A stretch of 64,000 nt of DNA, from the NCBI GenBank assembly GCA_902595145.1, contig CACJOU010000007.1, positions 1 to 64,000 of the forward strand, written 5' to 3'. Under the pieces are notes generated by a model. It ran no database searches and was not told where the DNA came from. It saw only the letters and a program-made list of their open reading frames with translations. Positions within the stretch are counted from its first letter, which is position 1. The number at the start of each line of letters is the position of its first letter. This document shows positions 1-64,000 of the stretch, one piece after another. The position numbers were made by a program, and so were the translations under genes. The DNA is from an uncultured SAR116 cluster alpha proteobacterium (GTDB lineage: Bacteria; Pseudomonadota; Alphaproteobacteria; Puniceispirillales; Marisalimonadaceae).

Positions 1-2217
1 AGAGTTGTTATAAGTTGACTCTGCACCTCTGACAGTGGTTGCAGCAGTATAATTTAATGATGTTTCTTTAAGTGTAGTTTCAATCAAAGACAGTGTCTTG
101 GAAGTTAACAAACCATCCATATCTGTTTCTTGTTCGTTATAACTAAGGTTTGATCCAAAACTGCTTACAAAATCTCCACTAGCAGATTTTCTTGTTATTT
201 CTGATCCTCTATAATTATTATTTAAATAATCATTTCTGTATTCAGCACTCTCTAAAAACCCATTTTCTGTTTTTATTAAAGAGGCTATTTGTAATGCATT
301 AAGCGAAGTTCCTGAAACATGCCTACCATCCCTTGTAAAAATCTGTAAATTACTAGCTGTTGTTTCATTCGCTGTTAAATTCGATATTGAGGGAGTAAAG
401 GAATTACCTTTAGACAAAATTGAAGAACTCTCAATATCTAAAGATGACGAAGCAATTGTAAGATAACCATTTGATCCTGTAGCAAATAAACCTAAATTTC
501 TAAAATCATGTTGACTTTTCCCGTCTAACATTAAACCAGAATTTAGTAATTTAGCAAATTCTTCAACTGATCTAATTCCATCTCCAGGATCTGTGGCTGC
601 AGAGCTAATAGTAATTTCTTCATCATTACTTCCATCAGTAAGTTTAATATTAAATGATGAAAAACCTTTAATATCAGCATCTGAAATTGTAAATGTTGCT
701 GATGATTGATTTCCAAGAGAATTTAAATTGATTGATTTAGTGGTTGAAGGAATTGTAGTTATAGGACCATCTTTCAAAAATGAAGTAGCAACTAATGGGT
801 TTCCACTAGACGTAAAAACTTCATCAATACCAGGAGGATAATCTATGTTAGCCTGCGTTGTTGAACCAATTATATTTAATTCTACATCACCTACATTAGT
901 TGCACTTTTTGAAACTAAATTTTTTGAAGCAGCTGCAAAATCTTCAGGACTTTGAAGATGAAATTTCATAGCTCCCGCTTTTGTTAAAGATGGAGAGATT
1001 TGAAAACCATCACCATCTTGAGGTTGACCAATAATTTCAACTTGAAATCCATTAAAATTAATTTTATTTCCTACAGCCTTGGACAAACCCTTGGAATCTC
1101 TTATTTCCCAGTTATTATTTATTTTTGAATAATTAACTAAAATTTTCTCTTGGATAATTTTACTTGAATCACCTTCAATTATATTAAATTTTAATTGTGA
1201 TTTATTATTAAAATTAGCTTGTGGTAACATTGAATTTACGGAAAACATAGCTTTTCCTGATTTGCCATTTAGATCAATTCCAGAGGTTTGAATTTCATTT
1301 ACATCATTTGAAAATTGTTCTGCAAGTTGACTTATTTCGCTACTGACTGAGTCAACTAAATTATAAAAATTAGAAATTCCATATATAATTCCAGAAGAAA
1401 AAATACCTGGATTTTTTTTGCCACCACCTTCATTTATGACTAATGAAACATTTTTATCATCATACGAAGATGAAATAGTTGAACCTTTAGCTCTGTTTAC
1501 TAAAAAAGCACCATTACCTGAATCACCCAATCTTACTATTGCCTCTCCAGTACCTGCGTAATCAACAGTAAAATTTAAAAGTTTGGATAAATCTATAAGC
1601 AACTTGTCTCTTGCATCTAAAACATCGTTTGATGCGTCACTTGAACCACTAGTTGCAATTAGTTTATTTATTTCCACTAACTGATTTATATATAAGTTAG
1701 CTTCTTCAATTTTGATATCGATTTGCTTTATTGAGTTTGATTTAAAATTTTTAAATTGATCATCATAATTATTGAATGCAGAAGCTAATGCTTTACCAGC
1801 TTCTAAAGAGACCGTTCTTGCAGAAATACTATCAGGATTACTTGCTACATCTTGAAGAGTATCAAAAAATCTTCCTATAAAAACACCTAAATCACTTCCC
1901 GAAGGCAATAGCATATTTTCTAAGTCACTCAACTTAGAAACAAAATCATTTAACATTTCATAATCAGATTGAGAGGTTCTCGTTTTATCTGCAAGATAAG
2001 CATCAAACGATCTGCGAACACTAGTAACCCTAACACCCAAACCTGAGCTGTCTGAAACGTTTGTTGGTCCACCTGTTACACCAGCAACTTCACTAATGTC
2101 TGCACTTCTTTTATTGTATCCATCAGTGTTTATATTAGCAATATTCTGACCTGTAACTGATAAAGCCTGTCTATATGCTTGAACACCCGTTTTTCCAATT
2201 TCAAATAAGGAGGCCAT
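1..2217 (-). CDS. flgK: Flagellar hook-associated protein 1 FlgK (C-terminus off the window)
   Basis: FlgK is the first junction protein between hook and filament and is exported by the flagellar type III system. The ORF opens with ATG at 2217, overlapping the flgJ stop codon by one base, and runs open for 739 codons to the window edge. The N-terminus contains the rod/hook family signature GQNIANINTDGYNKRS near residues 23-38, followed by SVRRSFDAYLADKTR, typical of FlgK. The conserved C-terminal helix is beyond base 1, so the gene is incomplete here. At more than 739 residues it is longer than most FlgK proteins (usually about 550-650). It is the last visible gene of the flgG-H-I-J-K unit. 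AAGGAGG stands immediately before its start. Confidence 0.93.
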   Translation of the reverse strand, partial: MASLFEIGKTGVQAYRQALSVTGQNIANINTDGYNKRSADISEVAGVTGGPTNVSDSSGLGVRVTSVRRSFDAYLADKTRTSQSDYEMLNDFVSKLSDLENMLLPSGSDLGVFIGRFFDTLQDVASNPDSISARTVSLEAGKALASAFNNYDDQFKNFKSNSIKQIDIKIEEANLYINQLVEINKLIATSGSSDASNDVLDARDKLLIDLSKLLNFTVDYAGTGEAIVRLGDSGNGAFLVNRAKGSTISSSYDDKNVSLVINEGGGKKNPGIFSSGIIYGISNFYNLVDSVSSEISQLAEQFSNDVNEIQTSGIDLNGKSGKAMFSVNSMLPQANFNNKSQLKFNIIEGDSSKIIQEKILVNYSKINNNWEIRDSKGLSKAVGNKINFNGFQVEIIGQPQDGDGFQISPSLTKAGAMKFHLQSPEDFAAASKNLVSKSATNVGDVELNIIGSTTQANIDYPPGIDEVFTSSGNPLVATSFLKDGPITTIPSTTKSINLNSLGNQSSATFTISDADIKGFSSFNIKLTDGSNDEEITISSAATDPGDGIRSVEEFAKLLNSGLMLDGKSQHDFRNLGLFATGSNGYLTIASSSLDIESSSILSKGNSFTPSISNLTANETTASNLQIFTRDGRHVSGTSLNALQIASLIKTENGFLESAEYRNDYLNNNYRGSEITRKSASGDFVSSFGSNLSYNEQETDMDGLLTSKTLSLIETTLKETSLNYTAATTVRGAESTYNNS

Positions 2218-2549
2218 TATTTATCCTTCTTTGGATGCACATGGGATTGAAATTGTTTTATTAATGCCTCAGCAATACCAAAGTTATTCTTTTTGGATAA
2301 AATTTCTGAATATTCCATATCAAGCATATTGTTGAATGTATCTTGTGCTTCAGAACTTAATATTCCTTCCGCTAACTTACTTTGCCTTGCTTGTTTAAGC
2401 ATTTGATAAACAAAAATAGACTCAAATTGATCAGCAACAATTCCTAAATCTTTATTATTATGCTTTTGCAATAAATTGATCTTCTTTTCATCTACAGATT
2501 TTGTAGCTAAATGACTAATTTGATTGACTTTAGATAATGAATTATCCAT
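2217..2549 (-). CDS. flgJ: FlgJ-type rod-binding protein, rod-binding domain only
   Basis: The 110-residue protein matches the N-terminal rod-binding domain of FlgJ, with the pattern ADQFESIFVYQMLKQAR at about residues 39-55 and the DMEYSEILSKKNNFGIAEAL segment after it. FlgJ caps the growing rod in the periplasm. The C-terminal muramidase domain of enterobacterial FlgJ is absent, as is usual in alphaproteobacteria, so a separate peptidoglycan hydrolase must open the wall. The lytic transglycosylase at 60772-61464, with a sigma-54-like promoter, is a candidate. The gene lies between flgI and flgK with an 11-bp gap upstream and a 1-bp overlap downstream. Confidence 0.9.
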   Translation of the reverse strand: MDNSLSKVNQISHLATKSVDEKKINLLQKHNNKDLGIVADQFESIFVYQMLKQARQSKLAEGILSSEAQDTFNNMLDMEYSEILSKKNNFGIAEALIKQFQSHVHPKKDK

Positions 2550-2560
2550 TAACTCATCCT

Positions 2561-3685
2561 TTAAATTATAATCATTTGCGCTCTTAACGCACCAGCAGCT
2601 CTCAGAGCTTCTAGTATTGCAACTAAGTCAGAACTTGTTGTTCCAATTGCATTGATTGCATCAACGACATCTGCTAAGGAAGTTCCCGCGTCAAAAACAA
2701 ATGCAGATGCAGCTTCAGCACCAGCTTTTATTTCAGTATCATTTTGTGTGTTAGCATCTGTTGCTTGCGTTATATTTCCAGCATCATCAAATAATGTTTG
2801 TCCTGGTGTAGTATTTGTATCCTCATTAACTTTTACAGTTAAACTTCCGTGACTTACAGCAGCTGGAGTTACTCTTACATCACCTCCAATAACAATTGTT
2901 CCAGTTCTTGCATTCACAACAACTTTTGCAATTGGGGATGCAGGATCTACATCAATATTTTCTAATAAACTCATAAAACTAACTTTTTGAGAAGGATCTT
3001 TGGGAGCTCTTACAGAAATTGAAGTGTGATCTAAAGCTTTAGCAACATCAGGACCAAATACTTTATTGATTTCTTCGGTAATTCTATTAGCAGTTGTAAA
3101 ATCTCCTTGATGTAAATTCATTACAAAATTATCAGAATTGATAAAAGGCGCTTCAACCATTCTCTCAACTGTTGCACCATTTGCAATTGTGCCAACAGTA
3201 GGAATATTTACTGATAAAGAAGAACCATCAGCACCTTCAACACCAAAACCACCTACAGCAAGATTACCTTGAGCAATGGCATAGGTTTTACCATCTGCAC
3301 CCTTTAAAGGTGTCATTAAAAGAGTACCACCTCTTAAACTTTTTGCTTTTCCCATTGATGATACAGTTACACCAATTTTTTGTCCTACTTTTGTAAATGG
3401 ATCTAAGTCTGCAGTAATCATAACAGCAGCAGAATTTTTCCCACTTAAACTACCTGCATCTACATTCATTCCAAATTGTGATATTGTTGATTGCATGCTT
3501 TGAAGTGTTACTGCAAGTGATGAGTCACCAGTACCATCTAAGCCCACAACTATTCCATAACCCATTAGTTGGTTAGATCTAATTCCAGCAAAACTAACCA
3601 TATCTTTTAATCTATCTGCATAAGCAGCTTGAATAATTGTAGAAAAAAGAAAAATAAAGAAAAAATGTAGTTTAAAACTTTTCAT
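2561..3685 (-). CDS. flgI: Flagellar P-ring protein FlgI
   Basis: FlgI forms the periplasmic P-ring around the flagellar rod. The 374-residue protein starts with a Sec signal peptide (hydrophobic stretch to about residue 23, cleavage likely after AYA) and continues with the very conserved mature N-terminus [21 protein letters not shown]. Other family blocks are [23 protein letters not shown] and the C-terminal [21 protein letters not shown]. Length is normal for the family. It follows flgH by 11 bp in the flgG-K unit. Its assembly needs the chaperone FlgA, found at 14355-15101. Confidence 0.96.
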
Positions 3686-3696
3686 AATTAAATTCC

Positions 3697-4359
3697 TTAA
3701 AATGGTGAAATAGCTCTAAAAATTTGGCTTCCCCAACCTGGTTTTGAAGCACTATCAAGTATTCCTGCGCCTACATACTCAATTTGAGCCTCTGCAATCT
3801 TTGCCGAAGAAACAGTATTAGTTGTGGATATATCCTCTGGTCTAATAATTCCGCTTAGACGAATGTACTCAGTTCCCTCAGTAATTCTAAGCTTCTTCTG
3901 ACCCTTAATTTCTAAGTTACCATTTGGGAATACTCTAACTATTGTAGCTGAGATTGTCCCACTTAAACTATTAGACTGATTTGTAGCCATAGATCCAGCA
4001 AATGAATTTGTTTTTTGTGCTGTTCCACCTAATCCAGCAAAATTTCTTAATATACCTGTTGGTCCAACCTCAGCTCCAATAACATCAGCCTTGGCAGATG
4101 AGTTTGTAACAGCCTTATTAGATGAAAAAGTTTCGCTTAAAGTAACTGACAAAATGTCTCCAACTTTTTTTGCTCTTCTATCTGAAGAAAAAAGTCCTGA
4201 AGAACTTGTGCTATATATTGAACCATTAGATGGTTCTGTTCTTTCAAATTCTTCAAATGATGGCCTTAATGGTTTGAACTGTTGATTATTAGCTTCTTCA
4301 ACATAAGTTGAACAACCACCTAGTATTATAAAAGATATTAGAAAAATTATTATTTTCAT
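3697..4359 (-). CDS. flgH: Flagellar L-ring lipoprotein FlgH
   Basis: FlgH forms the outer-membrane L-ring. The 220-residue sequence begins with a lipoprotein signal peptide ending in the lipobox LGGC (Cys at residue 16). The conserved FlgH core follows: [21 protein letters not shown], then [14 protein letters not shown] and the [14 protein letters not shown] block, ending in [13 protein letters not shown]. It lies 15 bp after flgG and 11 bp before flgI, so it is surely co-transcribed. Nothing is missing from the family pattern. Confidence 0.95.
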
Positions 4360-4374
4360 TCTAGATCCTACAAA

Positions 4375-5160
4375 TTAAAGATTTTGACTTATAAATCTAA
4401 GCATATCGTCAACTCCTGAAATTGCTTTTGAGTTAACTTCATACGCTCTTTGTGTTTCAATCATATCAACTAATTCTTGAACAACATTTACATTTGAACT
4501 TTCAAGCGCACCCTGAACTAAACTTCCAAATCCATTCTCAAAAGGATTTGCTATTATAGCTGGTCCACTTGCTGGTGTTTCAACTAACATTGATTGCCCG
4601 ATTGGTTGTAATCCCCTTGCATTAGCGAAGTCTGCTAACTGAAACTGTCCAACCTCTTCTGCTTCAACTTCACCAGGGTTTTGAACTGATACAATACCAT
4701 CAGATGATACGTTAATGTTTGTCACTCCCTCAGGAATTTCAATTTCTGGCTGAATAACATAACCGGAGGCAGTAGTTAAAAGACCCTCTGCATTTCTTCC
4801 AAAAGCACCATTTCTTGTAAATCCAATTCTTCCATCTGGCATTAAAACTTGAAAAAAACCAGAACCATCTATTGATAAATCTAATGCATTGTCTGTTGAT
4901 ACAATGTTGCCCTGTGTAAACAGTTTGTCTGCATTAATAATACGTACACCTGTTCCTACAGAAAACGCAGAATTAGTTCTTGTTTCACCGGATGTCTGAG
5001 CACCTGAAGCTTTAATAACTTGATATAATAGAGTTTCAAAATTTGCTCTATCTCTTTTGAATCCAGTAGTGTTTACGTTCGCAAGGTTGTTTGCAATTAC
5101 CTGCATTCTACTATTTTGAGCATTTAAACCAGTTTTGGCAACGTGCATTGCATTAGACAT
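4375..5160 (-). CDS. flgG: Flagellar distal rod protein FlgG
   Basis: FlgG makes the distal rod of the flagellar drive shaft. The 261-residue protein has the rod-family N-terminus MQVIANNLANVNTTGFKRDR (residues 20-39), the FlgG-type central segment with IDGSGFFQVLMPDGRIGFTR, and the C-terminal ESSNVNVVQELVDMIETQRA helix that packs in the rod. Length is standard. The start at 5160 has the Shine-Dalgarno AAGGAG just upstream. It heads the flgG-H-I-J-K transcript, with a sigma-54-like promoter at 5194-5209 giving a leader of about 23 nt. Confidence 0.96.
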   Translation of the reverse strand: MSNAMHVAKTGLNAQNSRMQVIANNLANVNTTGFKRDRANFETLLYQVIKASGAQTSGETRTNSAFSVGTGVRIINADKLFTQGNIVSTDNALDLSIDGSGFFQVLMPDGRIGFTRNGAFGRNAEGLLTTASGYVIQPEIEIPEGVTNINVSSDGIVSVQNPGEVEAEEVGQFQLADFANARGLQPIGQSMLVETPASGPAIIANPFENGFGSLVQGALESSNVNVVQELVDMIETQRAYEVNSKAISGVDDMLRFISQNL

Positions 5161-5193
5161 ATTCTACTCCTTCTTTTGAATATAGAATAATAA

Positions 5194-5209
5194 TGCAATT
5201 GATATGCCA
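5194..5209 (-). promoter_or_regulatory. Sigma-54-type promoter of flgG
   Basis: On the minus strand the element reads TGGCATATCAATTGCA. This fits the sigma-54 consensus TGGCAC-N5-TTGC with GG and GC separated by exactly 10 bases. The predicted start point falls near 5183, about 23 nt before the flgG ATG and just upstream of its Shine-Dalgarno. Five equivalent elements occur in the window, which makes chance unlikely. Confidence 0.8.
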
Positions 5210-5225
5210 ATGTTTTAAAGAAAAG

Positions 5226-5978
5226 TTAGCTAGGCATTCTCATTAAAGATGCACTTGCTTCGTCTATTTCTTGAGCAGTACTTATAAATTTTACATTTAT
5301 TTCATAGGCTCTCGATTGATCGATACCAGTTACTAATTCATCTACTGACTTTACATTAGACCCCTCTAAAAAACCACTTAAGAGTCTTGTTCTATTATCA
5401 AGTTCTGGGATTGTCCCGTTAACAGTTCTTACAAAACCATCAGTAGATTTTGCTAGTGGGACTTCTGATCCAGAAGTAGTACCAAGTTGCCCTACTCTAA
5501 CCTTTTGTCCTAATGGAGCATTAAGTGGTTCAATTTCGACAATCCCATCACCTGATACAAATATTTTCCTGTGGGGTGGTATTGTAATAGGTTCAAGATC
5601 TATACTGAGTGGTTGTGATCCGGTTCCATCTCTTAAAGTTCCATCAGCTGATACTGTAAAATCACCTCGCCTAGACAGTGCTAATTTACCATTAACTGGT
5701 TTTACTACAAAATATCCATTACCATCTATAGCAAGATCTAATGATACTCCAGTAGGTTGAGTTGGGCCAGGTGTTGAATCAAAGCCACCTATATCTTGTA
5801 ATGCCATAACTCTTGGATCAATACCCTTATCTCTGTCTAAATATACGGATTCAAAGTTAATTTGAATATCTTTTTGGAAACCAGTCACATTTACGTTTGC
5901 TAAGTTTTGTGCTGTAACTGATTTATTATCTCTTAAGATATTCATGCTATTAAGAGCTGTATAAATACTTCTATCCAT
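5226..5978 (-). CDS. flgF: Flagellar proximal rod protein FlgF
   Basis: FlgF is a proximal rod component. The 250-residue protein shows the family N-terminus SVTAQNLANVNVTGFQKDI (residues 20-38), an SLDLAIDGNGYFVVKPVNGK core, a FlgF-like RVGQLGTTSG region, and the C-terminal EGSNVKSVDELVTGIDQSRA helix. It lies 29 bp after the giant flgE gene and 65 bp before flgG, whose own sigma-54 promoter lies in that gap. It therefore ends the flgB-C-D-E-F unit. FlgF and FlgG are paralogues. The assignment here rests on gene order and on the shorter C-terminal region. Confidence 0.9.
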   Translation of the reverse strand: MDRSIYTALNSMNILRDNKSVTAQNLANVNVTGFQKDIQINFESVYLDRDKGIDPRVMALQDIGGFDSTPGPTQPTGVSLDLAIDGNGYFVVKPVNGKLALSRRGDFTVSADGTLRDGTGSQPLSIDLEPITIPPHRKIFVSGDGIVEIEPLNAPLGQKVRVGQLGTTSGSEVPLAKSTDGFVRTVNGTIPELDNRTRLLSGFLEGSNVKSVDELVTGIDQSRAYEINVKFISTAQEIDEASASLMRMPS

Positions 5979-6007
5979 ATTATTTACCCCTTAAGTTACT
6001 TGCTCAC

Positions 6008-9000
6008 TTATGTTCTAATTTGAATAATCGCTTGTGTTAGACTTGTATTAGTCTCAATTGTTTTAGCATTTGCTTGGAAGTTTCTTTGAGCAGTAATCAA
6101 GTTAACTAACTCTTCAGTAATATCAACGTTTGATCTTTCTAAAGAACCAGATAAAATTGTACCATAACCATCAGCACCAGCTTCTCCAACTGCGGCAACA
6201 CCTGAAACTGAAGTTTCAACATATGTTGCGTTACCAATTTGTTTCAATCCGTTTTGGTTGTTAAAATTAACCATAACCAATCTTCCAAGGGCAATGTTCA
6301 AACCGTTAGTATAGTTAGCACTAACTAATCCGTTAGCAGCAATATCCAAACCATCTAACTTACCAACTGTTTGTCCATCTTGAGTTACCGTCCTAACATT
6401 AAAGTCAGATGCAAATTGAGTTGATCCATCAAAGTCTAGATCTAAATCAATCGACAGAGCGTTTGTACCTGCTGCCGCATCTGCTGCAAAGTCACCTTTA
6501 TAATTCACTTTTTGTGTTGGACTAACTAAGTTACCTTGAGTATCAAAAGTTAATTCTCCAGGTCTCAAAAATACTTTTGCAAAAGTACCATCAGTAGTTG
6601 GTGTCCATGCATTATCTGGTGCAAGAGTTGTTGTTGTTCCTGCATCGTTCACATACAAAGACTGACCAGTATCTGATTTAGCAATAGTGTTAGCCATATT
6701 AACAAATGAAGGTGTTGTACCTGTTTGTAATTCAAGATCATCTAATCCCATACGAGAACTTGCAGATACGAAGATTTTACTATTTAAGCCTGAGGTTCCT
6801 GTTGTGAAAGTAAATGAGTTACTTGTTGTATTATATACCACAGTTACCCCATTAACAGTATTTCCTGAAGAATCTTCCATTTGATTAATTCTAGATTCAA
6901 GGGCAGTTGCAAGAGAAGTTCCGTTATAAACTCCTTCTGGCACCTTAATAGCAGCTGTAATGTCGTTTACGTTTACAACAAAAATTGTTTCTTCAGCGGC
7001 ATCTGATAAGAAAAAGTCTTCTGACAAATCCTCGTTTGAAGTCTTACCGTTTAACACAGCTGGTTCTGATTTTAATCCTTTACCAGAAGTATCTGCAGTG
7101 ACTGTTGTAATATCATTTGTAGCATTTATTCCTAACAAAGCACTAGTTCCACCAATACCTGCAGCAGAGGCTGTTGCGACCCCATCTACAATAGCTAATC
7201 TTCCAATTTCAATATTAGATGAAGCCTGACCAGCATCACCAACACCAACAGCAGAGTTTGCAGGTATATTTTCACCGGTGGTTCCACTAGCAATGCTAAA
7301 TTTTCTAGTGAGGTTGTTATAAGATACTTCTACACCAAAAGCTTGCTGAGTGTCAGCAGCAATCTGGTCACCCGTGAAAAGAACTGATTCAGCTTTTAAG
7401 ACGGCACCACCACCAATATTTGACGATGCCTTATTACTTAATGTTTTTAAACCAATAGCGTTAGCACCACTACCCTCACCTGGCCCATATGCTGAAAATG
7501 AAAACATTTTACTTGAGGTTGATGTACCAATTTTTGAAGGGATACCCTGTAAAGTAAAATTTTGTCCAGAGATATCATAAGCAATTCTCAATGCAGGATC
7601 ATTTTCATCCACCCAGTCATCAGTGTTAGAAATTTCTTGTGTGATAACAGCATCGTTTGAATGAGCAGCAGCAGTAGTGCCTGCAACCCCTCTTGTTAAT
7701 CCTGTAAAACTCGTTGCAGTTTTACCAGTATATGAAATTACTTCATTACCTATTCTGATAAAACCACTATCCTCAAAATCTGCAGTAGAATCTACAGTAA
7801 TAGTTGTTGCTGTAGCATTAACAGCAGAATTAACATCAGTGGTTCTATTTGATAAACCAAGATTTATAACACTGTCAAATAAACTTATTGATGCACCAGC
7901 CACAACAGCCTTACTTTCGCTATTATCAGCACCTCGTGTAATGCCAGTAAGAGTGGTGGCTGTCTTTCCTGTGTACGTAATTATTTCATCACCAAGTTTA
8001 AATTTTCCTGGAGCATCAGCTGTTGCATCAGTAAATCCAGCTGTTGATCCAACATTTAGAACTTCTGAGTCTGCAGGCAGAAAAGAGATTGAAGTATCAT
8101 CTGCTATAGCAGCAGTTGTAGCAGCACTTATAGTTATTGTATTTCCAGTGACGTTTGTAACTGTAGTACCAGCAGTTACACCTTCAACTTCAACTATATC
8201 ACCTACAGAAATGTTTGTGTTAGCATCTACTACAATTGCAGTTGCTCCAGCTGCTACTGCACCATCATTAAGAACTTGAGCTCCTAAACCATCTGCGTCA
8301 ACAAAATTTATCTCACCGCCAGTTATAGCTGCTGAAGTATTTGCACTAAGAGTCACGGTTGTTCCAGAAATTGCAGCTACTGTAGCGCCTGAAGCTATTC
8401 CAGTACCAAATACTGCATCACCAACCGCTATATTAGTAGCGTCAGCAACAACTAGACTAGTAGAACTAGCAGATGCTGTTCCAGTAGTATGACTACTTGA
8501 TAAAAACGATACTTTAGTTCCTGCAACTGTTGCAGTAGTAGCCGTAAGTGCTGCGGTAAGATTATTAGAAATTGTAACCTTCGAAGTAGATTCGTCTATA
8601 GCAGTGACTGTAGATCCTGCAGGTACACCTGCCCCAACAACTATGTCACCAATTCTTATACCTTGTGTTCCACCATCTACGAATATATCATCATCAGTTG
8701 CAGTTCCAGAACCTGTTGTTTCTTTAATTACATTTGTACCCTCAATTGGAGCATTTACAGCTCTAGTTGATGGTACTGAACTAAGTGTAGTCTCTCTTAA
8801 AATATCTTTAAAGCCACTCATTATTCCATCTGTGAAAGTCAACAATTTAATCGTAGCATCATCAAGATGAGTAGCTGCAGTTGTGCTATTAGCTCCTCTT
8901 GTAATACCAGTAAAGGTTGTTGAAGTAAGGCCAGTATATGTTATTTGCTCAGTTCCTACCAATAAAGTTCCTGATGTTGGAAAACCAGCAGTTGTATCCA

Positions 9001-11137
9001 CTGTAAGAGCTCCACCTGTGGCTGGAGTACTTGCATCAACTGATGCGTCATTTATTAGTGTATCAGGTTGTTTAACATTTTTATTAAGATAAGAATGTTT
9101 ATTAAGTTCTTTTAATACAATTCTATTGCTACCAAAATGCTCAGTTTGTCCAGAAAAAACATCTGTTCCACCCTCAAATTGTGCGGATATATCTTTAGAT
9201 TCTGAATATAAAACTTTGATCTTAGTATCAGTTATATTTATTGCCGCTGTTGAATCTGATTTAAGGTTTAAAAATTCATTACCATTTGCATCCGTTCCTG
9301 CACTTGATACTGAAAATTTTGCACCATTATATTTTAAATTATTTACTGTTGAAGCAGTGGTATCAAATTCTCCAGCAAGAAAAACTTCAGTAGGAAAACT
9401 TGTTGAACTGATTGTGTTGCTATTATCATTTATGTAAACTTTTAATGTACCACTTGCATCTTGTACCATAGTGTTTCCACCAACTGCAGTTACGTCTACC
9501 GCTTTGTCAAATACCTTTAATGTTGGTGAAGAATTATAGTAACTATGAAGTAGAAATTTTTCTTCTGTAGTAACATTATTTTCATCAGTTAAATCTGTTG
9601 TAGGATGTTTATAATTAAAACTTAAAACTTCAGTTTCTTTAATAGCACCTGTAAGAGCTTTTCCAGTTACTCTATTAAATAATTGTGAGCTTACGCCATA
9701 TGTTGAAGAATTATTTGTATTTCCGTCAGCTGATACAGCTGCTCTATTTAACGCATCGTTAATTCTCAATTGTGCATGAGATAAAAATTCTTCTCTTGTA
9801 AAGTTTGGTGAAGCAACGTTTTCAATACCATTTGTACCCGCAAAGAGCTTTTCAGTTACAAAACTATCTTGCATTAAATCAACGTTGATTGCTGACAAAG
9901 TTTGAATTTCATCGTTATTATCAAGTTGGTTAAACTGAATTGAAAAACTTCCGTCAGTTACAGGGTCAATTGCTAATTTTGAGTCGTCTGACAAACCAGC
10001 ATTTATTGCTCTTTGAACTTCCGATGCAAGAGTAGTAGCAGTGTAAGTGCCTGGTCTTATATCTATACTTTTAAAACTAGCACTACCAGTTGTATCATCA
10101 ACACGAACTGTTAAAAAATCTTTTCCCCAATATGTTGATTTATTTAATGTCGGATTAGCTTCATACGTGGTGTAGTATTGCAATGGATCAGTTACCACTG
10201 TAATGGAAGGAGCTGTTGCAGTAAAGGCAGCATCCTCTAAAACTGTTGACTCAACTGTTGCAGCCTTTGATACAGTTTTGTTAGATAAATCATCTAAGAA
10301 AAATAGCGGTTGTGTCTGAGCAACTGAAATAATCTGTGGCTTTTCATTGATTGGAATGATTTGACCAAAACGGTCAACAACTAATGTCTGACCTGTAGGA
10401 GAAATGGCTTCTGTTAGTGATGGTTGGACCTCTCTTCCATCAACTATAAATTTAGTTTGGTATTTATGTGTTACTTGATCTCCAGATGCAGCTTGAGTTT
10501 TTATAAAAAAAGCAGTTGCAATAACTGGATTACCCAAGTTATCAAAAATTGTAACAGAAGTTGATGAATTAAATGTAGCAGGATTTTTAGGATCAAAATC
10601 TGCAGCAGAATCAAATACTGTAGATGATGCTGGTAAGTTTACAGCTAACTCTAAATTATCTGTTTTTTTAGCTTCACCTGCTTCCAATTCTAACTTTAAT
10701 GGTTTAGCATCTACAATTTCACCACCTTGGACAGAACCATCATCTGACACCGGTAGTGCAAGAACGAACTGACCCGCTGAGTCAACAACAAATCTGTCAT
10801 TATTAACTGAGAATGAACCGTTTCTTGTATAAACGGTTTGGTTAGTTGTTAATGAAGGCTTTAGAGCAAAAAAACCTTGCCCAGAAATAGCCATATCCAA
10901 TGCATTAAGTGATGAGGAAACGTTTCCTTGAGTAAACTGTTGTTTAATACCTTTCAAAATTGTTCCAGAACCAATAGAAGATGAGGCATTTTGTAGTGGA
11001 GATGTCGCAAAGATATCACCAAACTCAGCTTTACTTCTTTTGTAACCTGTTGTAGCAACGTTAGCGATATTGTTTGAAGTAGCTGAAATATCAGCTTGTG
11101 ATCCGTTAAGTCCTGTAAGAGCGGTATAAAATGACAT
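6008..11137 (-). CDS. flgE: Giant flagellar hook protein FlgE with internal repeats
   Basis: FlgE polymerises into the hook, the universal joint between rod and filament. Both ends are canonical: GSQADISATSNNIANVATTG near residues 13-32, LDMAISGQGFFALKP near residue 83, and C-terminal SNVDITEELVNLITAQRNFQ. The protein has 1709 residues against roughly 400-600 in most bacteria. The extra length is a Thr/Ala/Val-rich central region. It holds three copies of an ITYTG-x-T-x-TTFTGITRG module (about residues 729-768, 1050-1090, 1131-1172) and three copies of a DGGTQGIRIGDIVVGAGV-like beta module (about 816-876, 891-946, 963-1019). The start at 11137 has AGGAGA upstream. The reading frame is uninterrupted, so it is probably functional. 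Confidence 0.95.
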   Translation of the reverse strand: MSFYTALTGLNGSQADISATSNNIANVATTGYKRSKAEFGDIFATSPLQNASSSIGSGTILKGIKQQFTQGNVSSSLNALDMAISGQGFFALKPSLTTNQTVYTRNGSFSVNNDRFVVDSAGQFVLALPVSDDGSVQGGEIVDAKPLKLELEAGEAKKTDNLELAVNLPASSTVFDSAADFDPKNPATFNSSTSVTIFDNLGNPVIATAFFIKTQAASGDQVTHKYQTKFIVDGREVQPSLTEAISPTGQTLVVDRFGQIIPINEKPQIISVAQTQPLFFLDDLSNKTVSKAATVESTVLEDAAFTATAPSITVVTDPLQYYTTYEANPTLNKSTYWGKDFLTVRVDDTTGSASFKSIDIRPGTYTATTLASEVQRAINAGLSDDSKLAIDPVTDGSFSIQFNQLDNNDEIQTLSAINVDLMQDSFVTEKLFAGTNGIENVASPNFTREEFLSHAQLRINDALNRAAVSADGNTNNSSTYGVSSQLFNRVTGKALTGAIKETEVLSFNYKHPTTDLTDENNVTTEEKFLLHSYYNSSPTLKVFDKAVDVTAVGGNTMVQDASGTLKVYINDNSNTISSTSFPTEVFLAGEFDTTASTVNNLKYNGAKFSVSSAGTDANGNEFLNLKSDSTAAINITDTKIKVLYSESKDISAQFEGGTDVFSGQTEHFGSNRIVLKELNKHSYLNKNVKQPDTLINDASVDASTPATGGALTVDTTAGFPTSGTLLVGTEQITYTGLTSTTFTGITRGANSTTAATHLDDATIKLLTFTDGIMSGFKDILRETTLSSVPSTRAVNAPIEGTNVIKETTGSGTATDDDIFVDGGTQGIRIGDIVVGAGVPAGSTVTAIDESTSKVTISNNLTAALTATTATVAGTKVSFLSSSHTTGTASASSTSLVVADATNIAVGDAVFGTGIASGATVAAISGTTVTLSANTSAAITGGEINFVDADGLGAQVLNDGAVAAGATAIVVDANTNISVGDIVEVEGVTAGTTVTNVTGNTITISAATTAAIADDTSISFLPADSEVLNVGSTAGFTDATADAPGKFKLGDEIITYTGKTATTLTGITRGADNSESKAVVAGASISLFDSVINLGLSNRTTDVNSAVNATATTITVDSTADFEDSGFIRIGNEVISYTGKTATSFTGLTRGVAGTTAAAHSNDAVITQEISNTDDWVDENDPALRIAYDISGQNFTLQGIPSKIGTSTSSKMFSFSAYGPGEGSGANAIGLKTLSNKASSNIGGGAVLKAESVLFTGDQIAADTQQAFGVEVSYNNLTRKFSIASGTTGENIPANSAVGVGDAGQASSNIEIGRLAIVDGVATASAAGIGGTSALLGINATNDITTVTADTSGKGLKSEPAVLNGKTSNEDLSEDFFLSDAAEETIFVVNVNDITAAIKVPEGVYNGTSLATALESRINQMEDSSGNTVNGVTVVYNTTSNSFTFTTGTSGLNSKIFVSASSRMGLDDLELQTGTTPSFVNMANTIAKSDTGQSLYVNDAGTTTTLAPDNAWTPTTDGTFAKVFLRPGELTFDTQGNLVSPTQKVNYKGDFAADAAAGTNALSIDLDLDFDGSTQFASDFNVRTVTQDGQTVGKLDGLDIAANGLVSANYTNGLNIALGRLVMVNFNNQNGLKQIGNATYVETSVSGVAAVGEAGADGYGTILSGSLERSNVDITEELVNLITAQRNFQANAKTIETNTSLTQAIIQIRT
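7620..8952 (-). repeat. Repeated modules inside flgE
   Basis: The encoded protein repeats two motifs. Module A (YTG-x-T-x-T-FTG-TRG, about 40 residues) lies at about 7620-7745, 7868-7990 and 8836-8952. Module B (sVGD-v-G-GV-aGtTVT-i-gntvTiSa-T, about 55 residues) lies at about 8082-8250, 8300-8465 and 8510-8690. The copies are clearly related at protein level but not identical in DNA, so they are old duplications. Boundaries are approximate and read by eye. Confidence 0.75.
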
Positions 11138-11170
11138 CTCTAATTTCTCCTAGTATTATAATATAAATTC

Positions 11171-11863
11171 TTAATTTTTAAATCTGACAACTTGTGAAGG
11201 ATCAATTGTTCCATAATCCTCAACCTCTAACATTACTCCAGTATCAGTTTTTGAAGTTCCTGAAACATGAGCAAAAACCTGAGTTGGTAACTCACCAGTA
11301 TCACCTGTATTACCAGTAAAAGCACGGATTGTTATTGGAGTTCCTGACTTTCTAATATCGTCCGGTAAATCCTTCCACTCAAAACCAACTAAACCTGCCT
11401 TTTGCATTCCTAATGTATCTTGGTGTAAGACCTCACCTTCACTATTTTCGAAAATTATATTTAAGTTAGATGCTGTGTCCGGTAAATCCACAACACCACT
11501 AATAACGCCCTCTTTGTCAGGCCTTGCGAACTTTCCAGGAACTAATACAGAATGTCCCATTAACTGTGTTGTTGATGCAATTCTCATCTCAGATAGTTGT
11601 TGACTTACTGACTTCATGGTTTGATCCATTGAAGTTATACCAGTTACAGTTGAAAACTGTGCCATTTGGGCTATAAAATCAGCATTGTCAACTGGTGCAA
11701 AAGGATCTTGATTTTGCAACTGTGTTGTCATTAATTTTAAAAAATCTTCTTGACCAAGTTGATCTTTAGCTTCTTTAGGTGCAAACTTTTCTTTGGCAGA
11801 GTTTATACCTAATTTATCTAAAATTTTGTTTAATGATTGATTTGATGAATTAATTTCAGACAT
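11171..11863 (-). CDS. flgD: Hook-capping scaffold protein FlgD
   Basis: FlgD caps the growing hook and lets FlgE monomers assemble. The 230-residue protein has the diagnostic N-terminal block LGQEDFLKLMTTQLQNQDP (about residues 37-55) followed by NADFIAQMAQFSTVTGI. The C-terminal half has the Ig/tudor-like hook-cap domain with GLVGFEWKDLPDDI. Length is normal for the family. It lies 33 bp before flgE and 9 bp after flgC in the same operon. Confidence 0.95.
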   Translation of the reverse strand: MSEINSSNQSLNKILDKLGINSAKEKFAPKEAKDQLGQEDFLKLMTTQLQNQDPFAPVDNADFIAQMAQFSTVTGITSMDQTMKSVSQQLSEMRIASTTQLMGHSVLVPGKFARPDKEGVISGVVDLPDTASNLNIIFENSEGEVLHQDTLGMQKAGLVGFEWKDLPDDIRKSGTPITIRAFTGNTGDTGELPTQVFAHVSGTSKTDTGVMLEVEDYGTIDPSQVVRFKN

Positions 11864-11872
11864 TTTGTTTCC

Positions 11873-12286
11873 TTATTTACCAATATTAATTGTTCTCATT
11901 GTTAAAGCTCTCAAAGTTGAGATTACTTCAACATTATTTTGATACTGTCTTGAGGCTTCAAGCATATCCACCATTTCCTCATCTACATTTACAGCAGCTT
12001 TATAAACATATCCTTGTGCGTCAGCTGCTGGATGATTTGGCATATATTGTTTAATTGGTTCCCTACCTATTTCTTTAACCTCAATAGCATCAACAGTAGC
12101 TACCCCATTTTTTTTAACTAAATCACTGTATTGCGTCTTAAATATTGGCTTTAAAGGTTTATAGGTAGTTTTTGGGTCTCCTGTAGTAGAACCAGCATTA
12201 GCAAGATTAGATGCAACTGTATTTAATCTAACTAATTGAGCTGCCATGGCTCTTCCTGCAATATCATAAACTGATTTAATATCCAT
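11873..12286 (-). CDS. flgC: Flagellar proximal rod protein FlgC
   Basis: FlgC is a proximal rod subunit. The 137-residue protein carries the rod motif RLNTVASNLANAGSTTGDPK, the FlgC-specific DPKTTYKPLKP segment, and the C-terminal VNVDEEMVDMLEASRQYQNN helix. Length is exactly typical. Its ATG overlaps the flgB stop codon by one base, indicating translational coupling. Confidence 0.95.
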   Translation of the reverse strand: MDIKSVYDIAGRAMAAQLVRLNTVASNLANAGSTTGDPKTTYKPLKPIFKTQYSDLVKKNGVATVDAIEVKEIGREPIKQYMPNHPAADAQGYVYKAAVNVDEEMVDMLEASRQYQNNVEVISTLRALTMRTINIGK

Positions 12287-12672
12287 TATTCACCCTTTAT
12301 TGCTGAAATTATTTTATTAATTTTTCCATTCAGAAAATTTACAGTGGTCGTGTATCTCATTGAATTTTCTGCAAATTGCATTTGCTCAACAGCGAGCTCT
12401 ACTGTGTTTCCATCTAAAGAAGTTATCAATGGTTCCCTGTAAGAGGTTTCATGTATTGATTTACCAGAATTTTGAACAATGTGATTAGAATGTGTTGTTA
12501 ATATCGGACCATTTTTATCAAATTTTTTTATTTCATCCTCAAAACTTATATCTCTTGCTTTATAATTTGGTGTTGCAGCATTAGCTATGTTTGACGCTAA
12601 TATATTATTGCGCTTTCCTCTCAACTGCAGAGCTGATGAATAAAAAGATATTTGATCTTTAATTGTATCCAC
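12286..12672 (-). CDS. flgB: Flagellar proximal rod protein FlgB
   Basis: FlgB is the first rod protein and probably contacts the MS-ring/FliE. The 128-residue protein has RNNILASNIANAATPNYKAR at residues 21-40 and the C-terminal VELAVEQMQFAENSMRYTTT helix, both diagnostic. The start codon appears to be GTG at 12672. It opens the flgB-C-D-E-F operon and is preceded by a sigma-54-like promoter at 12713-12728, giving a leader of about 30 nt. Confidence 0.94.
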   Translation of the reverse strand: MDTIKDQISFYSSALQLRGKRNNILASNIANAATPNYKARDISFEDEIKKFDKNGPILTTHSNHIVQNSGKSIHETSYREPLITSLDGNTVELAVEQMQFAENSMRYTTTVNFLNGKINKIISAIKGE

Positions 12673-12712
12673 TTTTAAAAACTCTTTAAATTATTAATAT
12701 TTTCAATACTTC

Positions 12713-12728
12713 TGCAAATTGAATGCCA
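12713..12728 (-). promoter_or_regulatory. Sigma-54-type promoter of the flgBCDEF operon
   Basis: Minus-strand sequence TGGCATTCAATTTGCA keeps the GG-N10-GC spacing of sigma-54 promoters and nearly the full consensus. The predicted start point is near 12702, about 30 nt ahead of flgB. Confidence 0.8.
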
Positions 12729-12798
12729 ATTTATTTTCTAAAAAAACTTTAGTTTTTTTTATATTGTCGTATTAGATTTATCATGTAGGATATATAGT

Positions 12799-13251
12799 AT
12801 GGATTTGTCAGAAAAAATTATTGATAAAAAAGAAGAGCTTTTAGATGAGTTTGAAAATTTATCACTTGATCAAATTGCAAAAAAAATAAAAGAAATTGAA
12901 AAACGTGATGATGACGTAATCTTTAAAATTGCGTACCTAGCTGCAAGGATTTCAGTATTAAATCAAAGAATTCAAGCATTAATAAATGAAAATTCTGCTA
13001 ATGATAATTTAATTAGGGAAAGCAATGATGATCCCAGCAATATTGTTGAGAAAATTATCAAAAGTTCAAAAAAACCTAAAGATATTCCTGTTGAATGGGT
13101 AAGGGTACAAATTAAGGAAACAACTGAAGTCAACGGAGTAAGATTTCCATCTGGTATACAAATCGACGTTACAGATGAAGATGCAAAGCAAATGATAGAA
13201 AGTGATAAAGCTATATTACTAGAAGAAGTTGAGAAAAAAGAAGATATGTAA
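12799..13251 (+). CDS. Unknown acidic protein with a phage-like C-terminal module
   Basis: I do not recognise a named family for this 150-residue protein. Residues 1-60 are a predicted long helix rich in Lys/Glu (LSLDQIAKKIKEIEKRDDD) with coiled-coil character. Residues about 100-145 form a separate small module, VRVQIKETTEVNGVRFPSG then IDVTDEDAKQMIESDKA. This resembles the short 'tEVnGv.f.aG..idVdeedAk.li..gkA' modules seen in many small phage and bacterial proteins. There is no signal peptide or membrane segment. It is transcribed divergently from flgB with AGGA upstream of its ATG, and ends convergent with the next gene. A flagellar role is only suggested by location. Confidence 0.7.
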   Translation: MDLSEKIIDKKEELLDEFENLSLDQIAKKIKEIEKRDDDVIFKIAYLAARISVLNQRIQALINENSANDNLIRESNDDPSNIVEKIIKSSKKPKDIPVEWVRVQIKETTEVNGVRFPSGIQIDVTDEDAKQMIESDKAILLEEVEKKEDM

Positions 13252-13252
13252 A

Positions 13253-13276
13253 ATACTTATTTTTTATAATAAGTAT
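13253..13276. terminator. AT-only inverted repeat between convergent genes
   Basis: ATACTTATT and AATAAGTAT form a perfect 9-bp inverted repeat with a 6-base T-rich loop between the convergent 150-aa and 138-aa genes. It overlaps the stop of the 138-aa gene. Without any G-C core its terminator strength is doubtful. Confidence 0.3.
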
Positions 13277-13673
13277 ATATAGCTTCTACTTCATCCTCTC
13301 TTAAACCTGTTTTATTAATAATTTCTTCCTTACTATTACCTTCTCTTACCATATTAATAGCTAAATTAAGAACATCTTCAGATCCTTTAATATTTCCTAA
13401 TTTATTAATTTCTCTTTCTATAAAAATAATTTTTTCAGAAATATTTAATATTTCTTTTTTTTGATGTTCTAACAAATTTCCAACGACTATTAAATACTCC
13501 TTAATTTCTTTAGAGGTGTTGTTTATGCTTTGTGCATATTCAATAATAGAATTTTTATTAGATTTGAAATTTTGCAATTGAAGCAAAAATAATAAAATAA
13601 AAGCTACTACAATAAATAAAATTGATAATGAAATAAAAATTTCAAAATTTGATAACAAAACGTCTATGAACAT
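13257..13673 (-). CDS. Membrane-anchored coiled-coil protein, DUF6115/DUF2802-like
   Basis: This 138-residue protein has one N-terminal membrane segment (about residues 12-34), then a coiled coil, then a C-terminal helical module VLNLAINMVREGNSKEEIIN followed by KTGLREDEVEAIYTYYK. That tail resembles the small helix-turn-helix-like C-terminus of the DUF2802/DUF6115 proteins often encoded among flagellar and chemotaxis genes. Here it is the last gene of the flgP-T-A-M unit. The similarity is judged by eye. Its function is not known. Confidence 0.7.
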   Translation of the reverse strand: MFIDVLLSNFEIFISLSILFIVVAFILLFLLQLQNFKSNKNSIIEYAQSINNTSKEIKEYLIVVGNLLEHQKKEILNISEKIIFIEREINKLGNIKGSEDVLNLAINMVREGNSKEEIINKTGLREDEVEAIYTYYKK

Positions 13674-13724
13674 AATTTATATATTCATGATTTTATAATA
13701 AATTGCTATAAATAATTTAAAAAT

Positions 13725-14000
13725 TTAAGATTTTGACTTAGAGAATGAAGTTAACAAATTTGCTTTAGGTAAAATTTTTGTTTCAAGTATGTCTATTTTA
13801 TTTAATATTTTATTGAAAATATTAATATATTCTTGAGAAGACTTACTTATCTTAAGTGTTTCTTCATTAGATTTTAAATCAACTAATATTTTTTCAATTT
13901 GAGAATTAATTTCATTAAAATTTTCAAATGAAAAACTCATATTGTTGATTTCATCTAACTTATTTAAATTTTTATCAAAAATTTCAAGTTTCTCTATCAT
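13725..14000 (-). CDS. Putative flagellar export chaperone, FlgN-like by position
   Basis: The 91-residue, all-helical, acidic protein has no motif that I can assign with certainty. Directly downstream of flgM (15 bp), it occupies the place of flgN in the flgA-flgM-flgN order of many polar-flagellated bacteria. Its length and helical character suit a FlgN- or FliT-type chaperone for FlgK/FlgL. It is shorter than typical FlgN (about 140 residues). The call is an inference from order and size. Confidence 0.55.
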   Translation of the reverse strand: MIEKLEIFDKNLNKLDEINNMSFSFENFNEINSQIEKILVDLKSNEETLKISKSSQEYINIFNKILNKIDILETKILPKANLLTSFSKSKS

Positions 14001-14014
14001 AACATTCCGTTGAC

Positions 14015-14308
14015 TTAAGACTTCATTTCTCTATAGGCTTGCATGAGTGCATCAGACAACTTATCTAAATCTAATGGGTATTTACCAGAAGAAATAGCTT
14101 CTTTTATTTTTGCAACCTTATCAATATCTATAGGAGCAGATTGAGCCATATCTTTAACTAACTTTTTTGTATCGTTAATATTTACCACATTAGAAGATAA
14201 GCTTTTATCTAAAATATCTCCATTTACCTTATTTTCATGATAGGGTTTTGAATCCTTAACATCATTTTTTGGTATGTTATTTAATATATTATTTGTTATT
14301 TTATCCAT
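14015..14308 (-). CDS. flgM: Anti-sigma-28 factor FlgM
   Basis: FlgM holds sigma-28 (FliA) inactive until the hook is complete, then is exported. The C-terminal half shows the FlgM signature: a sigma-binding helix with IDIDKVAKIKEAISSGKYPL then DLDKLSDALMQAYREMK. I choose the ATG at 14308 (97 aa), preceded by GGAG at a 9-nt spacing, over an in-frame GTG five codons upstream. Its target, FliA, is encoded at 21626-22330. It is co-transcribed with flgA and the FlgN-like gene. Confidence 0.88.
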   Translation of the reverse strand: MDKITNNILNNIPKNDVKDSKPYHENKVNGDILDKSLSSNVVNINDTKKLVKDMAQSAPIDIDKVAKIKEAISSGKYPLDLDKLSDALMQAYREMKS

Positions 14309-14354
14309 TATACTTAACTCCACAATATCAATAACGACAAGTTATTAATTTATT

Positions 14355-15101
14355 TTAGCGAAAAATTTTAATTTTTTTATCTTTATTTACATAACCTTTA
14401 ATTACTTTACCACTTTTTAAATTTTTGACTTTAATTAAATCACCTAAATTTCCGGAATCTTGTGCTTCACCTGAAACTGTGACTGAAACATTTCCAAGAT
14501 TTGAAACAATCGAAATAATATCTCCATTATTAATATCAAAACTTTCAAACAAATGTCTAGGATGCAAAATCTGTCCCATTTTCAGATTTTTTTTTAATTT
14601 TCTTCCTATTAATTCTTTTTTATTAGAAAAAAAAGATGTTTGATGTTTTTTTTCTACTAAAACTGTTTCAATATCATCCAATTCTATAATATCATTTTTT
14701 TCTACTGAATTTTTCAATTTTATAATTTTAAGTAATTCATTTTTCTTTTTTGAAACTTTATTTCTAATAAGTGATTTGGATAATTTTTTAAGTTTAATTT
14801 GTTTTTTATTTTCAGTTTTTTTAGAAGTTTGCACTCTCATAATTAGCTTAAATCCATTTTTATCTAAACAATTGACTTTTATAGTCTTGTAATTTTGAAA
14901 TACCTTTTTTATTTCAATTTCATCATTGCAATCTTGATAAAAAGTATTTTTTGAAAAAACTGGGGTACCTTTTATCCCCTCTTTTATTAACCATTGAGAA
15001 ACTTTTGCAGAAATTTCTTCACCAGAAATTGCAGTTGCTTGTTTATTTATTAAAAAAATTAAAATAACTAACAAGAAATTTTTTATTATCATAATAAACA
15101 T
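14355..15101 (-). CDS. flgA: P-ring assembly chaperone FlgA
   Basis: FlgA is a periplasmic chaperone for FlgI. The 248-residue protein starts with a signal peptide and contains the SAF-type domain and C-terminal FlgA core. Visible family marks are KKNDIIELDDIETVLV, GRKLKKNLKMGQILHPRHL and NGDIISIVSNLGNVSVTVSG. I choose ATG at 15101, preceded by GGGGGA, rather than the in-frame TTG one codon upstream. It is slightly richer in Lys than usual, matching the AT-rich genome. It lies in the flgP-T-LysM-A-M unit. Confidence 0.88.
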   Translation of the reverse strand: MFIMIIKNFLLVILIFLINKQATAISGEEISAKVSQWLIKEGIKGTPVFSKNTFYQDCNDEIEIKKVFQNYKTIKVNCLDKNGFKLIMRVQTSKKTENKKQIKLKKLSKSLIRNKVSKKKNELLKIIKLKNSVEKNDIIELDDIETVLVEKKHQTSFFSNKKELIGRKLKKNLKMGQILHPRHLFESFDINNGDIISIVSNLGNVSVTVSGEAQDSGNLGDLIKVKNLKSGKVIKGYVNKDKKIKIFR

Positions 15102-15104
15102 CAA

Positions 15105-15545
15105 TTATCCCCCAAAAAAATAGATTTCTGATGTAATTGATGAATTATTTTTATCTTTATTTTCTAAAATTTTATCTTTCTTGATAATCAAATTTTTAAT
15201 TTCATTAACACTTGGTAGGTATAGCTTTTTACCTGAAAAAAGAAAGTTTGGATTATTTCTAACAAAAGCTTTGTTATTAAAATGAACAATTGCAAGACTC
15301 AAAATTTTATTATTAAATTCTCTAGAACCATAGTAATCTAACATAATGTCACTTAATGTTTCATTTTTTAAAACTACATGATTTGCACTATAATTTAAAT
15401 CTCTTAAGAATAAATTATCAGAACTCAAACTTCCTCGATCTGAATTACCTCTGTACTCAAGAACAACAAACGGTTCTGAAAATGATAATTTAGAAAAAGA
15501 GATAATAAATAGTGTAAATAAGCAAAATTTCCAAATTTTTTTCAT
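15105..15545 (-). CDS. Secreted LysM-like protein in the flagellar ring operon
   Basis: The ATG at 15545 has GGAG seven bases upstream, giving 146 residues. The protein has a signal peptide (about residues 1-24, cleavage after LSFS) and a LysM/FimV-like segment, VVLKNETLSDIMLDYYG with LFSGKKLYLPSV further on, of the kind that binds peptidoglycan. It sits between flgT and flgA. In vibrios this position is close to flgO/flgP, so it may be a periplasmic partner of the outer ring. I see no FlgO domain. The role is inferred. Confidence 0.7.
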   Translation of the reverse strand: MKKIWKFCLFTLFIISFSKLSFSEPFVVLEYRGNSDRGSLSSDNLFLRDLNYSANHVVLKNETLSDIMLDYYGSREFNNKILSLAIVHFNNKAFVRNNPNFLFSGKKLYLPSVNEIKNLIIKKDKILENKDKNNSSITSEIYFFGG

Positions 15546-15549
15546 TATA

Positions 15550-16704
15550 TTACTCCACAAATTTAACAATTTTATTATTCAAATTTGTTAATTTAATATT
15601 ATCGTTTAAAGGTAACAATGTACTGTAATTATCAAAAACATCTTCAGTATGAACTATTAGTATACTATTATTTAACATAGAATTTTGAATCTTTATTCCA
15701 TTAACCATGCCTATTTGTTTTAGTTTAAGTCCTTGTTTGCTTCCTAAATCTACTTTAAGTTTACCTTCATTTACAGTAAGTTTGCCTACTAAGGGTTTGC
15801 AATGGATGTCTGAAATAAAACTATTTATTGCCTCTGACAAATGATTTGTTACATTTTGGTCAATTATATCCATATCCATTGTAGAAATATTTTTTATGAA
15901 CTGAAATTTACTATCAAATTGATAATTAATTAGAATATTATAGCTTTTTGATGTTTCTAACTTTAGGTTTTGACCTTTATATAAATCAAATGAAATACTC
16001 AATAAATAATTGGTAAAACTATTTTTATATATTTTTTTAATAACTATTTTTGGAACAAGGCTATAATTACCTGCTTGTATTGTTGGTATACCTTTAGTAA
16101 TTGCGTTATAATCAAAAGAAGGATTCTGAGATGATTTAATAATTTGATTGAGTAGTCTATTTTGAAAGTTGTTCACATTAACGTTAGGAAATTTAGATAT
16201 AATTTCATATGTTTTGTTATACCATAAATATGTATATCTAGATAATTCTGATGGAACATTTGTATCTACTGAAATTGATCCCTTAAATAAATTGATATTT
16301 AATGGTCTAATTTTACAATTATTTTTAGATAATTCATCTCCTACAACTGCTCTTATCTTTATAGTGAGATATTGTTTATCTTGTGTCTCAGATAAAATTT
16401 TAAAATCAATTACTCTATTTGTCGGTTTTACGACTGACTGATCATTAATTATTGTGTTTGAACTTATCGATGAAAATCCACTTATATCAGCACCACCTTT
16501 CAGGGCAGCTATATATATTGCATCTTCTAACGCCCTTTTTCTAGAAGTTTCGATATTTTCAGGTAATAATATTGATCTTCCCGTTGCTTCAATTTGTTTG
16601 AAAATAGATTTATTTTGTGCATACAAATCAAAATTAAACGTTAATAACGCTATAAATATAAAAATTTTATATAGATCAATAAATTTAAAAATAATTTTAT
16701 TCAT
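15550..16704 (-). CDS. flgT: Flagellar H-ring protein FlgT
   Basis: FlgT is the periplasmic H-ring protein that stabilises the basal body and recruits the stator-ring proteins in vibrios. The 384-residue protein has a signal peptide, then an FlgT N-terminal domain (residues about 35-125) with QIEATGRSILLPENIETSRKR, ALEDAI and YLTIKIRAVVGDEL. A middle domain follows, and then a C-terminal domain with GKLTVNEGKLKVDLGSKQGL. It lies 9 bp after flgP. FlgT is best known from Gammaproteobacteria, so its presence beside alphaproteobacterial-type genes is notable. The start is ATG at 16704. Confidence 0.85.
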   Translation of the reverse strand: MNKIIFKFIDLYKIFIFIALLTFNFDLYAQNKSIFKQIEATGRSILLPENIETSRKRALEDAIYIAALKGGADISGFSSISSNTIINDQSVVKPTNRVIDFKILSETQDKQYLTIKIRAVVGDELSKNNCKIRPLNINLFKGSISVDTNVPSELSRYTYLWYNKTYEIISKFPNVNVNNFQNRLLNQIIKSSQNPSFDYNAITKGIPTIQAGNYSLVPKIVIKKIYKNSFTNYLLSISFDLYKGQNLKLETSKSYNILINYQFDSKFQFIKNISTMDMDIIDQNVTNHLSEAINSFISDIHCKPLVGKLTVNEGKLKVDLGSKQGLKLKQIGMVNGIKIQNSMLNNSILIVHTEDVFDNYSTLLPLNDNIKLTNLNNKIVKFVE

Positions 16705-16713
16705 TATATATAT

Positions 16714-17235
16714 CTAAGTTCTTCTTGCACTTTTTAACATCATAAGCATCATATCTTTATCAATTTCTAAAACTGTTTCGTAAGTATCTACACCAGTAGG
16801 ATTAATTCTAACAGTTTTAGCACCTCTAATTATTCCTTTAACAACTGCTCTAAATGTATCATTTTGAACCATTAGATCTATTACTGTTGTATTAGAATCA
16901 ACTTGTATGCCATGTATTTGCTCTGCTAATTCTCTCATTGCTGCCATTCTAGCAGATCTAATGGCCATCAATCTTTTTTGTGCATCTGTTCTGCCTGGTT
17001 GACTGGAAACAACAGCATAACCTACAGCTGATAGAGTTGGTATTTTTTCAACAGAGCTATCAAATACTTCTTTTAAAGCAACTATTCCATCACTTTCAGA
17101 GTTAATTTCTTTTGAATTAAAATTACTTCTTGGTGAAAAATTTGAGTTAGCTAAATTCTGCAAGCATCCTGTACTTAAAAATAATGCACAAGTTGTTACA
17201 CCAACTAAAAGATTTTTACGTTTAAAAATTGACAT
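16714..17235 (-). CDS. flgP: FlgP/LPP20-family outer-membrane flagellar lipoprotein
   Basis: FlgP is an outer-membrane lipoprotein that builds the basal disk or H-ring around polar flagella. The 173-residue sequence has a lipobox STGC (Cys at residue 24). It then has the LPP20/FlgP core: LSAVGYAVVSSQPGRTDAQK, RLMAIRSARMAAMRELAEQI, VQNDTFRAVVKGIIRGAK and DTYETVLEIDKDMM. This pattern is very close to Vibrio FlgP. CAGGAG precedes the ATG at 17235. It heads the flgP-T-LysM-A-M unit behind a sigma-54-like promoter. Confidence 0.87.
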   Translation of the reverse strand: MSIFKRKNLLVGVTTCALFLSTGCLQNLANSNFSPRSNFNSKEINSESDGIVALKEVFDSSVEKIPTLSAVGYAVVSSQPGRTDAQKRLMAIRSARMAAMRELAEQIHGIQVDSNTTVIDLMVQNDTFRAVVKGIIRGAKTVRINPTGVDTYETVLEIDKDMMLMMLKSARRT

Positions 17236-17270
17236 GAAATACTCCTGAATAAATTATTTCGACACATTTA

Positions 17271-17286
17271 TGCAGAATACATGCCA
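17271..17286 (-). promoter_or_regulatory. Sigma-54-type promoter of the flgP-flgT-flgA-flgM unit
   Basis: Minus-strand sequence TGGCATGTATTCTGCA has the GG-N10-GC arrangement. The predicted start point near 17260 gives a leader of about 25 nt containing the flgP Shine-Dalgarno. It stands back to back with the flhA promoter at 17356-17371. Confidence 0.75.
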
Positions 17287-17355
17287 ACAATATTATTAAT
17301 TTGTTTTATTGAATAAGAAAAAAACAGAATAATGTTTATTAATAATTGTTATTCT

Positions 17356-17371
17356 TGGCATTATTTTTGCT
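17356..17371 (+). promoter_or_regulatory. Sigma-54-type promoter of flhA-flhF-flhG-fliA
   Basis: TGGCATTATTTTTGCT on the plus strand fits the sigma-54 pattern with exact GG-N10-GC spacing. The start point would be near 17382, leaving an AT-rich leader of about 83 nt before flhA, where a regulator might act. Confidence 0.75.
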
Positions 17372-17464
17372 TCATTATTTTTTGATTATTATTATGAAAC
17401 TCAAATTAAATAACCTATTGATTTTATTATATAATTTATTTGAGCTAAAAATTAAGGAGATGTC

Positions 17465-19585
17465 ATGAGTTTGACAAATACGATAGGTACACAATTTTTT
17501 GGACCAGATAAATTAAAGCCATTTGGCTTACCTATAGCTATTTTAATGTTAATGGTTATGATGGTTATCCCACTTCCGTCTATATTATTAGATGTTTTTT
17601 TTACAACAAATATTTTACTTTCATTGTTGATATTAATGGTATGTATTCATACCTTTAGACCTTTAGATTTTTCAAGTTTTCCTACAGTACTTTTGTTTGC
17701 AACAATTTTAAGACTTGGTTTAAATGTTGCTTCTACAAGAATAGTACTTAGTGCTGGCCATACTGGCCCTGATGCAGCAGGCAAAGTTATTGAAGCTTTT
17801 GGTGAATTTGTTATTGCTGGGAATTATGTTGTTGGTATTTTTGTATTTGCAATATTAATTATAATAAACCTAGTCGTTATTACCAAAGGTGCAGGAAGAG
17901 TTTCTGAAGTTTCTGCTAGATTTACATTAGATGCAATGCCCGGCAAACAGATGGCTATAGATGCCGACTTAAATGCAGGTCTATTGACTAGTGAGGAAGC
18001 AAAACAAAGAAGAGACGATATTGCAAAAGAAGCAGATTTTTATGGGTCAATGGATGGAGCATCTAAATTTGTAAAAGGTGATGCAATTGCTGGAATTTTA
18101 ATTCTACTAATTAATATAATAGGAGGTCTTGTAATTGGAATTGCCCAACATGATTTACCTGTTTCAATTGCTGCTGAAAATTATATTATTTTGTCTGTGG
18201 GCGATGGACTAGTTGCTCAAATACCCTCTTTACTATTAGCAATAGCAACTGCGATTATAGTTACTAGAGTATCAACTAGCCAAGATTTATCTAAACAGAT
18301 TGGTTCTCAAATAGGAGTTAAGCAAGCTTGGTTACCCAGCGCATGTGTTTTATTTCTCCTTGGCTTAATTCCTGGCATGCCAAACACATTATTTTTACTT
18401 GGTTCTGCTCTAACTTTTTCAGTTTGGTGGATAATTAGAAAAAACAATGAAAGCTTTGATAATGGTGATAGGAACATTATTGAACATAATAAAGATAATA
18501 AAAATTTAGAAAATGAAGAAGATGATAATATTATTTCTCTATCAGAAATAGCTGATAATTCTTCAATATCAATGCAATTGGGTTATGGACTAATTCAACT
18601 TGTTGATGATGAAAATGATGGACCATTGATTGCTAGAATAACAGGTGTAAGAAAACAAATTTCAAAAGAACTAGGATTTATTGTCCCTCAAGTAAGAATT
18701 AGAGATGATTTAACATTAGAAGCAAATCATTATAGAATTAGAATTGGACAAGAAATTGTTGCTGAGGACAAAATTTTTCCTCAATTACTTTTAGCTATCC
18801 CAGGAGATAATGCTCAAACAAAAATTGAAGGAACAGACGTCAAGGATCCAAGTTTTAACATGGATGCAACATGGATTGAGCCTCATCAGCAAGCTAGGGC
18901 AGAAAATTTAGGATATATGGTAGTAGAACCTGAAGCCGTAATTGCAACTCATTTAAATCAAATTCTTTCTAAGCAAGCAGCAGAATTACTAGGGCAAGAC
19001 GATGTTCAATTACTTTTGGACAATTTAGCAAAATCATCACCACAATTGGTATCTTCAACTGTACCCAAATTAGTTCCTTTAAATACCCTTACAACAATAT
19101 TAAAAACCTTACTAGCTGAAAAAATGCCGATAAGTGACTTAAAACGTATATTAGAAGTTCTAGCTGGTCAAAATGTTAAAAACATGACACCTATAGAATT
19201 AGCTGAAGCAATAAGACCAACAATTTCAGGATTATTAATACAACAAATTGCACCCTTAAATAGCGCTCTTCCAATAATAACATTCTCTGCTGATTTAGAA
19301 CAACTTATAGTTAATGTAGCGAAACAAACAGGAGCAAATGGCCTTATTCTAGAAGCTAATCTTATTCAAAAAATAGTTTCAGCAATAAATACAGTTATGG
19401 AAAAAATGCAAAGTGAAAATAGAAAGGCCGTGATGATTACAGCACCTGTGATTAGAAGAGATTTATCACACATGCTTAGACAACATATTCCATCATTAGA
19501 TGTCCTCTCATTTACTGAATTACCAGATAATAAAAAAATAGAAGTAGTTGCTAATATTGGATCTGAAGAAGAAGAAAAAAATTAA
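17465..19585 (+). CDS. flhA: Flagellar export gate protein FlhA
   Basis: FlhA forms the nonameric ring of the flagellar type III export gate in the inner membrane. The 706-residue protein has eight N-terminal membrane segments and the FHIPEP signature region RLGLNVASTRIVLS. The cytoplasmic FHIPEP loop reads TKGAGRVSEVSARFTLDAMP then GKQMAIDADLNAGLL, and a long cytosolic C-terminal domain docks chaperone-cargo complexes. Length is standard. AAGGAG precedes the ATG. It opens the flhA-flhF-flhG-fliA transcript. Confidence 0.97.
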   Translation: MSLTNTIGTQFFGPDKLKPFGLPIAILMLMVMMVIPLPSILLDVFFTTNILLSLLILMVCIHTFRPLDFSSFPTVLLFATILRLGLNVASTRIVLSAGHTGPDAAGKVIEAFGEFVIAGNYVVGIFVFAILIIINLVVITKGAGRVSEVSARFTLDAMPGKQMAIDADLNAGLLTSEEAKQRRDDIAKEADFYGSMDGASKFVKGDAIAGILILLINIIGGLVIGIAQHDLPVSIAAENYIILSVGDGLVAQIPSLLLAIATAIIVTRVSTSQDLSKQIGSQIGVKQAWLPSACVLFLLGLIPGMPNTLFLLGSALTFSVWWIIRKNNESFDNGDRNIIEHNKDNKNLENEEDDNIISLSEIADNSSISMQLGYGLIQLVDDENDGPLIARITGVRKQISKELGFIVPQVRIRDDLTLEANHYRIRIGQEIVAEDKIFPQLLLAIPGDNAQTKIEGTDVKDPSFNMDATWIEPHQQARAENLGYMVVEPEAVIATHLNQILSKQAAELLGQDDVQLLLDNLAKSSPQLVSSTVPKLVPLNTLTTILKTLLAEKMPISDLKRILEVLAGQNVKNMTPIELAEAIRPTISGLLIQQIAPLNSALPIITFSADLEQLIVNVAKQTGANGLILEANLIQKIVSAINTVMEKMQSENRKAVMITAPVIRRDLSHMLRQHIPSLDVLSFTELPDNKKIEVVANIGSEEEEKN

Positions 19586-19611
19586 ATTAATAAAAAATCA
19601 TGGAGAAAAAA

Positions 19612-20805
19612 ATGACACAGCATAAAGTAATTGCAGATGATAGTTTGTCAGCAATGGATGAAATTTCAAGAGTACTTGGGAAAGACGCTGTAATTCTGAA
19701 AACTCAAAAAATTAATGGAAAAATTGAAATATTGGGTTCTAATAATATTGAAGACATAGCTTCATCCAATGCAAAGAAAATAAATAAGAAAAAAAATAAT
19801 TTTAGTCACTTATTTTCTAATCAAAATTTAGAAAATGATAACAAGGTTAGAAAGTTTAATAAAATCATAGAAAATCAAAATATAAAAAATGATATAAGCT
19901 CTCATAATCTTAGTGAGGTTAAAAGTGATAATTTTGATAAAAAATTTGTTGATATTGAGACTTTTAAGACATTTACAATTAAAATAGAAAACTTGCTAAG
20001 AAATATGATTATCTCAGATATTGACGATTTCAATAAAGATAAAAATAATTCATTAACAATTAATTTACTAAAAAAAGGTTTTTCCAAGAAAGTTATATCT
20101 GAGTATCAAGAAAAAATAATTAACAATAGAGAAATTGAAGATTTAGAATTATTTTTTTATCATCATTTGGCAAAAAAATTGGTTTTTCCTTATGAGGAAC
20201 AAATTATAAACTCTGATGTTTTGTTTTTAAACGGGCCAACAGGCTCAGGAAAAACAACCTTATGCGCAAAGGTTTCTTCATATATTTTAGATAATTTACT
20301 TTCTGCAAATGAAAAACATAAATTATTAATAATAAATTTTGGTCCAAAATCCTCAGATTATTCAGAACTCCTAAATTTTGGAAAGTTATTAAATTTAAAT
20401 GTAGCTTCTGTCTCATCATTGAATGACTTAATTCAATTAGTTGAGGAAAATAAAATTAAAACAAAATTAATAATAGATGTATCTCAAGAAAATAGAAACT
20501 TGTCAGGTTACTTAGATTATCTTGAGAAAATGTCTCTGAAAAAGAATTGTTCTAATTTATTAACTATACCTGCAAGTACTAATAAAAACATGATCAATTC
20601 AATGATGAATTTTTATAAAAATTCATTTCCTACTATCGCACTTACAAAATTAGATGAATCACACATAAGTGCTGAAGAGTTGTCGATTTTTGCAGAATTA
20701 AATTGTAAAATTGGTATTTTGTCTGGATCAAGGTCAATTATTGGTTCAATTGCTTTTGCCAAAAGTGAAGTTTTGGCACAATATATGAAAGACATTAGTG
20801 TATAA
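19612..20805 (+). CDS. flhF: Flagellar SRP-like GTPase FlhF
   Basis: FlhF is a membrane-associated GTPase that places the polar flagellum. The C-terminal NG domain has the P-loop NGPTGSGKTTLCAK, the G3-like LIIDVSQENRN region and the guanine-specificity TKLDE. Here the DTAG motif of G3 is replaced by DVSQ, a deviation worth checking. The N-terminal region is poorly conserved, as in the family, and Lys/Asn rich. I choose ATG at 19612 (397 aa) because GGAG lies six bases upstream. The in-frame ATG at 19600 overlaps that site. Confidence 0.88.
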   Translation: MTQHKVIADDSLSAMDEISRVLGKDAVILKTQKINGKIEILGSNNIEDIASSNAKKINKKKNNFSHLFSNQNLENDNKVRKFNKIIENQNIKNDISSHNLSEVKSDNFDKKFVDIETFKTFTIKIENLLRNMIISDIDDFNKDKNNSLTINLLKKGFSKKVISEYQEKIINNREIEDLELFFYHHLAKKLVFPYEEQIINSDVLFLNGPTGSGKTTLCAKVSSYILDNLLSANEKHKLLIINFGPKSSDYSELLNFGKLLNLNVASVSSLNDLIQLVEENKIKTKLIIDVSQENRNLSGYLDYLEKMSLKKNCSNLLTIPASTNKNMINSMMNFYKNSFPTIALTKLDESHISAEELSIFAELNCKIGILSGSRSIIGSIAFAKSEVLAQYMKDISV

Positions 20806-20825
20806 ATTAAAAATTGGGATTATTT

Positions 20826-21602
20826 ATGACTACAACAATTGCTATAACTTCTGGAAAAGGGGGAGTAGGTAAAACTACAGTTGCCGTCAATCTTGCATTA
20901 AGCCTAGCTTTGCAAAATAAAGAAACACTTCTTTTAGATGCTGATTTAGGAATGGCAAATGCGCATATTTTACTCGGTATAAATCCAAAATATTCCTTAG
21001 AGGACTTTGTTACTGGCAATTCGTCAATGGATAAAGTAACCACATCAATAAATAAAAACTTGAAATTTGTTTCGGGTGGTAACGCAATAAATAACCTTTT
21101 AAATTTAAGTGATCTTGAGCGTCATAAAATTATCAAAAGTTTTGATGATCTCAAGAAAAAACCTGAATTCATGTTAATTGATGTTGGTGCTGGTGCGGAA
21201 TCTTCATCTATGACATTTATGGCATCATCAGACAAAATTATCGTTGTTATTACTGGTGAGCCTACAAGTTTCATTGACGCATATACTCTGATAAAAACTT
21301 CTTATTTAGATTATAAAATGAATAATTATGGTATCATTGTAAATATGGCATCATCACCAATGCAAGCCAAATTAAACTTTGACAAATTTCAATCAATTAC
21401 TCAAAAATTTTTAGATGTTAACTTGAAATATGTTGGACAAATCCCAAACTCACAAAAAGTTAGAAACTCAATTATTTCAAGACAAGCAGTAGTTTCTTCA
21501 AAAAATAATAATATTGAATCAAAGGCTTTCAATGAACTTTCGTCCAAACTCATGTTAGTTGAAACAAATAAAACTGGCACAATTAAATTTTTTGATAATT
21601 AG
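20826..21602 (+). CDS. flhG: Flagellar number regulator FlhG (MinD/ParA family ATPase)
   Basis: FlhG (FleN/YlxH) is a MinD-like ATPase that limits flagellar number by acting on FlhF and the flagellar regulator. The 258-residue protein has the deviant Walker A SGKGGVGKTTVAVNLALSLA, a switch motif LLDADLGMANAHILLG, and the FMLIDVGAGAESS Walker B region. The ATG at 20826 is preferred to an upstream TTG. It follows flhF by 20 bp and precedes fliA by 23 bp, the usual flhF-flhG-fliA order. Confidence 0.93.
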   Translation: MTTTIAITSGKGGVGKTTVAVNLALSLALQNKETLLLDADLGMANAHILLGINPKYSLEDFVTGNSSMDKVTTSINKNLKFVSGGNAINNLLNLSDLERHKIIKSFDDLKKKPEFMLIDVGAGAESSSMTFMASSDKIIVVITGEPTSFIDAYTLIKTSYLDYKMNNYGIIVNMASSPMQAKLNFDKFQSITQKFLDVNLKYVGQIPNSQKVRNSIISRQAVVSSKNNNIESKAFNELSSKLMLVETNKTGTIKFFDN

Positions 21603-21625
21603 AATATAGCTATGAAAGTATCAAT

Positions 21626-22330
21626 ATGAACAATTATTCAAAAATTATAAAACCAGACATTAATCAACTAATTAATGATAATACTAATTTAGTAAAAAAG
21701 ATTTCATGGCATTTGCATGGACGAGTGAATTCAATTGTTGATATTGAGGATATTATTCAAATAGGGATGCTAGGTTTAATTTCTGCTGCACAAAATTATG
21801 TTCCCCAAAAAAATGCTTCTTTCGCCTCATATGCAAGCATTAGAATTAAAGGTGAAATTTTAGATTATTTGAGAAAAAGCTCTAATTTAGACAGATCAAC
21901 AATTCTAATAAAAAAAAATGCAGAAAAAGCAAGTAATCATTTAAGAAATAAATTAGGACGAGATCCTTATCAAAATGAAATAGCAGATGAACTTGGTATA
22001 TCATCTGAAAAATATCAAGAGTGGTCTCATGCTTTTGAAGCAAGTGTTATAAAAAGTTTAGAAGATTCATATGACGATTATTCTAATTGGTTTGTTACTA
22101 ACGATTTAAACCCCGAAGAACAAATAAGTGATATTCAGCTTAGAGATAATTTAAAAAAAGCATTAAAAACATTAGAAGGTAAAGAAGCCCTTATTATACA
22201 ATTATATTTTGTAGAAGAATTAAACATATATGAAATTGCAGAAGTAATGGAAGTTACAACAGGAAGAATTTCTCAAATTAAAACTTCTGCAATCAGAAGA
22301 ATAAGAGAACAACTAAAAAACGATAATTAA
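21626..22330 (+). CDS. fliA: Flagellar sigma factor FliA (sigma-28)
   Basis: FliA directs RNA polymerase to late flagellar genes. The 234-residue protein has sigma region 2 (DIEDIIQIGMLGLISAAQNY and the SYASIRIKGEILDYLRK block), region 3 (LGRDPYQNEIADELGIS) and region 4 helix-turn-helix (LNIYEIAEVMEVTTGRISQI). It lacks region 1, as expected for sigma-28. It is the last recognised gene of the flhA-F-G operon and the target of FlgM at 14015-14308. Confidence 0.95.
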   Translation: MNNYSKIIKPDINQLINDNTNLVKKISWHLHGRVNSIVDIEDIIQIGMLGLISAAQNYVPQKNASFASYASIRIKGEILDYLRKSSNLDRSTILIKKNAEKASNHLRNKLGRDPYQNEIADELGISSEKYQEWSHAFEASVIKSLEDSYDDYSNWFVTNDLNPEEQISDIQLRDNLKKALKTLEGKEALIIQLYFVEELNIYEIAEVMEVTTGRISQIKTSAIRRIREQLKNDN

Positions 22331-22337
22331 TTTTATA

Positions 22338-22718
22338 ATGCAAAAATTAGAAATGCTAATAAAGACAGTAGATGCGCATTATGACAGCGTACATCAAATA
22401 CAATGTTTTTATTTATCCTGTAGCCTTGTTAACATTGCAAGAGGAACTTGTAATCTAATGATAGCAAATGAAAAAAGTAATTTCCAAAATAAAATAACAA
22501 TAAAATATGAAAGAGCTGTTATGTCTGGCTCAATTAGAGTAAAGGATGATTATTTTGACACATTACAAAATCAATTAACAATAAAGAATGAACGACCAGC
22601 TAGGCTAGAATTAACTATTAGTGATATATTAAATATTAACAAAAATGGTATTTTATATCTTGAAAAGGAATTAATTTCAGAAATATTAGAATATAAATTT
22701 TTTATTCCATTATTATAA
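22338..22718 (+). CDS. Unknown protein downstream of fliA
   Basis: The 126-residue protein begins 7 bp after fliA and is therefore in the flhA-F-G-fliA transcript. I recognise no family. It is a mixed alpha/beta sequence without signal peptide or membrane segment, with three Cys clustered near residues 23, 28 and 37. A central block reads KITIKYERAVMSGSIRVKDD and a later one ERPARLELTISDILN. Small accessory flagellar regulators often sit here in other bacteria, so a motility role is possible. It ends 13 bp before the convergent hook-family gene. Confidence 0.6.
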   Translation: MQKLEMLIKTVDAHYDSVHQIQCFYLSCSLVNIARGTCNLMIANEKSNFQNKITIKYERAVMSGSIRVKDDYFDTLQNQLTIKNERPARLELTISDILNINKNGILYLEKELISEILEYKFFIPLL

Positions 22719-22731
22719 TAGAATTATACTA

Positions 22732-23535
22732 TTAACTGTCAATTAACCTTTTTGTGATATCAACTTCTGTTTGAAGTAGTCTAGAAACACCAGAAAATGC
22801 TTGTTGTGCTTTAAGCATAGTGATCATCTCTGAGGTTACATCTACATTTGATCTTTCTAAATTACCAGCTTCAATTTTACCAAATGCTCCATTCATTGGA
22901 ATACCAAAATTAGGTAATCCTGACTTTGAGTTAATTTGATAACGATTATTACCAATCTGTTTCAATCCAGTTTCATTAGGAAATGAAGCAAGAATAAAAT
23001 TCCCAATAATTACTTCATCATCTAATCCATAAGTAGCAGTAATTTTACCCTTGGAGTTTACATTTATATTTGATATCAAAGATATAGTTTGGTCCTCGTT
23101 TGTTTTTCTAGGAGGTATAACTAAGTTTTTTAAAATCTCATTATCTTGACCAAGGTAACCCATAACTTTTAATCCATCATTAGTAACCACTTCGCCTGTT
23201 GCAGTGATATTAAATGAACCATCTCTTGTAAAAAAAGGAGTATCAAGTGTATTTTCATTAACAACAGGAAAAAAACCCAATCCTGTTACAGCTAAATCTA
23301 AAGCTCCATTAGTTGTTTTTAGAGATCCTTGACTCATTTGTAGAAGTGGATCATTAACACCCACTCCTTGACCAGAAAATTTACTAGGTGATGAGGATCT
23401 ATCCCTTGAGTAGATATGCTCAAAATTTGTCTTACTTTTTTTAAATGCAGTACTATTTACATTTGCAATATTGTTTGAAACTATTCCCATTTCTTTGGTA
23501 TTTGCATTAAGGGCACTTTTTAAAATTGACAACAT
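22732..23535 (-). CDS. Extra flagellar hook/rod family protein (short FlgE-like)
   Basis: This 267-residue protein is a third-class member of the FlgE/F/G family, in addition to flgE, flgF and flgG. The N-terminus has MGIVSNNIANVNSTAFKKSK, the centre GALDLAVTGLGFFPVVN with DGLKVMGYLGQD, and the C-terminus NLERSNVDVTSEMITMLKAQ. The FTRDGSFNI-x(n)-GLKVMGY pattern is hook-like rather than rod-like, yet the protein is far shorter than normal FlgE. It has its own sigma-54 promoter, Shine-Dalgarno AGGAGA and a position apart from the flgB-K cluster. It may cap or extend the rod-hook junction. Confidence 0.85.
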   Translation of the reverse strand: MLSILKSALNANTKEMGIVSNNIANVNSTAFKKSKTNFEHIYSRDRSSSPSKFSGQGVGVNDPLLQMSQGSLKTTNGALDLAVTGLGFFPVVNENTLDTPFFTRDGSFNITATGEVVTNDGLKVMGYLGQDNEILKNLVIPPRKTNEDQTISLISNINVNSKGKITATYGLDDEVIIGNFILASFPNETGLKQIGNNRYQINSKSGLPNFGIPMNGAFGKIEAGNLERSNVDVTSEMITMLKAQQAFSGVSRLLQTEVDITKRLIDS

Positions 23536-23560
23536 ATTTCATCTCCTGTGTGTTAGATGG

Positions 23561-23576
23561 AGCAATATTTATGCCA
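23561..23576 (-). promoter_or_regulatory. Sigma-54-type promoter of the extra hook-family gene
   Basis: Minus-strand TGGCATAAATATTGCT has GG-N10-GC. The start point near 23550 leaves a leader of about 15 nt containing AGGAGA. Confidence 0.75.
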
Positions 23577-23672
23577 TTGACTTTATGCACAATAAAATTT
23601 TATAAACATATTATTGAATAGTACGTAATTGAATTTAACAATAAAACATTGGGATCTGGGATTTTAGTTAAA

Positions 23673-24071
23673 ATGAGTGTTAAATCTAAAAGTACAGATT
23701 TGGTTAAATTCAATGAAAAAAAGTCAAAACTCCCAGTAAAGTTTAGCAAAAATGAGGTAACTCAGGCATTAGAGTTAGTTGATAAAGACTTAATACTTAA
23801 AAATAGAGAAGAAGTTAAAAAATATTTACCCGACATTTTAGGTAGAGTTCTAGCAAGAATATGGATTGATAAAACATTTAAAGAAAGCTTCAAATCAAAC
23901 CCTAGACAAGTTCTTAATGATAATGGTGTTTTTTTACCTGATGATATGATACTAGAATTTCAAAAACCAAATTCTGATAGACCAAAGATAATAGTTTATG
24001 AAAAAAAGCAAAATTCTAATTTTAAAATTAGGGTTGTTCAATTACAATTAGTAATGCTAGCAGGCAGATAA
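23673..24071 (+). CDS. NHLP-type (nitrile hydratase alpha-like) leader-peptide family protein
   Basis: Residues about 57-110 of this 132-residue protein read GRVLARIWIDKTFKESFKSN, then PRQVLNDNGVFLPDDMIL, then PKIIVYEK. This follows the pattern 'lArAW.DpaFkarL..dP..aL.e.Gi.lPe...v.v.e....l.lv' of nitrile-hydratase alpha subunits and of NHLP leader peptides of RiPP precursors. No Cys-x-x-Cys-Ser-Cys metal site of true nitrile hydratase is present. A basic 50-residue N-terminal extension and a 20-residue tail (ending LQLVMLAGR) flank the module. I choose ATG at 23673 over an upstream TTG, though neither has a strong Shine-Dalgarno. No RiPP-modifying enzyme is nearby. Family resemblance is by eye. 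Confidence 0.6.
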   Translation: MSVKSKSTDLVKFNEKKSKLPVKFSKNEVTQALELVDKDLILKNREEVKKYLPDILGRVLARIWIDKTFKESFKSNPRQVLNDNGVFLPDDMILEFQKPNSDRPKIIVYEKKQNSNFKIRVVQLQLVMLAGR

Positions 24072-24104
24072 TGGTATTTCTTTTATAAAAGAAATTAAAA
24101 GTTT

Positions 24105-24704
24105 ATGAAAAAATTATTAAAAATTATTATTGTATGTTTTTTATTTGTTCCATCTTATGGACTAGCAAATAAGAAAGGACAAAATTTACAAAATATTTAT
24201 ACACTTTTACAAGAAAAAAATTTTAAAGAAGGAATAAAGCACTTACAAATTTTATCAGAACAAAATGATATAAACGCTCAACTGCTATATTCTAAAATTT
24301 TATTTTCAGGAGACTTAACACCACAAGATTTTGAAAATTCATATTTTTGGGGATTTTCGGCGCTACTAGGCGGAAAAAAAAAAGCATCTAATATTTTAGA
24401 AAAATTAAATGAATACATAACAGAAGAACAAATCAGGGATATTACAACAAAACTTAGAGAGTTTTTAGAAAAAAGAGCATATGAAAAAGATAAAAGAGCA
24501 ATTATTCAAATAGCAAAAATATACGAATACTATACTGAGCCTCCTGATTTAATTAATGCATATACTTGGTATAACATTGCAGTAGCTCAAGGAATAAAAA
24601 CTGCAAAATCTAAAAGAGATGAAGTTTTAAATAGCCTCAATGAAAAAGATTTACTTGATGCCCAATCTTTATCGATTAAGCTATTTAAAAAAATTAATAG
24701 TTAG
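24105..24704 (+). CDS. Secreted Sel1/TPR-like repeat protein
   Basis: The 199-residue protein has a signal peptide (residues 1-21, ending GLA) and helical repeats of Sel1/TPR type. One is NAQLLYSKILFSGDLTPQDF with YFWGFSALLGGKKKA; a second reads DLINAYTWYNIAVAQGIKTA. Such proteins are periplasmic scaffolds. It follows the NHLP-like gene by 33 bp and precedes two other small genes, perhaps as one transcript. No enzymatic motif is seen. Confidence 0.75.
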   Translation: MKKLLKIIIVCFLFVPSYGLANKKGQNLQNIYTLLQEKNFKEGIKHLQILSEQNDINAQLLYSKILFSGDLTPQDFENSYFWGFSALLGGKKKASNILEKLNEYITEEQIRDITTKLREFLEKRAYEKDKRAIIQIAKIYEYYTEPPDLINAYTWYNIAVAQGIKTAKSKRDEVLNSLNEKDLLDAQSLSIKLFKKINS

Positions 24705-24715
24705 TGGAGTATTTT

Positions 24716-24910
24716 ATGAAATATAAGGTTCATTGGTTAATTGACGGTCTTGTTGAAATAGATGCTAACGATGTAGATACAGCTGAAAGTATAATCAAAA
24801 ACAAAATTGAAAATTTTATAAAAGATAATGCAAAGTTTTTTGAAGATGTGGGAGCAAAAGCTGTACAAGGTCAAGCTTATTTACCTGGCTCAGACGAAAA
24901 AGAAGAATAG
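24716..24910 (+). CDS. Small acidic protein of unknown function
   Basis: The ATG at 24716 has GGAG six bases upstream and gives 64 residues. An in-frame GTG at 24704 overlaps the preceding stop region and is less likely. The protein begins KYKVHWLIDGLVEIDANDVD, has a central helix and ends with acidic GSDEKEE. It looks like a small alpha/beta domain. I know no function. It sits 11 bp after the Sel1-like gene. Confidence 0.6.
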   Translation: MKYKVHWLIDGLVEIDANDVDTAESIIKNKIENFIKDNAKFFEDVGAKAVQGQAYLPGSDEKEE

Positions 24911-24920
24911 AGAAGTTCAA

Positions 24921-25214
24921 ATGTTTTATTACAAAAATATAATTTTATTAAATGCATTTCTTATAGTTTTAGGTATTAATGCTACACCATCTTATTCTAA
25001 GGGAAAAATTTATGGGCAATCTAAAACTTTATCCAAAGAATATATAAAATATGAAAATTGTAGACTTAGAAAAACAGAAATTAATATGAAAGATGGGGTA
25101 AAAGACGGATATAAGTGTATATTTAAAAGACAAGGGAAAGGAAAAGATGTTACGGTTTTTCAACCTTCACCAATATGTCAAAAATCATTTAAATGTAAAA
25201 CTGAGACACAATAA
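24921..25214 (+). CDS. Small secreted protein with four cysteines
   Basis: From ATG 24921 the 97-residue product has a signal peptide (YKNIILLNAFLIVLGINA, cleavage near PSYS) and a basic mature part of about 71 residues with four Cys in NCRLR, YKCIF, PICQK and KCKTE. Two disulfides are plausible in the periplasm. An AGAAG motif lies upstream. The longer frame from 24828 would overlap the previous gene by 83 bp and is less likely. No family recognised. Confidence 0.6.
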   Translation: MFYYKNIILLNAFLIVLGINATPSYSKGKIYGQSKTLSKEYIKYENCRLRKTEINMKDGVKDGYKCIFKRQGKGKDVTVFQPSPICQKSFKCKTETQ

Positions 25215-25343
25215 AGTATTTCCTTAACACAATATATTATTATAATAACAAAAATGACCACTATATATTGTTAAATTAAAAATAAATCGTAATAATTTCA
25301 ATTATTTATAGCCAAAAGCTATAATATTTTTTAATATCTACAT

Positions 25344-25697
25344 ATGGATAATTATGAAATAAACATTTTAAGAAGAGGTGGAAACTGGAAAAAGGTTAAA
25401 CCTGATGACTTAATTATTGATGAAATTAACAATGATATTGATGAAATTAATAATGAGTTAAATGATCAAAAATCAGATGATAATCTTCTTTCTTATATTA
25501 CTAAGGTTGACTCAGTTATTTCCAGATTAGAAGCTTTGGAAAGTGAAAAAAATAAATTAAAAGAAGAACTTAAAATCTTTGAAAACGAATTTTTCAGAAA
25601 AAAGAAACTTGCTGAAGATGAAATTAATAAAATTTCTCAGAAAAAAGAAATGATTGAGAAAACATTAAATGTAATTAAGAATCTAAAAAGTTTTTAG
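25344..25697 (+). CDS. Coiled-coil protein paired with a ParA-like ATPase
   Basis: This 117-residue, Lys/Glu/Asn-rich protein is mostly coiled coil: DEINNDIDEINNELNDQKSD near residues 31-50, and LEALESEKNKLKEELKIFEN then a second heptad region. A short N-terminal basic patch (INILRRGGNWKKVKPDD) precedes it. It ends 14 bp before the ParA-like gene at 25712 and is probably its partner, as are small adaptor proteins of ParA-type cargo-positioning systems. No signal peptide or membrane segment is present. Function is inferred from the pairing. Confidence 0.65.
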   Translation: MDNYEINILRRGGNWKKVKPDDLIIDEINNDIDEINNELNDQKSDDNLLSYITKVDSVISRLEALESEKNKLKEELKIFENEFFRKKKLAEDEINKISQKKEMIEKTLNVIKNLKSF

Positions 25698-25711
25698 TTT
25701 GGAGAATAAAA

Positions 25712-26473
25712 ATGGGAGCAAATAAATCAAAAATTTTAACTGGAGCCAAATCTATTTTTGTTGCAAATGTGAAAGGTGGGGTAGGTAAGAGTACTTTGTC
25801 CATAATGCTTGCAAGATCTTTAGCTGAAAGAATGCCTGCTCAAAATATCACTGTAATTGATACAGATCTTCAAAGAACAGCAACTGAATTTTTATCTAAA
25901 AGCAATCCTGAAATTAACGTTGAATTTCTTCCAATTACCCCTGCATTTGAAAATACAAATATATCTCTTGTTCAACAATTTATTAAGCAAATTGAATTCC
26001 GACCAGGACATGTTGCTATTGTTGACACACCAGCAGGTAGTTCACAGAGACTTTGGAATCTTGTTGCAGAAGGATACTGTGTTTTAATTCCAACTACATT
26101 AAGTAACGCAGATTTGTATCCAACTGAAAATTTTATTAGAAGTATGGATAAAGTTAAAGCTAGATATAACAAATCATATCCTCACTTAATTGTGTGCCCT
26201 AACAAAATTCCTTTTGGTCAAAAGGATTTTACAGTTATGGCTGAAAGATTAAAAAATCATGATGTGGTTATTGGCCCACCTTTAAGAGACTTAGCTAGTG
26301 TAAGACACTTTTATAATGGGAAAATTGAAAACTGGGAAAAGAAAACAAATACAAATGCTCAAACTGATTTCAAACAATTTGGATCTTTTATTGAAAAATT
26401 TGTTTTGTATGAAGAGTTAGATAAAATATATTCAAAAAATAATATTCCAAGAAATGTTGTACCAATTCGGTAA
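25712..26473 (+). CDS. ParA/MinD-family ATPase
   Basis: A 253-residue P-loop ATPase with the deviant Walker A ANVKGGVGKSTLSIMLARSL (residues 15-34), the A' motif VIDTDLQRTATEFL, and a Walker B region HVAIVDTPAGSSQRLWNL. It lacks the chromosomal parA neighbourhood (parB, gidB) and is distant from the FlhG paralogue at 20826. The partner may be the coiled-coil protein immediately upstream. A role in positioning the flagellum, chemoreceptors or another cell-pole cargo would fit, but nothing proves it. GGAG precedes the ATG. Confidence 0.85.
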   Translation: MGANKSKILTGAKSIFVANVKGGVGKSTLSIMLARSLAERMPAQNITVIDTDLQRTATEFLSKSNPEINVEFLPITPAFENTNISLVQQFIKQIEFRPGHVAIVDTPAGSSQRLWNLVAEGYCVLIPTTLSNADLYPTENFIRSMDKVKARYNKSYPHLIVCPNKIPFGQKDFTVMAERLKNHDVVIGPPLRDLASVRHFYNGKIENWEKKTNTNAQTDFKQFGSFIEKFVLYEELDKIYSKNNIPRNVVPIR

Positions 26474-26476
26474 ATA

Positions 26477-26653
26477 TTAATAGTTTAATCGCAACCTATT
26501 ACCAAGTTGGCCAATCCATTTTTCAGTTGCTACAAATGGAAGAACTTGTTTTTTACTTTTATCTTTATTAACAATAATATTTTTTACAAATAAGTTGTCT
26601 TCAACTTTGTTTTTTTTATTAAATTCGTTCATTTGATCTACCAGTATATTCAT
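26477..26653 (-). CDS. Possible 58-residue basic protein
   Basis: A minus-strand frame starting ATG at 26653 (or 26632) ends at 26477, three bases after the ParA-like stop codon and convergent with it. The 58-residue product starts MNILVDQMNEFNKKNKVED and ends with a more complex, Trp-containing stretch VLPFVATEKWIGQLGNRLRL. The compositional shift at the C-terminus looks like real coding. No clear Shine-Dalgarno is present. It fills an otherwise empty 260-bp gap. Confidence 0.4.
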   Translation of the reverse strand: MNILVDQMNEFNKKNKVEDNLFVKNIIVNKDKSKKQVLPFVATEKWIGQLGNRLRLNY

Positions 26654-26733
26654 AAAATTTATTACGTCGTAAATAAAACTTTGTTTAGCTCTTCCGTAAA
26701 TATAATTAGTAACTTTAAGGAAAAGGAAAACTT

Positions 26734-26946
26734 ATGTACAAACGTAGTAATATAGAGAATAAATTAATTGATAAAATTGATGAAATCTTGAATGATTTTG
26801 AAGATTTTGAACAACCTTTCATAAATAATAGTGGTGATATAATTATAAGGAAAAAATTAATTAAAAGAAAAACTAATGATTCATCAATTTTAACAAATAT
26901 TTTTAAAGAGATGATTAAGAATGATGTAAAAAAAAACAGGGTTTAA
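26734..26946 (+). CDS. Small charged protein of unknown function
   Basis: The ATG at 26734 follows AAGGAAAAGGAAAAC, a plausible ribosome site. The 70-residue protein is a charged helix pair (NKLIDKIDEILNDFEDFEQP, then SGDIIIRKKLIKRKTND). It resembles no family that I know. Its last codons overlap the left arm of the 26934-26956 hairpin, which has a T-tract only on the minus strand. Confidence 0.5.
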   Translation: MYKRSNIENKLIDKIDEILNDFEDFEQPFINNSGDIIIRKKLIKRKTNDSSILTNIFKEMIKNDVKKNRV

Positions 26947-26956
26947 AACCCTGTTT
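26928..26956 (-). terminator. Rho-independent terminator for the 26-codon minus-strand gene
   Basis: A perfect 11-bp inverted repeat (arms 26946-26956 and 26934-26944, AAACAGGGTTT) is followed on the minus strand by an unbroken T-tract down to 26928. On the plus strand no T-tract follows. It therefore ends transcription coming from 27062 leftwards. Confidence 0.8.
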
Positions 26957-26981
26957 CGTATTTAATAGAATTAATGGAGCA

Positions 26982-27062
26982 TTAAGATACAAATTTTACC
27001 AGAGGTTGCTCTGACAAATTAAAAACCTTAAAAAAACCATTCTCATATAAAATACTAGACAT
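26982..27062 (-). CDS. Candidate 26-residue small protein with its own transcription unit
   Basis: This ORF has 26 sense codons and encodes MSSILYENGFFKVFNLSEQP plus a short tail LVKFVS. Its start is preceded by AAAGGAGGTGG, an almost complete anti-16S match and one of the best in the window. Upstream on the same strand TATAAT (27094-27099) gives a likely start near 27086, and the terminator at 26928-26956 closes the unit. The transcript would be about 160 nt. The product has no signal peptide or clear membrane segment. The unit could alternatively be a small RNA or an unrecognised leader peptide, but the Shine-Dalgarno argues for translation. Confidence 0.6.
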   Translation of the reverse strand: MSSILYENGFFKVFNLSEQPLVKFVS

Positions 27063-27093
27063 CAGACCACCTCCTTTTCTTTTAATTGAAAAA

Positions 27094-27099
27094 ATTATA
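27094..27099 (-). promoter_or_regulatory. -10 element of the 26-codon gene
   Basis: Minus-strand TATAAT matches the sigma-70 -10 hexamer exactly and lies 32 bases before the small ORF start. No convincing -35 is seen at 16-18 bp spacing, so strength is uncertain in this AT-rich DNA. Confidence 0.4.
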
Positions 27100-27184
27100 T
27101 AATTAATTTATTTACTATATTCTATATATTTACAAGTTTTTATAAAATAATTAAGAATTTTTTACTCTAATTAGGCAAATACAT

Positions 27185-27574
27185 ATGAAAACGAGCAATC
27201 AAGAACCTAAACCATATAAAGCTGGAGAAGTTATTTACTCACATAACGATCCTGCTGAATTCATATTTCTAATTCATAGTGGAAAAGTTAGAATTGAGTC
27301 TAAACATGGATTAGAATTAGGAATACTTGAGACAGGAGAAATATTTGGAGAAGTTGGTCATATAATTGAATCTCCAAGAACTGTAACTGCCGTAGCTGTT
27401 ACTAATTCTCTTATTCGCATAATTGATGAAAAAACTGTTAAAGAAAAAATGAATAAGGCTGATCCAGTATTAGCAGCAATAGTAAGAGGATTATCTCTTA
27501 GAATAGGTGATGCAAATGCTTTAGCCGAAAAACATTGGTTAGAGTTAAATGTTTATAAATCACTTAAAAAGTAA
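27185..27574 (+). CDS. Stand-alone cyclic-nucleotide-binding domain protein
   Basis: The 129-residue protein is a single cNMP-binding (CRP-N) domain. It shows KAGEVIYSHNDPAEFIFLIH, a short beta-hairpin, and the phosphate-binding cassette GEIFGEVGHIIESPRTVTAV with the expected Gly-Glu and Arg-Thr. There is no DNA-binding helix-turn-helix and no membrane part. It therefore probably regulates a partner by contact. It is 27 bp before the FliL-like gene, so it may tune motility through cyclic nucleotides. Confidence 0.85.
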   Translation: MKTSNQEPKPYKAGEVIYSHNDPAEFIFLIHSGKVRIESKHGLELGILETGEIFGEVGHIIESPRTVTAVAVTNSLIRIIDEKTVKEKMNKADPVLAAIVRGLSLRIGDANALAEKHWLELNVYKSLKK

Positions 27575-27601
27575 ATTGGTAAAATTTTAATAAGTTTTAT
27601 T

Positions 27602-28210
27602 ATGGCTGATCAAAAAATCTCATTAAAAAATAAAATTATGAATATTAGGAATTTGTATGCATATTTAATTGCATTTATTTCATCTGCTTTAACTTTCATG
27701 TTTTTTTATTTTAGTAACGAAATAATTAAAGAAGAAAAAATAGTTAAAAAAGAAATAGATATTTATGAAGTTGCAAAAGAAGAAGCAATTAAACTGGGCA
27801 GAATGGAACCAGATGAAAAACCTATAGTACAAGAAATTGGGGCAGATGGAAAAGTTATAGTTCCCTCTTTAAGTTATTGGGATATAGGTGGTATGGGTGA
27901 CAATGCAAATAAAAGTTTTTGGACAAATGTACCTAATTCAAATTCATTTATAAGTTTTGATCTAGTATTTTCCTCCTATAAAGGTGAAATGCTGATGGAC
28001 TTTTTAACAGACTATGATGTTGATTTTAGAAAAATTGTTTATGATCAAATCAGCAAAACAAGTTTTGAAAAACTTCAGGGAAGTGAAGGCAAAAATAAGT
28101 TACTTGAGGATATTAAAAATGAATTCAATTCATATTTAGATCAGAAAAAATTGGATCCAATAATATTTGGAGTTCATTACAAAAAATTTGCTATCACTAC
28201 TAGAGATTAA
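27602..28210 (+). CDS. fliL: FliL-family flagellar stator-associated protein
   Basis: A 202-residue single-span membrane protein. The cytoplasmic N-terminus is followed by one membrane segment (about residues 20-38) and a periplasmic domain with the FliL pattern DVDFRKIVYDQISKTSFEKL, then EGKNKLLEDIKNEFNSYL, then PIIFGVHYKKFAI at the C-terminus. FliL surrounds the stator and supports torque. Here it lies outside the fliM/N cluster and behind a cNMP-binding protein. It is somewhat longer than most FliL proteins and carries an inserted linker of about 70 residues. Identity is by pattern. Confidence 0.7.
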   Translation: MADQKISLKNKIMNIRNLYAYLIAFISSALTFMFFYFSNEIIKEEKIVKKEIDIYEVAKEEAIKLGRMEPDEKPIVQEIGADGKVIVPSLSYWDIGGMGDNANKSFWTNVPNSNSFISFDLVFSSYKGEMLMDFLTDYDVDFRKIVYDQISKTSFEKLQGSEGKNKLLEDIKNEFNSYLDQKKLDPIIFGVHYKKFAITTRD

Positions 28211-29437
28211 TTAAATAAAAGCATTGTAGTCTATCTTATTATTTTTATCTATTATATTTGAAACTTCTGGGAGTGGATATTTTAATCCTGAAGCACAATT
28301 AAAAAGTACAACTTTATCATCTTTTGATGTTAAGTTTGAAGATAATGCTTTTTCGTATGCTGTCATTGTTGCAGCCCCTTCAGGACATAAAAAACAACCA
28401 TCATTTGAAGCAACTCGATCTCTAGCCTCAAATATTTCCTCGTCTGACACGGACATTGCAAAACCTTTACTTTCACGAATTGCTCTTATGATTAGAAAAT
28501 CTCCCACTGCTATTGGCACTCTTATTCCAGCAGCTCTAGTATACGCATTTTCCCATAATGGTGCATGCTCTTCCCCATTTTCCCAAGCTTTCACAATAGG
28601 TGCGCATCCATTAGCTTGAACAGCAACCATTTTTGGTAATTTTCCTTTTACCCATCCAAGTTCCTTTAATTCTAAAAAGGCCTTCCACATTCCAATTAAA
28701 CCAGTGCCTCCGCCAGTCGGATAAAAAATTACATCTGGTAACTCCCAATTAAGCTGTTCTGCCAATTCAAGACCCATAGTTTTCTTTCCTTCAATTCTGT
28801 ATGGTTCTTTGAGGGTCGAAACGTCAAACCACCCTACTTTTTCTTTGCCTTCACCAACTATCTTTCCACAATCATTTATCAAACCATTTACTAAATAAGT
28901 TTCTGCTCCGAGTGATTGAATTTCTCTTACATTGATTTCTGGAGTATCATCAGGACAAAACACAGTTGATTTTATACCTGCGTTTGTTGCATAGGCAGCC
29001 ATAGCGGCACCTGCGTTTCCATTTGTGGGAATTGCTAAATGTTTTAATTTGAATTGCTTTGCCATTGAAACTGCTAAGCATAATCCTCTAGCTTTAAAAG
29101 AACCCGTGGGTAGTCTTCCTTCATCTTTAACTAAGACAACTCCCTTTTCTTTAGAAGAAGAATTAACAGTACGCTTTAATTCAATTAATGGAGTAATAGT
29201 CTCACCTAATGTAACCCTGTCCTTGGGATCTAATACAGGTAAAAGGGGTGAATATCTCCAAAGTCCGTCTACTTTAGAATTTTTAATATCATCTCGTGAA
29301 ACTTCTTTTTTTAAAGTTTGCAAATCATACCTTACTAACAATGGTCTTCCTACATCAGATAAACCATGTATTTTGTTGGCTTCATATTTCTTGCCAGTGA
29401 TTGAGCACTCAAGATGACTTACATAATTTTTTTCCAT
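28211..29437 (-). CDS. thrC: Threonine synthase (PLP enzyme)
   Basis: A fold-type II PLP enzyme converting O-phosphohomoserine to threonine. The 408-residue protein shows the lysine motif GRLPTGSFKARGLCLAVS (Schiff-base Lys in SFKARG), the loop AIPTNGNAGAAMAAYA and the phosphate-binding FYPTGGGTGLIGMWK. The N-terminus has the four-Cys-less zinc-ribbon-like start (LECSITGKKYEANKIHGL) seen in this subtype. The preceding TtuC-like gene is on the same strand 21 bp upstream. Threonine dehydratase is a possible alternative, but the N-terminal extension favours threonine synthase. Confidence 0.82.
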   Translation of the reverse strand: MEKNYVSHLECSITGKKYEANKIHGLSDVGRPLLVRYDLQTLKKEVSRDDIKNSKVDGLWRYSPLLPVLDPKDRVTLGETITPLIELKRTVNSSSKEKGVVLVKDEGRLPTGSFKARGLCLAVSMAKQFKLKHLAIPTNGNAGAAMAAYATNAGIKSTVFCPDDTPEINVREIQSLGAETYLVNGLINDCGKIVGEGKEKVGWFDVSTLKEPYRIEGKKTMGLELAEQLNWELPDVIFYPTGGGTGLIGMWKAFLELKELGWVKGKLPKMVAVQANGCAPIVKAWENGEEHAPLWENAYTRAAGIRVPIAVGDFLIIRAIRESKGFAMSVSDEEIFEARDRVASNDGCFLCPEGAATMTAYEKALSSNLTSKDDKVVLFNCASGLKYPLPEVSNIIDKNNKIDYNAFI

Positions 29438-29458
29438 ATATTGTCCTAAATTTAATTA

Positions 29459-30529
29459 TTAACTATTTTTACCTGAAATAATATCGATCATTGCTTTTGT
29501 AATTTGTTTTGTAGTGCTTTTCCCACCAAGATCTTTGGGTAAGTATTTTTTGTCTGATGTTAGCTTTTCAATTGCAGACATTAACTTTTGTGCAGCTTTA
29601 AGTTCACCTAAATTTTCTAACATCATCACCGCCGACCAATAAGATCCAATAGGATTTGCAATTCCTTTTCCCATAATATCAAAAGCAGATCCATGAATTG
29701 GTTCGAACATAGATGGATGACGTTTTTCTGGATCTAAATTTCCTGTGGGAGCTATCCCCATTGAGCCTGATAATGAAGCTGCCAAATCTGTTAAAATATC
29801 AGCATGTAAGTTAGAAGCAACAACGGTATCAATACTTTTAGGGTCTAAAACCATTCTAGTGGTCATGGCATCAACAAGCATTTTATCTGTATTTACATCC
29901 CTATAATCTTGCGATATCTCATCGAATATTTCATCCCACATGACCATACCATGTCTTTGAGCATTAGATTTAGTTACTAAAGTTAATGATTTTCTTGGTC
30001 GAGATCTGGCTATTTCAAAGGCAAACCTCTGTATTCTCTCAACACCCTGCCTTGTAAATAAAGTAACATCCATTGCTGTATCATGACTGTAACCTCTATG
30101 ACTTCTACCACCAATTCCTGAGTATTCTCCTTCAGAATTTTCTCTAATAAAGCTCCAATCAATATCTTTTTCATCAACATTTTTTAGAGGAGATGTTATT
30201 CCAGGTAAGAGACGTACTGGTCTTAGATTTGCGTATTGGTCTAATCCTTGGCATATTTTTAACCTTAATCCCCAAAGTGTTATATGATCTGGAATTTCAG
30301 GGACACCAGCAGATCCAAAATAAATTGCATTAAAACTCTTAAGTTCTTCAACGCCTTCATTAGGCATCATTACACCATATTTTTTGAAGTACTCTGCTCC
30401 CCAATCAAATTGATGAAATTCTATTGGTAAATTTAGGACTGACTTTGAAAGAGCTTTTAAAACCTCAACTCCACTATCTATTACTTCTGTGCCAATCCCA
30501 TCACCAGGAATAACTGCAATTTTGTACAT
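29459..30529 (-). CDS. Tartrate/D-malate-type beta-decarboxylating dehydrogenase (TtuC-like)
   Basis: An NAD-dependent metal dehydrogenase of the isocitrate/isopropylmalate family. The 356-residue protein has IAVIPGDGIGTEVIDSG at the N-terminus. The TtuC/DmlA-type region PDHITLWGLRLKICQGLDQY is followed by ANLRPVRLLPG, then RENSEGEYSGIGGR, the metal-binding VVASNLHADILTDLAASL and FEPIHGSAFDIMGKGIANPI. The combination PDH-LWG-LRLKICQ fits tartrate dehydrogenase/D-malate dehydrogenase rather than LeuB. Substrate is not determined by sequence alone. It shares its upstream region with the divergent fbpB. Confidence 0.82.
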   Translation of the reverse strand: MYKIAVIPGDGIGTEVIDSGVEVLKALSKSVLNLPIEFHQFDWGAEYFKKYGVMMPNEGVEELKSFNAIYFGSAGVPEIPDHITLWGLRLKICQGLDQYANLRPVRLLPGITSPLKNVDEKDIDWSFIRENSEGEYSGIGGRSHRGYSHDTAMDVTLFTRQGVERIQRFAFEIARSRPRKSLTLVTKSNAQRHGMVMWDEIFDEISQDYRDVNTDKMLVDAMTTRMVLDPKSIDTVVASNLHADILTDLAASLSGSMGIAPTGNLDPEKRHPSMFEPIHGSAFDIMGKGIANPIGSYWSAVMMLENLGELKAAQKLMSAIEKLTSDKKYLPKDLGGKSTTKQITKAMIDIISGKNS

Positions 30530-30620
30530 CTTTAGCCTTCTTAAATAAATAAATATAAATAATAATAAAAATAGTTTATCTATTAATAACTTAATTATTT
30601 CAATATTTAAAAATTGCTAA

Positions 30621-32270
30621 ATGCTTACTATCTCGAAACTATTAAATCAAATATTAAACTCGTATTTAAAGATAATAAGTATAATTATAATTTTCTTACT
30701 TCTCTCTCCAGTTATTTCTATAATTATATCAAGTTTTCAAAACACCTATGATTTATGGCTACATCTTATAAATTCACGTTTAAAATATTATCTATACAAC
30801 ACTTTTATGTTAATGTTAGGTGTTTGTTTGACTACCTTTTTAATTGGTGTTTCTCTTGCCTGGTTAGTTTGCCGATATAATTTTTACATGAAAAATATAA
30901 TAGAGTGGGCACTACTTTTGCCCCTAGCATTACCATCATATATAGTTGCGTATTGTTATACTGATTTTTTTGAATATAGTGGTGTTGTTCAAACAATATT
31001 GAGAGATTTATTTAATTTTTCTTCACCAAGTGATTATTATTTTCCAGAGATAAGATCTCTTGGAGGGGCAGTGTTCGTAATTTCTTTTGTTTTATACCCT
31101 TATGTTTATCTAATTACCAAAGTTGCTTTTCAATCAACTCCTGCATCTTTAATTGAGTTTGCTGAGATCTCTGGAAAAAATATTTTCTATTTTGTTTCTT
31201 TACCTCTGGCTAAACCCGCAATTGTTGCTGGATTATCATTAGTGTTGATGGAAACAGTTTCTGATTTTGGTACAGTAGATTTTTTTGCAGTTGAAACAAT
31301 TACTCTAGGTATTTTTAACCTTTGGCTTGGAATGAACAATTTAGCCTCAGCATCACAGCTAGCTTTGGTAGGATTTACATTTGTAGTTGTATTGCTTGCA
31401 CTAGAGCTTTATGCAAGGAAAAGACAAAAATTTAATGATCCTAAATTTAACACTCACAATTTTTTTAATGTTCAAGTATCTAAATCTAAAAATATTATAA
31501 TTTTTTCAATATGCATTATACCTATATTATTTGGTTTTTTGATACCAGTACTTATTTTAATCGAGAATTCTCTAAATTATTTTCACCTAGAAAATTTTCA
31601 TCAATTATTTACGATTGCTCAAAACTCTTTTTTTATCAGCTTCACTACAGCAACAATAATAATATTATTATCTTTAATTTTAACCTTAAGTATTAAATAT
31701 CAAAATTTTAAAGGCTTTAATTTTTTATCTACAATAGCAGGTATTGGATATGCATTTCCAGGCATAATTATAGCTCTTGGGACTTTATTTTTTATTTCTT
31801 TTATTGAAAAATTTATAAATTTATCATTAGAAATTTTTTCTATTGATCTAAATTTAATTTTGATTGGTTCTTATTTTTTATTAATTTTTGCTTATGTATC
31901 AAGATTTAATGCTGTTTCATTTGGGGCGATTAATAGTGGAATTAATAGATTACCCCCTAATTTGCTTGAGGCTAGTAGATCACTTGGTAATCCTTTTTGG
32001 TATAGTTTTTGGAAGGTTATACTACCTTTATTAAGACCATCTATATTAACTGCATTTATTCTGGCTTTTGTTGATATTATTAAGGAACTTCCTATAACAT
32101 TGTTATTAAGACCTTTCAATTTTGAAACATTAGCCACATACGTATATCAATATGCAAATGATGAAATGCTTGAAAGAGCATCAAGCGCAGCTCTTCTTAT
32201 AGTAATTATAGGACTTTTGCCTATTTTGTTTATTAATAAAATAATGAATATAAATAAAAAAATAATTTAA
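30621..32270 (+). CDS. fbpB: Ferric iron ABC transporter permease FbpB
   Basis: A 549-residue inner-membrane permease with two fused transport domains and about 12 membrane segments. Each half carries the EAA loop: EFAEISGKNIFYFVSLPLAK near residue 185 and LEASRSLGNPFWYSFWKVIL in the second half. This double-length layout is typical of FbpB/SfuB. The binding protein FbpA lies 1.4 kb downstream on the other strand, behind a Fur box. The ATPase FbpC is not in this window. Confidence 0.85.
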   Translation: MLTISKLLNQILNSYLKIISIIIIFLLLSPVISIIISSFQNTYDLWLHLINSRLKYYLYNTFMLMLGVCLTTFLIGVSLAWLVCRYNFYMKNIIEWALLLPLALPSYIVAYCYTDFFEYSGVVQTILRDLFNFSSPSDYYFPEIRSLGGAVFVISFVLYPYVYLITKVAFQSTPASLIEFAEISGKNIFYFVSLPLAKPAIVAGLSLVLMETVSDFGTVDFFAVETITLGIFNLWLGMNNLASASQLALVGFTFVVVLLALELYARKRQKFNDPKFNTHNFFNVQVSKSKNIIIFSICIIPILFGFLIPVLILIENSLNYFHLENFHQLFTIAQNSFFISFTTATIIILLSLILTLSIKYQNFKGFNFLSTIAGIGYAFPGIIIALGTLFFISFIEKFINLSLEIFSIDLNLILIGSYFLLIFAYVSRFNAVSFGAINSGINRLPPNLLEASRSLGNPFWYSFWKVILPLLRPSILTAFILAFVDIIKELPITLLLRPFNFETLATYVYQYANDEMLERASSAALLIVIIGLLPILFINKIMNINKKII

Positions 32271-32293
32271 TTTTTTGTAAACTTGTATTAGTT

Positions 32294-32312
32294 TAGAATG
32301 ATTATAAATCTT
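32294..32312. promoter_or_regulatory. Weak Fur-like box before fur
   Basis: TAGAATGATTATAAATCTT keeps the AATGATTAT core of the Fur 19-mer (about 12 of 19 positions by eye). It lies directly upstream of the fur start, as expected for autoregulation. Confidence 0.4.
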
Positions 32313-32326
32313 TCTAGGAAAAAAGA

Positions 32327-32731
32327 ATGGCCCAACTTTATGAGAAATGTATAAGAAACGGTCTGAGAATGACACTGCCTAGAAAAATTATACTAGAAGT
32401 AATCGAGGATTCAGCTGATCACCCTGATGTGGATGAGATGTATAGAAGAGCTGTTGAAAAAGATCGTTCAATCTCAATCGCAACTGTTTACAGAACAATC
32501 AAATTATTTGAAGAGGCTGGAATAATTGAAAGATTAGATATTGGTGACGGCAGATCTCGATATGAAGAAGCTGGCGAACATCATGAACATCTAATTGATG
32601 TTGAAAGTGGTGAAATCATTGAATTTCAGAACGAAGAACTAGAAGAAATGAAAAGGCAGGTAGCTCTTAATATGGGATATGAACTAGTAGATCATAGATT
32701 AGAGTTATTTGGAAAAAAAATAAAAAAATAA
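32327..32731 (+). CDS. fur: Ferric uptake regulator Fur (alphaproteobacterial type)
   Basis: Fur represses iron genes when loaded with iron. The 134-residue protein has the winged helix (RMTLPRKIILEVIEDSADHP, then ISIATVYRTIKLFEEAGIIE) and the metal-binding HHEHLIDVESGEIIEFQNEE segment. The Cys pairs of enterobacterial Fur are replaced (LIDVESG), as in alphaproteobacterial Fur/Mur. AGGAAAAAAG precedes the ATG. A Fur-like box around 32294-32312 just upstream suggests autoregulation. Iron genes on both sides fit its target list. A Mur-type, manganese-sensing variant cannot be excluded. Confidence 0.92.
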   Translation: MAQLYEKCIRNGLRMTLPRKIILEVIEDSADHPDVDEMYRRAVEKDRSISIATVYRTIKLFEEAGIIERLDIGDGRSRYEEAGEHHEHLIDVESGEIIEFQNEELEEMKRQVALNMGYELVDHRLELFGKKIKK

Positions 32732-32782
32732 CATTCTTGTTTATTTAATTTCGTTGATTTCAAAGTTATGTAATGTATCATT

Positions 32783-32801
32783 AAGAATGATTATCAATTT
32801 C
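32783..32801. promoter_or_regulatory. Fur box before the SDR gene
   Basis: AAGAATGATTATCAATTTC agrees with about 14 of 19 positions of GATAATGATAATCATTATC. It lies 15 bp before the dehydrogenase start at 32816, where a repressor could block transcription or early elongation. Confidence 0.55.
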
Positions 32802-32815
32802 TCGAAAATTTAAAA

Positions 32816-33556
32816 ATGGAAGAAAAAGATAAAATTATAATTCTTACAGGAGGTAGCCGGGGCATAGGTCACGCTACCTCAAAAAAATTTTGGGATGATG
32901 GGTGGACAGTAATTACATTTTCACGATCTGAAGTTGCACCAAAATGTCCTTGGTCTAACAATAAACAATTTCACTTTCAAGTTGATCTTGAAGATGAAAT
33001 TTCTTTAAACAAAAAACTTAGAGAGTTATCTAAATTTTTAAATGGGAGGCCAGTAAAAGCACTTATTAATAATGCTGCAATTTCTCCAAAAGACAAAAAA
33101 AATGAGAGACTCAGTTTTAATGACACATCATTAGAATTATGGCGTAAAGTATTTAATGTTAATTTTTTTGCTCCAATCATTATTTCAAAGGCTATTGTTA
33201 ATAATCTAAAATCAGCCAATGGTATGATAATTAACGTTACATCTATTGCTAGTGATAATGTTCACCAATTTGCAGGGCCTGCTTACGCAACATCTAAAGC
33301 TGCTCTAAAATCACTAACAAGAGAAATGGCATCAGATCTTGCCAAAGATAATATAAGAGTAAATGCAATTGCTCCAGGTGAAATTGAAACCTCTATGGTT
33401 ACTCCAAGTAGTAAAAAATTACTTACAGAGAAGATACCTATGAAAAGATTTGGAACGCCCGATGAAGTTGCAGGCGTCATTCTTTCAATGTGTTCAGAAA
33501 CTTTCTCATATGTTAATGGAACAGAGATCCAGATTAATGGCGGTCAAACTGTTTAA
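32816..33556 (+). CDS. Short-chain dehydrogenase/reductase in the iron island
   Basis: A classical SDR of 246 residues: nucleotide motif LTGGSRGIGHATSKKF, structural NNAAIS, catalytic Ser in VTSIAS and the YATSK Tyr-Lys pair, then PGEIETSM and the C-terminal GTEIQINGGQTV. The substrate cannot be told from sequence. Its location between fur and fbpA, with a Fur-like box upstream, suggests iron-linked expression. One possibility is a step of siderophore or catechol metabolism, which is inference only. The overlapping 49-residue ORF at its 3' end may be translated with it. Confidence 0.85.
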   Translation: MEEKDKIIILTGGSRGIGHATSKKFWDDGWTVITFSRSEVAPKCPWSNNKQFHFQVDLEDEISLNKKLRELSKFLNGRPVKALINNAAISPKDKKNERLSFNDTSLELWRKVFNVNFFAPIIISKAIVNNLKSANGMIINVTSIASDNVHQFAGPAYATSKAALKSLTREMASDLAKDNIRVNAIAPGEIETSMVTPSSKKLLTEKIPMKRFGTPDEVAGVILSMCSETFSYVNGTEIQINGGQTV

Positions 33557-33686
33557 ATATCTCGATTATATTAAAATTTCAAAGATAAATATAAAAAAAA
33601 CAGGACTTGTTTTATTCCTGTTTTTTTTAATTAAAGGTATAGCTTGGCTATTAGTTGGTTATTTTGGTATTAGTTATTTCTTTTAA
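33537..33686 (+). CDS. Small 49-residue membrane protein overlapping the SDR gene
   Basis: The ATG at 33537 starts inside the last codons of the SDR gene in another frame, overlapping 20 bp, and the frame ends at 33686. The product is a basic N-terminus (KLFKYLDYIKISKINIKKTG) followed by one strong membrane span, LVLFLFFLIKGIAWLLVGYF. Such 'IKG-WLLV' single-span proteins are common in marine bacteria. The terminator-like hairpin at 33593-33628 lies inside this frame, so expression may depend on read-through. Confidence 0.5.
   Translation: MAVKLFKYLDYIKISKINIKKTGLVLFLFFLIKGIAWLLVGYFGISYFF
33593..33628. terminator. Strong bidirectional terminator-like hairpin between SDR and fbpA
   Basis: AAAAAAAACAGGA (33593-33605) pairs perfectly with TCCTGTTTTTTTT (33616-33628), leaving a 10-base loop. 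Poly-A on one side and poly-T on the other make it work in both directions, for the SDR gene (+) and for fbpA (-). It lies within the small membrane-protein frame. Confidence 0.7.
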
Positions 33687-34724
33687 TCACCAACCCACCT
33701 GATCAATTATCATTTGTGCTTTTTTTGAATTTTTAGCAATCTCGCTTATTGGTAAACTATCTGACTTAAATGTACCCCATTCCATTATTTTCCCATCAAG
33801 TTTAACTTTTGGATTTACTGGATATTCAAAATTAACATTTGCATAAATTTTCTGTGCTTTTGGCATAGTAAGCCATTCAATAAATCTCAAAGCTTCTTCA
33901 CTATTTTTTGAATATTTTGCAATAGCCGCACCTGAAATGTTAACATGTTGTCCTCTATTACCTTGGTTATAGAATATTACTTCAGTAGCTCGTGCCCAAT
34001 TTTTTTGTTCAGGTTTCTTTTCATTAAATTTCATTAATGCAAAATAATATGTGTTCATTAAAACTATATCACACTCACCTGAGTAAATTCCTTTTGCTTG
34101 TGCTCTGTCATTACCTTTTGGTTTTCTTGCAAAATTTGAAACTAAACCTTCTGCCCATGATTTTGCTTTTGCCTCACCCTTATGGGCAATTATTGAAGCC
34201 AATAATGCTCTATTATATGGGTGGCTTCCAATTCTTGTGCAGATTTTCCCCCTGAACTTTGATTTTGCTAAATCTTCAATATCATTAATTTCATTTTTAT
34301 TAACTCTATCTTTTGAAATACCTATTATTCGAGCTCTAGTAGATAAACTAACCCATTTTTTGTTTATATCTCTTAAATGATTTGGAACATTTTTATTTAT
34401 TATGTCTGAGTTAATATTTTTAACTAAATCCATATCCGCAAGCTCAGATAATCTTGAAATATCAACGGTAAGAATCACATCCGCAGGAGAATTTTGTCCT
34501 TCGGATTTGAGCCTTTGCGCGAGGCCCTTCTTAGCGTGTAAAACGTTAAATTTTACTGAAAATTCTTTTTCATATTCTCTAGTAAATGGCTCCAAAAGAG
34601 CAGGGCTTCTATAAGAGTAAATATTTATCTCTTTTGCACTAGCGCGTTGAATTCCAAAAATTAAGATAGATAAACAAAAAATTAAGTTGAAAATACAAAA
34701 TAATAAAGATTTAAGACTTTTCAT
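33687..34724 (-). CDS. fbpA: Ferric iron-binding periplasmic protein FbpA
   Basis: The 345-residue protein captures Fe3+ in the periplasm and hands it to FbpB. It has a signal peptide (about residues 1-30, ending ASA), the mature start KEINIYSYRSPALLEPFTRE, and the twin-tyrosine iron site VLMNTYYFALM near the middle of the C-terminal lobe. A further family block is GQHVNISGAAIAKYSKNSEE. It is transcribed from a strong promoter covered by a Fur box (34746-34764). Confidence 0.92.
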   Translation of the reverse strand: MKSLKSLLFCIFNLIFCLSILIFGIQRASAKEINIYSYRSPALLEPFTREYEKEFSVKFNVLHAKKGLAQRLKSEGQNSPADVILTVDISRLSELADMDLVKNINSDIINKNVPNHLRDINKKWVSLSTRARIIGISKDRVNKNEINDIEDLAKSKFRGKICTRIGSHPYNRALLASIIAHKGEAKAKSWAEGLVSNFARKPKGNDRAQAKGIYSGECDIVLMNTYYFALMKFNEKKPEQKNWARATEVIFYNQGNRGQHVNISGAAIAKYSKNSEEALRFIEWLTMPKAQKIYANVNFEYPVNPKVKLDGKIMEWGTFKSDSLPISEIAKNSKKAQMIIDQVGW

Positions 34725-34745
34725 TTAAAACACCATTATGTTATT

Positions 34746-34764
34746 GCGAATCATTATCATTATT
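34746..34764 (-). promoter_or_regulatory. Fur box over the fbpA promoter
   Basis: Minus-strand AATAATGATAATGATTCGC matches about 15 of 19 positions of the Fur consensus. It covers the -10 element and start point of the fbpA promoter, whose hexamers lie at 34762-34790, the classical place for iron-dependent repression. Confidence 0.75.
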
Positions 34765-34790
34765 ATTGCTATAACTATTATCAATGTCAA
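34762..34790 (-). promoter_or_regulatory. Sigma-70 promoter of fbpA
   Basis: Minus-strand TTGACA (34785-34790), 17-bp spacer and AATAAT (34762-34767) give an excellent housekeeping promoter. The start point is near 34755, about 31 nt before the fbpA ATG. Confidence 0.75.
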
Positions 34791-34802
34791 ATTAATTTTT
34801 TT

Positions 34803-35777
34803 TTAACCTCCACCTATTAATATACCAGCAGCCAGAACTAGTGATCCACCAAATACCACTTGAAATACGGCTTTTGTAAATTTAATTTCCATATACTTTG
34901 CTTGTATCCACGCAATAGCCCAAAGCTCAACTAGTACAAAAAACATTGCAATCACTGTTGCAACATAAAAGTCAGTAATCAAATATGGGAGTGCATGACC
35001 TAACCCCCCTATTGTGGTCATAATGCCTGAGGCAAATCCTCGCTTTATTGGTGAACCTCTCCCTGATATTACTCCATCATCATGTACAGCTTCTGTAAAA
35101 CCCATTGAAATTCCAGCTCCTATAGATGCTGCCAAACCAACTAATAATGTTGTATGACTATCTTTTGTTGCGAAAGCAGTAGCAAAAATTGGAGCTAAAG
35201 TTGAAACTGATCCATCCATAAGACCGGCAAGACCCGGCTGGACCCATGTTAAAATAAATTGTCTTTTATCTTTAGTAACTTCCTCTTGGGCACTTCGTGA
35301 TTTTTGCGCATTCAATAATATTAATTTAGCATTATCTTTCTGCTCTCTACTCATTAATGCTAAGTCAATAAGTAAATTTCTAATTTCAATATTTTGGGAT
35401 TTTTTAGCAAAGGAATTATAAAATTGTGCAGATATAGTTTCCATTTCAATAATTTCTTTTCTAACTTCTTCAATAGAATTCTTTATTACCAACCATTCTG
35501 GTTTTCTTTTGAAATAATTAGCAATTTCTTTTTGGTCAGTAATGCTTAAAGTCTCACCAAATTTTTTTTTATGTAATTCAACTAATTTTTTTCTATTTTT
35601 ATTTTTTAAAATAGACATTTGTTTAAACATTTTTGACGTAACTGGGTAATTTATAAGAAAATGAGAAGAGTACTCATCATATAATTTTATATCTTCTTCT
35701 AAACTATCTATTGCAAGAGATAATATTTCATTATCATTTAAGTCTTGAAATTTCTTTTTTCTTAAAGATTTGTACAT
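34803..35777 (-). CDS. mbfA: MbfA-like ferritin-domain / CCC1 (VIT) membrane iron exporter
   Basis: MbfA exports or detoxifies iron at the inner membrane. Residues 10-160 form a ferritin/rubrerythrin-like helical domain and residues 175-324 a CCC1/VIT domain with about five membrane spans (QPGLAGLMDGSVSTLAPIFA, then GAGISMGFTEAVHDDG). The ferritin half keeps EED (residues 27-29). However, the two usual E-x-x-H metal motifs read LKNKNR (57-62) and SREQKDNA (143-150), so most di-iron ligands appear lost. A Fur-like box at 35854-35872 lies upstream. MbfA is characteristic of alphaproteobacteria. Confidence 0.85.
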   Translation of the reverse strand: MYKSLRKKKFQDLNDNEILSLAIDSLEEDIKLYDEYSSHFLINYPVTSKMFKQMSILKNKNRKKLVELHKKKFGETLSITDQKEIANYFKRKPEWLVIKNSIEEVRKEIIEMETISAQFYNSFAKKSQNIEIRNLLIDLALMSREQKDNAKLILLNAQKSRSAQEEVTKDKRQFILTWVQPGLAGLMDGSVSTLAPIFATAFATKDSHTTLLVGLAASIGAGISMGFTEAVHDDGVISGRGSPIKRGFASGIMTTIGGLGHALPYLITDFYVATVIAMFFVLVELWAIAWIQAKYMEIKFTKAVFQVVFGGSLVLAAGILIGGG

Positions 35778-35853
35778 AATGCATTCCCAAAGAGTTTTTT
35801 AATATATTAGTTTAATTAATAAGTCATTGAATTTATTATTTATTTTTGCAAAT

Positions 35854-35872
35854 GATAATGATTATTAAAATA
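35854..35872. promoter_or_regulatory. Fur box upstream of mbfA
   Basis: GATAATGATTATTAAAATA matches about 14 of 19 consensus positions and lies about 77 bp before the mbfA start on the minus strand, overlapping a possible -35 (TTGCAA). In other alphaproteobacteria mbfA is controlled by Irr, so Fur here would be a different wiring. Confidence 0.5.
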
Positions 35873-35885
35873 ATAAAATATATTA

Positions 35886-35914
35886 TTGACAATGATAATG
35901 ATTATCATTATTGT
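35886..35914 (+). promoter_or_regulatory. Strong promoter with an embedded near-perfect Fur box
   Basis: TTGACA (35886-35891), a 17-bp spacer and TATTGT (35909-35914) form a plus-strand promoter. Its spacer contains GATAATGATTATCATTATT at 35894-35912, matching 17 of 19 Fur consensus positions. Predicted start point is 35921. Confidence 0.8.
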
Positions 35915-35920
35915 CTATGT

Positions 35921-36007
35921 ATGGATGAACTCAATATATATCTCCCAAGATTAATTAAGTTCATCCACATTTCATTTAAAAATTTATAACTCTATAAGAT
36001 TTTTTTT
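35921..36007 (+). ncRNA. Candidate Fur-controlled small RNA
   Basis: The 311-bp gap between mbfA and the next gene is not empty. From the predicted start at 35921 a 10-bp stem (TGGATGAACT, 35922-35931, pairing with 35958-35967) encloses a 26-base loop. That loop contains CTCCC (35942-35946), complementary to Shine-Dalgarno GGGAG. A weak AU hairpin (35984-35997) and eight T's (36000-36007) could end it at about 87 nt. Size, Fur control and the exposed anti-Shine-Dalgarno loop resemble RyhB-class or alphaproteobacterial anti-SD sRNAs. A 22-codon ORF also starts exactly at 35921, so a leaderless peptide is the alternative. Confidence 0.55.
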
Positions 36008-36088
36008 ATAAATTACAAATATCTATTAAATCATTGTAAATGTTAATCGACCTAAGTAATATTTTATTAAAAAAATTTGGTATCACAC

Positions 36089-37216
36089 ATGAATAATAAT
36101 GAATTTCAGATAGCTACCGTACCTGGAGATGGGATAGGCAAAGACATAGTAAATTCAGCTATCTCAATTGTTGACTTGTCTTCAAAAATAACAGGTGGAT
36201 TTAAATGCGAATGGCATATGATCAAAGCAGGAGCAGAATATTATTCTTTGACTGGAAAAGATGTTGAACCAGGAGGAGAAAAAAAAGTTGATGAACTCGA
36301 TAGTATTTTTTTGGGTGCAATTGGGTTACCTACTGTTCGTCACAAAGATGGAACTGAAATATGCCCTCACCTAAGATTTAGAGAAATGTTTGGTTTATAT
36401 GCAGGTGTAAGGCCAGTTAAAGCATACAAAAATATACCAAATAGATTAAGTAATGAATTATCAAGAAATATAGATTTAGTTATTTTAAGAGAATCTACTG
36501 AAGGATTATTTTATACTGCTGCTGTTCACAATAGATGTCCTGTAGAAAATGATAAAGAAGTGCAAGATGTAATGAAAATAACTAGAGCAACTACTGAAAA
36601 ATTACATAATTTTGCATTTAAATTAGCAAGACAAAGAAAGAAAAAAGGTAAGCTTGGAAAAGTTACTTGTGTAGATAAAGCTAATGTTTTCAGATCACAG
36701 GCGTTTTTCAGAAAAATATTTGATGAAAGAAAAGTTAAATTTAAAGATATAGATGCTGACCATTGCTATGTTGATGCAATGGCACTCAACTTGATTAGAA
36801 ATCCTTGGGAATACGATGTAATGGTGATGGAAAATATGTTTGGTGATATATTATCTGATTTAGGAGGAGGCCTTATCGGAGGCATGGGTATGGCATCATG
36901 TGCTGAAATAGGTGATAATCATGGATTATTTCAACCTGCCCATGGGAGTGCGCCTGATATACTCGGACAGGACAAGGCTAATCCGCTAGCTACTATTTTA
37001 AGTGCATCTCTGATGCTCGAATATCTATCTGATAAAACAAAATGTAAAAGTACTTTGTTAAGTTCTAGATTAATTGAGACTGCAATTGAAATTGGTTTTG
37101 AAAGAAATGAATTAAGACCAATAGAATTTGGAGGTGATATGGGAACAACGGCAATAACTGAAACTTTAAGTGGTTTATTAAAAGATAATGAAATTCAAAA
37201 ACAAATATTAACTTAA
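36089..37216 (+). CDS. Isocitrate/isopropylmalate-family dehydrogenase of the acid-sugar cassette
   Basis: A 375-residue beta-decarboxylating NAD(P)-dependent dehydrogenase: TVPGDGIGKDIVNSAISIVD, RESTEGLFYTAAVHN, metal site VMENMFGDILSDLGGGLIGG and PAHGSAPDILGQDKANPLAT. It is a distant paralogue of the TtuC-like protein at 29459 and of LeuB, with its own substrate pocket (RHKDGTEICPHLRFREMFGL). It heads a run with a monooxygenase-like protein and an OtnK-type kinase. It may therefore act on a four-carbon 3-hydroxy acid or its phosphate, in place of the usual PdxA-like enzyme. ATG at 36089 preferred to TTG at 36077. Confidence 0.8.
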   Translation: MNNNEFQIATVPGDGIGKDIVNSAISIVDLSSKITGGFKCEWHMIKAGAEYYSLTGKDVEPGGEKKVDELDSIFLGAIGLPTVRHKDGTEICPHLRFREMFGLYAGVRPVKAYKNIPNRLSNELSRNIDLVILRESTEGLFYTAAVHNRCPVENDKEVQDVMKITRATTEKLHNFAFKLARQRKKKGKLGKVTCVDKANVFRSQAFFRKIFDERKVKFKDIDADHCYVDAMALNLIRNPWEYDVMVMENMFGDILSDLGGGLIGGMGMASCAEIGDNHGLFQPAHGSAPDILGQDKANPLATILSASLMLEYLSDKTKCKSTLLSSRLIETAIEIGFERNELRPIEFGGDMGTTAITETLSGLLKDNEIQKQILT

Positions 37217-37234
37217 GAGGAGATTAATAAATTA

Positions 37235-37525
37235 ATGTTTGTAATTACAGTAAAATTCGTAATCCACGAAAAAGATATAGACAAATTTAAAACTAGAATT
37301 TTACAACAAGCTAGAGACTCTCTTGAACTTGAAAAAGATTGTCATGAGTTTGATGTATGTCATGATCCAAATGACCAAAATGTAGTTTTTTTATATGAGA
37401 CATATACTGATAAAGACGCTTTTGATATTCACCTTCAAAGCGATCATTATAGAGCTTTTAATGAAGAGGTTACTCCTTGGGTTAAAGAAAAAATTGTCAC
37501 AAAGCTTGAAAAACAGAAACTATAA
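37235..37525 (+). CDS. ABM-domain (quinol monooxygenase-like) protein
   Basis: The 96-residue protein has the ferredoxin-like fold of antibiotic-biosynthesis-monooxygenase proteins: VITVKFVIHEKDIDKFKTRI, HEFDVCHDPNDQNVVFLYET, then KDAFDIHLQSDHYRAFNEEV. These small dimers act as quinol monooxygenases, isomerases or heme-binding proteins. It is preceded by AGGAG and lies 18 bp after the dehydrogenase and 12 bp before the kinase, so it belongs to the same pathway. Its role is not clear. Confidence 0.82.
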   Translation: MFVITVKFVIHEKDIDKFKTRILQQARDSLELEKDCHEFDVCHDPNDQNVVFLYETYTDKDAFDIHLQSDHYRAFNEEVTPWVKEKIVTKLEKQKL

Positions 37526-37537
37526 AGTTGATTAAAC

Positions 37538-38815
37538 ATGATACTTGGAATTATAGGAGATGACTTTACAGGGTCATCAGACATAGCAAATAATTTAAAA
37601 AAATCTGGAATGCAAGTTTCTATGTTTGCGGGGGTTCCCTCCTTTAAAAAGAAAGCCTCATTAACTAATGCTGATGCTGCTGTAATTGCACTAAAAACAA
37701 GAACAATTCCAATAAATGAAGCTGTATCAGAGAGTCTAAAAGCTTTGGAATGGTTAAAAAACGCTGGTTGCAGTCAATTCATATTTAAATATTGTTCTAC
37801 ATTTGATTCAACAAAAGAAGGAAATATAGGTCCAGTTACTGATGCTATAATGGAGGTATTAAATGTTGATTTCACCATAGCCTGTCCTTCTTTTCCAGAT
37901 GCAGGAAGAACAGTGTTTTACGGACATATGTTTGTAAATGGAAAACCACTGAATGAATCAGGGATGGAAAAACACCCTTTAACACCAATGATTGACCATA
38001 ATTTAGTTAGATGGCTAGACCATCAGACTAAACATAGTGTTGGATTAATTGACTATGAAACAATAAATAATGGTTCACAAAGTATTAAAGATAAAATTAA
38101 CAAATTGAAAATTGAAGGTTGCAAATACGCAATAGTTGATACAACCAATAATGAAGACTTTGATATTATTTGTAACGGGGTAAAAGATTTACAATTTTTA
38201 ACAGGTGGTTCAGGAATTGCCTTAGGTTTACCAAAAATTTATAAAAAAGATGGTTTGCTCTCAAATGAAGATTTTCAAATTCCTGAAAATACAACAAATG
38301 CAGTAATTCTATCAGGCTCTTGTTCATCTGCTACTTTGAGTCAAATAGAGGTTTATAAAAAAGATAATCCATCATATTTTATTTCTGCCGACGAAGTAAT
38401 GAATAACGAAAACTTAATTGAAGATGTTATAAAATGGATTAGAAACAATCAAACTCTATCACCTTTAATTTATTCATCTGCATATCCAAAAATCGTTAAA
38501 GAAAAACAAATTCAGTATGGACAAGAAGTATTAGCGAATAAGATTGAAAGTATTTTTGAGAAACTATCGAATAAACTTTTAAATCATACTTTTGGTATTT
38601 TTATATCTGCTGGTGGAGAGACATCAGGTGCTGTAGTTAATGGATTAGGGCTAAAAGAATTTAAAATTGGAAAAGAAATTGCTCATGGAGTTCCTGCTCT
38701 TTGGTCACCAAATTCAAATTGTAACAAACCTGTTTCAGTTACTCTAAAATCAGGAAATTTTGGTCAAGCTGATTTTTTTAAAAGAGCTTTGCAAATTCTT
38801 AGAGGAAAAACTTAA
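37538..38815 (+). CDS. Four-carbon acid-sugar kinase (OtnK/DUF1537 family)
   Basis: A 425-residue kinase of the tetronate family. The N-terminal domain has IIGDDFTGSSDIANNLKKSG and QFIFKYCSTFDSTKEGNIGP. The C-terminal nucleotide domain has ISAGGETSGAVVNGLGLKEF. Members phosphorylate D-erythronate, L- or D-threonate, D-glycerate-like acids or 3-oxo-tetronate. Here the neighbours are a beta-decarboxylating dehydrogenase and an RraA-type aldolase. It overlaps the 3' end of the convergent RraA gene by 4 bp. Confidence 0.85.
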   Translation: MILGIIGDDFTGSSDIANNLKKSGMQVSMFAGVPSFKKKASLTNADAAVIALKTRTIPINEAVSESLKALEWLKNAGCSQFIFKYCSTFDSTKEGNIGPVTDAIMEVLNVDFTIACPSFPDAGRTVFYGHMFVNGKPLNESGMEKHPLTPMIDHNLVRWLDHQTKHSVGLIDYETINNGSQSIKDKINKLKIEGCKYAIVDTTNNEDFDIICNGVKDLQFLTGGSGIALGLPKIYKKDGLLSNEDFQIPENTTNAVILSGSCSSATLSQIEVYKKDNPSYFISADEVMNNENLIEDVIKWIRNNQTLSPLIYSSAYPKIVKEKQIQYGQEVLANKIESIFEKLSNKLLNHTFGIFISAGGETSGAVVNGLGLKEFKIGKEIAHGVPALWSPNSNCNKPVSVTLKSGNFGQADFFKRALQILRGKT

Positions 38816-39462
38816 ATTTTTGAAAATTTCTTGAGTGCTTCTCTAAAAGTCAGACCATTTTTCATCTCTTGCATAGCCTTTTTATCGTCAGCAGTAAACT
38901 TTTCTGCTTCCTCAGTTATTTTTTCAACATGTTCAATTGGCAAACACAAAACTCCCGTTCCATCTCCTACAATGATATCTCCATGTCTAACCCTTACTCC
39001 TGCACAAATGATTGGCTCATTAATTGAAAGGACTTTTATTCGAGTTTTACCAGGTGTTGGAACCATGTGTTTTGAAAAAGTTGGAAAAGAAAATTCTACT
39101 ATTTCTTCTCGATCCCTAACTCCACCATCAACTACCAGCCCAGCTATACCCTTTAATTTTGCAGAGTAAGAAGCCATTCCACCCCAGGTAGATACTTGTG
39201 CTCCATTATTTGCAACTACTATAACATCACCTGGACTAGCGGCGTCAATCATATGCCCAACTTTGAATTCTTCTGTAGAAAAACTTCCATATGGCCCCGT
39301 AACCTCCTGTACAGTTACTGCCCTACCAACTATTTTCATACCCAGACCTGCAGGATGTAGATTATTCATAACTCCATTGAAACCAATATCATCAAGTGCA
39401 TTCGCTAATGTGGGTGTTGCTATATTCCTTAATCTTTGCAAGATATTTTCATCAATCGACAT
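38812..39462 (-). CDS. RraA/HMG-aldolase family protein
   Basis: The 216-residue protein is of the RraA-like fold shared by 4-hydroxy-4-methyl-2-oxoglutarate aldolases and oxaloacetate decarboxylases. It has TPTLANALDDIGFNGVMNNL, GDVIVVANNGAQVSTWGGMA, and GLVVDGGVRDREEI with the catalytic Arg/Asp, then VRHGDIIVGDGTGVLCLP. The presence of DGGVRD and the absence of RraA-specific surface residues suggest an aldolase or decarboxylase, not the RNase E inhibitor. It may cleave a pathway intermediate of the adjacent acid-sugar genes. Confidence 0.83.
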   Translation of the reverse strand: MSIDENILQRLRNIATPTLANALDDIGFNGVMNNLHPAGLGMKIVGRAVTVQEVTGPYGSFSTEEFKVGHMIDAASPGDVIVVANNGAQVSTWGGMASYSAKLKGIAGLVVDGGVRDREEIVEFSFPTFSKHMVPTPGKTRIKVLSINEPIICAGVRVRHGDIIVGDGTGVLCLPIEHVEKITEEAEKFTADDKKAMQEMKNGLTFREALKKFSKI

Positions 39463-39604
39463 TTCTACCTCCTTAATCGTAAAAAGATTAAATTATGAAA
39501 TTCTTAATATCAATAATTAAACTTATTTATATTCTATTAATTCTATTGACGTTTACCTTTAATTATTTAGTTTAGTTGTATAAACCAACTGTAAAGAAGT
39601 ATTA

Positions 39605-40759
39605 ATGTCAAAATTCAATTTTCCATTTATAAAAGAAACAAACGAACTTTCAAATCTTAGAAAAGAAGTAAGAGACTTTATAACAACCTGTATAAATAAT
39701 AATGAATTTACACCATCTCCAGATGCCTGGGTTTTTTCAGCTGATCCAAGCTTTAGTAAAAAACTTGGATCTAAAGGCTGGCTTGGGATGTCATTTCCTA
39801 AAGAATATGGCGGGCATCAAAGAACAGCTTTAGAAAGATACGTAGTAACAGAAGAACTCTTATCATCAGGAGCTCCTGTAGCAGCTCATTGGATAGCTGA
39901 TAGACAGAGTGGAAGTCAAATCTTGAGATATGGAAATGAAAAACAGAAATCTTCTATTATTCCTCGAATATCAGCTGGCGAGTGTTTTTTTGCTATTGGA
40001 ATGAGTGAACCTGACTCTGGTTCGGATTTAGCCTCAGTAAAAACGAAAGCCACCAAAACTAAGGATGGCTGGAAACTTGAGGGTAGAAAAATATGGTCTA
40101 CTGGCGCTCATTTAGCACATTATATGATTGTTCTAGCTAGAACTAGTCCAGCATCTGAGAAAAACAGGCATGAAGGTCTTTCTCAATTTCTGGTTGATTT
40201 GTCTCTTCCAAACGTAAAGATTACTGGGATTCCCGACATGACTGGTCAAAGACATTTTAATGAAACTTTATTTGACAATGTTGAATTGTCAGATGATTCC
40301 CTTTTAGGAGAAGAAGGCAAAGGCTGGAAACAAGTTGTTGGTGAACTTGCCCTAGAAAGGTCTGGTCCAGAAAGATTTCTCTCTCATTTCACATTATTAG
40401 ATAGTTTTATAAATGAATTCAGAATCTCACTCATTCATTCAGGCACAAAGATAGTTGGTAAATTAATATCTGAAATACAAACATTAAGAAGAATGAGTTT
40501 TTCGGTTGCTTCAATGCTTCAAAATGGTGAATCTCCCGAGACACAAGCAGCATTTGTAAAAGAATTAGGTAATAAATTTGAAAAGATGATGATAGAAACA
40601 TTAAGAGAATTTTCAAATATCGTTCCGCTTCATGAATGGCCAAATCAATTACAAAATCTATTTGAAGATGCAACATTAAGAATTCCATCAAACTCTCTAA
40701 GAGGAGGGACAACTGAAATCATGAAAGGTATAATTGCTAGACAGTTAGGCCTAAGATGA
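39605..40759 (+). CDS. Acyl-CoA dehydrogenase, first of a pair
   Basis: A 384-residue FAD-dependent acyl-CoA dehydrogenase: KGWLGMSFPKEYGGHQRTAL, the FAD-loop GMSEPDSGSDLASVKTKAT, WSTGAHLAHYMIVLAR and the C-terminal SNSLRGGTTEIMKGIIARQL. Its stop overlaps the start of the second acyl-CoA dehydrogenase by 4 bp. Such tightly coupled pairs are the hallmark of heteromeric alpha2-beta2 ACADs acting on bulky or cyclic CoA esters (steroid-type). Substrate unknown. Confidence 0.87.
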   Translation: MSKFNFPFIKETNELSNLRKEVRDFITTCINNNEFTPSPDAWVFSADPSFSKKLGSKGWLGMSFPKEYGGHQRTALERYVVTEELLSSGAPVAAHWIADRQSGSQILRYGNEKQKSSIIPRISAGECFFAIGMSEPDSGSDLASVKTKATKTKDGWKLEGRKIWSTGAHLAHYMIVLARTSPASEKNRHEGLSQFLVDLSLPNVKITGIPDMTGQRHFNETLFDNVELSDDSLLGEEGKGWKQVVGELALERSGPERFLSHFTLLDSFINEFRISLIHSGTKIVGKLISEIQTLRRMSFSVASMLQNGESPETQAAFVKELGNKFEKMMIETLREFSNIVPLHEWPNQLQNLFEDATLRIPSNSLRGGTTEIMKGIIARQLGLR

Positions 40760-41784
40760 TTGAAGAATTAGAAATAATTTTAGAAACAACTTCTAAAATT
40801 TTACAAAAACACGTAAATCATAGTTTAAGACAAAACATAGTTTCTGAAAATACTGATATATTAAATTTGTGGAAAGATATTGAAAAAAATGGACTTCCAA
40901 AAATATCAGTTAAAGAAAAGTTTGGTGGTTATGAAATACCATTTTTTTCAATTTTACCTTTGATTAAAATTGTAAATAATCATGGAACTCCTTTACCCTT
41001 ATCTGAAACAATTTTATCAAATTATATATTATCTGAGTCAGATATAAATCCACCAAACGGTATAGTAACTTTTGCTAGTGACACAAAAAATTTACAAATT
41101 AAAAACAATATGATTTCTGGGGAGATTTTATCAGTACCATACCTTAACCTCACTAAAAATTTATTGATTGTTCATGAATTAAATAATGTCAAAAAAGCAA
41201 TTTTAATCAATGAAATTAATGGAGAAATTATACATGAAAAAAACTTTTTAGCTGAACCAAGGTACAATATCAAGGTAGAGGATTTAAATATTGCTGAAAT
41301 TAGACCCATTAAAAATAATATCGATTTCAATTTTTTAGGTGCAATTCTTAGATCTGCTCAAATGATCGGTGCAATGGAAAAGATACTTGATTTGTCAATA
41401 AATTATTGTTCAGAAAGAAAACAATTTGGCAGAGCTTTGTCAAAGTTTCAAGCTATACAACACCAAATTTCCGAAATGGCAGTTGAATTGTCAGCCTCGT
41501 CTGCAGCCCTATCAACAATTACCGAACTAGGATTAGTTGAAAAAAATTCTAACGATGCAGCAATATTAAAAATTAGAGCAGGTTTTGCAGCTGGGAAAAT
41601 TATAGCTATTTCGCATCAAGTTCATGGAGCAATTGGATTTACCAAGGAGTATGAATTATCTTATTTTACAAAAAATTTAAATAGTTGGAGAAATGACTTT
41701 GGAAATGAATCTTTTTGGGAGGAATTTTTAGGCAAAAGATTTCTTGAAAAAAATAATAAAAACTTATGGGAATATTTAACTTAA
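40756..41784 (+). CDS. Acyl-CoA dehydrogenase-like, second of a pair
   Basis: The 342-residue partner is shorter and more diverged at the N-terminus, where the middle domain is degenerate (ILSVPYLNLTKNLLIVHELN). The C-terminal helical domain is clear: INYCSERKQFGRALSKFQAI and GKIIAISHQVHGAIGFTKEY. This fits the non-identical subunit of a heteromeric ACAD. Start codon overlaps the upstream stop by 4 bp (translational coupling). It precedes an enoyl-CoA hydratase by 25 bp. Confidence 0.8.
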   Translation: MIEELEIILETTSKILQKHVNHSLRQNIVSENTDILNLWKDIEKNGLPKISVKEKFGGYEIPFFSILPLIKIVNNHGTPLPLSETILSNYILSESDINPPNGIVTFASDTKNLQIKNNMISGEILSVPYLNLTKNLLIVHELNNVKKAILINEINGEIIHEKNFLAEPRYNIKVEDLNIAEIRPIKNNIDFNFLGAILRSAQMIGAMEKILDLSINYCSERKQFGRALSKFQAIQHQISEMAVELSASSAALSTITELGLVEKNSNDAAILKIRAGFAAGKIIAISHQVHGAIGFTKEYELSYFTKNLNSWRNDFGNESFWEEFLGKRFLEKNNKNLWEYLT

Positions 41785-41809
41785 TTTCAAAGAAAACTTG
41801 AGGTGAGAA

Positions 41810-42607
41810 ATGTCAAAATCTGTTTTATATGAACAAGATGATAGAATTGTCAAAATTACACTTAATAGACCTGATACGAGAAATGCACTTTCAGGGGACA
41901 TTATAGAAGGCTTAGTAGAATATATACAAAAAGCTGATAAAGACAAAGATGTTGGGTGTGTTATTTTAACCGGAGCTGGAAAAAGTTTTTCTTCTGGTGG
42001 CAATCTTCAAGAAATAAAAGATATGACTACAAAAGATCAAATGACACAAGCACAACTTGAAAATTGGTACAGATTTGGTATTCAAAAAATTCCTTTAACC
42101 ATGAATTCTATTGATGTCCCTGTTATAGCAGCAGTTAACGGTCATGCTATAGGTGCAGGTAATGATCTTTGTACAATGTGTGATATCAGAATAGCTGGTG
42201 AGGATGCAAAATTTTCAGAGAGTTTTCTAAGAATAGGGATTATTCCAGGAGATGGAGGATCTTGGTTCCTGCCCAAAATAATTGGTTTGGCAAGAGCTAA
42301 TGAAATGATCCTAACTTGTGAAGTTCTAGATGCTAACAAAGCTCTAGATTGGGGTCTTGTTTCAAAAGTAGTACCCAACGAAAATTTGATAATTGAAGCT
42401 CAACAATTAGCCAAAAAAATTGCCGCCCAACCTCCAGAAGCATCCAGACGAGCCAAACGTTTATTAAGAATGTCACAAAACGTCCCTTTGCAAGATGCAT
42501 TAGAAATGGCCGCTAGCCAACAAAGCATGTTACAACAACTTGATGATCACAGAGAAGCAATAGACGCGCTACTAGAAAAGAGAAAACCTAATTATAAAAA
42601 CTCATGA
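41810..42607 (+). CDS. Enoyl-CoA hydratase/isomerase family protein
   Basis: A crotonase-fold protein of 265 residues that hydrates the double bond made by the preceding dehydrogenase pair. Motifs are ILTGAGKSFSSGGNLQEIKD (oxyanion hole), AVNGHAIGAGNDLCTMCDIR, SFLRIGIIPGDGGSWFLPKI (one Glu position is Asp) and the C-terminal ALLEKRKPNYKN. GAGG precedes the ATG. A second, different crotonase lies at 61497. Confidence 0.87.
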   Translation: MSKSVLYEQDDRIVKITLNRPDTRNALSGDIIEGLVEYIQKADKDKDVGCVILTGAGKSFSSGGNLQEIKDMTTKDQMTQAQLENWYRFGIQKIPLTMNSIDVPVIAAVNGHAIGAGNDLCTMCDIRIAGEDAKFSESFLRIGIIPGDGGSWFLPKIIGLARANEMILTCEVLDANKALDWGLVSKVVPNENLIIEAQQLAKKIAAQPPEASRRAKRLLRMSQNVPLQDALEMAASQQSMLQQLDDHREAIDALLEKRKPNYKNS

Positions 42608-42649
42608 TACAATTAAAATATTAATATTTAGAATCATCAAAAATATTTT

Positions 42650-43816
42650 TTAGCGTAATCTTTCTAAAATTGACACATAATTTGCAACAGAAGCACCACC
42701 CATATTAAATATACCAGCTAAATTTGCTTTATTGATTTGCATATCTCCAGCTTCTCCAGTCAATTGCATTGCAGACATTACATGTTGAGATACTCCAGTT
42801 GCACCAACGGGATGCCCTTTTGACTTCAGTCCTCCAGAGGGATTTATGGGTAATTTACCAGTCTTCTGAACCCAACCCTCTTCAAGAGCTTTATAACCCT
42901 CACCTATTCTAGTTAAGCCCATTGCTTCATACTCAATAAGTTCGGCGATTGTAAAACAGTCGTGAGTTTCAACAAAAGATAAATCGTCAAGAGTTATCTT
43001 AGCATCTGAAAGAGCATGGTGCCAAGCTTGACGCGCACCTTCAAATTCAGTTTTTTCTCTCTTACTAAGTGGAAGAATATCATTAACATGCCTTCTTGCT
43101 CTAAATGCAATAGCCCTTTTTGCAGAAAGCGACAAATCAAAATCTTGTATTATTAGTGCCGCCGCCCCGTCAGATACCATAGAACAATCGGTTCTTCTTA
43201 AAGGTTCAGCAACATAAGGATTTTTTTCTGAAATAGAATTACAAAATTCAAAACCTAGATTTTTTTGCATATGTGCTAATGGGTTTGAACAACCATTTTC
43301 ATGATTTTTAGCTGCAATTTTTGCTAATATATCAGATTTATCACCAAATTTTTGAAAATAAGACTTAGCAATAGATGCAAAAACTCCAGTGAATCCACCT
43401 TTTGTATTACCTTCTTCAGGTCTGTAACTTGCACCTAATAAAATATCGCCAACTTTTTCAGAAGATACATCAGTCATTTTTTCTACACCTACTACTAGAG
43501 TAGTTTTTGCTTTTTTTGCTTCAATTGCATTCATTGCGGTATGTATGGCAGCAGAACCGGTAGCGCATGCATTTTCAACTCTCATCGCGGGTACGTGTCT
43601 TAAATCAGATTGTGAAACAGCAGGTAATGCACCATGGAAATCTTGTTTTTGAAAGCCATTATTGAATGTTCCAACAAAAATAGCATCTATTTCTTTAGCA
43701 GAAATTTCTGCATGCTCGATAGCTTTTTCAACAACGTCTGCGATCATATTTTCAGAAGTTTGTTCTAAATTTACACCAAACTTGCTGTGAGACCATCCAG
43801 TTATACAAGCTGTCAT
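42650..43816 (-). CDS. Thiolase-family acetyl-CoA acetyltransferase (SCP-x/lipid-transfer type)
   Basis: The 388-residue protein starts at ATG 43816 with GGAGG five bases upstream. The nucleophilic Cys is in MRVENACATGSAAIHTAMNA, the second-half His in FVETHDCFTIAELIEYEAMG, and the tail reads NPSGGLKSKGHPVGATGVSQ. This is the SCP-x-like thiolase subtype, associated with branched or ring-acid catabolism rather than straight-chain FadA. It follows the alpha/beta hydrolase gene on the same strand. Confidence 0.86.
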   Translation of the reverse strand: MTACITGWSHSKFGVNLEQTSENMIADVVEKAIEHAEISAKEIDAIFVGTFNNGFQKQDFHGALPAVSQSDLRHVPAMRVENACATGSAAIHTAMNAIEAKKAKTTLVVGVEKMTDVSSEKVGDILLGASYRPEEGNTKGGFTGVFASIAKSYFQKFGDKSDILAKIAAKNHENGCSNPLAHMQKNLGFEFCNSISEKNPYVAEPLRRTDCSMVSDGAAALIIQDFDLSLSAKRAIAFRARRHVNDILPLSKREKTEFEGARQAWHHALSDAKITLDDLSFVETHDCFTIAELIEYEAMGLTRIGEGYKALEEGWVQKTGKLPINPSGGLKSKGHPVGATGVSQHVMSAMQLTGEAGDMQINKANLAGIFNMGGASVANYVSILERLR

Positions 43817-43838
43817 TTTAACCTCCAATGTTAATATT

Positions 43839-44561
43839 TTAGTTACAAATTTTCATAAGTAAATTTAAAGTTTCTTTTGGATGAGTTAACATAGCATCAT
43901 GTCCTGCATTTAGTTCAAAAATTGGCCATTTCAATTTACGTACTACTTTTCTAGAACTTTCAAGACTTTTATAAACAGGATCATTACAAAATATGTAGAA
44001 TAAAGGAATACCGTTTCCTATTTCATTTTTAATTGTAAGCTTTGACTGATATGTACTAAGTGGATGTGGTGTTAATTTCTCTTCAAGTAATAATGATTTT
44101 TTTACGTCAAATACTCCAAATGCGTCTGCACTTGGAGCTGGGATTGATATACCATTTCCAAATCTTTTTGCTAATTCAATTCTCTGTTTAACTAATTCTT
44201 TCGGAGCAATATCAAAAGGTTTTTGACCATCTTTTAAAATTACAGCATCAAAGTAAATTAATTTTTGTATCCTATCTTTTAATTTATCTGCAACTCCACT
44301 TATTACACTTCCAGCAAAACTGTGACCGACAAGTATAATGTTATTAAGATTTTCAAAAATAATATGATTAACTACATCCTCAATGAACGTATCAATTGTG
44401 ATTTTAGATGATAATAAATGCTTTTTTTCGCCTAGACCGGTTAAAGTAGGCGTTGACACACTGTACCCTTGATAGCTCAATATTTCTGATATTTCATTCC
44501 AAACCCATCCTCCATGCCAAGCTCCGTGAATTAGTAAGAAATGAGGTTTATTATTTTTCAT
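43839..44561 (-). CDS. Alpha/beta hydrolase (EstC/methylsalicylate-esterase-like)
   Basis: A 240-residue hydrolase with LIHGAWHGGWVWNEI at the N-terminus, nucleophile elbow VGHSFAGSV (Ser), and a catalytic His in NAGHDAMLTHP. The 'HGAWHGGW' opening is typical of plant methyl-esterase-like and bacterial EstC-like enzymes, which hydrolyse small esters. It is adjacent to the thiolase and could release an ester substrate for the CoA pathway. No signal peptide. Confidence 0.83.
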   Translation of the reverse strand: MKNNKPHFLLIHGAWHGGWVWNEISEILSYQGYSVSTPTLTGLGEKKHLLSSKITIDTFIEDVVNHIIFENLNNIILVGHSFAGSVISGVADKLKDRIQKLIYFDAVILKDGQKPFDIAPKELVKQRIELAKRFGNGISIPAPSADAFGVFDVKKSLLLEEKLTPHPLSTYQSKLTIKNEIGNGIPLFYIFCNDPVYKSLESSRKVVRKLKWPIFELNAGHDAMLTHPKETLNLLMKICN

Positions 44562-44657
44562 ATTTGTCTCTTTGTATTTTATTATAAGATGACTATATGT
44601 ATCGAATAAAGTATATTGGTCAAAAATTCAATTGTAAGAATAAAAGCATATCCAATG

Positions 44658-45353
44658 ACAAATTTAAATGTAGCTATTTTCGGATGCTCTGGTGCAATTG
44701 GAAAGGCACTATGCATTGAATATATAAATAAACCAAATATTGATAATATTATCGCATATTCAAGATCAGGTGAAGAATTTGAAAATAATCAAATAAAATC
44801 AATAAAAGTTGATTATTGCAACGAACAAAGCCTAGCTGAAGCCGCTTCCTCTCTACAAATTAAATTGGATATAATTATAGTTGCTATTGGTGCTTTAGAT
44901 AATCCAGAAAAATCAATCAGAGATTTATCTACTGAAAAATTTTTAGATATGTTTAATGCTAATACTATACCAACTGCATTGATTGCTAAATACTATTTAC
45001 CTTGCCTCTACAGGGATAGGATAACTAAATTTGCATCAATTTCTGCGCGAGTTGGAAGCATTCAGGACAATGAACTTGGTGGTTGGTATTCATATAGAGC
45101 TTCAAAATCAGCCTTAAATATGATTTTAAAAGGTTTATCAATTGAACAACAAAGATTAAATCACGACAGTATTATTTTTGGGCTTCATCCAGGCACTGTA
45201 GATTCAAAATTGTCGAGACCATTTCAGAAAAAGAATAAGGAGTATTTCTCTCCAGAATTTTCAGCTAAGAAATTAGTTAACGTTATTGATGCGAAAACAG
45301 TAGATGATAACGGCAAAATATTTGCTTGGGACAACACAATAATTCCCTACTAA
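44658..45353 (+). CDS. Short-chain dehydrogenase (C-factor-like)
   Basis: From ATG 44658 the 231-residue protein starts LNVAIFGCSGAIGKALCIEY, an SDR nucleotide motif. The active-site region has ISARVGSIQDNELGGWYSYR with ASKSALNM (Tyr-x-x-x-Lys present), and then LHPGTVDSKLSRPF. The Gly-Cys-Ser-Gly pattern and overall length match the CsgA-like subgroup of SDRs. Its stop overlaps by 4 bp with the convergent membrane gene. Substrate not known. Confidence 0.8.
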   Translation, partial: TNLNVAIFGCSGAIGKALCIEYINKPNIDNIIAYSRSGEEFENNQIKSIKVDYCNEQSLAEAASSLQIKLDIIIVAIGALDNPEKSIRDLSTEKFLDMFNANTIPTALIAKYYLPCLYRDRITKFASISARVGSIQDNELGGWYSYRASKSALNMILKGLSIEQQRLNHDSIIFGLHPGTVDSKLSRPFQKKNKEYFSPEFSAKKLVNVIDAKTVDDNGKIFAWDNTIIPY

Positions 45354-46321
45354 GAATTTGGTTTGTATTCTGGGATATTATAATTTGTAAGATGTTTTTG
45401 CCAAAATTCCTTAGTAAAATGCGCACCCAACCTCATAAACACGTAAACGATGCACAATGTAAGTACGGCTCTTAGAAACAAAGTTATAATTATGTTTGAT
45501 CCTATTAATGATATGACCGCAGTATCTTCAATAATGCTGTGAAGCATTCCTACTAAAACTAATACACCAAACACGTCTTTGTAGTGAAGTTTTCCAGTTT
45601 TCACTTCTTTAATTAAAAGACCAGCTCCAAAGCCTATACCTAATGTTACTCCTACAACGGCTATTGTTGACGCTTTTTCGCCAACACCAAGAAAATTTAA
45701 AAATGGTTTTAAGGCTTTTTCTATTAGTTTCTCAACACCAATATATTTTAAAAAATCTAAAATAATGACAAGTGCAACTATAATAATGAAAATCATTCCA
45801 AGACCTTTTAATTGAGAAATTCCCCAACTTAAAAGGTCGGGCGCACTCTCAAGACTTGGTAATAAAACAGTAGCAGGATAATTCATATATCCTGTTAATT
45901 CAAAAAACAAATTCAAAAAATAACATGATAATATCCCCAAACCTAATCTAATAAATATCATAGCACGTGCTCTAACACCTGCTTTTCGGCAAATAATAAC
46001 TTCTATTGGTAAAGAATGCGTAAATAAAATAAGAAGCCCAAGAACACTTGCTTGAGCAGCAGTAAATGGCATATCAGCTGGAAGTCCTGAGAAAACTATT
46101 AAACCAGCATAAGGACTAGTTAACATTGAAGTGGTAAAAACTAATGAAATAGCTTCTGGTAATCCTAACAAAAACATTAAAGGTGCAAACATCTTGTTTA
46201 AAATTTCAACAAAACCTATTTCATCTAGTATTTTTACTACTATCAAAGTAGGAATCATTACGATGAATAACTCATAAGTAATTTCAAAACTTGATTTTGT
46301 AAGTTCTTTTATTTTATTCAT
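45350..46321 (-). CDS. Nucleoside-recognition (Gate) domain membrane protein, YjiH-like
   Basis: A 323-residue polytopic inner-membrane protein with about eight spans. It has two Gate-type halves (SLVFTTSMLTSPYAGLIVFS near the N-terminus; GVTLGIGFGAGLLIKEVKTG and GMLHSIIEDTAVISLIGSNI near the C-terminus). The family is related to spore-maturation SpmA/B and NupC gate domains. Its substrate in this context is unknown. It sits 14 bp after an MFS carrier gene, so the two may work on the same compound. Confidence 0.75.
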   Translation of the reverse strand: MNKIKELTKSSFEITYELFIVMIPTLIVVKILDEIGFVEILNKMFAPLMFLLGLPEAISLVFTTSMLTSPYAGLIVFSGLPADMPFTAAQASVLGLLILFTHSLPIEVIICRKAGVRARAMIFIRLGLGILSCYFLNLFFELTGYMNYPATVLLPSLESAPDLLSWGISQLKGLGMIFIIIVALVIILDFLKYIGVEKLIEKALKPFLNFLGVGEKASTIAVVGVTLGIGFGAGLLIKEVKTGKLHYKDVFGVLVLVGMLHSIIEDTAVISLIGSNIIITLFLRAVLTLCIVYVFMRLGAHFTKEFWQKHLTNYNIPEYKPNS

Positions 46322-46335
46322 ATAAAACTCTTCAA

Positions 46336-47577
46336 TTAACTGTAGATAAATCTATCCTTTTGGAAGTAAACTTTCCACATAATAAATGTGACAATGAGGA
46401 GATTTGTTAAATTCCAAAATATGCCATTAACAAATGCAAGTTTATAAGATTGAGTAAGATCAAATATTTCTCCAGACATCCAACCACCTAACCCCATACC
46501 TACGATAGTTCCCATTATAACCAAGCCTACTCTTTCTCCAACTTCTTCAATTGGGAGATATTTTCTAACTATCATTGCATATGCTGGAACAATCCCACCT
46601 TGAGATAAACCAAACATCAAAGACACAATGAATAGTGACAACTGACTATCAAATGGCAAGAAAAAAACTAAAGAAAACATTTGTAATAATGATCCAATGA
46701 GAATGGTATATATTGGGCCAATTTTGTCAGATAAAAATCCAAAACCAATCCTACTTATCATTCCAGACAATAGCATTACAGATAAGATTTGAGCTCCAAC
46801 ATTTAGACCAAAGCCTCTCTCAACACATAAAGCAACAATATGAACTTGAGGCATTGCCATCGCAAGACAACAACCAATACCAGCTAATACTAACAAAATT
46901 TGTAATGTTTTAGGTGATAGATTCTTGATAGTATTATTTTCATTATTAAAATTAATTTCTTGGTTATTCGAAGTAACAATATTATTTTTCAAAATTAATG
47001 AAATTGGTAAGATGATTACCAAACAGATTATTGCAATATAAAAATAGACTTCTTTCCAGTTACTAAACTCTAGCAAATGACTAATAAAGAGTGGCCACAA
47101 ACCACCTGCTACGTAATTAGCGCTAGCAACTATAGCTACTGCTAGTCCTCTATGTTTTTCAAAAAAATTTCCAATATCCGCCATAGAGGGACCAAAAAAA
47201 GTTGATGCAGCTGTACCCATAAAAACTTGCAAAACCAATAAATGCCAAAATTCATTGGAAATCATTGCTACTAAATAGGATGATGAAAGGAGAATAACTC
47301 CAACAATAATTGGAAATTTAAGCCCAAATTTATCTACTACTTTTCCAATTAAAAAATTACCTAATCCAAAACCAACCATAGTAGTAGCATAAAGCAAACT
47401 TGCCTTACCTCTATCAATAGCAAATTCAGTTTCTAATGCTGGCATTACAACTACAACGGACCACATACCTACAATACCTACAACACCAACAATAAATAAA
47501 AGAATTAATCTAATCCAAGAACTTATACTGTCATACTCAATATCAGAAATGAGATTTTTGTTTTGTGCCTGAACCAT
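46336..47577 (-). CDS. MFS transporter (monocarboxylate/oxalate-formate-like)
   Basis: A 413-residue 12-span major facilitator. The loop 2-3 motif is GKVVDKFGLKFPIIVGV, and the second half has RIGFGFLSDKIGPIYTILIG. Family resemblance is to OFA/monocarboxylate-type carriers, which import small organic acids. Located between the CoA-transferase and the Gate-domain protein on the minus strand, it is a good candidate for substrate uptake in the CoA cassette. Assignment to a substrate is inference. Confidence 0.82.
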   Translation of the reverse strand: MVQAQNKNLISDIEYDSISSWIRLILLFIVGVVGIVGMWSVVVVMPALETEFAIDRGKASLLYATTMVGFGLGNFLIGKVVDKFGLKFPIIVGVILLSSSYLVAMISNEFWHLLVLQVFMGTAASTFFGPSMADIGNFFEKHRGLAVAIVASANYVAGGLWPLFISHLLEFSNWKEVYFYIAIICLVIILPISLILKNNIVTSNNQEINFNNENNTIKNLSPKTLQILLVLAGIGCCLAMAMPQVHIVALCVERGFGLNVGAQILSVMLLSGMISRIGFGFLSDKIGPIYTILIGSLLQMFSLVFFLPFDSQLSLFIVSLMFGLSQGGIVPAYAMIVRKYLPIEEVGERVGLVIMGTIVGMGLGGWMSGEIFDLTQSYKLAFVNGIFWNLTNLLIVTFIMWKVYFQKDRFIYS

Positions 47578-47598
47578 AAATTCTTTTAGAATAATTTA

Positions 47599-48816
47599 TT
47601 AAATTATCTCATTATCTTTTAGATTTTTTATCTCAGTTTCACTTAGACCAATTTCTTCATACAAAATTTCATCTGTATGTTCTCCAAGTAAAGGAGGTGG
47701 CATTCTATAACTTGGTGGTGTTTCATGCATTTTAATTGGGTTTGCTATTAATTTTAGAGGAGATTTGCCTGTTTTTTTATGATCCATATTCACTATCATT
47801 TCTCTAGCTTTAACATGCGGGTCTGAGAAAACTTGACTTAAAGTATTAATTGGACCACATCCAATTTTTTCTTTCTCTAACTCTTCTAGCCACCACTCGG
47901 ATGTGTGTTTCTTGGTAATTTCATTTAAAACATTAGTAACAAATTCTCTGTTTGATACTCTGTCCGCGTTGGTTTTGAATTTTGGATCATTAATTAACTT
48001 TTCTTCTCCAGCTAATTTACAAAATCTCTCAAAAGTTGGGTCATTTCCAACTGAAAGGACTATATATCCATCAGATGTAGGCATGACTTGATAAGGAACA
48101 ATATTAGGATGCTGATTGCCAAGTCTTTCAGGATTTTTGTCTGTAGACAAATAATTCATTCCTTGATTAGCAAGCCATGCAACATGTGTGTCTAACATAC
48201 CAATATCAATAAATTGACCCTCTCCAGTTTGAATTTGATGTCTAACAGCTGCAAGAATTCCTACTGATGCAAACATTCCTGCCATCAAGTCTCCAATAGG
48301 AACTCCAACTTTCATAGGCTCCCCACTAGGTTCTCCAGTAAGAGCCATGACACCGCCCATTGCTTGAATTAAACCATCATAGCCTGGTCTAGATGCATAA
48401 GGACCAGTCTGTCCAAAACCAGTGATAGAACAATATATTAATCTAGGAAACTCCGTCTTTAAATCGTTATAACCAAGTCCATACTTTTCTAATGTACCTG
48501 TTTTAAAATTTTCTACTAATATGTCACAATCTTTAAGTAGTTTCTTTATTAAATCCTGCCCTTCTTTTTTACTAAGATTGACAGTTATTGATTTTTTATT
48601 CCTGTTTGCTCCACAATAATACGCACTTAAATCCGTCTCTTCTCCGTTTTCATCTTTTACAAATGGTGGAGCAAATCCTCTGGTATCATCTCCTCCTCCT
48701 GGCCTTTCAACTTTAATTATCTCTGCACCAAGATCACCAAGCATTTGGGTGCAATAAGGCCCTGCTAAAACTCTTGTTAGATCTAATACCTTTATTCCGT
48801 CTAATGAATTTTTCAT
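47599..48816 (-). CDS. Class III CoA-transferase (CaiB/BaiF family)
   Basis: The 405-residue enzyme has the family N-terminus ILDLTRVLAGPYCTQMLGDL-like (here VLDLTRVLAGPYCTQMLGDL), then GAEIIKVERPGGGDDTRGFA. The catalytic Asp lies near GQFIDIGMLDTHVAWLANQG, and a C-terminal segment reads PSYRMPPPLLGEHTDEILYE. It transfers CoA between carboxylic acids, and can activate an imported acid without ATP. It is co-oriented with the MFS carrier (21 bp downstream). Confidence 0.88.
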   Translation of the reverse strand: MKNSLDGIKVLDLTRVLAGPYCTQMLGDLGAEIIKVERPGGGDDTRGFAPPFVKDENGEETDLSAYYCGANRNKKSITVNLSKKEGQDLIKKLLKDCDILVENFKTGTLEKYGLGYNDLKTEFPRLIYCSITGFGQTGPYASRPGYDGLIQAMGGVMALTGEPSGEPMKVGVPIGDLMAGMFASVGILAAVRHQIQTGEGQFIDIGMLDTHVAWLANQGMNYLSTDKNPERLGNQHPNIVPYQVMPTSDGYIVLSVGNDPTFERFCKLAGEEKLINDPKFKTNADRVSNREFVTNVLNEITKKHTSEWWLEELEKEKIGCGPINTLSQVFSDPHVKAREMIVNMDHKKTGKSPLKLIANPIKMHETPPSYRMPPPLLGEHTDEILYEEIGLSETEIKNLKDNEII

Positions 48817-48986
48817 AATGTATCTCTTAATGTTTAATCTATATGTTAGTAGAAAAATATACGGTAAAAACCCTATATTTTCATTTTTAAAATTTTATTT
48901 TAGATTTGCTAGATCTAATTTAGATTTAATGTATATTCTTAACATCTTAAATAAAAATTACCACGATAATTCTTGACGAGCAATAA

Positions 48987-50000
48987 ATGACGAAACTAGA
49001 AATTGATAAACCTAAATTTGGTGAATTAACCCAAATCGCTTCTGATTTATATTGGATACATTTTGAGCTTCCTTTTAGATTAAACCATGTAAATTTATTC
49101 TTAATGGATACTCCAAAGGGATTGTTAATTTTAGATGCTGGCCTAAAATCTGAACATTCTGAAGAACATTGGGAAGCGCTTATAAATGGTCCATTAAAAT
49201 CTAAAAGATTTGCGGGTTTATTAATTACACATTATCACCCTGATCATATTGGAATGGCAGGCTGGCTTCAAAAAAAATTAGATATTAAATGTTTTACAAC
49301 AGCAAAAGAATTATTCACTGCCAATACTTTTAGATCAATGCCAGATGATGAATATGCAAAAATATTTCGTAATGTTTTTGTAAGAGCTGGAATGAGTGAA
49401 GAAGATATTATTGCTAAAGGCCCAGCAACAAGGCTATACAAAAATAGGGTGTATGAACTACCTGAGTTTGAAATCATTAAAGCTGGATACGAAATTGAGT
49501 CTAATGATGGATTATGGATAGCTAGGACAGACTCTGGTCACTCACCTGAACATATTTCTTTAATAGATCATAAAAGAAAGTTATATCTTTCAGGAGATTT
49601 TTTGTTACCTAGGATTTCACCAAACATTTCTGATAATTTTTTTGACCCATTAGATGATAGATTAGGTGGTTATTTTAAATATCTAAATGAAATATCAACC
49701 ATGGAACCAGATACAAAAGTATTTCCTTGTCATGATTGGCCATTTACAAATGGTGATCAACGAGCGAAAGACTTAATTAAACATCATAATCATAGATTAA
49801 GTTTAATATTAGATGCCCTTAATGAAAAAGATATAACTATTATGGATTCTATTGAAATTATTTTTGATAGAAAAATTGGTGATGAACAAATGCACTTTGC
49901 AATTGGAGAAGCAAGAGCTCATCTAATCCACCTAGATGTAACCGATCAAGCCAAAAGTAAAGTTGATGAGCGCGGAACAGTTCATTATTCTAAAATATGA
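48987..50000 (+). CDS. MBL-fold metallo-hydrolase
   Basis: A 337-residue metallo-beta-lactamase-fold hydrolase. The metal motif is LLITHYHPDHIGMAGWL (HxHxDH), and a further His is in DSGHSPEHISLIDHKRKLYL, with YLSGDFLLPRISP and FPCHDWPF at the expected positions. The extra C-terminal helical part of about 100 residues is of the glyoxalase-II/acyl-lactonase-like subgroup. It stands just before the urease operon but is separated by 54 bp, so a functional link is unclear. A thioesterase or glyoxalase-like role is possible. Confidence 0.82.
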   Translation: MTKLEIDKPKFGELTQIASDLYWIHFELPFRLNHVNLFLMDTPKGLLILDAGLKSEHSEEHWEALINGPLKSKRFAGLLITHYHPDHIGMAGWLQKKLDIKCFTTAKELFTANTFRSMPDDEYAKIFRNVFVRAGMSEEDIIAKGPATRLYKNRVYELPEFEIIKAGYEIESNDGLWIARTDSGHSPEHISLIDHKRKLYLSGDFLLPRISPNISDNFFDPLDDRLGGYFKYLNEISTMEPDTKVFPCHDWPFTNGDQRAKDLIKHHNHRLSLILDALNEKDITIMDSIEIIFDRKIGDEQMHFAIGEARAHLIHLDVTDQAKSKVDERGTVHYSKI

Positions 50001-50054
50001 TTATAAAGAAATTTAAAATATAATAAAAAACTAGCGAAAGGTATCAACATATTA

Positions 50055-50864
50055 ATGTTAAATAAAAAAACAACCTTTCAAAGAGCTTGCGGTAATATAA
50101 ATGTTAAAATAAATAATAATGAAATAAATCGCTTCTATCAATCAGGTTCTGCGAAAGTATTTTACCCTAAATCTTCTCAAAAGTTTAAAGAATTAGTTTT
50201 AGTCAACACTGCTGGTGGAATTACAAGTGGTGATAAATTTTCTTATGATTTTGAAATTGTAAATAAATCCAAAATTTTTTTAACTACGCAAACTGCAGAA
50301 AGAGCTTATAAGGGATTTAATGAAAAGGCTAAAATTAAAATTTCATTGACAGTAGATGAAACAAGTAATCTTTTTTGGATACCACAAGAATTAATTTTAT
50401 TTAACAATTGTAATTTTGATAGAAACATTGAAGTAAATTTAAATCCTAATTCAAATTTTTTATTAGCTGAAACCACAATATTTGGAAGAACAGCTATGGG
50501 TGAATATCTTGAAAAGGGTTATTTCAATGATAATTGGAGAATAAATGTAAATAAAAATTTGATTCACGCTGAAGCATTAAATTTAAATGGAGATATTAGA
50601 GAAACTCTATCAAATATTGCTTCAGCTAAGGATGGAGTTGCAATATCTAATATTTTTATCTACGGAAAAAAACTATTATCCTATGAGAATACTTTACCTG
50701 AAATTCTAAAAAACTCAGAAACAGTCTTGTTGTCTCATTCTATATGGAATGATAAAATTTTAGTCAGAATGGTTGCCAAAGATGCATATGATTTGAAATT
50801 AATGCAAAAAAATCTAATATTGTTATTTGCTGATAATAACATTCCAAAAGTATGGAACAGTTAG
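50055..50864 (+). CDS. ureD: Urease accessory protein UreD
   Basis: UreD (UreH) is the scaffold that joins UreF and UreG on apo-urease for nickel insertion. The 269-residue protein shows the family pattern ELVLVNTAGGITSGDKFSYD, then FLTTQTAERAYKGF, and ETTIFGRTAMGEYLEKGYFN. It opens the ureD-A-B-C-E-F-G operon, all on the plus strand with gaps of 11 bp or less. No nickel or urea transporter is adjacent. Confidence 0.92.
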   Translation: MLNKKTTFQRACGNINVKINNNEINRFYQSGSAKVFYPKSSQKFKELVLVNTAGGITSGDKFSYDFEIVNKSKIFLTTQTAERAYKGFNEKAKIKISLTVDETSNLFWIPQELILFNNCNFDRNIEVNLNPNSNFLLAETTIFGRTAMGEYLEKGYFNDNWRINVNKNLIHAEALNLNGDIRETLSNIASAKDGVAISNIFIYGKKLLSYENTLPEILKNSETVLLSHSIWNDKILVRMVAKDAYDLKLMQKNLILLFADNNIPKVWNS

Positions 50865-50873
50865 GGAGAGGAC

Positions 50874-51176
50874 ATGAAATTATCACCTAGAGAAAAAGAT
50901 AAACTCTTAATTAGCTTAGCTGCAATAGTTGCAAGAAATAGAAAAAGTAGAGGAATTAAACTTAACTACCCTGAGGCTATAGCTTTAATTTCAGATTTTG
51001 TTGTTGAAGGGGCTAGAGAAGGACGCACCGTTGCAGACTTAATGGAAGCTGGTTCTCATGTTGTAAAAAAGGATGAATGTATGAGTGGGATTCCTGAAAT
51101 GATACATGAAGTTCAAGTTGAAGCCACATTTCCCGATGGCACAAAATTAGTCACAGTTCATCATCCTATAAGATAA
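50874..51176 (+). CDS. ureA: Urease gamma subunit UreA
   Basis: UreA is the small gamma subunit of urease. The 100-residue sequence is textbook: [20 protein letters not shown], then [20 protein letters not shown] and the C-terminal [23 protein letters not shown] precedes the ATG at 50874. Bacterial three-subunit urease is indicated because beta is a separate gene. Confidence 0.97.
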
Positions 51177-51187
51177 TGGAGATTTAA

Positions 51188-51493
51188 ATGATACCTGGAG
51201 AAATTATAACAAAATCTGATGAAATAGTTTTAAATAAAGATTCTGATGCTTTAATGATAAAAGTTTCTAATACAGGCGATAGACCAATACAAGTTGGTAG
51301 CCACTATCACTTTTACGAAACAAACGAATTTTTATCTTTTGACAGGGATAAAACAAAAGGAATGAGACTAGATATTGCAGCTGGAACTGCAGTTCGCTTT
51401 GAACCAGGTCAAACAAGAGAGGTAAATTTAATCAATATAAAAGGTGATAAAAATATTTTTGGGTTTAATCAAAAAATTATGGGAGCCTTGTAA
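51188..51493 (+). CDS. ureB: Urease beta subunit UreB
   Basis: The 101-residue beta subunit starts [19 protein letters not shown]. It has the family stretches [40 protein letters not shown] and [16 protein letters not shown]. Its stop codon overlaps the ureC start by one base. Length and motifs are normal. Confidence 0.97.
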
Positions 51494-53202
51494 TGAGTTC
51501 AAAAATAACGAGATCATCATATGCAGAAATGTTTGGCCCTACGACTGGTGACAAAGTTAGATTGGCTGACACAGACTTGTTTATAGAAGTTGAAAATGAT
51601 TTAACTGTCTATGGCGAGGAAGTAAAATTTGGTGGTGGAAAAGTAATTAGAGACGGTATGGGCCAGTCACAAGTTACAAGAAAAGATGGCGCCGTTGACA
51701 CTGTTATCACAAACGCACTGATAGTTGATGTAAATGGAATATTCAAAGCAGATATTGGAATTAAAGATGGTATAATTCAAAAAATTGGAAAATCTGGAAA
51801 TCCTGATACTCAACCAAAAATTGATATTATTATTGGACCTGGCACAGAAATAATCGCAGGTGAGGGTAAAATCATTACAGCAGGAGGATTTGATTCTCAC
51901 ATCCACTATATATGTCCTCAACAAATTGACGATGCTCTACACTCAGGTTTAACAACAATGCTAGGAGGTGGTACTGGACCTGCTCATGGTACATTAGCAA
52001 CAACATGCACACCTGGATCATGGCATATTGGTAAAATGATTCAATCAGCGGATGCTTTTTCTATGAATCTTGCATTTGCTGGTAAAGGCAATTCTTCTAA
52101 ACCAGAGGGATTAATTGAACAGGTAAATGCCGGAGCTTGCGCACTGAAATTACACGAAGATTGGGGAACCACTCCTGGTGCTATAGATAACTGTCTAAAC
52201 GTAGCTGACAAAATGGATGTTCAAGTAATGATACATACAGATACATTGAATGAAAGTGGATTTGTAGAAAATACTATAAAAGCTATCAATAATAGAACAA
52301 TTCATGCCTTTCATACTGAAGGTGCTGGTGGAGGCCATGCTCCTGACATCATTAAAGTATGCGGGAATGAAAATGTAATACCATCATCTACTAATCCAAC
52401 AAGACCCTATACGATAAATACTTTAGAAGAGCATTTGGATATGCTTATGGTATGTCATCATTTAGATAAATCAATTCCAGAAGACGTTGCCTTTGCCGAA
52501 AGCAGAATTAGAAAAGAGACTATAGCTGCAGAGGATATCCTCCATGATTTAGGTGCCTTTTCAATTATAGCTTCTGACAGTCAAGCAATGGGAAGAGTTG
52601 GAGAAGTTATTATCAGAACTTGGCAAACAGCTCACAAAATGAAAGTTCAAAGAGGTCGTCTACAGGAAGAAAAAGGTGATAATGATAATGTAAGAGTTAA
52701 AAGATATGTAGCTAAATACACAATTAATCCAGCTATAACTCACGGTTTATCTAAACATATAGGTTCAATAACTGAAGGTAAAAGAGCTGATATTGTGATA
52801 TGGGATCCAGCTTTTTTTGGAGTAAAGCCAGAGATTGTAATTCTCGGTGGAAGCATTGCTTGTGCTCAAATGGGTGATCCTAACGCATCAATTCCAACTC
52901 CACAGCCTGTATATACAAGACCAATGTTTTCTTCTTATGGAAGGTCTCTAGAGACATCTTCAATTACTTTTGTCAGTAAAGATTCTATTAAATCTGGAAG
53001 TTTAGACTCATTAAGACTTGCTAAAAAAACTGTTGCTATTGAGAAGACAAGAGACATATCAAAAAAGGATATGGTTTATAATAACTATTGCCCAGATATT
53101 TCTGTTGATCCTGAAACATATGAAGTTACAGCTGATGGGGAAGTTCTCACCTGTGAGCCGGCTAATGAATTACCCATGGCACAAAGATATTTTTTATTTT
53201 AG
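51493..53202 (+). CDS. ureC: Urease alpha (catalytic) subunit UreC
   Basis: UreC hydrolyses urea at a di-nickel centre. In the 569-residue protein all ligands are present with canonical numbering: His136 and His138 ([10 protein letters not shown]), the carbamylated Lys219 ([10 protein letters not shown]), His248, His274 and Asp362 ([10 protein letters not shown]). The flap Cys321-His322-His323 ([15 protein letters not shown]) is also intact. The enzyme should be active. A 16-residue N-terminal extension absent from classic UreC is not seen, so the start at 51493 is right. Confidence 0.98.
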
Positions 53203-53210
53203 AGAAAGTA

Positions 53211-53651
53211 ATGATTTCAGAGAAAATTTTAGTTAACCTAGAAAATAAAAAAATAGATGACACTATAACCTTAACTTATGATCAAAGATTTATAAGAAGA
53301 AAAAAGCTAGTTTCTGATAATAATTTTGGGTTTTTAGTAAATTTATCAGAGACTGTTTCTTTAAAAAAGAATGATGGTTTTTTACTAGATAATGGATCAA
53401 TCATTCTAATTCAATCCGCTGAAGAAGAATTATTAGAAATTAAAAGTAATAATCTTATGAAAATAACATGGCATATTGGTAATAGACATATCCCTTGCCA
53501 AATCGAAGATGAAAGACTTTTAATACAAGTTGATAAAGTAATTGAAAACTTAATCATAAAGCTCGGTGGATCTGTAAAAAAAGTAAAAGAAGAATTTAAC
53601 CCTGAAGGTGGTGCATATGGTTTAGGTAGAACTCATGGACACAAACATTAG
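53211..53651 (+). CDS. ureE: Urease nickel metallochaperone UreE
   Basis: The 146-residue UreE has the peptide-binding N-terminal domain and the metal-binding domain with WHIGNRHIPCQIED (conserved His). The C-terminal tail ends [10 protein letters not shown], a short His-rich nickel-binding end. Its coding region overlaps ureF by 17 bp. Length is normal. Confidence 0.9.
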   Translation: MISEKILVNLENKKIDDTITLTYDQRFIRRKKLVSDNNFGFLVNLSETVSLKKNDGFLLDNGSIILIQSAEEELLEIKSNNLMKITWHIGNRHIPCQIEDERLLIQVDKVIENLIIKLGGSVKKVKEEFNPEGGAYGLGRTHGHKH

Positions 53652-54291
53652 ACAAAAACAACAAATTTTTGATTATCATCAGTTACTATTTTCTTGGTTT
53701 TCACCAAGTTTTCCTGTTGGTAGCTTTAACTTTTCTCATGGTTTGGAAGCAGCAATTGAATATGAGTTTGTATATGATAAAATTAGTTTGGAAGAATGGA
53801 CAAAACATTTAATTGTAAATGGTACTGGGAAAACAGACAGTATTTTAGTTGCCAACGCTTATAATGGTGAAGAAGTAAATCAACTTGCATTTGCTCTTTG
53901 CTCTTCTAAAGAAAGATGGATTGAATCTTCTAATTTAGGAAAAGCTTTTTGTAAAAACATTAAAGAAAATTGGGGTTATAAAATTGATACAAATTTAGCC
54001 TATCCAACAGCTATTGGAAAAGCTGGTTCATATTTTAAAATACCCCTAGAAAAATTATTAATTGCTTTTATACAGAGCTTTGTATCAAATCTTATTAATG
54101 TTGGAATTAAACATATTCCCTTAGGTCAGAGCGACGGACAGAAAATTCTAATTAACTTATTGCCGGTTATTGAAGAACAAGCAAACATTAATAAAATTGC
54201 ACAAATCGATAATTTAGGAAGTTCTGCTTTTTTGTCTGACTTAAGTAGCATGTATCATGAAACATTAAATAATAGGATATATCAAACATGA
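53635..54291 (+). CDS. ureF: Urease accessory protein UreF
   Basis: UreF checks and activates UreG GTPase in the maturation complex. The 218-residue protein has [20 protein letters not shown], a strong family signature, and the C-terminal [20 protein letters not shown]. It overlaps ureE by 17 bp and ureG by 4 bp, showing tight translational coupling. Confidence 0.93.
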
Positions 54292-54908
54292 TTAATAACT
54301 TTGGACCACTCAAAGTAGGCATTGGAGGCCCTGTAGGTGCTGGGAAAACTAGTTTAACAGAGGCTTTATGCAAAAAACTTTCTAAAAAAGTCTCAATGGC
54401 AGTTATTTCTAATGATATTTATACAATTGAGGATGCAGAATATCTTATGAAAGCACAGGCACTTCCTTTGGAGAGAATTAAAGGAGTTGAAACAGGTGGA
54501 TGTCCTCATACCGCTATTAGAGAAGATGCTTCAATTAATTTGTTAGCAGTCGATGAATTAAAAGAAAAGTTTCCTGACTTAGAATTAATATTAATTGAAT
54601 CAGGAGGTGATAATTTAGCTGCTACTTTTAGCCCTGAATTGGTAGACTTATCTATTTATGTAATTGATGTAGGAATGGGCGGTGATATTCCTAGAAAAGG
54701 AGGGCCTGCTATTACAAAATCAGATTTTTTGCTTGTAAACAAAACAGATCTTGCACCACATGTTGGCGTTGATCTTGATAAAATGAAAAATGATGTTGAA
54801 ATAGCTAGAAAGAAATTACCTTATGTTTTTGGTCAGATGAGAAATAATACTGGAGTAGACTCAATAACATCTTTTCTTAATGAACAAGGTGGACTGTCCT
54901 TAAACTAA
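54288..54908 (+). CDS. ureG: Urease GTPase UreG
   Basis: UreG supplies GTP-dependent nickel delivery. The 206-residue protein has the P-loop [17 protein letters not shown], the metal motif [15 protein letters not shown] (Cys-Pro-His), [20 protein letters not shown] and the specificity NKTD. It ends the urease operon and is convergent with the GH13 gene 9 bp away. Confidence 0.96.
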
Positions 54909-54917
54909 AATATAGTT

Positions 54918-56687
54918 TTATACTCTGAAATTTGTAATCCATGCAGTTTGATATGGATTAAGTTTTATGAATTTTCCATCTATTATTTTTTTATTTGGGC
55001 TTAATAAATCAAACCACTGTTCATCATCAATTAAATTAATCTTGTTAGTATTTAATTTAACAATTTGTGAAGATACGTTTGTTAAAGCAAAAATACTCTG
55101 CTTTCTGTCTCTACTTTGTCTCCAAACAGAAAAAATATTTTCACCTAAATTAAGAGTAAATTGAGTTGCGTTAGGGTGAAAAGCAGGCTGTGCTTTTCTT
55201 ATAGAAATAATATTTTTAAATGATTCATAACTTTTACACTCAATACTATCTTTTTTATTTATTAAATTAACTAAAGATGAATAATCCCACTTATATCTAT
55301 TCAGGTTTCTTTTAATACCAGAACTATCAAACGCTTTCTTATCATTTTTTGTTGCAAACAATGAATTAAAATAAAAAGCTGGAACTCCCTCAATTGCTAA
55401 AATTATACAATGAGCGGCAATAAATCTTTTTAAGTCAAATCTTCCTTTTTCATCATTATCAGTGAATTTTAGAGCGTCAAATAATGAAATATTAGCTTCA
55501 TATACTTTTTCTTCACCATTAGATAGTTTTCTCATTGAAAACTGACTTCCATTTTTCTTAAGCCTCTGAAGCATTTTTTTTATTTCTTTATCAGTTAAAA
55601 CACCTTCAGCAGGTCTCATTCCAATACCATCATGTGATGCAATAAAGTTAAGATAGGCGTTTCCTATTTGAGCAGGCGGCATTTTCATGCTCCATTTTGT
55701 AAGAGCTTTTGAATCCTCAAATAAAAAAGTATTTATAATTAAAGGTGGTAATGAAAAGTTATATACCCAGTGAGCCTCATCATTTTTTCCAAAATAACTT
55801 AAATTTTCTTGTTTGGGTAAATTCGTTTCAGTAACAATTATAATATCTTTCTCTAATTGATCTACAATATCTCTTAATAATTTAATTATTTCGTGAGTTT
55901 GAGGTAGGTTAAGACAAGTTGTTCCAGTTTTTTTCCAAATAAAAGCAACTGCATCTAATCGAAAGATTTTAATACCATAGGATGCTAGTCTAAGTATTAG
56001 GTCAATAAATTCTAATAAAACTTCAGGATTTTTAAAATTCAAATCAATTTGATGATGACTAAAAGTACACCATAAAAATTTTTTTTCATTTAAGATTTTT
56101 ATTTCTGAAAGAAGATTATGGTCACGCGGTCTTACAACATTACTACAGTCATAATCTTTATCAACAATATAAAAATAATTTTTGCCAGGTCTTTTTTCTT
56201 TTAAAAAATTTTTAAACCATTGACCTTCGGAAGATGCATGATTTAAAACCAAATCGACCATTATTCTAGCATTTTTTGATAATACTTTTATATCTTCCCA
56301 TGCTCCATAGGTTTCATCAACTTCAAAATGATTTTTGACAGAAAAACCACCATCACCGCTTGATGGGTAAAATGGAAGGAAATGAATACTATTTATAAAT
56401 TTTTTAAGGTACTTTTTATAAAATTCTCCAAAGTTGTGTAGACTTTTTCCTGATATACCTTTACTAATACTGTCGGCATATGTGATTAATAATATTGTGT
56501 TTTCAGACCACGAATCTTTTGTTTCAGTTTTAAATTCCGTTTTTTTATAATGATTAATAAGTCTATTAATTTTTTTTGAGTACTCTAAAGTTTTTTCTTT
56601 AGAAATTATTGTTTCATAAATATAGTTTAATCTTTTTAAAATATCTAAATTAATATCTTGTTTAAATTTAATTTCTGACATCTTCAT
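54918..56687 (-). CDS. GH13 sucrose-phosphorylase-like enzyme, probable glucosylglycerate phosphorylase
   Basis: A 589-residue glycoside hydrolase family 13 protein of the sucrose-phosphorylase branch. Key features are the barrel segment SIHFLPFYPSSGDGGFSVKN, IMVDLVLNHASSEGQWF, nucleophile Asp245 in KIFRLDAVAFIWKKTG, acid/base Glu287 in VTETNLPKQEN and transition-state Asp in NFIASHDGIGMRPAEG. The branch includes the glucosylglycerate phosphorylases, and the upstream genes make and dephosphorylate glucosyl-3-phosphoglycerate. The substrate is therefore probably glucosylglycerate, not sucrose. It overlaps the glycosyltransferase gene by 20 bp. Confidence 0.8.
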   Translation of the reverse strand: MKMSEIKFKQDINLDILKRLNYIYETIISKEKTLEYSKKINRLINHYKKTEFKTETKDSWSENTILLITYADSISKGISGKSLHNFGEFYKKYLKKFINSIHFLPFYPSSGDGGFSVKNHFEVDETYGAWEDIKVLSKNARIMVDLVLNHASSEGQWFKNFLKEKRPGKNYFYIVDKDYDCSNVVRPRDHNLLSEIKILNEKKFLWCTFSHHQIDLNFKNPEVLLEFIDLILRLASYGIKIFRLDAVAFIWKKTGTTCLNLPQTHEIIKLLRDIVDQLEKDIIIVTETNLPKQENLSYFGKNDEAHWVYNFSLPPLIINTFLFEDSKALTKWSMKMPPAQIGNAYLNFIASHDGIGMRPAEGVLTDKEIKKMLQRLKKNGSQFSMRKLSNGEEKVYEANISLFDALKFTDNDEKGRFDLKRFIAAHCIILAIEGVPAFYFNSLFATKNDKKAFDSSGIKRNLNRYKWDYSSLVNLINKKDSIECKSYESFKNIISIRKAQPAFHPNATQFTLNLGENIFSVWRQSRDRKQSIFALTNVSSQIVKLNTNKINLIDDEQWFDLLSPNKKIIDGKFIKLNPYQTAWITNFRV

Positions 56688-57906
56688 TATCTAATTCAAC
56701 ACTAAATTTTAATCTATCTAAAAAATCTGGTATGGCACTTAAAACCCTATTCCACGTAGGAATAAACGGTGTCTCCATTGGGTTTTCAAAAAAAGTTTCC
56801 CCAGCCTTCATTATATTTAAAGCAAATAACTCCACAGTTTTTTCTTCAATATGGGAATCATAATTTAAATCATTCATCTGTGCATCACTTCTATATATAT
56901 CTATCATATCAAGTGCCGCCCTATAATAAGTTGCTTTAATACTTCTAAATGTTTCTAGAGTAAAAATATTTCCCTGAGTTGCAAGTTTTCTTATTAACGC
57001 CTTTGTAATGTCGATAGACATTCTTGAAAGTCCTGCATTATCATCATCTTCTGAAAGGTCTTGATGTTTATGGTCATATTTCTGAGCCAAATCAACTTGG
57101 CATATTCTATTGCTAGCATGATTTCGTTGCATTTCAGACAACACACCAATCTCTAAGCCCCAATCAGAAGGAATCCTTAGTCTTGGTAACAAGTTTCTTC
57201 TAAAAGAAAATTCTCCTGCTAAGGGATATCGGAAAGATTTCATAAAATCTAAATATTCACTTCGACCAATTGTCTTTTCCATTGCAAGAAGTAAAGGAAA
57301 AACAAGTAAACGAGAAACTCTTCCGTTCATTTTTCCATCTGCAACTCGAGGATAATATCCCTTGCAAAACTGAAAATTAAAAACTGGATTAGCTACAGGG
57401 TAAAAAAGTTTTGCTAACAAAGATTTTTCGTAGGTTAAGATATCACAATCATGTAAAGCAATAGATTCCGCCTTACCCCTAGCTAGGGTCATGCCAATGC
57501 AAAACCAAACATTTCTACCCTTACCAAATTCTTTAGGTGACAAACCTTTTTCTTTTAATTCATTATCAAGTTCCATTAATCTTGGTCCATCATTCCAAAG
57601 AATGGAATGAGGTGTTTTTAAGTTTTTAAAGAAATTAGAAGATTCTTTGTATTGATTTTTGTTTGCCCTATCTAAACCTATGACTATATGATTTAAAAAT
57701 TTAGTCTTATTAATTTCATCAATAATTTTGGGTAGAGCCTTACCGCTTATCTCAGAAAACAAACATGGAAGAATTAATTCCATCGGGTTATTTTTAGAAA
57801 ATTTCATTAAGTCATTTTCTATTTTTGTATAATTTCCTTTCAAAGATGTTCCATATGAAAAATCATGTAAATTTGCAACTATACCATTTTGATAAAAACT
57901 ACCCAT
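56668..57906 (-). CDS. Glucosyl-3-phosphoglycerate synthase-like glycosyltransferase (GpgS-type)
   Basis: The 412-residue GT-A glycosyltransferase has the start FYQNGIVANLHDFSYG, nucleotide-sugar residues LHDCDILTYEKSLLAKLFYP (DxD), NFQFCKGYYPRVADGKMNGR and SDWGLEIGVLSEMQRNHASN. It would join glucose from a sugar nucleotide to 3-phosphoglycerate. A mannose donor cannot be excluded. Followed by the phosphorylase-like GH13 and preceded by the HAD phosphatase with a 4-bp gap, it forms a coherent compatible-solute set. Confidence 0.8.
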   Translation of the reverse strand: MGSFYQNGIVANLHDFSYGTSLKGNYTKIENDLMKFSKNNPMELILPCLFSEISGKALPKIIDEINKTKFLNHIVIGLDRANKNQYKESSNFFKNLKTPHSILWNDGPRLMELDNELKEKGLSPKEFGKGRNVWFCIGMTLARGKAESIALHDCDILTYEKSLLAKLFYPVANPVFNFQFCKGYYPRVADGKMNGRVSRLLVFPLLLAMEKTIGRSEYLDFMKSFRYPLAGEFSFRRNLLPRLRIPSDWGLEIGVLSEMQRNHASNRICQVDLAQKYDHKHQDLSEDDDNAGLSRMSIDITKALIRKLATQGNIFTLETFRSIKATYYRAALDMIDIYRSDAQMNDLNYDSHIEEKTVELFALNIMKAGETFFENPMETPFIPTWNRVLSAIPDFLDRLKFSVELDNEDVRN

Positions 57907-57910
57907 TTTA

Positions 57911-58735
57911 CTATCCTTCTAATTCAAAATTTATTTTTTTAAGCGAAGCTCTAACCACTTCTTCCCAACCTTGTGGTGCGCTTTGTGTTGCTCTAATTAT
58001 ATTTTGATCTTTCAAGTGACATAAATTATTTCTGTTTGGTAAAGGAATAACACAAGGTTGATCGGAAACATTTAACATTGAAATATCATTAGGGCTATCC
58101 CCTATAACTATTGTATGTGACTTGAAATTAAAATCATTTTTTAACTTTTCAATTAATGTTGTCATTGCTTTACCTTTTGAACAATCGTCACATATATTAT
58201 AAATTCTTCCACCCTCATGGAGTTTCATACCAATTTTTTTTAAAAGAACAGTAAATTTATTTACTAATTCTTTGGAACCATCAAAAACTAACGGCATTGA
58301 ATATTCTCTATTTAGTGCAAATGGTAGATATTTTTTATTAAGACCAAGTATTTTCATCTGTTCTATCGAACTCATATCTTTTAAAAAAGAACACCTTTTT
58401 TTTAATTCTATAGGTATACGCTTCTCAAATAGCTCTAGAATTTCATTTACAGATCTACTAAATATAAGAGAGTTATTTTTAAATTTGAATTTACGATGAA
58501 CTAGATCGAGATTATGTATTGCCGCACCATTTTCAACAACAAAAGGAAGATTTTGCCCTAATTGGTCAAGAAACACCTCAATTTCTGACTTTGTTTTACT
58601 AGTGTTTGGTATAATCTTAATACCATTTTTAATACAATTTAAAATAAAATTTTTTATTTCTCTAAACTCAAAGTTATTATGGCTTAATAACGAACCATCA
58701 AGATCTGTAAAAATTAATATTTGAGTATTTTTCAT
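57911..58735 (-). CDS. HAD phosphatase, mannosyl/glucosyl-3-phosphoglycerate phosphatase-like
   Basis: A 274-residue type IIB HAD phosphatase: motif I IFTDLDGSLLSHNNFEFREI (nucleophile Asp), a motif II Thr/Ser near IIPNTSKTKSEIEVFL, cap region, and motif IV IVIGDSPNDISMLNVSD. It follows the MpgP family pattern. It would remove the phosphate from glucosyl- or mannosyl-3-phosphoglycerate to yield the final osmolyte, and precedes the GT gene by 4 bp. Confidence 0.82.
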   Translation of the reverse strand: MKNTQILIFTDLDGSLLSHNNFEFREIKNFILNCIKNGIKIIPNTSKTKSEIEVFLDQLGQNLPFVVENGAAIHNLDLVHRKFKFKNNSLIFSRSVNEILELFEKRIPIELKKRCSFLKDMSSIEQMKILGLNKKYLPFALNREYSMPLVFDGSKELVNKFTVLLKKIGMKLHEGGRIYNICDDCSKGKAMTTLIEKLKNDFNFKSHTIVIGDSPNDISMLNVSDQPCVIPLPNRNNLCHLKDQNIIRATQSAPQGWEEVVRASLKKINFELEG

Positions 58736-58762
58736 GGCGTCAACTTAGGTAATATTTGGTAT

Positions 58763-59989
58763 TTATAAAGATTTTTGTTTGGCGATAATAAAAATTGATG
58801 ATTTATTAGGCAAAAGCATTCCAGAAACAATTACAGCAATTGAAATAAAAGCCAATGATTTTAAAACATGAGAAAAATCATATCCATTTTTTAACAAAAT
58901 AGATATTGCTGGCAAGACTGCAGCACCAGCACATAAATTAACCATAAACTTGATAGAAAGCACTCGTCCTCTCCAACTATCTTGGACATATTTTACCAAA
59001 ATAATATCTGTAATAGGAACTTGGCCAAAGACAAATAACATTCCAGCTAACATAATGAATAATAGACTGTAATCAAATGAAAAACTTGCTAAGAAAATAA
59101 AAATTAATTGACCAACACCCATAGCTGATAAAACATATTTCGGAGGAATTTTATCAGCCAACCAACCTGTTCCAATTTGAGCAAATGAAGCAAAAGCATA
59201 AACTAATCCCGCTAATATTCCTGTTATTGCAATATCATTGGAAATTTCTGATAAATTGATTTCAAATAATCTTGGTATTAGAAATGTCATTGAACCAAAG
59301 ATAAATCCTCCAGATAATGTAACAATACTTAAGCAAATTAGAACTGTTTTCCATCCATCCTTTAAAACTTGATTTTTTTCATTTTGAATTTTTGATTTTG
59401 AATTTGATATATTTTCATCTAACTCTATAAAAGAAAGTAATTGAGTAATCCCAAATATACTACAAAAAATAGCAGGTAGCATAAAAGCCAGTCTCCAATC
59501 AGCATAAGCTATTAGAAATCCAGTCGTGACTGGTGCTAAAGCTACCCCCATATTACCCCAAACACCATTTATACCTAGCCTTAAACCTACTTTACCTGGT
59601 CTTTTTGTAATCATTGCAATACCAACAGGATGGTAGATAGCAGCAAAAAAACCCAATATGCCTAATGATATTCCTAACATCTCTACAGAATATGAAAAAG
59701 CAGTTAGTAACGCGCCTAGGGCCAAACCAAAAGGATAAATTGTAATTAATATAGCTCTTGAAAATTTATCAGCTAACCAACCCGCTAAGGGAGCTGCAGC
59801 TCCAAATAAAACTACACCTAAAGTTCCATAAATAATAATTTCTTCATAAGATAAACCAAATTCTCTACCCGCATCAAATGCTGCCTTGGCAAAAATAAGC
59901 ATCATAAAATGATCTAACAAATGTCCTATATTGAGATATAGATCTGGTATTGAGTAAGTTTTAGAACTATCAAGATTTAGTAATTTCAT
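58763..59989 (-). CDS. MFS transporter
   Basis: A 408-residue 12-span major facilitator with the N-terminal YSIPDLYLNIGHLLDHFMML and the loop GWLADKFSRAILITIYPFGL. The second half has GTGWLADKIPPKYVLSAMGV. It is not close to a transporter of known substrate that I can name. It lies 27 bp from the phosphatase of the compatible-solute set on the same strand, but with an independent start, so a link is uncertain. Confidence 0.75.
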   Translation of the reverse strand: MKLLNLDSSKTYSIPDLYLNIGHLLDHFMMLIFAKAAFDAGREFGLSYEEIIIYGTLGVVLFGAAAPLAGWLADKFSRAILITIYPFGLALGALLTAFSYSVEMLGISLGILGFFAAIYHPVGIAMITKRPGKVGLRLGINGVWGNMGVALAPVTTGFLIAYADWRLAFMLPAIFCSIFGITQLLSFIELDENISNSKSKIQNEKNQVLKDGWKTVLICLSIVTLSGGFIFGSMTFLIPRLFEINLSEISNDIAITGILAGLVYAFASFAQIGTGWLADKIPPKYVLSAMGVGQLIFIFLASFSFDYSLLFIMLAGMLFVFGQVPITDIILVKYVQDSWRGRVLSIKFMVNLCAGAAVLPAISILLKNGYDFSHVLKSLAFISIAVIVSGMLLPNKSSIFIIAKQKSL

Positions 59990-60020
59990 TTTTATAGGTC
60001 TTAAGTAAGTTAAAATTTAA

Positions 60021-60692
60021 TTACGACAAAAAAGTAGTAAAGTCAGTGTAGTTTAATTTTTCAACTCGCAAGGCATTTTCAGGAGCATTTGTATCCTCGT
60101 AACCAATTGAAACTCCACAGACTAACATTTCGTTTTCTTTGAATCCTAAATGGCCTGCAATTAATGTATGAAATCTCGTAAAAGCAACTTGACCACAGGT
60201 ATGCAATCCTTCTCCTCTAGCACCCACTAATATACTTTGAATAAACATACCTACATCCATGAATGTTCCTGTAGCAAGTCGTCTATCCATGGTAATAAAC
60301 ATTCCAAGCGGTGCACCAAAAAAATGAAAATTTTCCTGCATTTGTTTATCTCTAGCTTCAAAATCATCTCTTTTAATGTTAAGAAGTTTGTAAAGTTCAA
60401 AACCAACTGCTCTTCTTCTAGAAATAAATGGCTCAAACCACTCAGTTGGGTAATAATCAAATTCTTGTTTAAAATTTTTAGCAGAACCATTTTCAATAGA
60501 TTCTAAAATAGAGTTTGTAATTGCTTCCTTTTTTTTGCCCTCCACGACATATACATGCCAAGGCTGTATATTATGTCCACTAGGAGCAAAAGCTGAACAC
60601 TCTAAAATATTTTTTATTTTGTCTTTTGGTATTGGATCTGGAAGAAACCTTCTTACAGATCTTCTCGAAATGAAAGCTTCCTTTACATTCAT
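60021..60692 (-). CDS. Nitroreductase-family FMN oxidoreductase
   Basis: A 223-residue flavoprotein: SRRSVRRFLPDPIPKDKIKN at the N-terminus (FMN phosphate Arg and Ser), CSAFAPSGHNIQPWHVYVVE and a C-terminal GHLGFKENEMLVCGVSIGYE with DTNAPENALRVEKLNY. The ATG at 60692 has GAGG eight bases upstream and is preferred to the GTG two codons before. Substrate unknown. It is followed downstream by the MFS gene on the same strand. Confidence 0.85.
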   Translation of the reverse strand: MNVKEAFISRRSVRRFLPDPIPKDKIKNILECSAFAPSGHNIQPWHVYVVEGKKKEAITNSILESIENGSAKNFKQEFDYYPTEWFEPFISRRRAVGFELYKLLNIKRDDFEARDKQMQENFHFFGAPLGMFITMDRRLATGTFMDVGMFIQSILVGARGEGLHTCGQVAFTRFHTLIAGHLGFKENEMLVCGVSIGYEDTNAPENALRVEKLNYTDFTTFLS

Positions 60693-60771
60693 ACTCACAA
60701 CCTCACAATAAAAATTAAATGATTAACACCTTAACTATTTACGTTAATTAAGTTTTAATCAATTAATTAAT

Positions 60772-61464
60772 TTAATTTTGTGAGAATATATTTCTAAAAA
60801 ATTTAACTTTCTCAATTCTCTCAAACAAATAAGGTTGTCTTTTTCTAATCATATTAGCAAGTGAGTTTTGCCTTATTTTTTTAATACTTTCGTATTTAAT
60901 ATTTTTAGTTTTGATTATTTTCTTATCTTCAACTTTTTTCCAATAACTTTTAACTTTAATTAGATAAGGATTATTCTTTTTTGGATCAGAAGAGTGGTAA
61001 TGCTTAATGGCTTTATCCCATGAACCATGTTTACTCTTTAATTGTTTTAAAAATGAAGCTGCATATGAAACATTAGGATTAACCTCAAACATATCGGATA
61101 TTTTCTTAAAATTATTTTTATGCCATTTGATATTAATCTGCATACAACCAACATCAATATTAAAATCGTTTTTTTTTAAATTTTTATAAACATAATTTTT
61201 CATCTGTTTTTTAGTATCAAAAAACATACTTCTGCCAGCATGATTTATTGTCCAAGGCCAAATAACAAATTTATTTTTTATTTTTCTAATTGCCTCAGCT
61301 TTTCCTATACCAACAAGAAGCCCTTTTGGGATATCAGTTTGCATTTCAATATTTTGAATTTTATTCTCACATAAATTTAATTTTTCAATTTTGTCTGCGA
61401 ATGTTTCTTTAATTGATAAAAGAAAAAATATAGTTAATATAATTGATACTTTAAATAACTTCAT
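60772..61464 (-). CDS. Lytic transglycosylase-like protein, candidate flagellar muramidase
   Basis: The 230-residue protein from ATG 61464 has a signal peptide (KLFKVSIILTIFFLLSIKET), then an SLT-like lysozyme domain: GLLVGIGKAEAIRKIKNKF, WPWTINHAGRSMFFDT, DVGCMQINIKWHKNNF and ASFLKQLKSKHGSWDKAIKH with YHSS. The Glu in GKAEA is the likely catalytic acid. The WPWTIN and GCMQIN blocks are typical of alphaproteobacterial periplasmic SLTs. A perfect sigma-54 element precedes the gene. It may open peptidoglycan for the rod, because FlgJ here lacks a muramidase domain. That link is inference. Confidence 0.8.
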   Translation of the reverse strand: MKLFKVSIILTIFFLLSIKETFADKIEKLNLCENKIQNIEMQTDIPKGLLVGIGKAEAIRKIKNKFVIWPWTINHAGRSMFFDTKKQMKNYVYKNLKKNDFNIDVGCMQINIKWHKNNFKKISDMFEVNPNVSYAASFLKQLKSKHGSWDKAIKHYHSSDPKKNNPYLIKVKSYWKKVEDKKIIKTKNIKYESIKKIRQNSLANMIRKRQPYLFERIEKVKFFRNIFSQN

Positions 61465-61474
61465 GCTTTTTATA

Positions 61475-61490
61475 AGCAATCAATGTGCCA
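61475..61490 (-). promoter_or_regulatory. Sigma-54-type promoter before the lytic transglycosylase
   Basis: Minus-strand TGGCACATTGATTGCT is a full match to TGGCAC-N5-TTGCW. By the usual -24/-12 numbering the start point falls at 61464, the first base of the ATG, which would give a leaderless mRNA. Either the site is a chance match or translation is leaderless. Confidence 0.55.
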
Positions 61491-61496
61491 GATAAA

Positions 61497-62285
61497 TTAC
61501 ATTCTTAATTTTTTATAGTCCGGTTCCCTTTTTTCTAGAAAGGCATCAATACCCTCTATGCTTTCTTTGTCACCCATGGATTTTACCATCAAATCTGTTT
61601 CCATTTGAAGCTGCTCTGAAAAATTATTTCCATAAGCAGATCTGGATAATTTCTTTATTCTAGAAATTGAATTTTGAGGAAGATTATCAAAATTTTTAGA
61701 TAATTCCAAAGCAGTTTTTTTTGCATTTCCTTTTTGTGATAAAACATTTATAGCCCCTATTTGATATAATCTAGAAGCATCTATTTTACCTCCTATCATT
61801 GCCATCTCAGACAGCATTTGACGTGGCATAGTTTCAGATAAGAATTTAGTTGCATTACCATCAGGTGACAGTCCAATTTTAACATAAGCTAGTGAAAAAA
61901 AGGTATGCTCACTCATAACTACTAAATCACAGGCCATCGCTAATGAAACACCCGCACCTGCCGCTCCACCTTCAATGGCAGAAATAATAGGTTTTGAACA
62001 ATCAAAAATAGCTTGTATTGTTCCATTTAACTGACTTAGTGCATCATATCTTTCATCTTCGGACATTGATCTTCTAGTTTTGAGGCCATTTAAATCACCT
62101 CCTGCACAAAAAAAATCACCAGCACCAGTTATAATTAATGCGTTAACTTCTTTATTATTATCTGCCATTTTGATAGTTGATTGTAATTCATCATGAAAAC
62201 CAAAAATCATTGAATTTCGTTTAGAAGGATTATTAATAGTCACTAATAATGTATTACCAATTAATTCATTTTCTATTATAGCCAT
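61497..62285 (-). CDS. Enoyl-CoA hydratase/isomerase family protein
   Basis: A 262-residue crotonase: NALIITGAGDFFCAGGDLNG (oxyanion hole), AIEGGAAGAGVSLAMACDLV and SLAYVKIGLSPDGNATKFLS, then the C-terminal FLEKREPDYKKL. In the motif where hydratases have the first catalytic Glu, this sequence has Gly (EGGAAG), and the second position reads SPDG. A hydratase is therefore less sure than an isomerase or hydrolase of the same fold. It is divergent from the glycerate kinase gene. Confidence 0.82.
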   Translation of the reverse strand: MAIIENELIGNTLLVTINNPSKRNSMIFGFHDELQSTIKMADNNKEVNALIITGAGDFFCAGGDLNGLKTRRSMSEDERYDALSQLNGTIQAIFDCSKPIISAIEGGAAGAGVSLAMACDLVVMSEHTFFSLAYVKIGLSPDGNATKFLSETMPRQMLSEMAMIGGKIDASRLYQIGAINVLSQKGNAKKTALELSKNFDNLPQNSISRIKKLSRSAYGNNFSEQLQMETDLMVKSMGDKESIEGIDAFLEKREPDYKKLRM

Positions 62286-62374
62286 TTTATTCCTATACTT
62301 TAATTATTTTATGGTTGAATTAAAAAACTTATGAAGTCATTCTTTAAGAAAATAACTAAAATTGCAAATTTATT

Positions 62375-63622
62375 ATGAATTTTAAAAAATCACTCAATTT
62401 GATTATGAATTCTGCTCTTGATGCAGCCAAACCTAAAGATAAATTTATAAGCCTTCCTCAAAAACCAAAAGGTAAACTTATTGTATTAGGTGCAGGCAAA
62501 GCAGGAGCAAGTATGGCAAAAGAATTTGAAAATACTTACGATGGCCCTCTTGAGGGTTTGGTGGTAACTAGGTATGGTCATTATACTAAAACTAAATTTA
62601 TAAAAATTGTTGAAGCATCTCATCCTGAACCAGATAAAAACGGTCTTTTAGCATCAAAAAAAATTTTTGAATTAGCCACAAAATCTTCAAAAGATGATCA
62701 TGTTGTTTTTCTTATTTCGGGAGGAGCATCATCTTTACTAACCTTACCTGCAAAAGGTGTTGACTTTGAAGAAAAACAAAGAATCAATAAACAACTTTTA
62801 AGTTGTGGTGCACCAATAAATGAAATGAATATTGTAAGACGATCTTTATCTCAAATCAAGGGAGGACGTCTTGCTCAAGCAATTTTTCCAGCAAAACTAT
62901 CAACATACATGATATCTGACATCCCTGGAGACGATCCTGCTTATATTGGTTCAGGTCCAACTATACAAGCTAATGGTTTAAATCAAGATTCAATCAAAAT
63001 ATTAGAAAAATATAAGATTTCTATAAATGACAAGTTGAGGAGTATTATAAAAAAAAATATATTACCAAAATTAAATAAATCTCCTGAATATATGCTTGCA
63101 ACTCCAATGATGGCCCTAAAAAAAGCAGCTGAAGCAGCTATTAAGCAAGACTTCATTCCTGTAATTATTTCAGATTCGCTTGAGGGAGAATCTAAAATTG
63201 AAGGTAAAAAAATGGCTGAATTAGCATTAAAAATTAAAAAAGAAAAAAAATATAAAGATATAACCCTACAAAAACCAATGTTACTTTTATCTGGTGGAGA
63301 AACTACTGTAACGGTAAAAGGTAATGGTAAAGGGGGAAGAAATACCGAGTTTATGCTATCAATGGCAATTCACTTAAAAAATACAAATGGTATAAATTGC
63401 CTTGCAATTGATACAGATGGGATTGATGGAATTGAGGATAACGCTGGAGCATATATCTCAGAAAAAACCTTGAAAAAAGCATCCTTGCTGAAAATAAACC
63501 CACTGAGTTTTTTAAATTCTAATAACTCATATGAATTTTTTAAAAAAATTGACGATTTAATTTTTACTTCACCTACCTTAACAAATGTAAATGACTTTAG
63601 AGCTGTCTTAATTCAACCTTAG
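62375..63622 (+). CDS. Glycerate 2-kinase (MOFRL/GckA family)
   Basis: A 415-residue type II glycerate kinase with LIVLGAGKAGASMAKEFENT, HPEPDKNGLLASKKIFELAT, VFLISGGASSLLTLPAKGVD and the C-terminal MOFRL part LLLSGGETTVTVKGNGKGGR with AIDTDGIDGIEDNAGAYISE. It makes 2-phosphoglycerate from glycerate. Glycerate could come from the TtuC-type dehydrogenase (tartrate) or from breakdown of glucosylglycerate by the GH13 phosphorylase, so it may connect two cassettes of this window. Confidence 0.9.
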   Translation: MNFKKSLNLIMNSALDAAKPKDKFISLPQKPKGKLIVLGAGKAGASMAKEFENTYDGPLEGLVVTRYGHYTKTKFIKIVEASHPEPDKNGLLASKKIFELATKSSKDDHVVFLISGGASSLLTLPAKGVDFEEKQRINKQLLSCGAPINEMNIVRRSLSQIKGGRLAQAIFPAKLSTYMISDIPGDDPAYIGSGPTIQANGLNQDSIKILEKYKISINDKLRSIIKKNILPKLNKSPEYMLATPMMALKKAAEAAIKQDFIPVIISDSLEGESKIEGKKMAELALKIKKEKKYKDITLQKPMLLLSGGETTVTVKGNGKGGRNTEFMLSMAIHLKNTNGINCLAIDTDGIDGIEDNAGAYISEKTLKKASLLKINPLSFLNSNNSYEFFKKIDDLIFTSPTLTNVNDFRAVLIQP

Positions 63623-63628
63623 ATTTAA

Positions 63629-64000
63629 TTATGATTTAGGAGTTGTCTTTTCAAAACCCGGAAGTTTTGATGACATATTATCAAACCATTGAATTAATTT
63701 TGACCTGTTTAATTTCCAATCTCTAACATTCCTAAATGACATATAATCAAGTGCTGTGGCTAACGCAATATTTGCCGCATCAAATCCTGTGGGGTTTGAC
63801 CAGTTAATAATATCAGTTTCTAAATAATCTAATGTTCTGTCTATTTTGCCTATTTGTAAGTCTAACCATAACTTTGAAGGTGTCTCACCTCCTGCATATC
63901 TTTCAGAATAAACTACAAGAAGGGAGGCGTCTGTTAACCCTTCAGCAAGAGCTGATCTTCTTAATATTACATCTCTTTCAAAACCATATTCAGGTATTAA
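63629..64000 (-). CDS. Glutathione S-transferase-like protein, C-terminal part
   Basis: The frame is open from the stop codon at 63629-63631 to the window edge, 123 codons. It reads as a GST C-terminal helical domain: RSALAEGLTDASLLVVYSER, LDLQIGKIDRTLDYLETDI, FDAANIALATALDYMSFRNV, then LIQWFDNMSSKLPGFEKTTP. The ANIALATALDY helix carries the conserved GST folding motif (N-capping box and Asp). The thioredoxin-like N-terminal domain lies beyond base 64000. It is convergent with the glycerate kinase gene. Confidence 0.82.
   Translation of the reverse strand, partial: LIPEYGFERDVILRRSALAEGLTDASLLVVYSERYAGGETPSKLWLDLQIGKIDRTLDYLETDIINWSNPTGFDAANIALATALDYMSFRNVRDWKLNRSKLIQWFDNMSSKLPGFEKTTPKS

Follow-up and report, generated by a model that had tools for sequence, protein, structure and literature searches.

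A conserved Fur-box promoter and hairpin in a SAR116 genus: a candidate iron-sparing small RNA with an anti-Shine-Dalgarno loop

The window analysed here is a stretch of 64,000 nucleotides from an uncultured SAR116 cluster alphaproteobacterium (contig CACJOU010000007.1). A gene for an MbfA-like iron exporter (rubrerythrin plus VIT1) lies on the minus strand at 34803–35777 (NF045676, 445.6 bits, just below the cut-off of 450). It is divergent from a plus-strand gene at 36089–37216, which is assigned, at family level, to the isocitrate/isopropylmalate dehydrogenases (Iso_dh). A Fur-family regulator is encoded at 32327–32731 (+), its best NCBIfam match being the ferric uptake regulator at a score below the cut-off. 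Together with an ABC permease and a periplasmic binding protein, the regulator and the exporter are found within 6 kb of a hairpin that lies between the two divergent genes.

The initial annotation placed in front of this hairpin a promoter with a Fur box in its spacer, and both can be read directly in the sequence: TTGACA at 35886–35891 (+), a 17-bp spacer and TATTGT at 35909–35914 (+). Our promoter scan of 34700–37300 gives this pair a score of 10/12, with one site elsewhere in the segment scoring 11 and two scoring 10. The scan is in itself weak proof of a promoter, since it reports 22 promoter-like sites where shuffled sequences give 15.8 (sd 4.3). TTGAC stands 5' of the hairpin at all 23 hairpin loci recovered from related genomes, and the –10 hexamer is TATTAA-like in many relatives. 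The Fur box, GATAATGATTATCATTATT at 35894–35912 (+), agrees at 17 of 19 positions with GATAATGATAATCATTATC, the classical consensus; it fills the spacer, as had been claimed, and shares four bases with the –10 hexamer. To judge from its position, the box is placed so as to repress the promoter, as in the class of Fur-repressed iron-sparing sRNAs, and visual inspection shows a similar palindrome at the 23 loci. A search of the whole window for the 19-mer consensus with up to three mismatches returned four matches versus 0.28 expected (0 of 100 shuffles reached four), three of which are the 35894–35912 site or overlapping palindromic readings of it. The fourth, at 34746–34764 with three mismatches, lies inside a minus-strand promoter-like stretch immediately 5' of the periplasmic binding-protein gene (33687–34724). 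A second Fur-box-like palindrome, AATGATAATGATTATTAAA at 35851–35869, is closer to the divergent iron-exporter gene and differs in at least one base in relatives.

Folding and the covariance model described below place the hairpin at 35922–35967 (+). Its outer stem of 10 bp, TGGATGAACT/AGTTCATCCA, pairs 35922–35931 with 35958–35967 and encloses a loop of 26 nt (35932–35957) with CTCCC at 35942–35946, exactly as first described. The predicted fold also has a 4-bp mini-stem, AUCU/AGAU, inside the loop (35940–35943/35948–35951), and the CCCA tetraloop at 35944–35947 has a predicted unpaired probability of 0.99–1.00 across the 23 homologues. For the 91-nt segment the folding energy is –16.4 kcal/mol (z –3.43), a value reached by none of 200 shuffles. 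The T8 run noted earlier does exist at 36000–36007 (+), as a possible terminator of the window's own sequence group only; as a conserved terminator it fails, being shorter in G012 and G035 and missing from the other two sequence groups. A terminator scan of 34700–37300 called none at this run, and no conserved intrinsic terminator was found between the hairpin and the Iso_dh-family gene across the 23 carriers.

The source genus is an AT-rich SAR116 group represented by 40 genomes, mostly incomplete, among 136 of the order. A covariance model built on 21 sequences detects the hairpin in 23 of the 40, at a single place in each, with E values of 1.9e-13 or better, and promoter and Fur box are retained along with it. 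The remaining 96 genomes of the order gave no convincing match, the set of 136 being above the 40 genomes beyond which the tool applies stricter filters and weak matches can be lost. Given this conservation, the observation as a whole is confirmed at the level of sequence comparison and exceeds chance. In a DNA search of 61 genomes the full 237 query bases were aligned in eight close relatives, while eleven more distant genomes of the genus align only over approximately query bases 1–131, 23–131, 47–131 or 47–145, that is, over promoter and hairpin and, in some, the segment preceding them. Conservation does not stop at the operator and reaches its peak in the loop: the seed TATCTCCCAAGATT (35939–35952, +) is identical in 23 of 23 loci, 2-nt indels sitting beside this seed and never within it. 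The stem hardly varies, and for this reason the covariation check suggested by the initial annotation gives no support either way (0 of 14 pairs altered on both sides; paired cells 92.9% versus a shuffled mean of 92.9%). As judged from these alignments, the element is short, structured and non-coding with a conserved seed, like members of the iron-sparing sRNA class, its structure being without covariation backing.

Among the 17 genus genomes with no match, the Iso_dh gene is likewise missing from 12 at E 1e-60, and the contigs of G003, G013 and G008 stop at the hairpin site or short of it. Only G005 and G030 have the Iso_dh gene and its upstream region without the hairpin, which is present in 23 of 25 informative genomes. 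A covariance match in G047 (L084, E 0.012) falls inside the CDS of a gene that looks flagellar by eye and was taken as chance; minus-strand matches at the same places as the plus-strand ones reflect the hairpin's own palindrome. The hairpin pattern has 0 matches in viral contigs, and no Rfam family matches the hairpin region of the window at gathering thresholds.

A leaderless ORF of 22 codons (MDELNIYLPRLIKFIHISFKNL in the window) had been offered as a second reading, either as the product itself or as part of a dual-function RNA. The full 22 codons are open in the window as well as in five close relatives, and the first codons, (V/M)DELK(L/I)YLPRL, are common to many. Its length, however, runs from 11 to 59 codons across the 23 genomes, and a 2-nt change in G018, G020, G035 and G012 breaks the frame past codon 6 with the nucleotide loop still identical. 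On these grounds we reject the ORF claim and give a coding or dual function hardly any credence.

The gene upstream of the hairpin varies among the 23 carriers: it is a divergent MbfA-like gene in 11, a divergent ferritin-like gene in 9 and a plus-strand ORF in G033 and G021, and in G023 it is not visible (labels assigned by motif, one ferritin verified by Pfam). Of the 22 carriers with a visible upstream side, 20 thus have a divergent MbfA-like or ferritin gene, and the second Fur-like box lies closer to this gene, as would suit a Fur-regulated control region of an iron storage or export gene in which the hairpin is incidental. We regard this as very improbable: G033 and G021 have a plus-strand ORF in that place and yet keep promoter, Fur box and hairpin, the conserved –35 and –10 hexamers face the hairpin, and the conservation maximum lies beyond the operator. 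As an observation in its own right, iron export and storage genes exchange at one site adjoining the same Fur-box hairpin element (L061–L083).

Downstream, the same Iso_dh-family gene is present in the orientation of the hairpin in 23 of 23 carriers, with a conserved Iso_dh motif 166–200 nt past the hairpin start. An apparent separation of the two in G025 was set aside, as its locus (L071) has the Iso_dh start after the hairpin and the frame then enters another protein, which means an assembly join or a rearrangement. This constant pairing of hairpin and Iso_dh gene next to a changing upstream gene, with no conserved terminator between the two, would be expected if the Iso_dh-family mRNA began with the hairpin as a Fur-controlled cis leader that affects stability or translation and has no trans role of its own. 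Such a leader, however, leaves the exact loop complement conserved on the ribosome-binding sites (RBSs) of other genes to be accounted for, while no conserved complement of the invariant loop is seen by eye at the Iso_dh start; moreover, the sequence from hairpin to gene varies between groups, and G030 and G005 retain the Iso_dh gene without promoter or hairpin. We consider a purely cis role unlikely, and a mixed version, with an sRNA released from the Iso_dh leader, is compatible with the trans-acting RNA that we favour. The initial annotation held that no large gene uses this promoter, but the Iso_dh-family gene may do so, as it always follows the hairpin with no conserved terminator between; the RNA could then be a processing product of the Iso_dh-family mRNA or begin at the same start, which would alter how it is made and leave its predicted trans action unchanged. 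The iso_dh tree places G005 among hairpin carriers, and this genome has both mbfA and iso_dh without the module, which is therefore separable from these genes.

The loop is complementary to the Shine-Dalgarno (SD) regions of a number of genes. Exact copies of TCTCCCAAGATT occupy 41 places in the 40 genomes (5 for the reversed-pattern control), of which 23 are the hairpins themselves. Fourteen of the 18 copies outside the hairpin are antisense on an RBS, 12 of them that of a 4Fe-4S polyferredoxin gene and 2 that of a PuuD-like gene; the remaining 4 fall within one CDS. These lie antisense about 20 codons into that CDS (MNIDSSEYSLEFRHIG... in L045) in four genomes (L045, L038, L054, L056, around 1501) and are possibly an early-CDS target or chance. 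One-mismatch matches to ATCTTGGGAGAT are scarcely over the reversed control in many genomes. Orthologue searches independent of the motif covered polyferredoxin in 17 genomes and the IlvD/Edd Fe-S dehydratase in 32, 30 of the latter fetched as loci. The polyferredoxin SD is CTTGGGAG in 16 of 17 genomes, including all 11 that are positive with the covariance model, and the IlvD/Edd SD is TTGGGAG in 26 of 30, including 18 of 19 positive ones; in G009 the hairpin is present, yet the IlvD/Edd SD is CTTGTGAG.

Start sites were also searched with two patterns, YTTGGGAG shortly before ATG in the 40 genomes and TTGGGAG before ATG in six genomes. Among the matches listed, such starts recur at genes for IlvD/Edd, PuuD-like protein, UxaA/GarD-type dehydratase, intradiol dioxygenase, xanthine-dehydrogenase-type FAD subunit (CoxM) and PhyH dioxygenase; starts of genes not linked to iron (PIG-L, prs, polysaccharide deacetylase, amidase and others) recur as well. 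The places examined as loci were all those of G000 (15), G013 (19) and G021 (37 rows), 14 of 25 in G006 plus two more, 11 of 30 in G002 and 0 of 22 in G022. Orthologues of five of these genes, searched without use of the motif, were then checked in 14 chosen genomes (53 rows minus one truncated UxaA and one truncated CoxM). The PuuD-like SD is CTTGGGAG in 7 of 9 cases (5 of 5 in the covariance-model-positive genomes examined), and TTGGGAG precedes intradiol dioxygenase in 4 of 8 (hairpin carriers 4/4), UxaA in 4 of 12 (3/7), CoxM in 5 of 13 (4/7) and PhyH in 1 of 9 (1/4). PhyH was dropped as a core target on account of this single case among the chosen carriers (G000 also has TTGGGAG there). 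Iron binding is established for 4Fe-4S ferredoxin domains, IlvD/Edd, TauD, PhyH, intradiol dioxygenases and IspG, and the UxaA/GarD family binds iron too; the PuuD-like protein (193 aa) is counted among the targets by RBS pairing, its status as an iron protein being putative. By sequence complementarity, the seed is matched to RBSs of iron-protein mRNAs across species, as in the iron-sparing class, with exceptions in UxaA, CoxM, PhyH and G009.

At the polyferredoxin RBS of several genomes (L256–L272) the SD itself sits within a small hairpin, AAUCU-UGGG-AGAUU, which mirrors the mini-hairpin AUCU-CCCA-AGAU of the candidate sRNA and suggests a kissing start of pairing. A cis-acting hairpin at the target RBS was considered as a common cause of conservation and rejected, as it is unstable at polyferredoxin of G036, G021 and G029 and G006 and G061 lack a stable hairpin at their PuuD-like sites.

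Pairing energies were compared, with a single loop sequence throughout, against 372 called gene starts in 400 kb of G021, among which the polyferredoxin, IlvD/Edd and intradiol genes of this genome do not figure. The best pairing in this background is –15.8 kcal/mol. Five polyferredoxin sites of carriers, at –19.3 to –22.3 kcal/mol, and four of their PuuD-like sites, at –18.8 to –21.5 kcal/mol, are stronger than any of the 372 starts. Of seven IlvD/Edd sites in carriers, three beat all 372 (two barely, at –15.9), three are in the top 2% and that of G009 is unremarkable. Iron genes are not obviously on top when the 372 G021 genes are ranked by energy. TTGGGAG lies upstream of one of the 372, a PIG-L gene. 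Seven clean TTGGGAG starts were found in G021, a site in the FtsX region being excluded as internal: three belong to iron proteins (IlvD/Edd, intradiol, polyferredoxin), one to the FAD subunit of an Fe-S-linked enzyme family and three to the non-iron PIG-L, amidohydrolase and amidase. Among 30 random G021 genes, two are iron proteins by family (TauD, GcpE) and six have no family at E 1e-10. The enrichment of iron genes at TTGGGAG starts is therefore modest, suggestive and not decisive.

The match of the loop to SDs could also be a coincidence: GGGAG makes a good SD by itself, SDs are matched by any C-rich loop, and conservation of the loop may have another cause, for example protein binding. 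The modest iron-gene enrichment agrees with this, as do some targets that still pair in hairpin-less G030. But TTGGGAG is rare at starts (1/372), the exact 12-mer complements concentrate on the RBSs of two gene families in the orientation required for pairing, and the polyferredoxin and PuuD-like sites exceed all starts sampled. We think coincidence quite unlikely, slightly more so than a purely cis leader; the probabilities of these readings are not additive because they overlap, a purely cis leader implying that the SD matches are coincidental.

Genome G030 offers a contrast. It is rated 100% complete, has no covariance-model match and carries iso_dh and the mbfA-like gene adjacent to each other. 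Target sites are altered in it at four of seven genes examined, the SD being AAAAAGGAG for PuuD-like, TTTGGAG for IlvD/Edd, CTTTGGAG for polyferredoxin and TAGGAGG for intradiol dioxygenase. Because of these changes pairing is weaker at all four: PuuD-like and IlvD/Edd fall to background level (both –7.3), the dioxygenase comes near it (–9.4) and polyferredoxin is at –14.2. UxaA (–15.6) and CoxM (–19.0) still pair strongly despite the absence of the hairpin, and PhyH is at –6.5, having no motif in most genomes anyway. IlvD/Edd has TTTGGAG also in G027 and G028, which belong to the same clade as G030 in the (unrooted) IlvD tree; no Iso_dh gene was found in these two assemblies, hence they are not counted as hairpin-less. 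One clade makes one contrast, with at most one or two evolutionary events behind it, and the comparison of genomes with and without the hairpin rests on G030, as the IlvD and CoxM starts of G005 lie beyond contig ends.

The initial annotation had seen here a Fur-controlled small RNA with an anti-SD loop, of RyhB type in function, and this idea is supported by conservation in 23 of 40 genomes, by the invariant loop and by the complementarity to iron-gene SDs. In our reading the locus would encode a short RNA with its 5' end near 35921. When iron is abundant, Fe-Fur bound in the promoter spacer would block RNA polymerase; with iron low, the block would be lifted and the RNA made. Its 5'-terminal hairpin would display the invariant C-rich loop AUCUCCCAAGAUU with CCCA at the tip, and this loop would pair with UUGGGAG-type SD regions and stop translation of mRNAs for iron-using proteins. 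The predicted targets are the 4Fe-4S polyferredoxin (AAUCUUGGGAGAU, 12–14 bp), the IlvD/Edd Fe-S dehydratase, the PuuD-like membrane protein and the intradiol dioxygenase, with the UxaA/GarD-type dehydratase and the xanthine-dehydrogenase-type operon as less regular ones; the net effect would be iron sparing. A Fur-repressed trans-acting RNA that masks the SDs of iron-protein mRNAs is, on this evidence, the best reading of the locus and a probable one. Transcription, the iron response, the translational block and the length and 3' end of the RNA we infer from the conserved promoter, Fur box and hairpin, the conserved RBS complementarity of the loop and its change at four sites in G030. We also lean, with some reserve, towards a new RNA family, found so far in one SAR116 genus: an iron-sparing sRNA of about 50–90 nt under putatively direct Fur control, with a single 5' hairpin and target sites that appear to be gained and lost together with the RNA.

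Known iron-sparing RNAs resemble the candidate in part. RyhB, PrrF and NrrF have a seed and an architecture unlike those of the SAR116 candidate. No match at gathering score to RyhB or to another Rfam sRNA family was seen in the hairpin region, and no Hfq was seen in a crude motif scan of the retrieved loci. The Fur-repressed, iron-sparing logic would be common to both (PMC9410917, PMC3751524, PMC9294342). Staphylococcal IsrR is Fur-repressed, as is predicted for the candidate, with single-stranded C-rich regions contributing to pairing with iron-enzyme mRNAs; unlike the SAR116 candidate with its one hairpin and one C-rich loop, it is 174 nt long, has three C-rich regions and comes from another phylum (PMC9410917). 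FsrA of Bacillus subtilis is a Fur-regulated iron-sparing RNA whose C-rich motif binds SDs, as is predicted here, but it uses the three chaperones FbpABC (PMC9410917). The likeness to IsrR and FsrA rests on descriptions, the Rfam scan of the region having no match and our RNA model having been searched in this order only.

Among alphaproteobacteria, RusT of Caulobacter crescentus is an sRNA induced by iron starvation, as our candidate would be, but it is described as NtrYX-controlled with mainly membrane-protein targets (PMC11005374). Transcript R0117 of the same species, a 1-kb RNA, increases at low iron and in a fur mutant (PMC6120978), as does the Fur-repressed CC0682-CC0681 operon, whose processing into iron-sparing sRNAs was speculated upon (PMC3751524). 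They differ from our candidate in that a conserved Fur box is reported to be missing upstream of the iron-responsive Caulobacter sRNAs (PMC6120978), and the portions consulted of both papers name no targets (PMC6120978, PMC3751524). Our search of one open-access library found no Fur-box sRNA of SAR116 and, in the portions of papers it covered, no alphaproteobacterial iron-sparing sRNA with shown targets. For SAR11 under iron limitation a mismatch between mRNA and protein was reported, with cold-shock proteins proposed (PMC2864753). Should its expression be confirmed, the candidate would count as a new regulatory RNA for iron sparing, and one with a defined seed would thereby enter the Alphaproteobacteria and the bacteria of the ocean. 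The pattern of presence and absence in one genus of ocean bacteria would provide a natural experiment in which the joint evolution of sRNA and targets is directly testable.

Two minor observations concern other parts of the data. The sole Rfam match of the whole window is RF02514 (5_ureB_sRNA, 85.7 bits) at 51648–51932 (–), which we suspect reflects conserved ureB coding sequence and not an RNA gene. In G012 (L109) and G035 (L108) the hairpin region belongs to the sequence group of the window, yet their Iso_dh genes cluster with the other clade, a mismatch that suggests recombination near the 5' end of the Iso_dh gene.
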